Below are positions 1 through 41,231 of a stretch of 41,231 bases of DNA, one piece after another. A model generated the notes under the pieces. That model ran no database searches. It was not told the origin of the DNA and worked only from the letters and a program-made list of their open reading frames with translations. Position 1 is the stretch's first letter. The number at the start of each line of letters is the position of its first letter. A program made the position numbers and the translations under genes. This stretch comes from Spirochaetota bacterium (GTDB lineage Bacteria; Spirochaetota; UBA12135; COTS27; JAFLEE01), in the NCBI GenBank assembly GCA_017302015.1, contig JAFLEE010000046.1:1-41231 (forward strand). Direction: 5' to 3'.

Positions 1-63
1 AGAAAGGGTTGCCCGCAGGGCAGATCCAGGCTAAAAACACCCAAAAGAAGACCTACCGCTTGA

Positions 64-120
64 CCGGAATTTAGGTGAGGCAATGGGGGTGGGTTTCGTC
101 CGGATTTTTAGGTGAGGCAA
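64..120. repeat. Two-copy direct repeat downstream of the AraC-type gene
   Basis: CCGGAATTTAGGTGAGGCAA at 64-83 recurs as CCGGATTTTTAGGTGAGGC plus AA at 100-120, differing by one inserted base and one substitution. A run of ten G residues follows at 124-133. I see no gene in 1-139. The role is unknown; it could be the edge of a longer repeat outside the window. Confidence 0.5.
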
Positions 121-139
121 CTAGGGGGGGGGGATGCCA

Positions 140-976
140 TCACCAAACCGATTTGCGGTAGCGACTGGGCGTCATCCCCGTGACCCTTCGAAATTGCTTC
201 GAGAAGGTGAAGAGATCGGGGTATCCCAATTGTTCGCTTACCTCGCCGATGGGCAGGGGCGCCGCACCGAGGATCTCTTGGGCCCGGCGGATTTTTTGGC
301 GGATTTGGTATTCCTTCGGCGATTGCCCGAAATGGCGGCGGAAGACCTTGCGGAAATGCTCGTAGCCGAGGCCCAATTGGGCGGCGAGGGCGGGGCCCGG
401 GAGTTCGGGATGGGCTTCGAGGGCGCGGCGGGCCTCCTCCATTTTGCGCGCTAGCGGCGCTTCGGTGGCCGGGGTTCGGATGCGGTTTTCAAAAAGCGAC
501 AGGGTTTGGAAGACCCGAGCGTAGCATTCGGCGGGGTTCTCGCGCCGCGCGAAGGATTCGAGCAGGGCGCGGAGCTTGGCGAGGACCTCGGAATCGGGGG
601 GGAGGGCGGGCTGGCCCCGGAGGGGGAGGAGGCCGCTTTCCACCAGGGGCTCGTAGAACGAAGGCGGGAGGATAAGGTAGAAATCGGTCCACCTAGGCCG
701 CGCCAGGCGGCGGATCGAATGGGTGACGCCCGGGATGCGTTGGATGAGGTCGCCGGGGTGGATTTCCCGCTCCAAGTCCCCCGAGCGGTAGGCGCCCCGG
801 CCCTCCAGCAGGTAGAGCAGGCGGTATTCGCTTAACCTCTGGGTGTCCTGCATTTCCTGGGCGCCCGGGGAGAAGAAGCCCGCGGTCAAGGCGATGGGGC
901 GCCGGCCTCCTGTGAGCAGCTGCACGCGGCGAAGGGATGCGGGCAGGTCCCGAAGAAAGGCGTTCACCGACGGCAT
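140..976 (-). CDS. AraC-family transcriptional regulator
   Basis: This 278-residue protein has the standard AraC layout. Residues 1 to about 150 are a cupin-like sensor half (a stretch with YLLEGRGAYRSGD, then HPGDLIQRIPGVTHSI). The last 100 residues carry two helix-turn-helix units, the second ending in the familiar pattern EQLGYPDLFTFSKQFRRVTG followed by MTPSRYR. The start is supported by GGAGG seven bases upstream. It is divergent from the glycosidase operon beginning at 1097, with only 120 bases between, so it probably activates that operon in response to a sugar. The ligand is not predictable. The family call is firm; the target is inferred from position. Confidence 0.9.
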   Translation of the reverse strand: MPSVNAFLRDLPASLRRVQLLTGGRRPIALTAGFFSPGAQEMQDTQRLSEYRLLYLLEGRGAYRSGDLEREIHPGDLIQRIPGVTHSIRRLARPRWTDFYLILPPSFYEPLVESGLLPLRGQPALPPDSEVLAKLRALLESFARRENPAECYARVFQTLSLFENRIRTPATEAPLARKMEEARRALEAHPELPGPALAAQLGLGYEHFRKVFRRHFGQSPKEYQIRQKIRRAQEILGAAPLPIGEVSEQLGYPDLFTFSKQFRRVTGMTPSRYRKSVW

Positions 977-1096
977 GGAGGGGCCTCCGTGGCTGATCCC
1001 AATTCTGACATATTTCGGCCAAAAGGCCCATGGCGACCCGGGGCGATATGGAGTATCCTAACCCGGTATTCCCATCGGCTCCCCCGGAGGCACTCC
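977..1096. promoter_or_regulatory. Divergent control region between the AraC regulator and the glycosidase operon
   Basis: These 120 bases separate two divergent starts and must hold both promoters. An inverted repeat GGCC-AAAA-GGCC lies at 1017-1028. I could not identify a convincing -35/-10 pair, as expected for an activator-dependent promoter. The ribosome binding site of the plus-strand gene is GGAGG at 1086-1090, six bases before ATG 1097. Confidence 0.4.
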
Positions 1097-4000
1097 ATGA
1101 TGCGTTTGATCCTTGTCCTCACCGCCCTGCTCACCGGCCTCGTCGCCGCTCCCCTGCCGTGGCTCGATGACGGGCGCGCCCTGCGGTGCCCCGTCTCGCT
1201 GCCCGCCTTGGCCCGTCCCCTGGAGAAGACCCTCGTGAGCGTGCGCGACGACCATGCCGCAGACCCCGCGTTACTCGGCCTGGCCACGGCGGTGGATCCC
1301 GCATCCCTTAAGATCCTCGAGGTGGATAGTGCGACGGGCCGGATCGTGGGGAATCCCTCCGGCATTCCCTACACCCGGGAGGGCGGCCTGATCTTCTGGC
1401 AGGCGAACCCGGGCTCGGCGACGAAGACTTTTTACTTCTATTACAACGTCGTCCTCCATCCCCGCACCGGCGGGAAAAGCGCTTCGGCCACGATGGAGAC
1501 GCCCGCGGTGTTCGCCCAAGCCCCCGATTACGCCCGGGAGCAATTGGGGCACGCATGGGATTTCGACGACGGGGAAACCGCCGGCATCTTCGCTTGGGGC
1601 GATACGCCCAAGGCCATCCAGAACCGCAAGGTGGAGGGGGGGATCCTCTCCTTCGATGCCGTGGGCGATCCCTGGTTCACCTGGGGGAGCATGTTCTCGG
1701 AGAGCCCCTGGATCTCCCTGGATCCCTCCGTCTATAACCTCCTCCTCATCCGCGTGCGCCAAAGCGTCGCCAGCGCGCCCTGGCAACTCTTTTGCCTCGA
1801 CGGGAACCGGCAGATCCGCCAATTCGCCTTCACGGTGACGGGCAAAGACTGGCAGATGCTCCGCTTCGATATCCCGACCGAACTCCGTTGGAAGGGGCCG
1901 ATCAAGTCCCTGCGCATCGACCCCACGGATAAACTCCGCACGCCGGCGCATATCGAGATCGACTGGGTCCGCGTGGTCGCCTGCGCTCCCGCGGCGCGGG
2001 GCCCGGTGGAATCGCGCTTTGAATCGGCGTCCCCCGCGGCCCTACGGCTCGAGGCGCCGGCTTCCGCTACCGCCGGGGAGGCTTTCCAAGTCCGCATGGC
2101 GCTCTCGGACGGCGCGGGCAAACCGGCGAGCTTCGTCGATGTGACCCTCCGCCTCGCGTCCGAGGCGGGCGGCGCCCCCCGGGAATATCGGGCGCTCACC
2201 GGGGCTTCGGGCGAAGCCGTGCTATCCCTCTCCAATGCGCGCTCGGGCGAGTTCAAACTGGCCGCCTTCGCGACTCTCGCCCCCGCGGTGGCCGCCGAGA
2301 AGAAGCTGCGCTTCCTCCCCGCCGCGGCGGTCGCGCTGGCCGTGGACCCGGGCTCCCGGGGGACCTGGTACCCCGCGGGCGGAAAATGGGTCATGCTCGC
2401 CCGGGAAGGCGAGACGGTGCGCCTGGATGTCCGCATGAAGGACGCCTTCGGCAACCTGGTTTCCGAGAACGCCCCGGCGGTTTGGGAAGGGCTCGAGGCC
2501 CCCGCCTCGGCCGCCGCGTTCAAAAACGGCGCGGTGGGGCTTTCGTTCACGGCCGCGCGCTCCCTCACCCTGGCCGTGGAACGGGGCGGCGGGTCCGGGC
2601 TTAAGAGCCCGCCGGTCTATGTCCAAGTCTCGCCGCGCTTCGTCAAGCGCCGCGGCGTGAAGATCCTGCCCAATGGGTATTTCGGCTTCGTCGATGGCCG
2701 GGTCTTTTTCCCCCTGGGCGGGCATTACGCCAATTGGCCCGGCAAGGCGCCGGATTTCAAGGCGAACATCGATTTCTTCCCCTGCAATATCAGCCCGTTC
2801 CTCATGCCCGTGCCCTTCGAGAAGGCGAATGTGGACGCGCTGCGCGCCTGGTTCGCGCACATGAAGGAGAACGGGGTGAACACGCTGCGCCTCATGCTGC
2901 GCAATATGGACCTCGTGGGCGCCCTCGACATGGCCCAGATGGCCGCGGTGCGGGAGTACGTCAACCTCGCCGGCGAATACGGCCTCCACTTCGTGGTGGT
3001 GCTGATGGAGGATTTTTCCAAGCCCCCCTACATCAACCGCAAACTCCTCGAGCAGATCATCCTCCCGCGCTACCCCGGGGTCGACCTCGCCGGGCTCCCG
3101 GCGCACCGCGCCCGCTTCCTCGCGGGGGGCGCGCCCGTGGAAGACCGCTACCTCGACGCCGACGTGCTGCGCTGCCAGAAGGAGTACGTGCGCGAGACCT
3201 TGCCCTGGCTCGGCGACCTCCCCAATATCCTCTGCTATGAACTCGAGAACGAGATGTACCACGCCTCGGGCGTTTGGATCGAGGAACTGACCAAGACGAT
3301 CAAGTCGGTGGATCCCGAGACCCTGGTCACGGCGAGCACGGGCGGCGGCGGGCTCGACTCGGGCGATCCCTATTGGTTCACCGCGAAGACGCCCATCGAC
3401 GCCTACACCTACCACCAATACCCCAACGGGGCCCTCAAGGCCCGCGCCCAATCGAAGGAGCGCTGCCCCGCCCTCGGCGACGACGACCTCGAGTTCGGCA
3501 ATATCGTCTCGACCCTGGTGCGCTACGGCCGCGCGTGCCCCAAGCCCACCTTCTACGGCGAGGTCGGCTGGTACGACAATTATTTCAAATTGGGAGAGAC
3601 GCCCGATCACCTGCTGCGCGACCTGGTGTGGCTCGGCATCCTCCATAATCCCGGCCACCTCTTCTGGCTGACCCCCGGCAACGAGTCCGCCGCCTACAAG
3701 CCGGTGGCGGCCCTCCTGGCCAAGCTCGACCTCGCCAGTTTCAAGCGAGACGCCGGGGAGCGGGTGGTCGATATCGCCCACGATCCGGGGAAGGATTATT
3801 ACTACTACCAGACGAACAAGGCGGACTATTGGGCCCTCCTCATGCAGAACCGGCGCGCCCTCGATGCCGGGGTGCGCCTGGATTTCGCCCTGGAGAAAAA
3901 GGCGGGGGCCCTGGCGCTCTCCAACCTCGAGGCGCCCGTGCCATCCCGTAGGTCGCTTACGGTCTCCAAGGGCTACCAGGCCGACGCCGTGAGCGGTAAC

Positions 4001-4261
4001 GGGGGCGAGCGCTGGCTCGTGTACGCGCGCAATTACGCGGGAACCGTGGAGGTTGCGAACAAGCCCACGGCGGGGGGCTACGCCCGCACCCGCAGCGCCT
4101 GCGACCTCACGCTGAGTTTCGACCTCCCCGGGAAGAAGTACCGGCGCACGCTCGTCGACCTGAACGATGGCACGACCACCGAGGCCGACGTGGCGGGGAA
4201 GCACGCGCTGACGGCGCGCCAGACCGACCATGACTTCGTGGTGGTGCTGCGGGCGAAATAG
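1097..4261 (+). CDS. Exported clan GH-A-like glycoside hydrolase, multi-domain
   Basis: The protein has 1054 residues. I chose ATG 1097 because GGAGG precedes it and a signal peptide follows (MMRLILVLTALLTGLVAA). About 150-290 is a jelly-roll-like module, followed by Ig-like segments, then a TIM-barrel region from about 530 to 870, then a beta-rich tail. Probable catalytic residues are the acid/base E719 in YELENEMYH and the nucleophile E822 in FYGEVGWYDN, 103 residues apart, as in GH5/GH2-type clan GH-A enzymes. The substrate cannot be told. It is the first gene of an operon with a GH38 alpha-mannosidase and a GntR regulator. An upstream in-frame start at 989 would overlap the promoter region and is less likely. 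Confidence 0.75.
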   Translation: MMRLILVLTALLTGLVAAPLPWLDDGRALRCPVSLPALARPLEKTLVSVRDDHAADPALLGLATAVDPASLKILEVDSATGRIVGNPSGIPYTREGGLIFWQANPGSATKTFYFYYNVVLHPRTGGKSASATMETPAVFAQAPDYAREQLGHAWDFDDGETAGIFAWGDTPKAIQNRKVEGGILSFDAVGDPWFTWGSMFSESPWISLDPSVYNLLLIRVRQSVASAPWQLFCLDGNRQIRQFAFTVTGKDWQMLRFDIPTELRWKGPIKSLRIDPTDKLRTPAHIEIDWVRVVACAPAARGPVESRFESASPAALRLEAPASATAGEAFQVRMALSDGAGKPASFVDVTLRLASEAGGAPREYRALTGASGEAVLSLSNARSGEFKLAAFATLAPAVAAEKKLRFLPAAAVALAVDPGSRGTWYPAGGKWVMLAREGETVRLDVRMKDAFGNLVSENAPAVWEGLEAPASAAAFKNGAVGLSFTAARSLTLAVERGGGSGLKSPPVYVQVSPRFVKRRGVKILPNGYFGFVDGRVFFPLGGHYANWPGKAPDFKANIDFFPCNISPFLMPVPFEKANVDALRAWFAHMKENGVNTLRLMLRNMDLVGALDMAQMAAVREYVNLAGEYGLHFVVVLMEDFSKPPYINRKLLEQIILPRYPGVDLAGLPAHRARFLAGGAPVEDRYLDADVLRCQKEYVRETLPWLGDLPNILCYELENEMYHASGVWIEELTKTIKSVDPETLVTASTGGGGLDSGDPYWFTAKTPIDAYTYHQYPNGALKARAQSKERCPALGDDDLEFGNIVSTLVRYGRACPKPTFYGEVGWYDNYFKLGETPDHLLRDLVWLGILHNPGHLFWLTPGNESAAYKPVAALLAKLDLASFKRDAGERVVDIAHDPGKDYYYYQTNKADYWALLMQNRRALDAGVRLDFALEKKAGALALSNLEAPVPSRRSLTVSKGYQADAVSGNGGERWLVYARNYAGTVEVANKPTAGGYARTRSACDLTLSFDLPGKKYRRTLVDLNDGTTTEADVAGKHALTARQTDHDFVVVLRAK

Positions 4262-4373
4262 GGCGCCCCGGCCGACCGCCGCTCAGGATAAGCTAGGCCT
4301 CCACGGGGTCAGGAGGACTCCGCGCGGGGCGCGGCGGCGGGAGGCTGCGAGAGGTCCCCCGACAGGAGAGCCC

Positions 4374-6728
4374 ATGCCCCAGCGCCGTCCCGTTCCCGTA
4401 TCCCGCATCCACATCACGCCCAAATTCCACTACGACGTGGCGTACTTGAGGCCCTACGCCGAGTACCGCGACCTCTGCGTGGGCCACATCGCCAAGGCCC
4501 TCGATCTGCTGGAGAAGCACCCCGAGTACCGCTTCCTGGTGGAGCAGACGATCCTCCTCGAGGAGTACCTCGCCAAATACCCGAAGCACCTGGAACGTCT
4601 GCGCGCCCTCGCGAAGGCCGGACGGTTCGCCGTGGCGCCGGGGATGTACGTCATGCCCGACATGAACCTGCCCGACGGGGAATCGTTCTACCGGCAAGTC
4701 GCCGAGGGCAAGCGTTGGCTCGCCGACACCCTGGGCCTCGAGGCCAAGGTGTGCTGGATCGCCGATTGCTGGGGGCACCACGCCCAGCTCCCCCAGATGC
4801 TGGGCCAACTCGGCTACGAGTACTACGTCTTCTGGCGCTGCATGGACCGCAGGCTCCCCGTGGCCCAATTCCATTGGCGGGGGATCGACGGGAGTTCCGT
4901 GAAGACCCATTGGCTCGGCTACCGCGGCTATGGCCATATCCGTTTCCCCCACGAGGGCGAGGTGGTGAACGCGGCCGACCTCAACCTGGCGGGTTGTAGC
5001 CCCGACGCGGTGCGCGGCCTGGCCCGGGAACTCTCGACCTTCGCCACAACCGGCTCGGTCCTCCTCGTCAACGGGGGTGATTTCATGGAGCCCCAGGCCA
5101 GCGCGCCCAGCGCGCTCAAGGCCCTGGCGAAGGAAAAGGGGATGCCTCCGGTCGCCTTCGCGACCCCGGCGGAGTTCCTGGGCGGGCTCGATTGGAAGAA
5201 GGCCGGGAAGTGGGGGGGCGAGTTCAATAGCGCGCTCCAGGGAACCTTCTCCATCCACCCGAAGATCAAGCAGGATAATCGGCGCCTGGCCATGGACCTC
5301 CTCGCCCAGGAAGCCCTCGCCGCGGTGGCGGGAAGCCGCGAAGGCGCGAGCCCCCAGGCGTGGCGCCTCGTGCTCAAGCAGCAATTCCACGACATCATCT
5401 GCGGGAGCCTGGTGGATTCGGCCGTGGAGGAGAGCCACCGGGAGCACCAGAAGGCGGAGGGCCTCCTCCGCCGAGGCGCACGCGCCTCCGGCATCCCCCA
5501 GATCTTCAACCCCCTCTCGTTCCCGCGCACGGAACGCGTGGAGGCCGGGGGCGCCCGCTACCGGGTGACCCTTCCCCCGTTCGGGTTGGCGACTTTGGAA
5601 GAGAAGGACCGCCTGCCCCGGCCCGAAGCCGGCGCCGCGGGGCCCTGGACCTTCCAGGGCGACCATTTCCGCGCCGAACTCGATGCCAAGGGGTTCCTCA
5701 CCGCGCTTTCGCTCAAGGGCTCCCGCGAGAACCTGGTTCGGAGTTCGCCGACGCCCTTCGGGTCCCTCGGGCTCCAGATGGATTATGGCGATCCGTGGTG
5801 CAAATGGGAGGGGCCGGTCTCCGGGGGCAGCCGGGAGTCGGCCCTCACCCAGAACGAGAGCGATCCCTGGGACCGCAGCATCGAGGGCGAGATCGTCAAT
5901 CGGGGCACGCAGCGGGCGGCCATCACCGGGGCCCGGGCGATTTCCCAGAACCGGGAGGAACTCGTGGTGGAACAAGAGGGGCTCCTCGCGTTTTGGACGG
6001 TGCGGCTCCCCTTCAAGACGACGATCCGCCTCCACCGCGAGAGCCGCCGCATCGAGTATCGCACGGTGATGACCGGCCAAGGCAAGCATTACCGCGTGCG
6101 CGCCGCGTTCCCCACGGCGTTCCCGAAGGGGCGCGGGCGCTTCGAGATCCCCTTCGGCATCCAGGCCCGCGGCCAAGGGGAGCACGTGGCCCAGAACTGG
6201 GTCGACTGCAGCGGGGCGAAGGCCGGCGTGGCGCTCCTCAACCGGGGCCTCCCGGGGAACGCGGTGGAGGGGGGGATCCTCCTCCTCTCGCTCATGCGCA
6301 GCGTCGCCATGGAGTACAAGACGCAGAGCGCGGGGATGTTCCAGGAAGGGATCGAGCAGCGCTTCGAATACGCCATCGTGCCCCACCGAAGCGGAGAGGA
6401 TGCGCTCTTGGTGCGCGAGGGCCGCGCCTTCAACCAGCCGCCCCTGGCGTGCCGCGCGGAGCGCGCGGTGGCCGCGAGAACTTGGGAACTCTCGGGCGAG
6501 AACGTCTTCGCCTCCGCGCTGAAACCCGCGGGCGAAGGGGTCTTCCTGCGCCTCTACGAGGCGTGCGGGGAAAAAACCGCCGCGCGCCTGCGGCCCGCCT
6601 CGAACTTCGGGCAGTACGCGTTCACCGACGGCCTGGAGAATCCCAGCGCCCCCTGGCGGCCCTGTCCGCCGGTCCTCTCCCTTGCGTTCCGCCCCTTTGA
6701 AATCAAGGGGATCCTCTTCAAGCCGTGA
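4374..6728 (+). CDS. Glycoside hydrolase family 38 alpha-mannosidase
   Basis: The 784-residue protein should remove alpha-linked mannose. GH38 metal and catalytic signatures are visible: H19 and D21 in KFHYDVAY, the probable nucleophile D131 in WIADCWGHHAQLPQ, and H339-D340 in LKQQFHDIICGS. The beta-rich C-terminal half (about 400-784) is typical of the family. AGGAG five bases before ATG 4374 sets the start; the longer frame from 4230 overlaps the previous gene and lacks a site. There is no signal peptide, so it is probably cytoplasmic and acts on imported oligosaccharides, unlike its exported neighbour. It overlaps the following regulator by four bases. Confidence 0.88.
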   Translation: MPQRRPVPVSRIHITPKFHYDVAYLRPYAEYRDLCVGHIAKALDLLEKHPEYRFLVEQTILLEEYLAKYPKHLERLRALAKAGRFAVAPGMYVMPDMNLPDGESFYRQVAEGKRWLADTLGLEAKVCWIADCWGHHAQLPQMLGQLGYEYYVFWRCMDRRLPVAQFHWRGIDGSSVKTHWLGYRGYGHIRFPHEGEVVNAADLNLAGCSPDAVRGLARELSTFATTGSVLLVNGGDFMEPQASAPSALKALAKEKGMPPVAFATPAEFLGGLDWKKAGKWGGEFNSALQGTFSIHPKIKQDNRRLAMDLLAQEALAAVAGSREGASPQAWRLVLKQQFHDIICGSLVDSAVEESHREHQKAEGLLRRGARASGIPQIFNPLSFPRTERVEAGGARYRVTLPPFGLATLEEKDRLPRPEAGAAGPWTFQGDHFRAELDAKGFLTALSLKGSRENLVRSSPTPFGSLGLQMDYGDPWCKWEGPVSGGSRESALTQNESDPWDRSIEGEIVNRGTQRAAITGARAISQNREELVVEQEGLLAFWTVRLPFKTTIRLHRESRRIEYRTVMTGQGKHYRVRAAFPTAFPKGRGRFEIPFGIQARGQGEHVAQNWVDCSGAKAGVALLNRGLPGNAVEGGILLLSLMRSVAMEYKTQSAGMFQEGIEQRFEYAIVPHRSGEDALLVREGRAFNQPPLACRAERAVAARTWELSGENVFASALKPAGEGVFLRLYEACGEKTAARLRPASNFGQYAFTDGLENPSAPWRPCPPVLSLAFRPFEIKGILFKP

Positions 6729-7777
6729 AGCGCGAAGCGGGGGCCTCCCCCCTCCACCGCGAACTCCGCCTGCGCCTCTGCCGCCAGATCTTCGAGGGCG
6801 AATGGAAGGCCGGGGAGCGGATCCCGACGGAGCGGGAACTCGCCGAGCGGCACGGGGTGAGCCGCATCACGGTGCGCACCACCCTGGCCGACCTGGAGCG
6901 GGAGGGGCTCCTCGCCAGGCGCCAGGGCCACGGCACGCGCCTCAGGATGGGGCCCCATAAGCGCCCCTCCCCGGCGAAGCTCGTCGCCGTCCTGGCGCCC
7001 GTGGAGAACCCGTTCTTCGCCTCGATGCTGGGCCCCTTCGAGGCGGAAGCCGAGGAACAAAACGCCCTGGTGGTCGTGAAGCAACTCTCCCGGGGGCGCA
7101 CCATCGAGGAGACCCTCTTCCGTTTTTTGGAGCGCGAGATCCGGAGCGCCCTGGTGTGGCCCTATGACGAAGACCTCGATACGGGGAAACTCCTGGCCCT
7201 GCGCGCCCTGGGCATGAACCTGGTTTTTTTCGACCGCGAAATTTCCGGGGCCCCCGTGGATTCGATCAGCGTGGATAGCGAACATGCCGTGTCGGCCCTG
7301 GTGGTCGGGCTCCAGAGCCGGGGCGCGCGGCGCATCGCCTACGTGGGCTGGGAGGGCGCGGTGATCACGAGCAGCGCCCAGCGGGAAGACGCTTTCCGCA
7401 GGCGCTGCGCCGGTTCTCCGGTCTTTCGCCTGCCCTGGCGCCGGGAGCGGGAGGTGGATGGGGATCTCCGATCCCTCCTGGCGAAACTCTCGGGATGCGA
7501 CGCCCTTCTCTGCGGCAATGGCGTCATCGGCGCCGCCGCGGCGAGATGGGCGGCGACGCGCAATCCCCGCATGACCGTCGCTTGCGTCGACAGGCTCCCC
7601 GGCTCGGAAAGCCTGGGGCTCTTGGCCTATGAGCAGCCCATGGAGGCCCTGGCGCGGGAGGCTTGGAAGGCCCTCGTCGCCCAGGGCGCGAAGCCGGCGG
7701 AGTGGAAGCCGAGGCAATTGCGCCGCAGGGGCCGCGTGGTCTCCCTACCCGGGATGGGTGGCGTGGCCGCTCCGTAG
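6725..7777 (+). CDS. GntR-type regulator with a LacI-like sugar-binding domain
   Basis: The 350-residue protein begins with a winged helix of the GntR class (about 8-75: GERIPTERELAERHGVSRIT, then VRTTLADLEREGLLARRQGHGT). From about 80 it resembles the periplasmic-binding fold used by LacI/AraR regulators, including the stretch around FFDREISGAPVDSISVDSEHA. It starts with GTG inside the GTGA overlap with the GH38 stop, so translation is probably coupled. It most likely represses its own operon and responds to a breakdown product. It converges with the GH39-like gene that ends at 7820. Confidence 0.85.
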   Translation: MKREAGASPLHRELRLRLCRQIFEGEWKAGERIPTERELAERHGVSRITVRTTLADLEREGLLARRQGHGTRLRMGPHKRPSPAKLVAVLAPVENPFFASMLGPFEAEAEEQNALVVVKQLSRGRTIEETLFRFLEREIRSALVWPYDEDLDTGKLLALRALGMNLVFFDREISGAPVDSISVDSEHAVSALVVGLQSRGARRIAYVGWEGAVITSSAQREDAFRRRCAGSPVFRLPWRREREVDGDLRSLLAKLSGCDALLCGNGVIGAAAARWAATRNPRMTVACVDRLPGSESLGLLAYEQPMEALAREAWKALVAQGAKPAEWKPRQLRRRGRVVSLPGMGGVAAP

Positions 7778-7792
7778 GGATCCCCTGCGGAA

Positions 7793-7816
7793 GCGGCCGC
7801 GCGCGAGCAGGGCCGC
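7793..7816. terminator. Possible bidirectional hairpin between convergent genes
   Basis: In the 42 bases between two convergent stop codons, GCGGCC (7793-7798) and GGCCGC (7811-7816) can pair around a 12-base loop. There is no T-tract, so this is only a candidate terminator. Confidence 0.25.
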
Positions 7817-7819
7817 CGG

Positions 7820-10800
7820 CTATTTCGAGAGCGTGAACTTCAGGTACTGGTCGGGATCCTTGCTGAAGCCGATGCCGCTGCCGAACTCGAGGAATTGCTT
7901 GCGCAGGCGCTTGTCGGCGTCGTTGACGAGTACGCTGGCGCCGAAGAGCTGCCCCGGCTGGCGGCCCAGGAGCGAAAGCGGGAGGGTCAGGGCGTAGTAG
8001 GTCTTCTCGCCGACCCGGTTGGCCGTGGTTTGGATCTCACCGAGGCGGTCCTTCAACGCGGGGGGCGCTTTCCAGACGAACGAGATGGGCTTGCCGTTCT
8101 GGAGGGCGATCCCGATTTCGAAGAGGCGCCCGGCGGTGCCGTCGAGGGCGATCTGCACGGAGTCGGCCTTCCACATCTCCTCGGGTTTCCCGACGGGTTC
8201 GACGAGCTTGCTGTCGGACACCTCCACGAGGAGGCAAAGCTGCTGGGCGTCGTTGGCGACGAAGAGTTTTCCGGAGAGGTCCTGGGGGCCCTCCCAGGGT
8301 TCGTTGTCGTTGCCGCCGACCATGAGGAGAAGTTCCTTCACCGCTTGGCGGGTGTCGCGCGCGAGGACGGGGGCGAGGCCCTTCTGGTCGACGAGTTCTC
8401 CCCGGGGTTCGATGCCGGAGTAACGGGCGATCCGCGGCGCGGGATTCATGCGGAAGGAGAGGCTCTCCAATTCCTTCCCGCCGTCGAGGAGCGCGAGCCG
8501 GCCGTCCACGGGGGCGTCGCCCTTCTTGAGGCGCACGCGCAGGGTGCGGGAACGCTCCCCGGGGGCGAGCGCCGCCGTGGGGGGATCGAACTCGAGGCCC
8601 GCCCCGGCGAGGGCGAGGCTTTTCCCGCCCAGATCTTCTTTCCACGACGCGAGGAGTTCCGCCCACTCCCCCGGGGGGGCGCCGAGGGTGGATTCGGCCA
8701 TGAGGCGCCCGCCCTCGAGTTTGAGTTCGCCGTCGAAGGAGGGGATGCGCACCCAGACGGGGATGCCGGTGACGGCGAAACCGTCGCCGCTTCGGATCTT
8801 CTTGACCGGATTGCCGTAGAGGTCGCAGACCTGGGCCTCTCCCGGGAAGCCGGAGAGGCGCACGGGGCGCTCCATGGCGTCCTTCTGGTTCCACAGCAGG
8901 GCGACGCGGTCGGCGCCCTGCTTGAATTGGGTGAGCGGCACGGGGGCCTTGAGGTCGGTGGCCAGGACCGGTTTCGCGCCGCCGAGCTGGTGGATGAAGT
9001 AATTATAGGCGCTGAAGGCGGGCTTCACCGTGCGGTCCCACGAGACGATGCCGTAATGGTGCTCGCCCTCCTTGGGGTCGGGCCCGTCGGAGAGGAGATC
9101 GTAGAGCATGACGCCGAAGATCCCGCGGGATAATTGGTAGGCGTACTTCTTGATGAGGATGGCGGCCTGGTTGGTGATGGCCGCCCCGCCGGAGACCGTG
9201 GTCCAACCCGTCTCGGAATTGATGAGTTGGGTCTGCCGGTAGCCGTACTTGGAGAAGACCGTTAAGTAGCGCTCGTACGCCGGTTCGGTCTCCTCGAAAC
9301 TGCCGTGGATGTGGAAGGCGGCGTGGGGGAACTCGGAGGCGGTCGCCTTCACGATCTCTTCGATCTTGCCGAACTCGCCCTGGGCGTAGCCGCCGACGAC
9401 GACGAGTTTGCCCGGGTCCACCGCGGCGATGGCGCGCTTGGCGGCGATGGCCACGGGCGGGAACTCGGCGGTGGGGGATTTCCAGAATCCCCAATTGGGC
9501 TCGTTCCAGATCTCGTGGCCGTCGATCTGGTCCTTGTAGCGCTCGGCGACGCGCTGGCAATAGGTGGCGAAGGCTTCGGTGCGCGGCGCGGCGCGGGCCC
9601 AGTCCAGCCAGTTCTTGCTCTTGGGATCGCCGGTGGTGGCCCATTGGGTCGTATAGGCGTAGATCTGGAAGACCCGCACGCCCAGGTCCTTCAGGTAGGC
9701 GAAGACCTTGTCCTTCTTTTCCCAATTGAACTCGCCCTCCTTCTTCTCGAGGCCGTTCCAGTCGACGTGCTCGCCCCGGTCGTGGGAGACGCCGAGGTAC
9801 TTGTAGAGCCGCGCGATCTCAGCCCCCGCGTTCCCGCGAAGGTCGCTCCAATTCTCGAGGCGGCCGGAGATATGGGTGCAGATGCCCAGGAGCGCGTCGC
9901 CGCTCTTCCATCGCCAAGTGATGGGGTGCACAACGGAATAGGGGAGGTTGGTGGACCACAGAGCCTCGTCGCCCTTTCGCGCGCGCACCTCGACGGCGAG
10001 GGGGCCGAAGGTGCCTATGGGAAGGGGGAGCGACCAGGCCCCGGCCGCCTGCGGGAGGGCGCGCCAGGGGCCGAGGACGCCGTCGGGGCCGCGTGGCGCC
10101 CATTCCCAGGCGGCGCCGTCCAGGAGGTCCGCGCGGTACGAGGCCTTCCATTGGGGCGCGTCCTCGGGGCGGAAGACGGCGAAGGCGGGGATGCCGGAGA
10201 AGGAGAGGGCGAGGCGCTTGGCCCACAGCACCCGGCGCATGTCGCGGAACTCGGCGGCGCTCTTTTCGGCGCGCACGGCCTCGGGAGAGAGGGCCTCGAG
10301 GCGGTCCAGGAGGAGCGAGAAGGTATTCTTGCTGTCCACCGCGAGGCGGATTTCCCGCAGCGGGAAGTCGAATTGCCGGTTGGTGTTCTGGCCCCAGGTC
10401 GCTCCGTTGATGCTCTCGGGGACGAGGGAAAAGCGGGCTTCGCCCCAGGTGGCGCCCGGCACGGCGGCTTTAAGCTGCAGGATTTCGCCGTCATGGTCGA
10501 CCACGCGCAGCGCGATGCGGGAAGGGCCCTCGACGGCGAGGGTCTTCAGCCGGATCTCGCTCCCCGCCGATAGCTTCTCCCGCGCGCCTGCGGGCAGGAA
10601 GTCGTTGAGATACCAGATCATGTAGCCGCTGCCCTCCATCTCGCCGTCGAGGCGAAGGGCCCATTGGCCCGAGGCCGCCTCCCCCTTCGCGTAGCTGAGC
10701 CGGCCGGAGCGGACCCGGCTCTTCTCGTTGGGCGCTTCGATGGGCATGGCGACGCGGCCCTGTTCGGGGGATTCGAAGTCGTTGAGCACGACGGGGGGCT

Positions 10801-11443
10801 CGGGGGCCGAAAGGGGGTTGCGGAAGCCGGGGGGCGGCACGACCTCCACCGCCGAGACGAGGAGGGCGATGGCCTCCTTCCCGTCGATGGCCAGATGCAC
10901 CTCTGCCCCCGCGAGGTCGAGGCGCTCGTTGCGGTTCGGGCCCCAGGTCGGGCCGCCGATGGAGGCGTCCTCGAGTTTCCAGGAGACGAGTTTCCAACCG
11001 TCCCCCAGGTCGCGCACGGGCTTCAATTGTACGCACTCGCCGGTCTTCTCGACGAAGCGCAATACGATGCGGTCGACGCCTGAGATCGCCTTCACCCTCA
11101 GGCGGAGTTCCGCCCCGGGGACGATGAAGAAGGGGGCCTCGGGCGAGAAGAAACGGTCGAGGCGCCAAACGTGGTAGCCGCTCCCTTCGAGGGCGGCCTC
11201 GATGCGCAGTGCGGGCGCGCCTCCGTCCATGGCCCAGGAGAGTTGGCCGCTTTTAAAGTTCTTCTTGTCCGAGGGTTTTTCCTTTGCCAGGTCGAACCCG
11301 GCTCGCGCGGCGGTCGATAAATCGAGGATCGGCGTCTGGCCGACCAGGAATGAAAAGAAAAGCGCCGCGGCTGCGGACCAAGCCGTGAAGGACGAACGGA
11401 ACGGGGAGATCCCGCGGCGTGCAGAGAAGTTTTGGCGGATCAT
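7820..11443 (-). CDS. Exported GH39-like glycosidase with N-terminal jelly rolls and a CBM9-like C-terminus
   Basis: The protein has 1207 residues. ATG 11443 is preceded by GGAG at six bases; an ATG four codons upstream lacks a site. A hydrophobic segment near the start suggests export. Two related modules lie at about 50-207 and 220-392 (both have EGSGY and a TWG-x-N segment). The catalytic barrel at about 520-830 has the probable acid/base E648 in HEIWNEPNWGF and the nucleophile E744 in INSETGW, 96 residues apart, as in clan GH-A and closest to GH39. The last 190 residues resemble the CBM9-like fold (ADSVQIALDG region). It is the last gene of a three-gene operon, 30 bases after the GH99-like gene. 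The substrate is unknown. Confidence 0.72.
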   Translation of the reverse strand: MIRQNFSARRGISPFRSSFTAWSAAAALFFSFLVGQTPILDLSTAARAGFDLAKEKPSDKKNFKSGQLSWAMDGGAPALRIEAALEGSGYHVWRLDRFFSPEAPFFIVPGAELRLRVKAISGVDRIVLRFVEKTGECVQLKPVRDLGDGWKLVSWKLEDASIGGPTWGPNRNERLDLAGAEVHLAIDGKEAIALLVSAVEVVPPPGFRNPLSAPEPPVVLNDFESPEQGRVAMPIEAPNEKSRVRSGRLSYAKGEAASGQWALRLDGEMEGSGYMIWYLNDFLPAGAREKLSAGSEIRLKTLAVEGPSRIALRVVDHDGEILQLKAAVPGATWGEARFSLVPESINGATWGQNTNRQFDFPLREIRLAVDSKNTFSLLLDRLEALSPEAVRAEKSAAEFRDMRRVLWAKRLALSFSGIPAFAVFRPEDAPQWKASYRADLLDGAAWEWAPRGPDGVLGPWRALPQAAGAWSLPLPIGTFGPLAVEVRARKGDEALWSTNLPYSVVHPITWRWKSGDALLGICTHISGRLENWSDLRGNAGAEIARLYKYLGVSHDRGEHVDWNGLEKKEGEFNWEKKDKVFAYLKDLGVRVFQIYAYTTQWATTGDPKSKNWLDWARAAPRTEAFATYCQRVAERYKDQIDGHEIWNEPNWGFWKSPTAEFPPVAIAAKRAIAAVDPGKLVVVGGYAQGEFGKIEEIVKATASEFPHAAFHIHGSFEETEPAYERYLTVFSKYGYRQTQLINSETGWTTVSGGAAITNQAAILIKKYAYQLSRGIFGVMLYDLLSDGPDPKEGEHHYGIVSWDRTVKPAFSAYNYFIHQLGGAKPVLATDLKAPVPLTQFKQGADRVALLWNQKDAMERPVRLSGFPGEAQVCDLYGNPVKKIRSGDGFAVTGIPVWVRIPSFDGELKLEGGRLMAESTLGAPPGEWAELLASWKEDLGGKSLALAGAGLEFDPPTAALAPGERSRTLRVRLKKGDAPVDGRLALLDGGKELESLSFRMNPAPRIARYSGIEPRGELVDQKGLAPVLARDTRQAVKELLLMVGGNDNEPWEGPQDLSGKLFVANDAQQLCLLVEVSDSKLVEPVGKPEEMWKADSVQIALDGTAGRLFEIGIALQNGKPISFVWKAPPALKDRLGEIQTTANRVGEKTYYALTLPLSLLGRQPGQLFGASVLVNDADKRLRKQFLEFGSGIGFSKDPDQYLKFTLSK

Positions 11444-11473
11444 GCGTGGCTCCATGGTGCGATCGGTGATGGT

Positions 11474-13519
11474 TTATTCGGCCCAGCCCGGGGGAGGCAG
11501 GGTTCTCCCGCCGGAGAATAGGCGCGGAAGGCCGGGGTTGCCGGCGGCATCCAGTGGGCAGGCGACGAAGATCCCCGCGGCGTCGATGGCGGCGGGGAGT
11601 TCGGCGGTTTTGGTGGCCCAAGAAACAGGGACGGCCGAGTCGTAGCGCTCGGGGTCGAAGAGGAAGACCGTCCCCACCGCGGTGGACTCCTTCTTTCCGG
11701 CGAGGACCAAGGTCAGATCGCCTTCGGTGCCCGCGGGGAGGGCGTGGTAGAGGGGCGCCCAGAAGATGGACGCCCCATCGGGCTCCGCGAGGCGCTGGGT
11801 TTTGGAGAAGGAGGCGCGCCGAGCTTGCCAGGTGGAATCGGAGCGGGCGATTTCGGGCCAGGCGCGGTAGGTCGCGCTCAGGGTGGTGCCCTCCGGGATC
11901 CTGGCGCGCACGCCGAGCCAGAGGGTGCGGGGGCGAACGGCGCCGTCGGGCGGGAGGGGCACGGCGGCCGAGGGAACCCAAAAGCGCAGTTCGCGTCCGC
12001 CGGAAAAAGTCTCCTGCGAGGCGACGCTCCCCAGCCGCAGGGAGCCCATGACGGAGCGGGCCCCGGCCCACATCAGGAGCCCCTTGGAGGTGAACCCGAG
12101 TTTCGCGGGCTCGCCGCTTCCTTCGCCCCAGGCCCACGAGAGCGCGCGCCCGCGGAGGGCCGGCTCGTGCATGACCGGGCCCAAATCTCCGGGCTTCGAC
12201 TCGCCGTAGAGTTTCCGGCGGATGGCCGGGTCGACGCAGGCGCGGTCGGGAAGGCGGGCGGGGGAGAACTCCTTCCCGGAGGCGGCGGCCAGGAAGCGGC
12301 ACCACCGATAGGGGTCCCCGTTCCATCCGTCGAAATCCCAGGCGGGCTCCAGGAAACCGGATTCCTCCAAATCGTTCCATTGGGTGGTGACGATGAAATC
12401 GGGCTTGCTCGCGGCGGCGGTCTGTAGGCCCTTCAGGAAGAAGCGCCCCTCCTCCGCGTCGATGCGGTCTCGTCCGCTCTTGCCGCGGTCGTTATGGTTA
12501 TTGAAGCGGGTGTAGACGAGCACGCCGAACTCCTTCCCCAGGCGCTTGGCCAGGGCCGAGGCTTCGCCCAGGCTCTCGGAAAGGCTCTCCCATGGGTGGG
12601 GCCCGCGGCCGAAAGGTTCTTTGTGCAGGAAGCCGGAATCGTTGGGGCCGAGCACCGCCTTGATGCGCTCCTGCTTCCAATAGGCCTCGTCCGGGGACAT
12701 CTCGAGGATCCACCACAGGGGCATGGCCTTCTTTTCCACCTCGGCGGTGAGGGTCTCGAGGTTCTCGGCGCTGATCCATTTGTTCCAATTCTGGAAATAA
12801 TAGATCGGCTGGCCACCCCGTTTCGCCCAGCCCGGGTGGCGTCCGTAGCGCGCGGCCAGGAGCGCCACGCGCGCGATGGAATTGGAGAGGCCCTGGGCCC
12901 GGGTGATATTGCTGCGCCGGAACATGATCTCGTCGTGGACGGCCACGGGGGTGCCGAGTTTCGCGGCCTCCTCCAGCACCGTCTCGAAGATGTTCAGCGG
13001 GGTGAAATCCACCCCCTCGTCCCAGAGGGAGGCCCACAGGTGGACGTGCATCACCGAGATCCCCGCGGCCTTCGCCGACTCGAGTTGCCAACGGATGATG
13101 TCGCGCTGGCTGGCGTCGTAGGGGCCTAGGAAGGGGTAGCCCGTGGTCTGGATCCAGCGGCGCCAGGCGAAGCCCGGCACGAACTCGTCGATCGTCGTGG
13201 TGGGGTTGAACTTGCCGAATCGGGAGAAGCCCTTCCAATGGGCCCAGGTCGGATTCGACGGCACCTGGGCGCCGAACGGGGAGCCGGTCCAGATATGCCA
13301 TTCGCGGCAATGGATCGGCATCGCGAGCCCGAGTTTCCGGAACTCGGGCAGCACGGGATCCTTCGCGGGATCGGGCGCGAGGCGGGACCGTTCCCGGAAC
13401 TCCGCCGCCACGGCGGCGAGGTCGGGCTTCTCTTCATCGGGCGGGATGGGGAGCGGGAACGCGGGCAGGCATAGGGCGATGAGAAGGCAGGCCCAGTGCA
13501 TGGGGGTCGGGTATTTCAT
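11474..13519 (-). CDS. Exported GH99-like protein (endo-alpha-mannosidase / WbsX-like fold)
   Basis: The 681-residue protein starts with a signal peptide (MKYPTPMHWACLLIALCLPA). The barrel region at about 60-440 shows features of GH99-like and WbsX-type proteins: an interval beginning TTGYPFLGPYDASQ, AAGISVMHVHLWAS, and TTQWNDLEESGFLEP, where the WND-x-E385 element matches the WNEW-x-EG motif of this group. The remaining 230 residues are beta-rich. The start codon overlaps the stop of the regulator gene in an ATGA, with GGAG upstream, so expression is coupled. GH99 enzymes cleave inside alpha-mannans, which fits the nearby GH38, but the divergent motif makes the substrate uncertain. Confidence 0.65.
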   Translation of the reverse strand: MKYPTPMHWACLLIALCLPAFPLPIPPDEEKPDLAAVAAEFRERSRLAPDPAKDPVLPEFRKLGLAMPIHCREWHIWTGSPFGAQVPSNPTWAHWKGFSRFGKFNPTTTIDEFVPGFAWRRWIQTTGYPFLGPYDASQRDIIRWQLESAKAAGISVMHVHLWASLWDEGVDFTPLNIFETVLEEAAKLGTPVAVHDEIMFRRSNITRAQGLSNSIARVALLAARYGRHPGWAKRGGQPIYYFQNWNKWISAENLETLTAEVEKKAMPLWWILEMSPDEAYWKQERIKAVLGPNDSGFLHKEPFGRGPHPWESLSESLGEASALAKRLGKEFGVLVYTRFNNHNDRGKSGRDRIDAEEGRFFLKGLQTAAASKPDFIVTTQWNDLEESGFLEPAWDFDGWNGDPYRWCRFLAAASGKEFSPARLPDRACVDPAIRRKLYGESKPGDLGPVMHEPALRGRALSWAWGEGSGEPAKLGFTSKGLLMWAGARSVMGSLRLGSVASQETFSGGRELRFWVPSAAVPLPPDGAVRPRTLWLGVRARIPEGTTLSATYRAWPEIARSDSTWQARRASFSKTQRLAEPDGASIFWAPLYHALPAGTEGDLTLVLAGKKESTAVGTVFLFDPERYDSAVPVSWATKTAELPAAIDAAGIFVACPLDAAGNPGLPRLFSGGRTLPPPGWAE

Positions 13520-14583
13520 AGCGGGATCTCCGTGGTCCGGGCCGCGGGGCCGGTGCTTAGGCGAGGGATGAGTTCGGGGGTGAAGGTGATGCGGGGCGGG
13601 ACCTCGGCGCCGGGGCGGGCGAGTTCGAGGAAGCGCGCCGCGATCGATTCGAAGGGGAGCGCCATGGACGTCAAGGAGGGAGAAAGATAGCGGCTCGGGC
13701 CGTCGTCGTTATAGCCGGCGACGGAGATGTCCTGGGGAACGCGCCAGCCCCGTTCCCCGAGGGCGCGGAGGGCCGCCCAGGCCCCGAAGTCGGAGGCGAA
13801 GAGGAGGGCGGTGGGTTCGCCTTCCAGGATGCGGTCCATGGATTGGAGGACGACCTCATGGCTGCTCTGCCAGGGTTGGATCTCGCAATCGAAGATGCGG
13901 CAAGCGGCGAGCCCCCGCGCCTGGGTGAGGCCGGCGAAGGCCCCGCGGCGCGCCTCGACCCCCGTGAAGTGGCGGGGTTCGTTCACGACGTAGGTGATCC
14001 GGCGGTGGCCGAGGGCGAGCAGGTGCTCGACGAGGGGCGCGGTGGCGCGCGCGGCGTCGATGGCGAAATGGCAGGCCCCGGGGTGCGCCTGATCGAAGGT
14101 GAAGCACGGGGATCCGCGGCGGGCGAGGGCCCGAACGAGGAAGGCGGTGTCTTCCGGGGCGTTGGAGATGAGGAGGTGCCCGTCGACCGTTTCGTGGGAC
14201 AATTCTTCGAGGAGCGCTTCGAGGCGGTTGCCTTGGGCGGTATGGTGTACCTTCAGGGGGATGTTTCCCGCTTGGCAAGCGAGGGTTGCGACCTCCACCC
14301 AGCGGGAGACGCTATCGGAGTCCCACCGGGGGATGATGAGGCCGAGGGGCCGATGGGTGGCGGGCTTGCGCACGAAGGTCCCCGCCGGAACTTTGCGCAC
14401 GAGAAGCCCCTCGGCGGCGAGGTCGCCCAGGGCCCTGCGCACGGTCCCCTGGGAAACGCCGAGGCTCTTGATGAGTTCGGGCTCGCTGGGGAATTTCTCA
14501 CCGTCCCCATACTCCTCGAGGATGGTTTTCCGCAGGGAATCTCGGATTTGACGGTGGAGGGAATTGGGCGGGGAGATCGGCAT
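13516..14583 (-). CDS. GntR/LacI hybrid transcriptional regulator
   Basis: In 355 residues, the first 75 form a GntR winged helix (FPSEPELIKSLGVSQGTVRR, then ALGDLAAEGLLVRK). About 77-345 is a LacI-type effector domain with RPLGLIIPRWDSDS, the hinge-proximal GHRRITYVVNE, and a late block reading VPQDISVAGYNDDGPSRY. It is the first gene of the minus-strand operon with the GH99-like and GH39-like genes and overlaps the former by four bases. A perfect palindrome sits immediately before its start codon and is the natural autoregulatory operator. Only a weak purine tract is visible as its ribosome site. Confidence 0.88.
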   Translation of the reverse strand: MPISPPNSLHRQIRDSLRKTILEEYGDGEKFPSEPELIKSLGVSQGTVRRALGDLAAEGLLVRKVPAGTFVRKPATHRPLGLIIPRWDSDSVSRWVEVATLACQAGNIPLKVHHTAQGNRLEALLEELSHETVDGHLLISNAPEDTAFLVRALARRGSPCFTFDQAHPGACHFAIDAARATAPLVEHLLALGHRRITYVVNEPRHFTGVEARRGAFAGLTQARGLAACRIFDCEIQPWQSSHEVVLQSMDRILEGEPTALLFASDFGAWAALRALGERGWRVPQDISVAGYNDDGPSRYLSPSLTSMALPFESIAARFLELARPGAEVPPRITFTPELIPRLSTGPAARTTEIPL

Positions 14584-14603
14584 TCTTTATTCTTTAAAGA
14601 ATG
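14581..14603. promoter_or_regulatory. Palindromic operator candidate at the start of the GntR/LacI regulator gene
   Basis: ATTCTTTAAAGAAT at 14589-14602 is a perfect 14-bp palindrome. A wider dyad pairs CATTCTTTA (14581-14589) with TAAAGAATG (14595-14603). Its position against the start codon would let a bound repressor block its own operon. The AT-rich composition contrasts with the surrounding sequence. Confidence 0.6.
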
Positions 14604-14690
14604 ATTAGCGATGGTGGAGGGGATGTCAATGGAAGGTGTTGTTCTTGGTTAAGGGGGTTTGGGTTGTAAAACTGATATATATTTTATGGC

Positions 14691-14740
14691 TTCTCTATTT
14701 TCAGAGAATGTACCGGGATGTCTTAATTCTGTGCGAATTA
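14691..14740. promoter_or_regulatory. Two AT-rich dyads in the divergent control region before the toroid-like gene
   Basis: TTCTCT-ATTTTC-AGAGAA (14691-14708) and TAATTC-TGTGC-GAATTA (14724-14740) are perfect inverted repeats. The first resembles the palindrome at 14589-14602 in its TTCT/AGAA arms. An AT-rich run containing TATATATTTTAT lies just upstream at 14676-14687 and may hold a -10 element. The 243-base region between the divergent starts has no gene that I can see. Confidence 0.45.
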
Positions 14741-14826
14741 GCTTTTCCCCCCTTCCCATTCCCCCATCCCAAAACGCCTTGTGCCCTCCCCCTAAAAGGG
14801 GTAGCCTCCATACCCTAGGAGCCCCC

Positions 14827-17640
14827 GTGAACCCTTCCCGCCTGCTACTCGTCCTCCTCCTCCCCGCCGCGCTCTGGGCCCAGGATATCAAGTGGGCCCC
14901 GACCCCCCAGCAGGTCGAACTCCTCAAAACCCGCGTGGATTCCCAGTGGCCGAAGTTTTCGGGCGCCGATCTGCGCAAGGGGATGGGCAGCCAGGAGGCC
15001 AGCTATTTCATCCTCAACGCCGCCGCCGTGGGCTACGACCCCGCGCGCATCGAGGTCGTCATCGACTGGCTCTCCCGGTTCCAGGAGACGAACCTGGCCA
15101 ATAAAAATCCCTGGAACTTCTATTGGTACTGGGGCGACACGGTGGTGAAGGACGCCAACGCGGTCCAATTCAATATGCGCATCGCGGTCTTCGTGTGGAC
15201 CCATTACCGCGACCGCCTGAACGAGTCGGGACGGAAGAAACTCGAGGCCCTCCTGCGGCGCTCGGTGGAGGGCGTGCGCAAGCAGGCGGTGCGCGTCTCC
15301 TACTCGAACATCTACCTCATGAAGATCTTCAACCTCATCGCCCTGGGCGAGGCCCTCGGCCTGCCCGGGGTGGCCGAGGAGGGCTACCGCAACCTCGACC
15401 AATGGATCGCCTTTACCTGGGATACCGGCGTGGCCGAGTACTTGAGCCCGACCTATTATGCCGTCGACATCGAGAATCTCGCCCTGGTCCGCAATTTCGC
15501 CAAGGACGCCGCGGGGCGGGCCGCCGCCGAGCGGGCCCTCGTCTACCTGTGGAACGAGGTGATGCTCAATTGGTACGCGCCGGGGGGCCGTCTCGGCGGC
15601 GCCCACAGCCGCGATTACGACCGGCTCACGGGACACGGCGGTCTCGATCGGATGGTGGCGTGCACGGGATACGCCGCCGGGGGCGCGATCGATCCCCCGA
15701 TGGACGCCCCCTTCGACCGGTTCTCGTTCTGGGCGCCCCCGGCCTCCGCCCTCGCTCCGGAGACGCGCGTATTACCCCGCTTCATCCACCAGCGCTGGGG
15801 CGGCCGCTTCGACACCCCCTTCGAAACCGCCGAGCAGTACCTCGGGAAGGCGTTCTCCATCGCCTCCGCCACCGCCAATTATTGGGACATGGACAAGGCC
15901 CCCCTGGTGGTGAACCTGGGCCCCGGGGAGGATGTGCCGCAGATCCTCTATTATATGGATGGACGGGGGGACTGGTACGGCAAGAAGAAGATCATGGAGC
16001 GTTCGGGCCACATGAAATCCCTCCACCTCAAGCCCTTCATCGCGAGCGTGCAGAACGGCCCCGAGGTGCTCTGCCTCGCCTCCATCGCCAACGCCACCAA
16101 CGAGGAGCTCACCCAGGTCGAATCGATCCTGACCCTCCCCGCGGACGCCGAATACTGGACGAACCAGGGACGGCTGGCCTTGAACCAGAAAACGAGCACC
16201 TGGGCCATGAACCCCGCCGGGGACGATATCGAGACCTTCATCGACGCGATCTCCGAAGCTGGCCAGGTCGTCCTGCGCATCCGCGACACGAGCCCGCGCG
16301 TCGGGGTGGGCGTCCAACGGCGCGTGCCCGTGACCCCCGGGCGAAGCTATCGCCAGGCGGCCTTCTTCAAGGGCGGCCTGATCTCGCTCTACATCAATTG
16401 GCTCGACGCCAATGGGCGGCTCATCGGCGGGGAGAACATCAAGGACGCCACGGGCAGCTCCCAGTACGCCTGGGCCGAGCAAATCCAGAAGGCGCCCGCG
16501 AACGCCGCCACCGCCCTGGTTTGGATCTACTCCAAGGCCGCCGCGGTGACGGAGGTGGCTTTCAAGGATCTGCGCTTCGAGGACCTCGGCGCCTCGTCCG
16601 GCGGAAAGGCCCCGAGCAATCTGGTCGCCTTCGATTTCACCCCGGCGAGCGCCGTCTCGCGCATCGCGATGGCGAAATCGGGCACCCTCTTCGTGCGCCG
16701 GGGCGACGCGGCCCTGGCCATCAAACTCCTGGCCGCCCGGGGCAGTTCGGGTGAGGAGGTTCCCTGGATGCTCATCGGGGACGGCCTGCCCTTCGGGGCC
16801 TTGCGCCTCACCGCCACCCAGGATACGGGGCGTTCTGGCCGGCGCGTGAGTTCGGCCCTCTGGGCCCGCGCCGAGGAGGGGCTGGCCTCGGAGGCCGCAT
16901 TCGCCTCTTGGCGCGCCAAGATCCTCGCGGTCAAGGCGACGGTGGAGGGGAAGTACGACGGGGAGTGGAAGCTCGCCTCCGCCGGGCCCTCGGGCGCCCT
17001 CGCCCTCCAGGTCGACCTCGCCTCGGAGAAGGTGCTTTCGCGCACCGGCATGGCCAAGGGTTACGAGCCCCATCTCCTCTCGGCCAACGGCCGCGATGTC
17101 GGGCGCGAAATTCTTAAAGATCTCCCGGCGGTAAAGGCCGTCCTCGCCGGCTTCCCTTCCGGTCGGATCCCGAAACCAATCATTTCGATCCTCAGTAATG
17201 GCGCGCTGGAGACGGCCGCGGGCCAGGCTTTCCCTTCGGGATGGCAACCCCATTTTGCTCCCGATGGCAAGGCGACCTTCCTCGAGGCCCTGAAGGAGAA
17301 CGGGACGAACCTGGTGAAGATCACCGACCGCAGCGAGAAGGCCGGGGTCGGGTTCATCCAATGGGTTCCGGTCACCCCGGGGCATCGCTACCGCCTTTCC
17401 GCCCAACTCCGGGGCGGCGGCCTCGCGCTCTATCTCAATTGGCACGACGCCTCGAAGAAGCTCCTGACTCCCGAGCACAATACGAGCGTGCGCGGCGGGG
17501 AGGGAAAATTCGCTCCCGTGGCGCTGGAGGAGGTGGCGGTGGAGAAGGCGGCCTTCGTGCAGGTATGGTTCTATTCGTCCCGATCGGGCCAGACCGAATC
17601 CTGGGTCGCCTCGCCCGCCCTCGAGGATCTGGGGAAATAG
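14827..17640 (+). CDS. Exported protein of unrecognised family, probable alpha/alpha-toroid polysaccharide-active enzyme with two copies of a beta module
   Basis: I start this 937-residue protein at GTG 14827: TAGGAG lies five bases upstream and a signal peptide follows (VNPSRLLLVLLLPAALWAQ). About 30-400 is helix-rich with Trp/Tyr-rich turns (NPWNFYWYWGDTVVKDA, then a stretch around YSNIYLMKIFNLIALGEA), suggestive of an alpha/alpha toroid as in lyases and unsaturated-sugar hydrolases. A striking G-AHSRDYDRL element (A259-L267) may be part of an active site. A module of about 120 residues occurs twice, at about 467-590 and 815-937, and once more in the heparinase-like protein at 24122-26923. 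I do not recognise the family; the function is inferred from fold-like features and neighbours. Confidence 0.6.
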   Translation: MNPSRLLLVLLLPAALWAQDIKWAPTPQQVELLKTRVDSQWPKFSGADLRKGMGSQEASYFILNAAAVGYDPARIEVVIDWLSRFQETNLANKNPWNFYWYWGDTVVKDANAVQFNMRIAVFVWTHYRDRLNESGRKKLEALLRRSVEGVRKQAVRVSYSNIYLMKIFNLIALGEALGLPGVAEEGYRNLDQWIAFTWDTGVAEYLSPTYYAVDIENLALVRNFAKDAAGRAAAERALVYLWNEVMLNWYAPGGRLGGAHSRDYDRLTGHGGLDRMVACTGYAAGGAIDPPMDAPFDRFSFWAPPASALAPETRVLPRFIHQRWGGRFDTPFETAEQYLGKAFSIASATANYWDMDKAPLVVNLGPGEDVPQILYYMDGRGDWYGKKKIMERSGHMKSLHLKPFIASVQNGPEVLCLASIANATNEELTQVESILTLPADAEYWTNQGRLALNQKTSTWAMNPAGDDIETFIDAISEAGQVVLRIRDTSPRVGVGVQRRVPVTPGRSYRQAAFFKGGLISLYINWLDANGRLIGGENIKDATGSSQYAWAEQIQKAPANAATALVWIYSKAAAVTEVAFKDLRFEDLGASSGGKAPSNLVAFDFTPASAVSRIAMAKSGTLFVRRGDAALAIKLLAARGSSGEEVPWMLIGDGLPFGALRLTATQDTGRSGRRVSSALWARAEEGLASEAAFASWRAKILAVKATVEGKYDGEWKLASAGPSGALALQVDLASEKVLSRTGMAKGYEPHLLSANGRDVGREILKDLPAVKAVLAGFPSGRIPKPIISILSNGALETAAGQAFPSGWQPHFAPDGKATFLEALKENGTNLVKITDRSEKAGVGFIQWVPVTPGHRYRLSAQLRGGGLALYLNWHDASKKLLTPEHNTSVRGGEGKFAPVALEEVAVEKAAFVQVWFYSSRSGQTESWVASPALEDLGK

Positions 17641-17805
17641 GGGGGTCCGGGCGTGCGTGGGATGGATCCGGAGAACGCGCAAGTCCCCCCGGTCCATAGG
17701 GCGTCCATTCCGGAAAGGGTAAGATGGCGCGCTGCCCTTCGGTGGTCGACGCTCACGCGCGGGAAGCGCCCGTTGCTTCCGCCTCCGCCGGGCTCCTAGG
17801 ACGCC

Positions 17806-18927
17806 ATGGATACGAAACCAGTCTACGCGGGCATCGATATCGGGGCCGGGCTCGGCGCCAAGTTCGGCCTCTTCGGGGACCGCCACCAGATCCTCGCCGA
17901 AACCCTCCTGGAGCAGTCGCGCTACGGGGGCAGCGCCGAGAGCATGGCGGAAGCCCTCGCCGCCACCCTGGAACAATTCCTCGACCAGCACGGGCACCGC
18001 GTCGCAGACCTGCGGGCCGTGGGTATCGCCACCCCGGGCCTCTTCAAATCCGACGGCGCCTGCCTCCTCGCCAGCAATCTCCCCTTCCTCAACGGGCATA
18101 ACCTCCCCGCGCTGCTCTCCCGGCGCCTGGGGAAGCCCGTGGGCATCGAGAACGACGCCAACGCGGGCGGCCTCGCGGAATGGAGCGTGCTGCGCACCGA
18201 ACTCCTCTACTGGGTCTTCGGCGGCGGTTGGGGCGGCGCCTGGATCTCGGCCGAAGGCGAGGTGCGCTATTCCGCCCTGGATTGGGACGGCCTCGACGCC
18301 CACCTCCACTACACCAACGAGCCCGGATATGCCATCCCCATCGAAAAACTGAAACTCAGGGGCATTTGCTCCCAGGTGGGCGCCTCCTGGGAGCGCCTCG
18401 AGCGCATCCTCCTCGAGGATTTCCGCCCAGAAGACGGGCTCCTCACCGGCCCCTCGGGGAGCCCCGAGCACCTCCGGGCAGAGGTCCTCTTAAGCGGCCC
18501 CGGCCGCTGCCGCCTCTTCCGCACCGTCTCCGGCGACGACGATTTCTACACCCGCTTCCTCGAGATCCACGAGGTCTCCGAGATGACCGACCCTTCGGTC
18601 GCCGGCAAGCACATCAGCAAACTCTCGAGCCTGCGCGTGGAAGCCGCGATCAACACGGACCGCCTCTTCGGGAAGATCCTCGCCGAGGCGACCCGGGTGC
18701 TGCTCAAGCAGGCCCAGAAAGACGGCCTGCCCGCGGGCGTCCCCATCTGCCTCGGAGGAAAGCCCGCCTACGCCCTGCCGTATTTCGGACCCTCGACCCA
18801 ACGCGTGCTGGGGGCCCTCGGCTACATGAATTACCTGCGCCCCTCCGTGCTGGATGAGCGCGGATCCAACGCCAACCTGGTGGGGGCCTGCGTGGTCGCT
18901 CAGCGGGCGGCGAAAAACGCGGGGTAG
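17806..18927 (+). CDS. Divergent ROK-family protein (sugar kinase-like)
   Basis: The 373-residue protein shows the ROK nucleotide-binding core: YAGIDIGAGLGAKFGLFGD at the N-terminus, AVGIATPGLF, the catalytic Asp region IENDANAGGLAEW (D117), and GGGWGGAWIS. There is no N-terminal DNA-binding domain, so it is kinase-like rather than a NagC/XylR-type repressor. Two usual elements are missing: the GE-x-GH segment after the glycine-rich loop and the zinc-binding CxCGxxGCxE motif. About 80 residues of unfamiliar sequence (about 200-280) take their place. It follows the toroid-like gene by 165 bases and is followed by a strong hairpin. It may phosphorylate a sugar product of the locus, or may be a non-canonical relative. 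Confidence 0.7.
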   Translation: MDTKPVYAGIDIGAGLGAKFGLFGDRHQILAETLLEQSRYGGSAESMAEALAATLEQFLDQHGHRVADLRAVGIATPGLFKSDGACLLASNLPFLNGHNLPALLSRRLGKPVGIENDANAGGLAEWSVLRTELLYWVFGGGWGGAWISAEGEVRYSALDWDGLDAHLHYTNEPGYAIPIEKLKLRGICSQVGASWERLERILLEDFRPEDGLLTGPSGSPEHLRAEVLLSGPGRCRLFRTVSGDDDFYTRFLEIHEVSEMTDPSVAGKHISKLSSLRVEAAINTDRLFGKILAEATRVLLKQAQKDGLPAGVPICLGGKPAYALPYFGPSTQRVLGALGYMNYLRPSVLDERGSNANLVGACVVAQRAAKNAG

Positions 18928-18946
18928 GCCGGGCTGCGTCGCGCGG

Positions 18947-18989
18947 GGTCCGTGGCCCGATTGGCCTCGGTCATCGGGTTCCACGGGCC
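18947..18989 (+). terminator. Strong hairpin after the ROK gene
   Basis: CCGTGGCCCGAT (18950-18961) pairs with ATCGGG (18973-18978) and CCACGG (18981-18986), leaving a two-base bulge and an 11-base loop. Three more pairs extend the base. It lies about 20 bases after the stop codon. There is no U-run, so termination is inferred from position and strength. Confidence 0.5.
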
Positions 18990-19095
18990 GACCGGGAAGA
19001 AGCCCCGTCGTGATCCGCGTTCCGTATGGCGCCACGCCAAACGCACTTTGTGATCGGCTTCCCCGATAAGGCTGACCCCCGCCGCGCCTCGCGTG

Positions 19096-19124
19096 TTGAC
19101 ACCCGCCGAATTCTGCCCTAAACT
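19096..19124 (+). promoter_or_regulatory. Sigma-70-type promoter of the IclR-oxidoreductase unit
   Basis: TTGACA at 19096-19101 is a perfect -35 element. TAAACT at 19119-19124 matches the -10 consensus at four of six positions, and the spacer is exactly 17 bases. The predicted transcript start, near 19131, falls about 34 bases before the IclR start codon, just upstream of an operator-like dyad. Confidence 0.65.
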
Positions 19125-19133
19125 TGTTACAAG

Positions 19134-19156
19134 ATGTGTGATTAAAAGTTACACAT
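19134..19156. promoter_or_regulatory. Operator-like dyad between promoter and IclR gene
   Basis: ATGTGTGA (19134-19141) and TTACACAT (19149-19156) are inverted repeats with one mismatch, separated by seven bases. The site lies just downstream of the predicted transcript start and ends eight bases before the start codon, a typical position for IclR autorepression. Confidence 0.5.
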
Positions 19157-19164
19157 TATGAAAC

Positions 19165-19935
19165 ATGATCCAATCCCTCCAACGCGCCCTCCGCCTCGCC
19201 CGGCTGGTCTCCGAGTCCCCCGATGGCCTCCGCCTCGTCGACCTCTCCCAGCTCACGGGCCTCAATAAGACCACCATCTTCCACCTCGTCGAGACCCTGG
19301 TCGCCGAGGGCCTCCTTTCCAAGGGCGGCGATGCCCGCTATGCGATCGGCCCCCTCTGCCGTGAGTGGGCGGGCGCGGGCAAGCGCTCGGCGGTCCTCAG
19401 GCGCGCGGCGGCGCTCCTCGCGGAGGTCCACCGCGCCTATCCCCGGTCGAATATCGTGTACGCCGAACTCGGCGATGCCGACCTGTTCGCCCGGTTTTCC
19501 CTGTCCTCCGATCGGCCCGGCGGGGTCGTTTATACCGATGACATGACGCTCAATCCCTACCTCACCGTCTCGGGCGTCCTGTTCGCCGCGTTCATGCCCT
19601 CCGAGCGGATGCACGGCCTGAGGCTGCGCCATCCCTTCGAGTACAAGGGGCGGGAGGCCTGGGGGTCCGAGAACGCTTTCCAGGCTTGCGTCATCGACGC
19701 CGCCCGCCGCGGTTGGGCGGAGACGCCCCGGCTCATCGGGGCGGGGCAATTCAAGGTGGGCATCCCCGTTCGCGACCCGAACGGGGCCCTCCTCGCGACG
19801 ATGACGTTCACCGCGGAGAAGAAAGAACTTCCCCCCGCGGCCGAGCTTCGGGGGGCGCTCCTCCAAGTCGCCCGCCGGATCGGGGACCCCGCGGGGGCCC
19901 TGCCCGCGAACTCACCCGCTCGAAACAAGAAGTAG
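19165..19935 (+). CDS. IclR-family transcriptional regulator
   Basis: The protein has 256 residues. The N-terminal winged helix is clear (SLQRALRLARLVSESPDGLR, then LVDLSQLTGLNKTTIFHLVE and TLVAEGLLSK). The C-terminal half carries the IclR effector-domain pattern, including a conserved-type segment FKVGIPVRDPNGALLATMTF near residues 195-215. IclR proteins usually sense small organic acids or sugar derivatives. It is followed after 12 bases by an FAD-dependent oxidoreductase with a strong ribosome site, so the two form a unit and the oxidoreductase is the likely regulated target. Confidence 0.88.
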   Translation: MIQSLQRALRLARLVSESPDGLRLVDLSQLTGLNKTTIFHLVETLVAEGLLSKGGDARYAIGPLCREWAGAGKRSAVLRRAAALLAEVHRAYPRSNIVYAELGDADLFARFSLSSDRPGGVVYTDDMTLNPYLTVSGVLFAAFMPSERMHGLRLRHPFEYKGREAWGSENAFQACVIDAARRGWAETPRLIGAGQFKVGIPVRDPNGALLATMTFTAEKKELPPAAELRGALLQVARRIGDPAGALPANSPARNKK

Positions 19936-19947
19936 GAGGCCTAAGCC

Positions 19948-21126
19948 ATGTTCCAGAAATCCTATGATGTGGTCGTCTGCGGGGGCGGCATCGCCGGCGC
20001 GGCCGCCGCCATCGCCTCCGCACGACGGGGACAGAAGACCGCCCTCATTGAGAAGACGGTCTTCACCGGCGGGCTGGCCACCGCCGGCCTCATCTATATC
20101 TACCTGCCCCTCTGCGACGGCAACGGCACCCAGGTCACCTTCGGGCTCGCCGAGGAACTCCTCCTCGCGAGCCTCAAGTACGGCCCCGGCGAGGTGCCCG
20201 AGTGGCGCAAAGAAAAGAACGCGGAAGAAGCCAACCGCTACCGCGTGATTTTCTCCCCGGCATCCTTCATCATTACCCTTGATGAATTCCTCCTCGAGGC
20301 GGGGGTCGAGATCTGGTACGACACGCTCTTATGCGCGTCCAACGTGGAAGGCGGGCGGCTGGCGTCGGTGGAGGTTGAAAACAAGAGCGGTCGCGGACGC
20401 ATCGCCGGCAAATGCTTCGTCGACGCCACCGGCGACGCCGATGTGGCCCACTTCGCGGGCCTGCCCTGCGTCGCGGCCCAGAACGCCCTGGCCCACTGGG
20501 CCCTGGAATACGCCGATGGCGCCCAGTGGCGCCTCGAGAAATCCATCACCGGCGTTTCCATGCACGCCGACGGCGGTTCGGTGGATAAAAAGCGCGGCGT
20601 CACGGGCATCGATGGGCGTGAGGTCACGCGCTTCGTTCTAGACGGGCGCAACAAGTACCGCGAACGCCTGAAAAAAGCGTACGCCGAGGGCAAGAAATCC
20701 CGCACCAACCTCTTCCCCCTGACGCTGCCGAGCATGGCCCAATTCCGCACCACGCGACACATCCCCGCCCAGTACCGCCTGCGCGATGGCGAAGACTGGA
20801 AACATTTCGACGATTCCATCGGACTGGCCGCGGATTGGCGGAAATCGGGGCATGTGTGGGAGATCCCCTGGCGCTCCATGGTCCCCGTGGGGCTCCAGAA
20901 TCTCGTCGCGGCCGGGCGCTGCACCGCCGCCGAGGAAGACGCTTGGGAAGTCACCCGGGTCATCCCCACCGCCGCCCTCACCGGCGAGGCCGCGGGAACG
21001 GCCGCGGCCCTGGCCGCCTCGGGCGGCCGTTCCCCCGACGAACTCAGCGTCGCGGCGATCCAGGACGCGATGCGCAAGGCCGGCAATCCCATCCACCTGG
21101 AAGAGGTGGGGCTCGAGGCGAAGTGA
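19948..21126 (+). CDS. FAD-dependent oxidoreductase (FAD_oxidored type)
   Basis: This 392-residue flavoprotein starts with a Rossmann dinucleotide motif (VVVCGGGIAGAAAAIASARR; glycines 12, 13, 14 and 17), followed by an acidic strand end in TALIEK and then FTGGLATAGL. FVDATGDADVAHFAGLP is the second FAD-contacting signature typical of this group. AGGAGG upstream of ATG 19948 gives a strong ribosome site. Relatives are often found beside carbohydrate-active enzymes in environmental bacteria and are sometimes labelled xanthan-lyase-like without proof. There is no signal peptide. The substrate is unknown; oxidation of a sugar or polyol is an inference from context. Confidence 0.75.
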   Translation: MFQKSYDVVVCGGGIAGAAAAIASARRGQKTALIEKTVFTGGLATAGLIYIYLPLCDGNGTQVTFGLAEELLLASLKYGPGEVPEWRKEKNAEEANRYRVIFSPASFIITLDEFLLEAGVEIWYDTLLCASNVEGGRLASVEVENKSGRGRIAGKCFVDATGDADVAHFAGLPCVAAQNALAHWALEYADGAQWRLEKSITGVSMHADGGSVDKKRGVTGIDGREVTRFVLDGRNKYRERLKKAYAEGKKSRTNLFPLTLPSMAQFRTTRHIPAQYRLRDGEDWKHFDDSIGLAADWRKSGHVWEIPWRSMVPVGLQNLVAAGRCTAAEEDAWEVTRVIPTAALTGEAAGTAAALAASGGRSPDELSVAAIQDAMRKAGNPIHLEEVGLEAK

Positions 21127-21214
21127 CCCCATCCCCGGCCATTCCCCTTGTGGGAAAAGAGGAAGGGAGGAGGAGCGGAGTGGATCAGAGTGATTTAAAA
21201 AAGGGGCGGGGGTA

Positions 21215-22699
21215 CTATTCTCCCAGGCCCCTGTCGGCGTAGTATTTTTTCAGGAAGATATTGTCGACGAGGGCGAGGGGGATTTTTTTGCCGGCCGCGC
21301 GCAGTGCGTCGATTTGGGCCTGCTTCTTGATGGCGGCCTCGTAGGCGGCCTTCTTTTCGGGGTGGCGGCCCAGATAATCCTTGATTTCTTTGTTGACGCC
21401 CGCGGCGATGTCGGCGACCGCTTCGGCGGGGGGGACGACCTTGCTGAAGACCGCGCCGAATTGGCGCCAGAAATGGCGCTCGCAATTGACGTGGAGCGCG
21501 AAGGGGCTGTCTTCCCGGCCGATGGCGTACTTCACGGCGATCTCCCGGAAGCCGGCGTTGAGCTTCCACTCGTTGGTGAAGCCGGCGGGCTGGAGGTAGG
21601 CCTTCTCGTCCATGTAGGTCGGGATGGGGGGCAGGTTATCGCCGCCCTCCACGATCTGGCGGTTATAGTCTTCGCTTCGCAGGTAGGCGGCGAAGGCCGT
21701 GGCCATGGGCTTGTGCTTCGAGCCGGCGTAGGCCACAAGGTAGCGCGCGCTGGAGACGCTATTGGGGTAGGCGGCGTGGGGCGGGAGCACGGCGTCGAGT
21801 TCCTCGGCGCATTTCATCTCTCGCAGCGGCATGAGGATGAAGCGGCAGCCGGTATGGAGCGCCATGCGGCCCTTGGAGAACATCGCCCACGACGGCTGCA
21901 TGTAGCCCGAGTTCTCCTGGGACATGGAGGCCATGTCGGAGGGGGTGGGGAGGATGTGGTCGTCGTAGGTCCATTTCAGGAGCCGCGCGAACATCTCGGA
22001 GAGGCCCGTGCCCCGGTCGACGGCGGCGCGGGTGAGGGTCTCGTTGTAGAGGCTCACCCCGTAGGACCGGTAGAGCGTGGAGAGGGCCCCGTTGAGCGGG
22101 CTGCAGAAGAAATGGTCGGGCTTGTTCGGGTTCGCATTGGCCTTCTTCATATAGGCGCGCCCGGTGGCCTCGAACGTATCGATGTCCCATGTCAGCGGGG
22201 GCGGCGCCATGCCCGCCCGGGCGAAGGCGCTGCGGTTGACGAGGAGGCCCTCGACGCTGATCTGGAAGGGCACCGCGTATTCGAGGCCCTCCCGGTCGGT
22301 CTCGGGGAGGTAGATCGGGTAGCGCTCGCTATCGGCCACGCCCGAGAGCTTGGCGAGTTCGCCCTTGGCGAACCCGTGGAGCAGCCCCATCTCCTTCATG
22401 TAGGAGACCTGCGCGCCGTAGGCGTCGAAGACGTCGCCGCCGATGCCCGCGGTGGCCTGGATGACGATCTTGGCGAGTTGGGCGTTATTGGCGTCGATGC
22501 GGACGTCGAAGTCCGCGAGGCCGCGCTTTTTCAGCCAATGCCGGAAGCGCTCGACCTGTTTGGGCTTGTCCTGGCTGAGGGTGCCGACCCAATAGATGTA
22601 GGGGACGCCGCTCGCGCCCGCGCCGGGCAGGACGCGCATGGTGATGTACTGGCTGAAGATGACGAGCGCGGCGAGGATGAGAAGGAACAGGTTTCGCAT
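21215..22699 (-). CDS. ABC-type extracellular solute-binding protein, sugar type
   Basis: I place the start at ATG 22699, where GGAGG lies four bases upstream, giving 494 residues; the frame stays open much further but overlaps another gene. A hydrophobic N-terminal segment (MRNLFLLILAALVIFSQYIT) acts as a signal or anchor, with no lipobox cysteine. The body resembles family 1 solute-binding proteins: YAVPFQISVEGLLVNRSAFA, then a Pro-rich turn with LTWDIDTFEATGRAYMKK, and later WAMFSKGRMALHTG. No permease or ATPase gene lies in the window, so its transporter partners must be elsewhere. It ends the minus-strand unit that begins with the heparinase-like gene. Confidence 0.8.
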   Translation of the reverse strand: MRNLFLLILAALVIFSQYITMRVLPGAGASGVPYIYWVGTLSQDKPKQVERFRHWLKKRGLADFDVRIDANNAQLAKIVIQATAGIGGDVFDAYGAQVSYMKEMGLLHGFAKGELAKLSGVADSERYPIYLPETDREGLEYAVPFQISVEGLLVNRSAFARAGMAPPPLTWDIDTFEATGRAYMKKANANPNKPDHFFCSPLNGALSTLYRSYGVSLYNETLTRAAVDRGTGLSEMFARLLKWTYDDHILPTPSDMASMSQENSGYMQPSWAMFSKGRMALHTGCRFILMPLREMKCAEELDAVLPPHAAYPNSVSSARYLVAYAGSKHKPMATAFAAYLRSEDYNRQIVEGGDNLPPIPTYMDEKAYLQPAGFTNEWKLNAGFREIAVKYAIGREDSPFALHVNCERHFWRQFGAVFSKVVPPAEAVADIAAGVNKEIKDYLGRHPEKKAAYEAAIKKQAQIDALRAAGKKIPLALVDNIFLKKYYADRGLGE

Positions 22700-22812
22700 G
22701 GGTCCTCCGGGGGCGGCGTTTGGCTTCGATGATCGCATGGCCCGCCCGCCCCGGTTCCTCCCGCGCCAATTCGCGCGCGGAATTCCACTAAACCAAAGGG
22801 GCGCCCCGGACC

Positions 22813-24060
22813 TTAAACGAGTGGAAGGAGGGAGGCCACGGCGAGGGCCTCCACGAGGGTATCGGCGCAGGCCACCCGGGTGAGATCGACCGTTTCGAAG
22901 AGGGCCTCGGCTTCGCGACGGGCCAGATCGGCGGCCTGCGTGCCCTCGGCCAGGAGGCCGATATGGAAGGCCGTGAGGGGATAGCGGAGCAAGGCGCGCT
23001 CGTGGCAGAAGCCGGGCCGCCGGCCCATCCAACCGAGCACGAAGGCGAGGGCCCCCTTGAGGCCCGCTTCGGCCGGGGGATGGCTGCGGTAATCGTCCCG
23101 CCAAGAGAGGTCTTCTTTCCGCTCCAGGAGGTCTTTGCGTAGGCGCCGCCAATCCCGGGCGCTCTTGGCCTGCCCATCCTCCCCGAGGATCCGGCGGCTT
23201 TCCTCGGTCAGGTCGGGCGCATGGCCGGCGTGGGGAAAGCCCGCCTCGAAGGTGGAACAGGCGAGGTCTTCCATGCATTGGGGGTAGGGCCCGCGGCCCG
23301 GTTTGTAGAGGCGCGAGATCACATGGAGCTGGGCCTGGAGCTGCTCCGGCACGTAGAAGCCCCATCCCGACACGAGCGGCGAGGGGATCTTGAACCGGGA
23401 GGTGGACGCCGTAAGGCTGCCATCGCGCTTGGTCCAAAGCAGGTCGATGAAATGGCGCCAGTGGGGGTCGCCGGCGGTCTGGGCGGCGGCCGCGATCGTG
23501 CCCGCGAGGCGCAGGCGCTTTTCGGCTTCGCTCCCGTCGAGTTTGCCTCCGCTGGCGGGGGTTCCATCCTCATTATTCCAGATCCAGGCGTCCCGCTCCA
23601 GCCGGCGGGCGATATCGTTGAGCTTGGCCGTCGCCCTCTGGCGCATCGCGGCGTCGCCCTCGCCTTTGGCGAAGGCCCAGAGCCCGTAGGTATAGAGGCC
23701 CAATTGGTCGGTGGAAGTATTGCGCGGGCGGTGGCCGGACCCCGGCAGGGCGCTGCGGGGAACGCAGCCCGCATCGGCGCAGCGATCGGAGAGGTCGAGG
23801 AGCCCCCCGGCCAGTTCCCCGGCGATCTCGTGCTCGCCCAAGCGGGTGAGCGCCGCCACGGCGAGCCCCCCGTTCATGGCGGAGTCTTCCATGCCCGTGC
23901 CCCAGGCCGCTTCGGCGGGGATGCCCCGGGCCAACTCGTCGGCGGTCGGCAGGGCGCGGTCGCGGTCCTCCACGGCGTAGGAGTAGATGAGCCGACTTCG
24001 GGGATCCACGAAGCGCTGGAGGAGGGCTCGGGCCAGGCGCTTGGGGAGGGTCGGATCCAT
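22813..24060 (-). CDS. Unrecognised helix-rich protein, probable alpha/alpha-toroid glycan-processing enzyme
   Basis: This is about 415 residues from ATG 24060. A GTG at 24108 would add 16 residues, but that stretch has codons atypical for the window, and neither start has a clear ribosome site. The sequence is rich in helices and aromatic turns (NTSTDQLGLYTYGLWAFAKG; DAWIWNNEDGTP; SPLVSGWGFYVPEQLQAQLH), a pattern seen in alpha/alpha-toroid hydrolases and lyases. There is no signal peptide, so it is probably cytoplasmic. It lies between a heparinase-like gene and a solute-binding protein gene on the same strand. I do not recognise the family, and the function is only a contextual guess. Confidence 0.6.
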   Translation of the reverse strand: MDPTLPKRLARALLQRFVDPRSRLIYSYAVEDRDRALPTADELARGIPAEAAWGTGMEDSAMNGGLAVAALTRLGEHEIAGELAGGLLDLSDRCADAGCVPRSALPGSGHRPRNTSTDQLGLYTYGLWAFAKGEGDAAMRQRATAKLNDIARRLERDAWIWNNEDGTPASGGKLDGSEAEKRLRLAGTIAAAAQTAGDPHWRHFIDLLWTKRDGSLTASTSRFKIPSPLVSGWGFYVPEQLQAQLHVISRLYKPGRGPYPQCMEDLACSTFEAGFPHAGHAPDLTEESRRILGEDGQAKSARDWRRLRKDLLERKEDLSWRDDYRSHPPAEAGLKGALAFVLGWMGRRPGFCHERALLRYPLTAFHIGLLAEGTQAADLARREAEALFETVDLTRVACADTLVEALAVASLLPLV

Positions 24061-24121
24061 GGTGGCGGGGGAGAGGAGGATTCTAGCATTCTCGGGGGAG
24101 GATGCCACCCCGCCATCGGCC

Positions 24122-26923
24122 CTATTTCGCCAGGGGCACGAGTTTCAGCCAGTCCAGGTTCATGGGGTTCATGACGTTGACGAGGGTGATCGTATGCTCC
24201 CCGGCCCCCAGGGCGAGGCGGAGGCCGGCCTTGGTTCCCGCCACGAAGGCGTCCTTCCAGTCGTCGGCGGAACTGGAATAGCCCCCCGTGCCCGGGAAAC
24301 GGTAGGCCCCTTCCCCCGCGGGTTTGCCGTCCACCAGGACCCTGCGCTCCGCCAGTTCGTCGGCGGTGCAATAGCGAATCATGAGGCCATAATCACCGGT
24401 GGCGGGGACGGTGAACTTCCAGGAGAGTTGGTGGCCCGGGGCGTCCCACCCCTTGAAGGAGGAGACGGAATTGCCGATCTTCTTCACCACCTCGACGCGG
24501 CCGCCCTCCTCGCCGAAGAACGCCTCGGCCTCGACCATCACCGCCCGGGACAGGTCGGGCTTGAAACCGGCCCCGAGCGACGAGGAGACGAGGAGCCTGG
24601 CCCGGGGGGGCGCGGGGGTGAAGCGCACGACCCATTTGACGGCGGTGACATTGGAGGCGACCAGGGCGAGTTTGCGCACGCCGGCGTTCTTATTCTGCAT
24701 GTCGGGGTTGGGCGAGGAGGGGAGGGGCGCGGCGGGCATGGAGAGGAGCGTTCCCGATTTGGGCTCCACCAGATTCACCTTCAGGTCGCCCTCGGGCCGG
24801 GTGAGGAGGGCCGATTTCCCCCCGGGGGCGATGGCGATCTCGGCGCGGATATGGGCGAACCACCACAGGGTCGCCGGCTCGAAGGTCTGGACCTCGTCGG
24901 TGAGTTCGGCGGACTTCCTGCCGTCCACGAGGGAGAAGGTCCGCACGGCTTTCTTGGCTTCGTTCTTATAGGCCGGGGTGAGGTCGACCACGGCCGAGGC
25001 GCCATCGGGGGCGCTCCTGAAATTCTCGATGCGGGTCTCGCTGTGGTGGCCCTGGCCCGCCTCCTTCCCCGGATTGATGACGAGGGTATTGTGCCCCTCG
25101 GGGCGGATGCGATAGAAGTCTTCATGCTTCACGCCGGGGTACTTGTAGAGGACGTAGGTCTGGGGTTCCATCCCCAGATCATCGATGAAGCGGGTGCCAT
25201 GGGCGTCGAGCACGAAGGAACCCAGATCATAATGGAAGTGGGGGGTGCCGTTCGCCCCGGCCTTGATCCCGAGGAAGAGGGCATTGCTCCCCCAATCGCT
25301 TCGCAGCTGGGCCACCTCCACCTTGCGGAAATGGCGGTCGAGCCCGACGCCGGCGAGGGGGAGAGCGTCGAGGGCGGCATCGAAATAGAGGAGTTCTTCG
25401 GGGGAACCCGAGAGGCGGGCCTTCTCGAAAGCGTGCCATACCGGGTTCTGCATCTGGCGGGCCAGATAGAAGAGTTCGCCCATGCTGCCGGTTTTTCCCG
25501 AGCCGGCATCGGCGAAATTGAAGCTCAGGCCGCTCGGGCCCGTGAGGAGCACGGGGAAATCGGCGGTCTTCCGGAAACCCGGGAAGGCTTCGAAGACCCC
25601 GAAATTCGTGCCCAGGGCCGTTTCCATGGTGCGGAAATAGGGCGAGAGGTATTTCAGGCTGTAATGCCAATAGCCCGGGCCCTCGTACCAGGCCCCATCG
25701 GGCTCGAACTCCTCCATGACGTGCTGGAACGAGCGGAAGGCGTTGGTGAAGACGTCGGCGCACAGGTCGGGATTGGAATCCCAGAAGCCGAGGGCCGCCA
25801 CCGAGGCGCCGCCATTGCAGACGAAGTTCCAATTATTATTCCCATCCACCCACCAGGTGCTCGGGCCCCGGCCCCGATACGCCTCGAAGGTGGGCTTAAG
25901 CCCCTTCGCGGCCACGGCCTCCTCCAGGATCTTGCGTTCCTCGGGCGTCCACTCGTTCCATAGCCAATCGTAGCCGAGGGCGAAAGCGTGCATCAATTCG
26001 GCGGTATCGAGGAAATGCTTGGGGTTCCAGTCGGGGAACGCGGCGGCGGCCTCCAATTCCCCCCAGAGCCGGGCCTTGTACTTCGCCTCGCCCGTGAGGC
26101 GGAAGGCGAGGCCGAGGACGAGGGCGCGGTCAAGCACGCGCCGGCTCGTGGTCAATAGGCGCAGGCCGTCGGGGATCTCGTATTTGCTGGGATCCTGCTT
26201 GAGCATGGACTCGGCCTTGGCCATCATGAGCGCGTAGGATCTGGCCGCGCTGGCGTTCCCCTTCACATCGCGGCGGATCCGTTCCAGTTCCGCCTTCGTC
26301 AGGTAGAGCCGCGGGTGGGTGGGGAGGAGCTTCTTTTCCAGGATCGCGCGGGTCGGTACGGGGATCGTGAGGCCCTTCTCGACCTTGTCGGGCGCGGGAC
26401 CGAAGGCGGGCTCGCGCAGGAAGCATTCGGTCTGCAGCGTGCTCGGGGAGTAGAGCCAGAAGCGCACCGATTTGGCCCCGTCGGGGGCCCGTTCGATCAG
26501 TTCGGTGGTCTCGAAGCCGCGCTTGCCTCCGGCCGCCCCGATGGAATGCTCGGGCTTCAAGAGTTTCCCGTCACCGTCTAGGAAATTGAGGTAGAGTTTC
26601 ACCTCGCCCTGGCGCACCGCGATGGCCGCGCGATAGGTCTTCCCGCCCTCGACGACGAGGTTCTGGGCGAGGCCCACGCCGGCCTTGGCATTCTGGTCCA
26701 CCAGGTGGATGGCCGGTTTGCCGTCGATCTGCTCGACGGTGAGGCGGGTCGTCTGGCCATCGGGCGCGGGAAGGAGTTGCCAATCATCGGGGACGCCGGG
26801 TTTCATCTTGTCGAGGAAGCCGGGGTTGACGAGGGCCTTTTCCAGGGCGAAAACGGGGAGGGATGCGAGGAGGCAGGCGGCGGAAAACCAGCGAAGGGTC
26901 CGAAGGAGCGCGCTTTGTTTCAT
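24122..26923 (-). CDS. Heparinase II/III-like exported polysaccharide lyase
   Basis: I start this 933-residue protein at ATG 26923, where a signal peptide begins (MKQSALLRTLRWFSAACLLA); an upstream in-frame start at 26974 would add 17 non-hydrophobic residues. About 50-175 is the beta module also found twice in the 14827-17640 protein. A helix-rich toroid follows (about 200-500; NNNWNFVCNGGASVAALGFW, then EFEPDGAWYEGPGYWHYSLK). The heparinase II/III beta-sheet domain contains PHFHYDLGSFVLDAHG (H562, H564, D566). The last 120 residues resemble a CBM6/35-type module. Family members cleave uronic-acid-containing glycans; the exact substrate is unknown. It heads a three-gene minus-strand unit. 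Confidence 0.75.
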   Translation of the reverse strand: MKQSALLRTLRWFSAACLLASLPVFALEKALVNPGFLDKMKPGVPDDWQLLPAPDGQTTRLTVEQIDGKPAIHLVDQNAKAGVGLAQNLVVEGGKTYRAAIAVRQGEVKLYLNFLDGDGKLLKPEHSIGAAGGKRGFETTELIERAPDGAKSVRFWLYSPSTLQTECFLREPAFGPAPDKVEKGLTIPVPTRAILEKKLLPTHPRLYLTKAELERIRRDVKGNASAARSYALMMAKAESMLKQDPSKYEIPDGLRLLTTSRRVLDRALVLGLAFRLTGEAKYKARLWGELEAAAAFPDWNPKHFLDTAELMHAFALGYDWLWNEWTPEERKILEEAVAAKGLKPTFEAYRGRGPSTWWVDGNNNWNFVCNGGASVAALGFWDSNPDLCADVFTNAFRSFQHVMEEFEPDGAWYEGPGYWHYSLKYLSPYFRTMETALGTNFGVFEAFPGFRKTADFPVLLTGPSGLSFNFADAGSGKTGSMGELFYLARQMQNPVWHAFEKARLSGSPEELLYFDAALDALPLAGVGLDRHFRKVEVAQLRSDWGSNALFLGIKAGANGTPHFHYDLGSFVLDAHGTRFIDDLGMEPQTYVLYKYPGVKHEDFYRIRPEGHNTLVINPGKEAGQGHHSETRIENFRSAPDGASAVVDLTPAYKNEAKKAVRTFSLVDGRKSAELTDEVQTFEPATLWWFAHIRAEIAIAPGGKSALLTRPEGDLKVNLVEPKSGTLLSMPAAPLPSSPNPDMQNKNAGVRKLALVASNVTAVKWVVRFTPAPPRARLLVSSSLGAGFKPDLSRAVMVEAEAFFGEEGGRVEVVKKIGNSVSSFKGWDAPGHQLSWKFTVPATGDYGLMIRYCTADELAERRVLVDGKPAGEGAYRFPGTGGYSSSADDWKDAFVAGTKAGLRLALGAGEHTITLVNVMNPMNLDWLKLVPLAK

Positions 26924-27155
26924 ACGGGAATGGTAATGCCCTTCGCCGGTCGGCGCCATGGCCGGATTCGCCAATGACGGTGCCGAAATCCCCTTAAAAT
27001 AGTCGACAAGACGAAATCTTAAACGAGTGCATGGGCGCTATCCCTTTTGATTAAGCCCTCCCCGCGCTCTACCATTGGGCATGCACGCCTGCGATCGGAT
27101 CCTCCGACCGTTTCCTCTCCCTTCGATCCCCGATCCCATCCCCCAGGAGCCCACC

Positions 27156-30100
27156 ATGGCCCGCCGACTGACTTTGTTTCCCAAGGGTTTCATCGCCCTG
27201 GCCGCCCTCGTGATCTTCGCCTTTCCGGCTCCCGCGACCGTGGATCCCTCCACCATTGCCCATTGGGCCTTCGACGGCAAACTCGTCGACCTGGTCTCGC
27301 CGGATCGCGCCGCGTCGACGGTCGCGCCCGCCCGATTCACGGATGGGAAGCTCGGCCGAGCCTTCGATTGCGAATGGAACCCCCTAGTCGTACCCGATAG
27401 CCCGGACCTCCGCCTGGCCCCCGGCTTCACCATCGATTGCTGGGTCTATTGGGACCAGCCCCTCGCGGCCAAAGAGCAGATCCTCGTGATGAAGAACCGC
27501 GAGTACCTCCTGCGCGTCAGCGGCCACGAGGGCGGGAACTTCGCCTTCTTCGTCAACCTCGGCGGTTGGGAGCCCCGGGTCAACGGCCCGATCCCGGTGC
27601 CGGGCACCTGGTACCACGTCGTCGCCTCCTGGTCCGGCTCCGAGATGGTCCTCGACGTCAACGGGGCGAAGACCCGCGTCTCGCGCCTCGGCGTGCCCCA
27701 ATCCGCGGGCGCCCCCGTGATCATCGGCTCGAACATGGGCGCGATGGACGAGGTGCGCCTCGTCAGCCCCCAGGTCTTTCGAAATAAGGAAATGGCCCGC
27801 CACGCCGGCGCCGTCTCGGAAGGGGAGCGTTCGGCCCAGGCCCATTTCGGGGGAAGCGATGGGTGGAAGGGATGGCAGGCCATCGGCGGTGCGTCCTCGG
27901 CCCAAAGCGCCGCGCGTCTGGAGGGAAAGCTTCCCCAGGCCGCCTCGACCCTCGTGAAGGGGAACCTGAAACTTCCAATTGGCAAGAAGCGCTACGTCAC
28001 CCTCGACGTCGTAAGCGCCGCCACCGAAGTCCAACTCAGTTACCTCACCGACCGCGGCACGGGCAGCCTCCTCGTGCCCCTCCTCGGCGCGGGGCGTTCC
28101 GCCACCGTGGATCTCGGCTCCATGGACGCCTGGGCCGGTGAACTGCGTGCCCTGGGCGTCTCGCTCCCCGAGGGCCCCGCGCGCACCCTCGCCCTCGAAC
28201 AAATCTGGGTCTCCGAGAAGATCGAAGGGAAGCCCTTCGTCTACGCCCGCAGCCTCGCTCCCACCCGGGCCGCCCTGCGCACCGGCCGCGAAGAGCAGGT
28301 GGTCGCCGTGCTGCGAAGCCTCGCCGCCCCGGCATCCAATATCCGGGCCACCCTCGTGGTGCCCCCCGGCGTGACCGTTTTAGATGGGCCGACGAAGAGC
28401 ATCGCGGCCATGGGCTCCGATACTACGGAACCGTCGACCTGGAAGATCCGCGCCGAGCGCGCCGGAGCCTTCGCGCTCAAGCTCGAGATCGCGGCCGACG
28501 GCTTCCAGAGCGAGGGGAAGCCCCTGGCGCTGGCGTTCACGCCCGCCCTCAATCTGCCCAAGGCCGAGGTCGTGCCGCCTCCGAAGCCCGCCAAAAGCGA
28601 TACGCTCAATTTGATCCACTATTGCGCCCTTTGGAAGGAGGGCACGCATTACGGCTGGGGCAAGATTGAGCCCTATCCCGAGCGGCGCCCCGCCATCGGT
28701 TGGTACAACGAGGGCACCCCCGAGGTCGCCGACTGGCACGTGAAGATGGCCCTCGACCACGGCATCAACGGGTTCATCTATTGCTGGTACCGCTCCGGCC
28801 TCCAGCCGGAGATCAAGCAGACCCTGGGCCACGCCCTGGAAGACGGCCTCATGAAATCGCGCTACCGCGACCAGTTCAAGTTCACCATCATGTGGGAGAA
28901 CGGCTGCGCCGACGGGGTGAAGAACCGCGACGACCTCATGAATAACCTCTTCCCCTTCTGGATGTCCAATTATTTCAAGCATCCCTCCTACGTGAAGATC
29001 GACAATAAGCCCCTCCTCATCATCTGGGTGCCGGGCAATGTCAGCCGCGACCTGGGCGCCCCCGACAAGGTGAAGGCCGCCTTCACCGACATGCGCGACG
29101 CCTGCCGCCGCGAGGGCTTCGACGGCCTCTATATCGTCGGCTGCCTCGGCGACGCGAGCCCCGCGGTCCAGCAGCGCATGGCCCTCGAGTCCTGGGACGC
29201 CACCACGGCCTATTGCACTGCGGGCGCGCCGCTCAAACCCCCCGGGCGAGACCCCGAGGGCATCGCCACGATGGAGCACCGCGACCGCCTGCTGGCCGAG
29301 GAGCCGGTGTGGAAGGCCAAGAAGGCGGTGGGCGCGCTCCCCGACATCGTCTCGCCCATGTGCAGCTGGGACCCCCGGCCTTGGCACGGGAAAAAGACGG
29401 CGAGCTATATGGCCGAGGTGAACCCCGCCAACTTCAAGGAACTCTGCGCGCGCGCCAAGGCCCTCATCGACGCCACGCCGGGGAACGGCCTCGACAAGCG
29501 GGTCGTCGTCTTCGACAATTGGAACGAGTTCGGCGAGGGCCATATCTGCGAACCCTGCGCGGGCTACGGGTTCGGCTTCCTCGACGCGATCAAGGACGTC
29601 TTCAGCCCGAAGAGCGCGCCCTGCCTCGACATCACCCCCGAAGACGTGGGCCTTCCTCTCCCGGAATCTGTCTACCTCCGCCGCCGGGAGATCCTCGGGA
29701 ACCCGTACGGCAAACCGCGCAAGGTGGTCGACCACCTCGTGGCCTGGTGGAAATTCGAAGACGATACGCTGGATGTTTGCATGGACGCCTCCGCCTGCAA
29801 GTTCAACGCGGTGAAATCGTCCTACGTGAGCGCGCCCGGAAAAATCGGGAAGGGCTTCGCCTGCAAGGGCGGCACCGTCTCGCTCGGCGCGAGCCCCGAG
29901 TTCTACCCCGCCGACGGCATCACCATCGACCTGTGGGCGAAGGTGGAGGCCCCGAACCAGAACGACCGGTGGATGCTCAACACGGGGGGCGGCTCCTCCG
30001 GCTACCGGTTGGGGCTCACGGGGGGGAAAATCTCCTGGCAGATCCCGAAAACCACCTGGAGCCATGGCCTCTCCGCCCCCAAGCCCCTCGAGATCGGGAA

Positions 30101-30821
30101 GTGGGTCCACATCGTGGCCACCTACGATAACCAGACCCTGCGCCTCTACCAAGACGGCGTGCCCGTGGGCAGCCTGGAGCGCGGCGGGCCCATCACCCCC
30201 TCCGATGCCAAGGTGATCCTCGGCAGCCACGGCGACGACAGCCCCCGCACCACCTTCCAGGGCGTGCTCGACGAGGTGAAGATCTACGACCGCGCCTTCA
30301 GCGCCGCGGAAATCGCCGCGGCCCAGGCGCGCAACCCGAGTTGGCGCTTCGATTCCCCCGAGAGCATCAAGGCCCTGGGCACGCACATGGAGAAGTCCGC
30401 GAAGGCCGAGTTCGCCCTCTCCCACGACGCGACGGTCGAGACTCCCGCGGGAAAGGGCGCGCTGCGCATCGAGGTCCGCTCGCCTTCCGCCCGAAATAAT
30501 CCCACCGATCTCCAGGTATGGCCTCCGGTGCACAGCGCCCTCGTCGAGGGCCGGAAGTACCGCATCTCCGTGCTCGCCAAGGCCAGCGCGTCCTGCCCGG
30601 TCGTCTTCTCCGTGGTCCAGAACGAAAGCCCCTGGGGGAAGGTCTTCGCCCAGGATCAGAAGGTCGAGTTCACCTCCGAATGGAAGACCCACACCATGGA
30701 AGCCGTCGCCCTCGCCGGCGCCACGGGCAAGGCGGTGCGGTCCCCCGATCTCTTCCTCGCCTCCGTGCCGTCGGGGACCACCCTGTGGATCGCCCAGATC
30801 GCGGTGGAAGAGGCGCCGTAG
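27156..30821 (+). CDS. Exported LamG / GH99-like (WbsX-type) / LamG multi-domain protein
   Basis: The protein has 1221 residues. ATG 27156 has AGGAG six bases upstream and begins a signal peptide (MARRLTLFPKGFIALAALVI). About 30-215 is a concanavalin-like LamG domain (IAHWAFDGKLVD; FTIDCWVYWDQP). About 480-830 is a GH99/WbsX-like barrel with PAIGWYNEGTPEVADWHVKM, a Tyr/Trp-rich segment, and VVFDNWNEFGEGHICEP (E791, E794), the hallmark WNEW-x-EG element. A second LamG domain is at about 860-1060, and a CBM-like domain fills the last 150 residues. Such proteins probably bind and cut alpha-mannose-type or other complex glycans. It is divergent from the heparinase-like gene across a 232-base AT-richer region. 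Confidence 0.72.
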   Translation: MARRLTLFPKGFIALAALVIFAFPAPATVDPSTIAHWAFDGKLVDLVSPDRAASTVAPARFTDGKLGRAFDCEWNPLVVPDSPDLRLAPGFTIDCWVYWDQPLAAKEQILVMKNREYLLRVSGHEGGNFAFFVNLGGWEPRVNGPIPVPGTWYHVVASWSGSEMVLDVNGAKTRVSRLGVPQSAGAPVIIGSNMGAMDEVRLVSPQVFRNKEMARHAGAVSEGERSAQAHFGGSDGWKGWQAIGGASSAQSAARLEGKLPQAASTLVKGNLKLPIGKKRYVTLDVVSAATEVQLSYLTDRGTGSLLVPLLGAGRSATVDLGSMDAWAGELRALGVSLPEGPARTLALEQIWVSEKIEGKPFVYARSLAPTRAALRTGREEQVVAVLRSLAAPASNIRATLVVPPGVTVLDGPTKSIAAMGSDTTEPSTWKIRAERAGAFALKLEIAADGFQSEGKPLALAFTPALNLPKAEVVPPPKPAKSDTLNLIHYCALWKEGTHYGWGKIEPYPERRPAIGWYNEGTPEVADWHVKMALDHGINGFIYCWYRSGLQPEIKQTLGHALEDGLMKSRYRDQFKFTIMWENGCADGVKNRDDLMNNLFPFWMSNYFKHPSYVKIDNKPLLIIWVPGNVSRDLGAPDKVKAAFTDMRDACRREGFDGLYIVGCLGDASPAVQQRMALESWDATTAYCTAGAPLKPPGRDPEGIATMEHRDRLLAEEPVWKAKKAVGALPDIVSPMCSWDPRPWHGKKTASYMAEVNPANFKELCARAKALIDATPGNGLDKRVVVFDNWNEFGEGHICEPCAGYGFGFLDAIKDVFSPKSAPCLDITPEDVGLPLPESVYLRRREILGNPYGKPRKVVDHLVAWWKFEDDTLDVCMDASACKFNAVKSSYVSAPGKIGKGFACKGGTVSLGASPEFYPADGITIDLWAKVEAPNQNDRWMLNTGGGSSGYRLGLTGGKISWQIPKTTWSHGLSAPKPLEIGKWVHIVATYDNQTLRLYQDGVPVGSLERGGPITPSDAKVILGSHGDDSPRTTFQGVLDEVKIYDRAFSAAEIAAAQARNPSWRFDSPESIKALGTHMEKSAKAEFALSHDATVETPAGKGALRIEVRSPSARNNPTDLQVWPPVHSALVEGRKYRISVLAKASASCPVVFSVVQNESPWGKVFAQDQKVEFTSEWKTHTMEAVALAGATGKAVRSPDLFLASVPSGTTLWIAQIAVEEAP

Positions 30822-30857
30822 GGAACGCCATCCCCCAAATAGGAGATAGGAAACGCC

Positions 30858-31352
30858 ATGCTTTATCCCGATTTCATGAAGGCGTATATCGGCGACCTGC
30901 CAAAGAGGCCCCTCCTTCCGCTGCTGCGGGAGGGCCTCGAGGAACTCGTCCCGCTCCTGGGCCGCATCGCCGACGAGAAATGGAAGTACCGCTACGAGAG
31001 CGGGAAGTGGACGGTGGCCTCGGTCGTCGGCCATCTCGTCGATAGCGAAAGGATCTTCCCCTACCGGGCCCTGCGCATCGCCCGGCGGGATCCCGGCGCC
31101 CTTCCCTCGTTCGACGAAAAAGTCTTCGCCGAGCACTCCAATGCCGATTTGCGGACGAAAGCCGAGCTCATCGCGGAATTCGAGGCCGCCCGGGCCTCCA
31201 CGATCGGGTTATTCAGTTCATTCACCCCCGAAATGCTCGCCCTCGAGGGAGACGTCTCGAATTACCGCATCAGCGTCGACGGGATCGGCTACCAGATGGC
31301 CGGCCACGTCCTCCATCACGTGAAGATCCTCAAGGAGCGCTACGGGATTTGA
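30858..31352 (+). CDS. DinB-like four-helix metal-binding protein
   Basis: This 164-residue protein has the DinB/YfiT-type pattern: KWTVASVVGHLVDSERIF with H59, and AGHVLHHVKILKERYG near the end with H150 and H153/H154, together a likely three-His metal site. AGGAGATAGGAAA upstream provides the ribosome site. Members are often thiol S-transferase-like enzymes or detoxification proteins, and the substrate cannot be told here. It lies 36 bases after the large glycosidase gene and may be co-transcribed, though no functional link is evident. Confidence 0.8.
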   Translation: MLYPDFMKAYIGDLPKRPLLPLLREGLEELVPLLGRIADEKWKYRYESGKWTVASVVGHLVDSERIFPYRALRIARRDPGALPSFDEKVFAEHSNADLRTKAELIAEFEAARASTIGLFSSFTPEMLALEGDVSNYRISVDGIGYQMAGHVLHHVKILKERYGI

Positions 31353-31360
31353 ATCAAGAT

Positions 31361-31372
31361 CGCACCGGTGCG
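31361..31372. other. 12-bp perfect palindrome between convergent genes
   Basis: CGCACCGGTGCG lies in the 48-base gap between the convergent DinB-like and membrane-protein genes. It could contribute to termination, but a loopless palindrome of this length is weak evidence. Confidence 0.25.
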
Positions 31373-31400
31373 CGGCACACCGTTCGGTCGGCCTCGCCCG

Positions 31401-32432
31401 TTAGCGGTCTGTCGTCTGGGCGGATGCCCCCCGCTGCACGCGTCGCAGCAGGAAGATAGTTCCCGCTAGAAATAAAAGTGCGGCCACCGCGCCCTCGATC
31501 GCGCGGCCACGTTGGAAGCCCGCGATGACGCGCAGGGCGCAGAATGGAATCGTGATCCCCAAAGCGAAGGATAGCCGCGCCTTCAGCGGATCGCGGCGGG
31601 AGAGGCGCGCGAGCCAGGCCACGGCCAGGCTGAAAACGGCCATGAAGACTCCCGAGAACAGGATCGCAGTCGGGCGCGCCTTGGTGAGGAAGATCAGGGT
31701 GGCGGGGAAGACGAGAACGGCTGCGAGGGTTCCCGAGAGGAAGGTCCGCAGGACGTTCGACCCGGGTGCGGGAGTTTCCGTGGCGGAAAGGAGCCCCCCG
31801 GTAGAGTTGGCCGCGCGATGCTCCCGTGCGCGGGCGAGGCGGTGGCTTGCGGCGAGGAGGGCGCCGATCGCCGCCAGGTAGAACGCGAAATGCGCGGGTT
31901 TGCCTGGGGGATGGGGATCCTTCCCCAGGAAGTACACGGCCGAACAGAAGAGGAGGGTCAAGGCCGAGACCGCCCAGATCGCACGCGGGGAAAGCCAGGG
32001 CCGGTCGGCCTCGGCGGGGAAAAGAACCCTCACCGCCAGGAGCGGAAGCGCCACCGAGGCGCAAAGATGGTAGGCGAGGATGAAGAGGGCCCAGGGGACG
32101 TGGATGCCGAAGGCGAGCGCCATGCCGTCGAAGAGCCCGATGGGCACGCCGGTCTTGAGCGTCAGGGTCTTAGCCAGCAGGCCCTCGTTGACGAGCCCGT
32201 AGGCGCCGCCGAGGAGGAGCATGCCCGGCCCGCCGAGCCTCCACCTCACGATGGCCTCGCGGATGAGCAGCAACGGGAACCCGTAGCCGAGGATGAGGAA
32301 CAGCACCACGGGGGGAAAGAGGATGCGCGGGAAGGGCACATTGCCGGACATGTATTCGGCGGTGAGGAAGGAGAGCGCGACGAGCGCGGCGCCCGCCCGA
32401 AAGGGAAAGCCGCGCGGGGCGGTGGGGACCAT
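31401..32432 (-). CDS. Multi-pass membrane protein of unknown function
   Basis: About 343 residues with roughly nine or ten hydrophobic stretches (for example AGAALVALSFLTAEYMSG; ILFPPVVLFLILGYGFPLLL; AVSALTLLFCSAVYFLG; GTLAAVLVFPATLIFLTKA). It is therefore an inner-membrane protein. I see no transporter or enzyme motif I can name; a conserved-looking GAYGLVNEGL segment lies in the third or fourth helix. I prefer the internal ATG near 32432 because a TATACT element sits only five bases upstream of it, while a GTG seven codons earlier has no ribosome site. The neighbours give no clue to function. Confidence 0.6.
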   Translation of the reverse strand: MVPTAPRGFPFRAGAALVALSFLTAEYMSGNVPFPRILFPPVVLFLILGYGFPLLLIREAIVRWRLGGPGMLLLGGAYGLVNEGLLAKTLTLKTGVPIGLFDGMALAFGIHVPWALFILAYHLCASVALPLLAVRVLFPAEADRPWLSPRAIWAVSALTLLFCSAVYFLGKDPHPPGKPAHFAFYLAAIGALLAASHRLARAREHRAANSTGGLLSATETPAPGSNVLRTFLSGTLAAVLVFPATLIFLTKARPTAILFSGVFMAVFSLAVAWLARLSRRDPLKARLSFALGITIPFCALRVIAGFQRGRAIEGAVAALLFLAGTIFLLRRVQRGASAQTTDR

Positions 32433-32465
32433 GGGACAGTATACGATCTCCACGCGGGGCCAAAG

Positions 32466-33050
32466 TCAAAAGATATAGCCCCCGGGGCCGGAGGCGAGTT
32501 CACGTTCAAGGCTGCGGGGTACGTATCCGCCCTGCGCGTAGCGATCGGAATGGAGGAAGAGCGTATCGCGGCCGAGGCCGCTATAGGTCAGGAAATGGAC
32601 CGTCACATTTTTGGTCCCGAAGACGACGTGCGGGTCGCGTTCCCGGGGAAGGGCCCGTTTCCAGACCCATTCGTCGCTGGGCGGGAGGGCCTCGGCCACG
32701 TTCACGGAGTCGTGGTTGGCGCGCACGCGCAAGTCCGCGCCGAAGAGGGTATGGGTGGACCAACTGCAACCATGCCAGGCGGCGCCGAACTCGCCGACCT
32801 CCCGGACGAAGAGGGAAGCGCAAAGATAGGACCAGGGGGAATGGTCCCCGAGGATCAGGGTCATCACATTGGAGACGGCCTCCTCGGGGAGTCGGTCATC
32901 GGGAAGGGTTTGCCCAGTGGGCGGAAAGGGCGCCCCCTCGGGGAGCGCGAATACCCTCGCGTGCCCGTTGCCGCTATGGTAGTACTGGATCGCGCGGAGG
33001 ATCCAGCCCTTTTGGATCTTGAGACTCCCGAAATTGGCCAGTAATTTCAT
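32466..33050 (-). CDS. Hypothetical protein
   Basis: This is a 194-residue protein from ATG 33050. The open frame extends upstream to 33224, but those 58 codons have non-coding-like composition and contain a consensus -10 (TATAAT at 33113-33108), so the shorter start is better. The body is rich in Trp, His and Tyr (RAIQYYHSGNGHARVFALPE; then HSPWSYLCASLFVREVGEFG) with no signal peptide and no motif I recognise. No obvious ribosome site is present. It is probably a standalone gene, because the next gene upstream is divergent. Confidence 0.5.
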   Translation of the reverse strand: MKLLANFGSLKIQKGWILRAIQYYHSGNGHARVFALPEGAPFPPTGQTLPDDRLPEEAVSNVMTLILGDHSPWSYLCASLFVREVGEFGAAWHGCSWSTHTLFGADLRVRANHDSVNVAEALPPSDEWVWKRALPRERDPHVVFGTKNVTVHFLTYSGLGRDTLFLHSDRYAQGGYVPRSLERELASGPGGYIF

Positions 33051-33107
33051 GGGGTCGGCCCTGCAGACGGAGTAACCGTTCGGGGTCGTCCGATTTGTGC
33101 GCGAACT

Positions 33108-33113
33108 ATTATA
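33108..33113 (-). promoter_or_regulatory. Consensus -10 element for the hypothetical gene
   Basis: TATAAT on the minus strand lies 57 bases before the proposed start at 33050. No good -35 element is found 16-18 bases upstream of it, so the assignment rests on the perfect -10 and on position. Confidence 0.35.
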
Positions 33114-33302
33114 GAGGTTCTCCCGAATGGAATTGACCTTATGGATGGAAAAGCCAAAGGTTTTGTTCATGTCTAAGGATGGACGATCCCATGGACAACT
33201 TTTGTCAGTTCCCGCCGCCATCATCGCCTTGACTGGGCGCTTCTTTCAGGGGGACCTCGTTTGATCCCAAGGCGGTGGAGCCATGGGATACTTTCCGTAA
33301 CG

Positions 33303-34061
33303 ATGGAGACGAACGAGGATCCCCGGCCCCTCTGGTCCGACGCCTTCGAGGTGGAGTTCCACGAATGCGACGCGCGGGGCCAATTCGACCTCGCGGCCCT
33401 GGCCAATCGGATGCAGGTCACCGCCTGGCGCCATTTCTGGCATATCGACGAACGCCGCGGCCCGCTCCTGGGCCCCGGGCAGGCCTGGATCATGATCCGG
33501 ATGGAACTCCGCATACAGCGGCCCTTGCATTGCCGCGACCAGGTCCTCCTTGAAACCTGGCCCCGGGGGATCGAGGGGATCACCGCCCTGCGCGAGTTCC
33601 GGCTCCTCGGACCCGACGGAGAGGCCGCGATGCTCGCCACCACCTCCTGGGTCGTCCTCGATATCGAAACGGCCCGCGTGCAGCGGCTGCGGGACCAAAC
33701 GGCGAAATGGCCCACCCTGCCCGAGCGAAGCTTCCTGGGGAAGACCGCGGAGAAATTGCCCCCGCCGGCCGACCCGGTCTTCGATGCCCCCTTTCCGGTG
33801 CGCTACCGCGATCTCGACGCCAACCGGCATGTCAACCACGTGCGCTATATCGAATGGACCCTGGACCGGCTGCCGGCGCAGCTGCTCCGCGAGCGGGCCA
33901 TCCGCTCCTTCGAGATCAATTTCTTCGAGGAGGCCCGCTGCGACGAGGCCGTCGAAGCGGGCCTTTCCGCGCCTTCAGATTCCGAGTACCTCCTGAGCCT
34001 TCGGCGCTGCGACGACAAGAAAGAAGTCTGCCGATCGCGAATCGCCTTCGGGGAGCGCTGA
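33303..34061 (+). CDS. Acyl-ACP thioesterase (FatA/FatB-type)
   Basis: This 252-residue double-hotdog protein should release fatty acids from acyl-carrier protein. The N-terminal hotdog includes FHECDARGQFDLAALANRMQ. The second has the family motif YRDLDANRHVNHVRYIEW, with N174 and H176 as probable catalytic-type residues. I start at ATG 33303 (METNEDPRPLW); a TTG at 33261 in the same frame is possible but adds residues unlike the family. It sits alone on the plus strand and converges with the hydrogenase operon 68 bases downstream. No fatty-acid genes are nearby. Confidence 0.85.
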   Translation: METNEDPRPLWSDAFEVEFHECDARGQFDLAALANRMQVTAWRHFWHIDERRGPLLGPGQAWIMIRMELRIQRPLHCRDQVLLETWPRGIEGITALREFRLLGPDGEAAMLATTSWVVLDIETARVQRLRDQTAKWPTLPERSFLGKTAEKLPPPADPVFDAPFPVRYRDLDANRHVNHVRYIEWTLDRLPAQLLRERAIRSFEINFFEEARCDEAVEAGLSAPSDSEYLLSLRRCDDKKEVCRSRIAFGER

Positions 34062-34108
34062 GGGCCACCGAAGCGCGCATCGGCGTTCGCGAACGGGCGG
34101 GCAGGTGG

Positions 34109-34125
34109 GGAGTCCTCGGGGCTCC
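34109..34125. terminator. Hairpin at the end of the hydrogenase operon and thioesterase gene
   Basis: GGAGTCC (34109-34115) pairs with GGGCTCC (34119-34125), with one G-U pair and a 3-base loop. It lies a few bases after the hydE stop on the minus strand and about 47 bases after the thioesterase stop. A perfect palindrome CGTTCGCGAACG is at 34084-34095. No T-tract is present. Confidence 0.35.
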
Positions 34126-34129
34126 GCCC

Positions 34130-35218
34130 TCACGAACGGATCCGGGCCCCGTTCCCCGTCCCGATGGGCCGTCCCAAGGATTGTATTTTTTCCCCGAAGC
34201 AGCTGCGGCAATGCCGCGGCGTTTCCTGGGCGCAAACCTTGCCCGGGTAGAGTGCATAGAGCGACCTCGCCGGGCCGGAGGTGGCGTTGGGCATCGCGAC
34301 GTTGGCCCCCCGCATGAGGGCGAGAAGGCGCCCCTGGGGGTGCAGGACTTCCATGGCCGTGGTCGCGGGGATATTGATGTCGGGGAGGAGCAGGCGCGCG
34401 AGGGCCATCATCTTCATGGAGAGGGCGAGGCTCCCGGGGGCCGCGGCCCCGAGCGGGGTCTCGGGGTTGGGGATGAACGGGCCGATGCCGACCATATCCG
34501 CATCCAGGGCCTGAAAAAAGAGGAGGTCATCGGCGAGGGAGGCGAGGGATTGCCCGGGCAGGCCGACGAGGCAGCCCGTTCCGACTTCGTAGCCGAGGCG
34601 CCGCAGATCCATGAGGCAGCGCACCCGATTCGCCCACGACATGCCGGGGCTCATGCGCTCGTAGAGGCGGGCGTCGGTGGTCTCGATGCGCAGCAAATAG
34701 CGGTCGGCCCCGGCCCGGCGGTAGGCCTCGTATTCCCGGCGGGTCTTCTCCCCCACGCTCAGCGCCACGGTGAGGCCGAGGGCCTTGAGGCCGTGGAGGA
34801 GCTCGACCATCGCCCCGGTGGGGTAGGCCGCGGACTCCCCCGATTGGAGGACCACCGTGCGGTACCCCGATTCGGCCGCCTCCCGCGCCATCTCGAGGAT
34901 CTCCCCGATGGCGAGTTGGAAACGCCGGACCCCGGGGTTGCTGCGGCGCAATCCGCAATAAAGGCAGTCTTGCCGGCAGAGATTGCTGAACTCGATGAGG
35001 CCGCGCAGGTGCACTTCCTCCCCCACCTGCTCGCGGCGGACGCGGTCGGCCGCGGCGAAGAGCGCCCCATCGGCGCCGCCTCCGGCGAGGAGGGTGACGA
35101 GTTCCCCATGGGTCAGGCGATGGCTGAGGCGGGCTTTTTCCACCAAGGACAGGAGCGCTTCGGCACTCGCCGCGGAAGGTCCGGGTGAAGTGGGCAAAGG
35201 GAACTCACAGGTAGGCAA
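34130..35218 (-). CDS. hydE: [FeFe]-hydrogenase H-cluster maturation radical SAM protein HydE
   Basis: This is a radical SAM enzyme of about 362 residues. The cluster-binding CxxxCxxC is in FSNLCRQDCLYCGLRRSN (C81, C85, C88), followed by the HydE-typical VVLQSGESAAYPTGAMVELL and YLLRIETTDARLYERMSPGM. HydE supplies part of the diiron subcluster of the hydrogenase active site. The start is uncertain: TTG 35218 has AAGGA eight bases upstream and overlaps the phosphatase gene by 14 bases, while TTG 35197 is the alternative. It is the last gene of the operon. Length is close to known HydE proteins. Confidence 0.88.
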   Translation of the reverse strand: MPTCEFPLPTSPGPSAASAEALLSLVEKARLSHRLTHGELVTLLAGGGADGALFAAADRVRREQVGEEVHLRGLIEFSNLCRQDCLYCGLRRSNPGVRRFQLAIGEILEMAREAAESGYRTVVLQSGESAAYPTGAMVELLHGLKALGLTVALSVGEKTRREYEAYRRAGADRYLLRIETTDARLYERMSPGMSWANRVRCLMDLRRLGYEVGTGCLVGLPGQSLASLADDLLFFQALDADMVGIGPFIPNPETPLGAAAPGSLALSMKMMALARLLLPDINIPATTAMEVLHPQGRLLALMRGANVAMPNATSGPARSLYALYPGKVCAQETPRHCRSCFGEKIQSLGRPIGTGNGARIRS

Positions 35219-36386
35219 TTTGGGTTTCCTTGCAATGGTCCTTCTCGAGGAGCCGGGCGATGCGCCGCACGATATTGCGCCGAAGATCCAACTCAACGGG
35301 GACGCTCGGGTCTTGGTGGGCCTCGTTCATGCGGGTGCCGACCATGAACGAAATCACGTCGGACCCCAGGAGGAGCGCCAAGAGGGCCTGGGCGGGATCG
35401 GCGGGCCGGTCCATCGGGGGCGTCCGTTCTTCCAGGAGCGAGGCGACGCGGGCGAGGGTGAGGTTGCCCTCGGTCACCAGGTCGATCCCCTCCATGCGGG
35501 CCCCGGGGGGAACCCCCGGCGCGGCGAAAGGGTCGCGGGGCTCCACTTCCCGCTTCAGGTGCGAGGCCACAATGAGGCTCGTCGTGCCCCCGCAGATGGC
35601 CTTGCGCCCCGGGAAGGCTTCGACGAGACGTGCCAATTCTCGGTCGCGGGATTTTTCGAAGGGCGGGCCGGTGACGACGAGAAGTTTTCGGGGTTCCCGG
35701 AAATAATGCACGCCGCAGGTGAGGTCATCGAGGATCCGCCCGCCGTCCTCGGCCACCGCCGCGTCCACGAGGTCCCGGGAGAGGTCCCGGGCGGAAAGCG
35801 CGGGGTCCCGCTTCAGCCACCCGCCGATGCGGGCCCGCATCCCCGCATCGCCCCAACCCGTGGGCGATTCGGGGCGGCCGGTGCCCGCCTGGGTGACGCC
35901 GTCGGAGGCGAAGACGATGCGGTCCCCCCGTCGCAATTGGAGGCGGGTGAACTGGATGAGGCGATCCTTCCAATGGGGGAGGTGGATCGTCTCCTTCTCG
36001 ACCGGTACCTCCCGGCCGCCGCTCCAGAAGGAGAAGGGCGGATTGCCGTGCTCGATGATGCGGGCCCTCCCCGAGCGGTCCATATCCACGATGGTGAAGG
36101 TCGAGTAGCTGATCCGCCGCTCGCGGCAGACCGGGAGCGTGTCCATGATGATCTCGGCGGATTTCCGGATGTCGATGGAATGGGCCGCGTACTTGAGGGC
36201 CATGGAGGCCGTCAGGGTGGCGAGGACGCTGGCCTTGATGCCGCTGCCCAGGCCGTCCGAGAGCACGGAGATCACCCGGGATTCCCCGGGGATTTTGCAC
36301 GACCGGAAGACGTCGCCGCAGACGGCCTCCCCGCCCTTGGGCGCCTGGTGGTGGTCCACCTCGATGACGCTGCCCCCGTCATCCAT
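35205..36386 (-). CDS. SpoIIE-type PP2C phosphatase associated with sensory hydrogenase
   Basis: The 393-residue protein has a PP2C/SpoIIE domain at about 1-235: metal-binding Asp residues in VCGDVF (D25) and VISVLSDGLGSGIKASVLAT (D44), then DRIVFASDGVTQ and RILDDLTCGVHYF. About 240-393 is an extra C-terminal domain I do not recognise (LLVVTGPPFEKSRDRELARL, then AICGGTTSLIVASHL). Such phosphatases are known neighbours of group C sensory-type [FeFe]-hydrogenases, so it probably turns the hydrogenase signal into Ser/Thr dephosphorylation. GGAGG lies five bases before the ATG, and the gene overlaps the hydrogenase gene by eight bases. Confidence 0.85.
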   Translation of the reverse strand: MDDGGSVIEVDHHQAPKGGEAVCGDVFRSCKIPGESRVISVLSDGLGSGIKASVLATLTASMALKYAAHSIDIRKSAEIIMDTLPVCRERRISYSTFTIVDMDRSGRARIIEHGNPPFSFWSGGREVPVEKETIHLPHWKDRLIQFTRLQLRRGDRIVFASDGVTQAGTGRPESPTGWGDAGMRARIGGWLKRDPALSARDLSRDLVDAAVAEDGGRILDDLTCGVHYFREPRKLLVVTGPPFEKSRDRELARLVEAFPGRKAICGGTTSLIVASHLKREVEPRDPFAAPGVPPGARMEGIDLVTEGNLTLARVASLLEERTPPMDRPADPAQALLALLLGSDVISFMVGTRMNEAHQDPSVPVELDLRRNIVRRIARLLEKDHCKETQIAYL

Positions 36387-38130
36387 GGTCGCCTCCCGCG
36401 CGTTCCCCGTCCTGGAACGAGTCGACGATGGAACTGAGGATGATCTCCGAATCGGCGGCGTTTTCGCCGATGAGCGAGGCGATCTCCTGGACCGTCTTCA
36501 GGTTCTGCTGGATGACCTGGCGCGAGCGGCGGATGATCTGCTCCCGCTGGGTAGCCGGCCGGGTGATGTCCTCGAAAAGGGCGCCGAAGAGGTCGTGCTT
36601 CTCGATCTGGAAGAGGAGGGTATGGAGGATGCGCCCCTGGAAGCGCAGGTCCTTCTCCAGCGTCTCCTCGCCGCTGCGCAGGAAATTCTCGAAGAGTTCG
36701 GTGAACGGCGTGAGGTCGCCCAAGTTCCGTCCCTCGAGGTTCGCCCCGTCCGCCTCCTTCGGGCCCGCGAATAATTGGTTGAAGTGCGGGTTGCATTCCA
36801 CCACCCGGAGGTCCCGGTCGAGGAGGGCCAGGGCGGAGGGGAGTTTGCGCAGGAGGACGTCGGCCTTCTTCTGGGCCAGGGCCCGCAGGTGGGCGACGCA
36901 CATGGTCCGCTCGGCCTTGCCGTCGAGGTAGGCCAGGGCGAAATCCCGGCACGATTCGTAGCCGCAGCCGCCGCAATTGAGTTCGTCCTCCGGCCCCTCC
37001 TTCCCCACGAGGCGCAGGACCTCGCGCAGTTTCTCCTCCGTCACCAGGCGGCGCGAGAGCGCGCTGGGCGAGTAGGTCTCCTCGATCGGGGCGCGCTCCG
37101 TCACGGGGAGGGCCGCGCGGGCGTAGCGGGCGAGGGCGAGGTGCTTGCAGACCGTCGAGACCCGGGCGTGGCTCTTGGGCCCGTTGACGCAGCCCCCGGG
37201 GCAGGCGAGGAGTTCGAGGAAGAGCCTGCCCTCGGTCGTGGCGTCGAGCCCGGCGAGGGCCTCGGCGAAGCGGGCGATGCCCGAGACCGAGAGGAACTGG
37301 GCCTCGAGGCCCGCGCGCTGCCCCTGGATGCTGCGGATCATGCCGCCCTCCACGGGGTAGAGGGCGCCGTCCCGGGACCGCCTCGGGGAGAAGGCGTCGT
37401 CGGGGCCCTCCTCCAGGGAGGCGGGGCGGATGCCGCGGTGCGCGAGCCAGCGGTGCAGGTCTTCGAAGGTGAGGGCCACGTCCACGAGTTCGGGGTGCTG
37501 GTCGGCCTCGATCTTCTTCGCGATGCAGGGCCCGATGAATACCAGCGCGATGGGGCCGGTGGCGTTCTGGCGGAGCAATCGCGCATGGGCGAGTAGTGGC
37601 GAGAGGAGCTCGGTGAGGAAGACCGCGTGGGGAGCCGCGTACTTGCGCAGGTATTCCACCGCCGTGGGGCACGCCGACGAGATGAGGAGGGCGTCGCCCC
37701 CGCGGGCGAGGCGTTCGGCCACGTGGTGGCTGACCAGTTCGGCCCCGATGGCAGTCTCCGAGACCCGGGCGAAGCCGAGGAGGCGCAGCGCCGCGATGAG
37801 TTGCCCCGGGCGCACCCCGGGGAACTCGGTGAGGAACGAGGGCGCCAGCGAGACCCACGTCTCATGGGGCCCCTGGAGGAGGGCCGCCGCCCGCGGGATA
37901 TCGTCGCGCACCTGTTTGGCCCCCCGGGGGCAGGCGTCCACGCAATGGCCGCAGAGGATGCAGAGCTCCGGTAGGATGGAAGCATCCCCTTCCTTCACCT
38001 GGATCGCCTTCACCGGGCATTCGCGGATGCACTTATAGCAGTCCTGGCACTCGGTCTTCTGGGTGAAGATGGGCGGGGCCCGTTTCGCGGTTCCTTCTAT
38101 AGAAATAAGAGTGTTTAGCGGGTCATCCAT
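36379..38130 (-). CDS. hydS: Group C (putative sensory) [FeFe]-hydrogenase with PAS domain
   Basis: The 583-residue protein has, in order: two [4Fe-4S] ferredoxin motifs (C28-C38 and C57-C67); the H-domain with ISSACPTAVEYL (C154), FIGPCIAKKIEAD (C202) and LACPGGCVNGP (C310, C314); an extra Fe-S motif NCGGCGYESC ending at C411; and a PAS domain at about 425-535. All four H-cluster cysteines are present. The proton-transfer cysteine before C154 is replaced by Ala153, and the Met of the second motif by Gly, as described for slow sensory hydrogenases. ATG 38130 overlaps hydF by eight bases; an in-frame start 16 codons upstream is less likely. The name follows the group C usage and the role is inferred. 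Confidence 0.87.
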   Translation of the reverse strand: MDDPLNTLISIEGTAKRAPPIFTQKTECQDCYKCIRECPVKAIQVKEGDASILPELCILCGHCVDACPRGAKQVRDDIPRAAALLQGPHETWVSLAPSFLTEFPGVRPGQLIAALRLLGFARVSETAIGAELVSHHVAERLARGGDALLISSACPTAVEYLRKYAAPHAVFLTELLSPLLAHARLLRQNATGPIALVFIGPCIAKKIEADQHPELVDVALTFEDLHRWLAHRGIRPASLEEGPDDAFSPRRSRDGALYPVEGGMIRSIQGQRAGLEAQFLSVSGIARFAEALAGLDATTEGRLFLELLACPGGCVNGPKSHARVSTVCKHLALARYARAALPVTERAPIEETYSPSALSRRLVTEEKLREVLRLVGKEGPEDELNCGGCGYESCRDFALAYLDGKAERTMCVAHLRALAQKKADVLLRKLPSALALLDRDLRVVECNPHFNQLFAGPKEADGANLEGRNLGDLTPFTELFENFLRSGEETLEKDLRFQGRILHTLLFQIEKHDLFGALFEDITRPATQREQIIRRSRQVIQQNLKTVQEIASLIGENAADSEIILSSIVDSFQDGERAGGDHG

Positions 38131-39406
38131 GGGCGATTTCCAAGGCAGGGGTCGGGGGTTGGAATTGGGGTTTTCCAAGATTTCGCCGGGCCTCTACCGC
38201 GTTTCGATAGCGTTCCAAAGCGGCGGGGAAGGGTCCCAGGGCCCGTTCGAAGATCCCCAGGCTATAGGCGATCACCAGGCCGTAATTGGTGATGGGCACG
38301 CCCATGGCGGCGCAACGCTCGATCCGTCCCCCCAATTCTTTGGCCCCCATGGTGCAGGCCCCGCAATGGATGACGAGGCGATAGGGCGAAAGATCTTCGG
38401 GGAAATCGTGGCCCTGCACGTGGTCGATTCGGAGGGCCCCGCCGACGTACTGGGTGAGCCATCGGGGGATCTTCACCCGGCCGATATCCTCGCCCACGGG
38501 ATGGTGGGCGCAGGCCTCGGCGATGAGGATGCGGTCGCCCGCGCGAAGTCCGTCCACCGCGAGCGCTCCCTCCACCTGCCGCAGCAGATCGCCCTTGAAG
38601 CGGGAGAAGAGGATCGAGAAGGAGGTGAGGGGGATCTCCTCGGGCACGTCGGCGGCCACCTTGAGGAAGGCTTGGGAATCGGTGATGACGAGGCGGGGGG
38701 GGCGCGCGAGGGCGGCGAGGGCCCCCCGGAGTTCGCGTTCCTTCACCACGAGCGTCATGGCATCGCTGTCGAGCAGATCCCGCAGCGTTTGCGCTTGGGG
38801 CAGGATGAGCCGGCCCGCGGGCGCTTCCTGGTCGATGGGGATCACCATCACGGCCAATTCCCCGGGTCCCACCAGGTCTCCGGCGAGGGGGGCCGCGGCG
38901 ATTCCCCGCCTGGCCTTCACGGAATGCATCGCTTCTCGAAGGGCATCGAGGCCCGCCCCGGTCTTCGCCGAGGCCCATACGGTGGTGGCATCGGGCATGC
39001 CATTCGGTTTGCCGGCCGCCGGGAGGTCGACCTTATTGTGGACGATGACGAGGGGCGTGCCCCGGGCGTGGAGGGTCTTGTAGAGTTCCGCCTCGTGCGG
39101 GCCCCAGGCGCCCCCGTCGGTGATGAGGAGCGCCAGGTCGGTGCGGTCCAGGGTCGCCCGGGTTTTCGCCACGCGCCGCTCCCCGAGTTCTCCCTCGTCA
39201 TCGATCCCCGCCGTGTCGATGAAGAGCACGGGCCCGATGGGCTTCAGTTCCATGGGCTTCTCCACGGGGTCGGTCGTGGTGCCCGGCTCGTTCGAGACGA
39301 TGGAGACCTCCTGGTGGACCAGGGCGTTGAGCAGGCTCGATTTGCCCACATTGCGCCGGCCGAAGAGGCCGATATGGGTGCGGAGTCCGGTAGGGGTTTG
39401 TCTCAT
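38123..39406 (-). CDS. hydF: [FeFe]-hydrogenase maturation GTPase HydF
   Basis: HydF is the scaffold that carries the diiron precursor to the hydrogenase. The 427-residue protein shows the GTPase motifs GRRNVGKSS (from residue 16), the switch region around PGTTTDP, DTAG and NKVD. The C-terminal Fe-S domain has the typical C-x-H (EACAHH) and HCGACTM elements. AGGAG six bases before the ATG is the ribosome site. Its start overlaps the aspA stop in an ATGA, and its end overlaps the hydrogenase gene by eight bases, so the chain is probably translated in a coupled way. Confidence 0.93.
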   Translation of the reverse strand: MRQTPTGLRTHIGLFGRRNVGKSSLLNALVHQEVSIVSNEPGTTTDPVEKPMELKPIGPVLFIDTAGIDDEGELGERRVAKTRATLDRTDLALLITDGGAWGPHEAELYKTLHARGTPLVIVHNKVDLPAAGKPNGMPDATTVWASAKTGAGLDALREAMHSVKARRGIAAAPLAGDLVGPGELAVMVIPIDQEAPAGRLILPQAQTLRDLLDSDAMTLVVKERELRGALAALARPPRLVITDSQAFLKVAADVPEEIPLTSFSILFSRFKGDLLRQVEGALAVDGLRAGDRILIAEACAHHPVGEDIGRVKIPRWLTQYVGGALRIDHVQGHDFPEDLSPYRLVIHCGACTMGAKELGGRIERCAAMGVPITNYGLVIAYSLGIFERALGPFPAALERYRNAVEARRNLGKPQFQPPTPALEIAHG

Positions 39407-40893
39407 GGGGTGCTCCTGATGGGTGCGCTATTTCGTTCCGCCGTCCCGGCGTTTGGCTTCGGTCCTTCCGACCTCAGCGGGCCGCCTACCGCGGATTCCA
39501 GGGAATGTCCCAGGCGGCAGACTGCTTCGGCGGAGATGGCCGCGTCGTATTCTTCGGGGCGAAGCAAATGCCGCTCGAGCACGAGGGTCCGAATATCGGT
39601 GGAGTTGGCCCCGCGCAGGAGTTCCGTGACCTGTTCATGGCCGAGGAGGGGTACGAGCGCGGTGGCCGCGGCGGTGGCCCCCGCGATTTGGCGGGCGCAG
39701 CGGGCCTCGTCGGCCTCCATGCCGTCGACGCAATGGAGGCGCAGGACCCGGCAGGCATTGCGCAGGAGTTCCACGCTTTCTAGGAGGCAGGCGGCCACGA
39801 GGGGAAGGAACGGGTTGAGTTCGAGGCTCCCCTGGGCGCAGGCCATGGAAAGGCTCGCCTCGTTGCCGTAAACCCGCATGGCCGCCTGGGCCACCGCCTC
39901 GGGGATCACCGGGTTCACCTTGCCGGGCATGAGCGAGGAACCCGCCTGGCGCGGGGGAAGGATGAGTTCCCCGAGGCCGGCCTCCGGCCCCGAGGCGAGG
40001 AGCCGCAGATCGCCGCTGACTTTCCACAGCGTACAGGCGAGCGCCTTCACCAGGCCCATGACCTCCACGAAGACATCCGCATTCTGGGTCGCTTCCACCA
40101 GATTCTCCGCCCGGGCGAACCCGATGCCGGTTTGGCGGCGCAATTCATCGACGACGCGGAAGATGTATTCCCGCGGCGCGCCGAGGCCGGTGCCGATGGC
40201 GGTGCCGCCCAGGTTCACGACGCGCAGGCGTTCCTCGCACTTCGACAGGCGCCAGCGGTCGCGGCCGAAGGCTTCCCCCCAGGCGCCGGCCTCCCGGCCC
40301 AGGGTGATGAGCACGGCGTCCTGGAGTTGGGTGCGCCCGACCTTCACCACGCCCGCCATGCGCTTCTCCGCGGCCTGGAACGATTCCTGGAGCCGCGTCA
40401 CCTCGGTCTCCAAGGAGCGGATCTCCAGGATGGCCGCGAGGCGAAGGGCCGTGGGGAAGGTGTCGTTGGTCGACTGGTGCCGGTTCACGTCGCCCAGGGG
40501 CGAAACACCGCGCCCGTCGCCCGGTTCTCGGCCGAGGAGTTCATTGGCGCGGGCGGCGAGTACCTCGTTGATGTTCATGTTCGTGCTCGTGCCGGCCCCG
40601 CCCTGGAGCCCATCCACGAGGATATGCCGGGTGAGCCGGCCCTCGGACATTTCCGCGCACGCTTCCTGCATCGCCCCGATCTTCTCGGGTTCCCCGCTCC
40701 AGGCGCCCAGGGCCGCGTTCGTTCGGACCGCCGCCCCCTTCACGAAACCGAAGGCCCGCACTAGGGTGGGATGGACCGTCCGTCCGGTGAGCGGGAAATT
40801 TTCCAGGGCCCGGAGGGTGTGGATGCCATAGAGGGCCCCCGCCGGGATTTCCCGTTCGCCTAGGAGATCCTTCTCGATGCGCGTGGGTTTCAT
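39403..40893 (-). CDS. aspA: Aspartate ammonia-lyase (aspartase), first gene of the hydrogenase operon
   Basis: The 496-residue protein belongs to the fumarase/aspartase superfamily and should convert aspartate to fumarate and ammonia. Signatures: GLQGGAGTSTNMNINEVLA, VNRHQSTNDTFPTALRLA, KVGRTQLQDAVLITLG, and the superfamily signature GSSLMPGKVNPVIPE. The tail after about 465 is Pro/Ser-rich and longer than usual. GGAG seven bases upstream sets the start. It overlaps hydF by four bases. aspA-like genes recur beside [FeFe]-hydrogenase maturation genes in other anaerobes, where a role in supplying ammonium for the bridging ligand has been proposed. A fumarase cannot be fully excluded. Confidence 0.88.
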   Translation of the reverse strand: MKPTRIEKDLLGEREIPAGALYGIHTLRALENFPLTGRTVHPTLVRAFGFVKGAAVRTNAALGAWSGEPEKIGAMQEACAEMSEGRLTRHILVDGLQGGAGTSTNMNINEVLAARANELLGREPGDGRGVSPLGDVNRHQSTNDTFPTALRLAAILEIRSLETEVTRLQESFQAAEKRMAGVVKVGRTQLQDAVLITLGREAGAWGEAFGRDRWRLSKCEERLRVVNLGGTAIGTGLGAPREYIFRVVDELRRQTGIGFARAENLVEATQNADVFVEVMGLVKALACTLWKVSGDLRLLASGPEAGLGELILPPRQAGSSLMPGKVNPVIPEAVAQAAMRVYGNEASLSMACAQGSLELNPFLPLVAACLLESVELLRNACRVLRLHCVDGMEADEARCARQIAGATAAATALVPLLGHEQVTELLRGANSTDIRTLVLERHLLRPEEYDAAISAEAVCRLGHSLESAVGGPLRSEGPKPNAGTAERNSAPIRSTP

Positions 40894-40911
40894 CGCATTT
40901 CTCCAATCTTC

Positions 40912-41231
40912 TCGGTCGCGAGATTGCGCCTTCGTGGCGCGGCGACCGATTGATGACTTCCTGTCATCCCGTCGGTCGCCGGATTGCGCCCTCGTGGCGC
41001 GGCGACCGATTGATGACTTCCTGTCATCCCGTCGGTCGCCGGATTGCGCCCTCGTGGCGCGGCGACCGATTGATGACTTCCTGTCATCCCGTCGGTCGCC
41101 GGAATGCGCCCTCGTGGCGCGGCGACCGATTGATGACTTCCTGTCATCCCGTCGGTCGCCGGAATGCGCCCTCGTGGCGCGGCGACCGATTGATGACTTC
41201 CTGTCATCCCGTCGGTCGCCGGAATGCGCCC
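40912..41231. repeat. 60-bp tandem repeat array, five full units plus a partial, continuing beyond the window
   Basis: The sequence repeats with an exact 60-base period up to the window end. Each unit has hairpin A of 34 bases (GGTCGCC, a 5-base bulge, GCGCC, loop CTCGT, GGCGC, GGCGACC; for example 40974-41007), GATT, hairpin B of 17 bases (GATGAC-TTCCT-GTCATC; for example 41012-41028), and CCGTC. The bulge reads AGATT in the first unit, GGATT in the next two and GGAAT in the last three; the first unit also has loop TTCGT and a changed arm base. Because 60 is a multiple of three, an open frame of 20-residue repeats runs through the minus strand (40890-41207). Confidence 0.95.
40952..41208 (-). 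ncRNA. Possible repeat RNA or 5' leader with CsrA-site-like hairpins
   Basis: Read on the minus strand, the five B hairpins become GATGAC-AGGAA-GTCATC. Each shows CAGGAAG with GGA in a pentaloop, at 60-base spacing. Repeated CAGGA(A/T/C)G loops are the hallmark of CsrB-type RNAs that sequester CsrA. The array lies directly upstream of aspA, in its transcription direction, so it could be the mRNA leader of the hydrogenase operon or a separate RNA. Neither transcription nor a csrA gene is shown here. Confidence 0.3.

Follow-up and report, generated by a model that had tools for sequence, protein, structure and literature searches.

Short palindromic repeats of the REP and RPE type occur singly or in clusters, lie mostly in intergenic regions near the 3′ ends of genes and are sometimes translated within genes (PMC3733652). 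In the Csr system, CsrB carries CAGGA(U/A/C)G elements, the SELEX consensus for CsrA reads RUACARGGAUGU, and fliW is anti-correlated with BarA-UvrY, the driver of CsrB/C (PMC7652899). Leaders can titrate CsrA as well: the flaA leader of C. jejuni, with two GGA hairpins at the Shine-Dalgarno sequence (SD), does so beside FliW, and the leader of Salmonella fimAICDHF does so alongside CsrB/C (PMC4894983). TwoAYGGAY (RF01731) and the reverse complement of Bacillaceae-1 are predicted CsrA-binding RNAs with two GGA-loop hairpins (PMC4333381).

The window analysed here, a stretch of 41,231 nt, is contig C107 of a 5.43-Mb Spirochaetota genome in 165 contigs, and its sequence stops inside a tandem array of hairpin units. 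The repeat resembles REP/BIME and RPE elements in its dispersal, its clustering, its location at gene 3′ ends and its translated in-gene copies, but it is a 60-bp unit of two hairpins with GGA pentaloops, no GTAG tag and no RAYT were found with it, and units in single copy are also used as leaders close to an SD. With CsrB and RsmZ, the CsrA-sequestering sRNAs, it shares repeated CAGGA(A/U)G loops and, judged by sequence, many GGA hairpins in one RNA; it differs in being dispersed, in lying in an operon and in genes of a genome with fliW, and in that half of the hairpins of the window array lack GGA. The leader units have the layout of the flaA leader, a pair of neighbouring GGA-loop hairpins at the SD, whereas the flaA loops are hexaloops spaced 21 nt apart and those here are pentaloops spaced 28 nt apart. 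The fimAICDHF leader offers a parallel for CsrA titration by an operon 5′ UTR, for which the present array is a candidate only; unlike the flaA and fim leaders, the leader units here precede diverse non-flagellar genes. TwoAYGGAY and Bacillaceae-1 share the two GGA-loop hairpins and, like the repeat, are linked to CsrA by motif only; the covariance model of TwoAYGGAY gave no match here even at E up to 5, and that of Bacillaceae-1 gave none.

We regard it as probable that the window array represents a dispersed, REP/RPE-like two-hairpin repeat in tandem copies, with an intercistronic role and, more weakly, a role as a CsrA sink.

A tandem array of 60-bp two-hairpin units

The array (Table 1) comprises 5.3 units of exactly 60 bp each, with 98% matches and no indels. 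A sequence-only reading had described at least five hairpins presenting CAGGAAG, with an AGGAA loop, in register on the minus strand, and this was confirmed: the B hairpins are five perfect copies of GATGAC-AGGAA-GTCATC, 60 bp apart. Its comparison with CsrB-type elements held in part. Among the CAGGA(U/A/C)G elements of CsrB is the sequence of the B loop, CAGGAAG, and GGA is kept across the repeat family; every unit, however, has a second hairpin, A, reading CGGTCGCC-GCGCC-ACGAG-GGCGC-AATCC-GGCGACCG on the minus strand, and all A loops of the array, ACGAG or ACGAA, are without GGA. With up to two mismatches, the B 17-mer was found at 17 sites in the genome and the reversed pattern at none. 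The minus strand of the array folds strongly (-193.5 kcal/mol, z = -12.6 versus shuffled sequence) and the plus strand equally so (-201, z = -14), because the units are palindromes. An Rfam search of the array and seven further loci returned nothing near the gathering score, and the array matched no CsrB/RsmZ family. A minus-strand reading frame extends without a stop through the array into aspA, yet we rejected a coding explanation since matches to the aspA family begin at the annotated ATG, an SD precedes this ATG, and stop codons tend to be missing from all frames of these GC-rich repeats.

Contig C4 terminates in the same array (95% identical), two bases past the stop codon of hydG, and adds three B hairpins to the five GGA loops of the window. 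Joined on array identity and synteny rather than on reads, the two contigs most probably have the array in the hyd maturation operon, with hydG on one side and aspA on the other. The genes are likely to follow the order hydG, the array with at least eight B hairpins, aspA, hydF, the hydrogenase-like gene, the SpoIIE-like gene and hydE, since in most of 80 named aspA loci of other bacteria hydG lies before aspA and hydF after it, on one strand. The GGA strand of the array is the sense strand of the operon, and 16 nt separate the last unit from aspA. The array had been placed upstream of the hydrogenase operon; with C4 ending in it after hydG, it instead most probably falls within the operon.

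In the operon mRNA, the array would form a row of stable hairpins between hydG and aspA, which would separate the translation of the two genes and slow 3′-5′ decay of the hydG segment lying upstream, in the manner of intercistronic REP arrays. Its GGA pentaloops, at least eight in number, may in addition bind CsrA and make the array a secondary CsrA sink, and CsrA may act on aspA through it; we propose these weaker roles because single units of the same architecture are kept elsewhere as 5′ leaders. Thus the array probably acts like a REP-type intercistronic array and might also serve as a CsrA-binding leader or sink. The nature of the C4-C107 join weighs against this reading, as does the origin of the gene calls, a home-made codon model for which long ORFs totalling 593 kb were the training set.

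Table 1 Positions of the array, its hairpins, neighbouring genes and related elements
Feature	Position	Strand	Remarks
Tandem array of 60-bp two-hairpin units	40912..41231	-	Cut by contig end; probable continuation C4:16723-16867
B hairpin 1, closest to aspA	40952..40968	-	GATGAC-AGGAA-GTCATC, GGA in pentaloop
B hairpin 2	41012..41028	-	Identical to B hairpin 1
B hairpin 3	41072..41088	-	Identical to B hairpin 1
B hairpin 4	41132..41148	-	Identical to B hairpin 1
B hairpin 5	41192..41208	-	Identical to B hairpin 1
A hairpin 1	40913..40948	-	Outer stem, 5-bp inner stem, loop ACGAA (without GGA), 3′ bulge
A hairpin 2	40973..41008	-	Loop ACGAG (without GGA), 3′ bulge AATCC
Other A hairpins of the window array	41033-41068, 41093-41128, 41153-41188	-	
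Last repeat unit and SD region before aspA	40896..40969	-	Match to leader model R2, E 3.4e-4; loops at -69 and -42 from ATG
aspA/fumC-type lyase (aspartate ammonia-lyase), first gene past array	39403..40893	-	NF008909, above cut-off
hydF, [FeFe]-hydrogenase maturation GTPase	38123..39406	-	
[FeFe]-hydrogenase-like protein with ferredoxin domain	36379..38178	-	Probably sensory type; TIGR04105 below its cut-off
SpoIIE-like phosphatase	35205..36386	-	TIGR02865 E 2.7e-11, below its cut-off
hydE, radical SAM maturase	34130..35296	-	
Single-copy leader-type relative	4304..4376	+	Loops AGGAG at -63 and GGGAG at -35, SD AGGAG, then ATG
Mannosylglycerate-hydrolase-like gene after window leader unit	4374-6728	+	
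In-gene copies, read as extra peptide	L014 1501-1620, L175 1403-1562, L180 1471-1532		GATase_4, CusB/HlyD-like, radical SAM/SPASM
Dispersed hairpins of genome G011	L161, L165, L166, L322-L341, L354-L373		Variable stems, loops AGGAT/A(A,T,C)GGAT

A dispersed repeat family with a constant loop core

A blastn search of the genome gave 39 matches to the repeat on more than 20 contigs, and a covariance model built from 41 units (R1) gave at least 92 among 150 scored candidates, about 73 of them at E<1e-4, in some 35 places. Many of the arrays have wholly different stems and a common plan, in which a B hairpin is followed by an AAT-like linker and then by an A hairpin, which has an outer and a 5-bp inner stem, a pentaloop and a bulge on the 3′ side. 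Both hairpins are maintained by covarying stems: across 75 units, 131 cells were changed on both sides of a pair as against 36 in shuffled alignments, and the covariation score was 0.332 versus 0.120, in an alignment fitted to the structure, which favours this score; sliding the partner abolishes it. The repeat is both scattered and clustered, and its loops keep the GGA core, which is present in 62 of 73 B loops (85%) and 51 of 74 A loops (69%). The chief exception is CGA (ACGAG, ACGAA), and the wider pattern NNGAN covers 67/73 B and 71/74 A loops. Stems and linkers differ and the bases at either end of the loop vary freely, while the core mostly stays the same; from this we infer that the core is read by something, either as RNA or as single-stranded DNA.

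Arrays occur in gaps between tandem, between convergent and between divergent genes. For arrays flanked by two genes of one strand, the GGA strand is sense in nine cases and antisense in three (p 0.07, the C4/C107 pair being entered once, as sense). About 10 of the 16 arrays with a same-strand upstream gene begin at most about 20 nt from the point where that gene stops, and some supply its stop codon themselves. Three arrays lie inside coding genes and are translated. The family thus consists of short palindromes in many copies, single and clustered, mostly intergenic near gene 3′ ends and occasionally in genes, as described for REP and RPE elements. In two related arrays, on contigs C24 (L186 1408-1535) and C35 (L169 1402-1817), the hairpins are mostly of the A type, with loops AGGAG and partly ACGAG. 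On contig C100, TGTCATCCCGGCTTGTCCGGGATCC adjoins the array (L019 about 1255-1285), which we take to resemble the CGTC-tagged REP type.

This distribution bears on the proposal that the locus holds a dedicated small RNA gene of the CsrB/RsmZ type, or at least a feature specific to the operon. At least five CAGGAAG loops in register would suit such a gene, but the unit recurs in about 35 places or more, in both orientations and within three coding sequences, and the array lies between two operon genes, with a terminator or promoter of its own not established. The missing match to CsrB/RsmZ families in Rfam and the presence of fliW, anti-correlated as it is with BarA-UvrY, point the same way, so that this explanation is highly improbable. 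The array is not a dedicated sRNA gene, a defining feature of the CsrB family.

A palindromic repeat might also be purely selfish and functionless at this locus, its GGA loop serving only the enzyme that spreads it, by recognition of single-stranded DNA hairpins. The weak strand preference, the preference for gene 3′ ends and the insertions in genes favour this view, which we nevertheless consider rather unlikely. Against it stand the precise placement and covariation of the leader class before SD and ATG and the search for a REP-type transposase: RAYT (Y1_Tnp, PF01797) had no match in the 93% complete assembly, with positive controls. The lack of a transposase partner also speaks against the REP-like reading that we prefer, and the conservation of the GGA core and the use as leader exceed what plain REP elements do. 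Inspection of the aligned arrays showed no GTAG tag at the repeat ends, which read AGGATG/ACAGGATG.

Single units in mRNA leaders

Although built without an SD, model R1 also found single units that end just before SD and ATG, all eight in sense orientation. Their loops lie at about -64 and -36 from the ATG, and this 28-nt spacing is the B-to-A spacing of the arrays. Control models with scrambled loop cores gave 0-7 leader matches against 15, a number that counts three loci more than once and includes the window array and two likely chance matches. A second leader model, R2, which contains SD and ATG and hence matches in sense by construction, found about 30 leader units in the genome, single copies and weaker relatives of the array unit; taken one by one, matches with E above about 1e-5 are weak. 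Covariation in these units was 0.367 versus 0.142 for shuffled alignments, and about 30% of their loops lack GGA. Two GGA-loop hairpins and an SD just before the start codon, as in leaders of the flaA type, were thus found in about 30 units, the last array unit before aspA being a weaker match.

One leader unit lies in the window (Table 1). Others precede genes for an acetyl xylan esterase, redoxins, a thioredoxin, a transhydrogenase subunit and a glucuronyl esterase, as well as pdxJ and acsA, identified by reading of the sequence. The -10-like boxes upstream of several units are only suggestive of an mRNA start near hairpin 1. We rejected the explanation that such hairpins belong to leaders generally, as pentaloop hairpins were no general trait of upstream regions (830 kb), and two-hairpin leaders make up a small minority of these regions. 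The leader unit had no Rfam match among the elements tested, and R2 found nothing in 40 relatives except one repeat in genome G011.

CsrA as a possible reader of the loops

A csrA gene, on which any CsrA sink depends, is present in one copy, with Leu4 and the arginine of the VHR motif. It adjoins fliW: contigs C29 and C34 share CCCCGAAAGGGCC at their ends, and this overlap puts csrA after fliW. A terminator-like hairpin lies between the two genes (L185 end / L001 start).

A CsrA role for the repeat is plausible. Since the flaA and fimAICDHF leaders titrate CsrA (PMC4894983), the leader class resembles a leader bound by CsrA, and the arrays are candidate sinks; these two leaders also call for a correction of the earlier statement that no such arrangement is known. 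What stands of the suggestion of a CsrA sink or leader in the hydrogenase operon is that csrA exists, that the GGA strand is sense and that the last unit takes a leader position before aspA. Extended to the whole genome, this would mean that the leader units are CsrA targets and that transcribed tandem arrays, including that of the window, are titrating decoys. In its favour, the GGA core is kept in C-G-closed loops while the stems are replaced, two GGA hairpins 28 nt apart precede SD and ATG much as in C. jejuni flaA, the leader units found with the SD-free R1 are all sense, and the hairpins of G011 described below have loops of the SELEX type. The strand preference of the arrays, however, is not significant, and the hairpins of G011 show none; the A loops of the window array and about 30% of the leader loops are without GGA, and the stems exceed the length preferred by SELEX ligands. 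Flagellin leaders, the classical FliW-CsrA target and our intended positive control, lack the element; FlaB-like flagellins, with 6pwb FlaB1 among the top matches, point to Spirochaetota as the phylum. Co-occurrence with csrA was rejected as a test, being uninformative for a gene that is nearly universal in the phylum (39 of the 41 genomes of our set). On balance, control by CsrA throughout the family is a tentative reading and doubtful in this breadth, while the REP-like reading of the window array allows for CsrA binding as a secondary property.

Should the loops bind CsrA, post-transcriptional regulatory sites would arise directly from a selfish repeat, and the sinks, instead of being concentrated in one sRNA, would be distributed among many mRNAs of a genome that has FliW and in which no CsrB gene is recognised. 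Otherwise, the family is a warning that CsrB-like loops can belong to REP-like repeats. In either case the two-hairpin leader qualifies as a candidate RNA motif, unmatched in Rfam where tested.

Related hairpins in other genomes

In G011, another genome of the phylum, the pattern GACAGGAWGTC was found 63 times and its reversed form 0 times; counts in most other relatives were close to the control, and G022 had 24 versus 3. In 400 kb of G011, drawn from hit-bearing contigs so that hairpin density is not representative, hairpins with a stem of at least 6 and a GGA loop have mostly the loops AGGAT, ATGGAT and AAGGAT, 28 of 46 are closed by AC..GT, and 31 different stem ends occur. By their sequence, these loops match the SELEX motif of CsrA. 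In tandem gene contexts, five of the hairpins are sense and five antisense, and they prefer convergent gaps (15/32 versus 29/173, p 7e-5), an enrichment that favours the selfish-repeat explanation.

The two genomes together allow a more speculative scenario, which we think improbable but worth stating: a mobile palindromic repeat with CsrA-binding loops may, by spreading through the genome, have created a CsrA regulon there, with single units turned into CsrA-responsive leaders and operon arrays into sinks, while G011 independently accumulated hairpins with SELEX-type loops.

The match in G018 was at chance level, and that in G022 proved to be an unrelated repeat. On contig C42 of G022 (L160), an unrelated long repeat with GC-rich hairpins is present in at least two copies within 1 kb.
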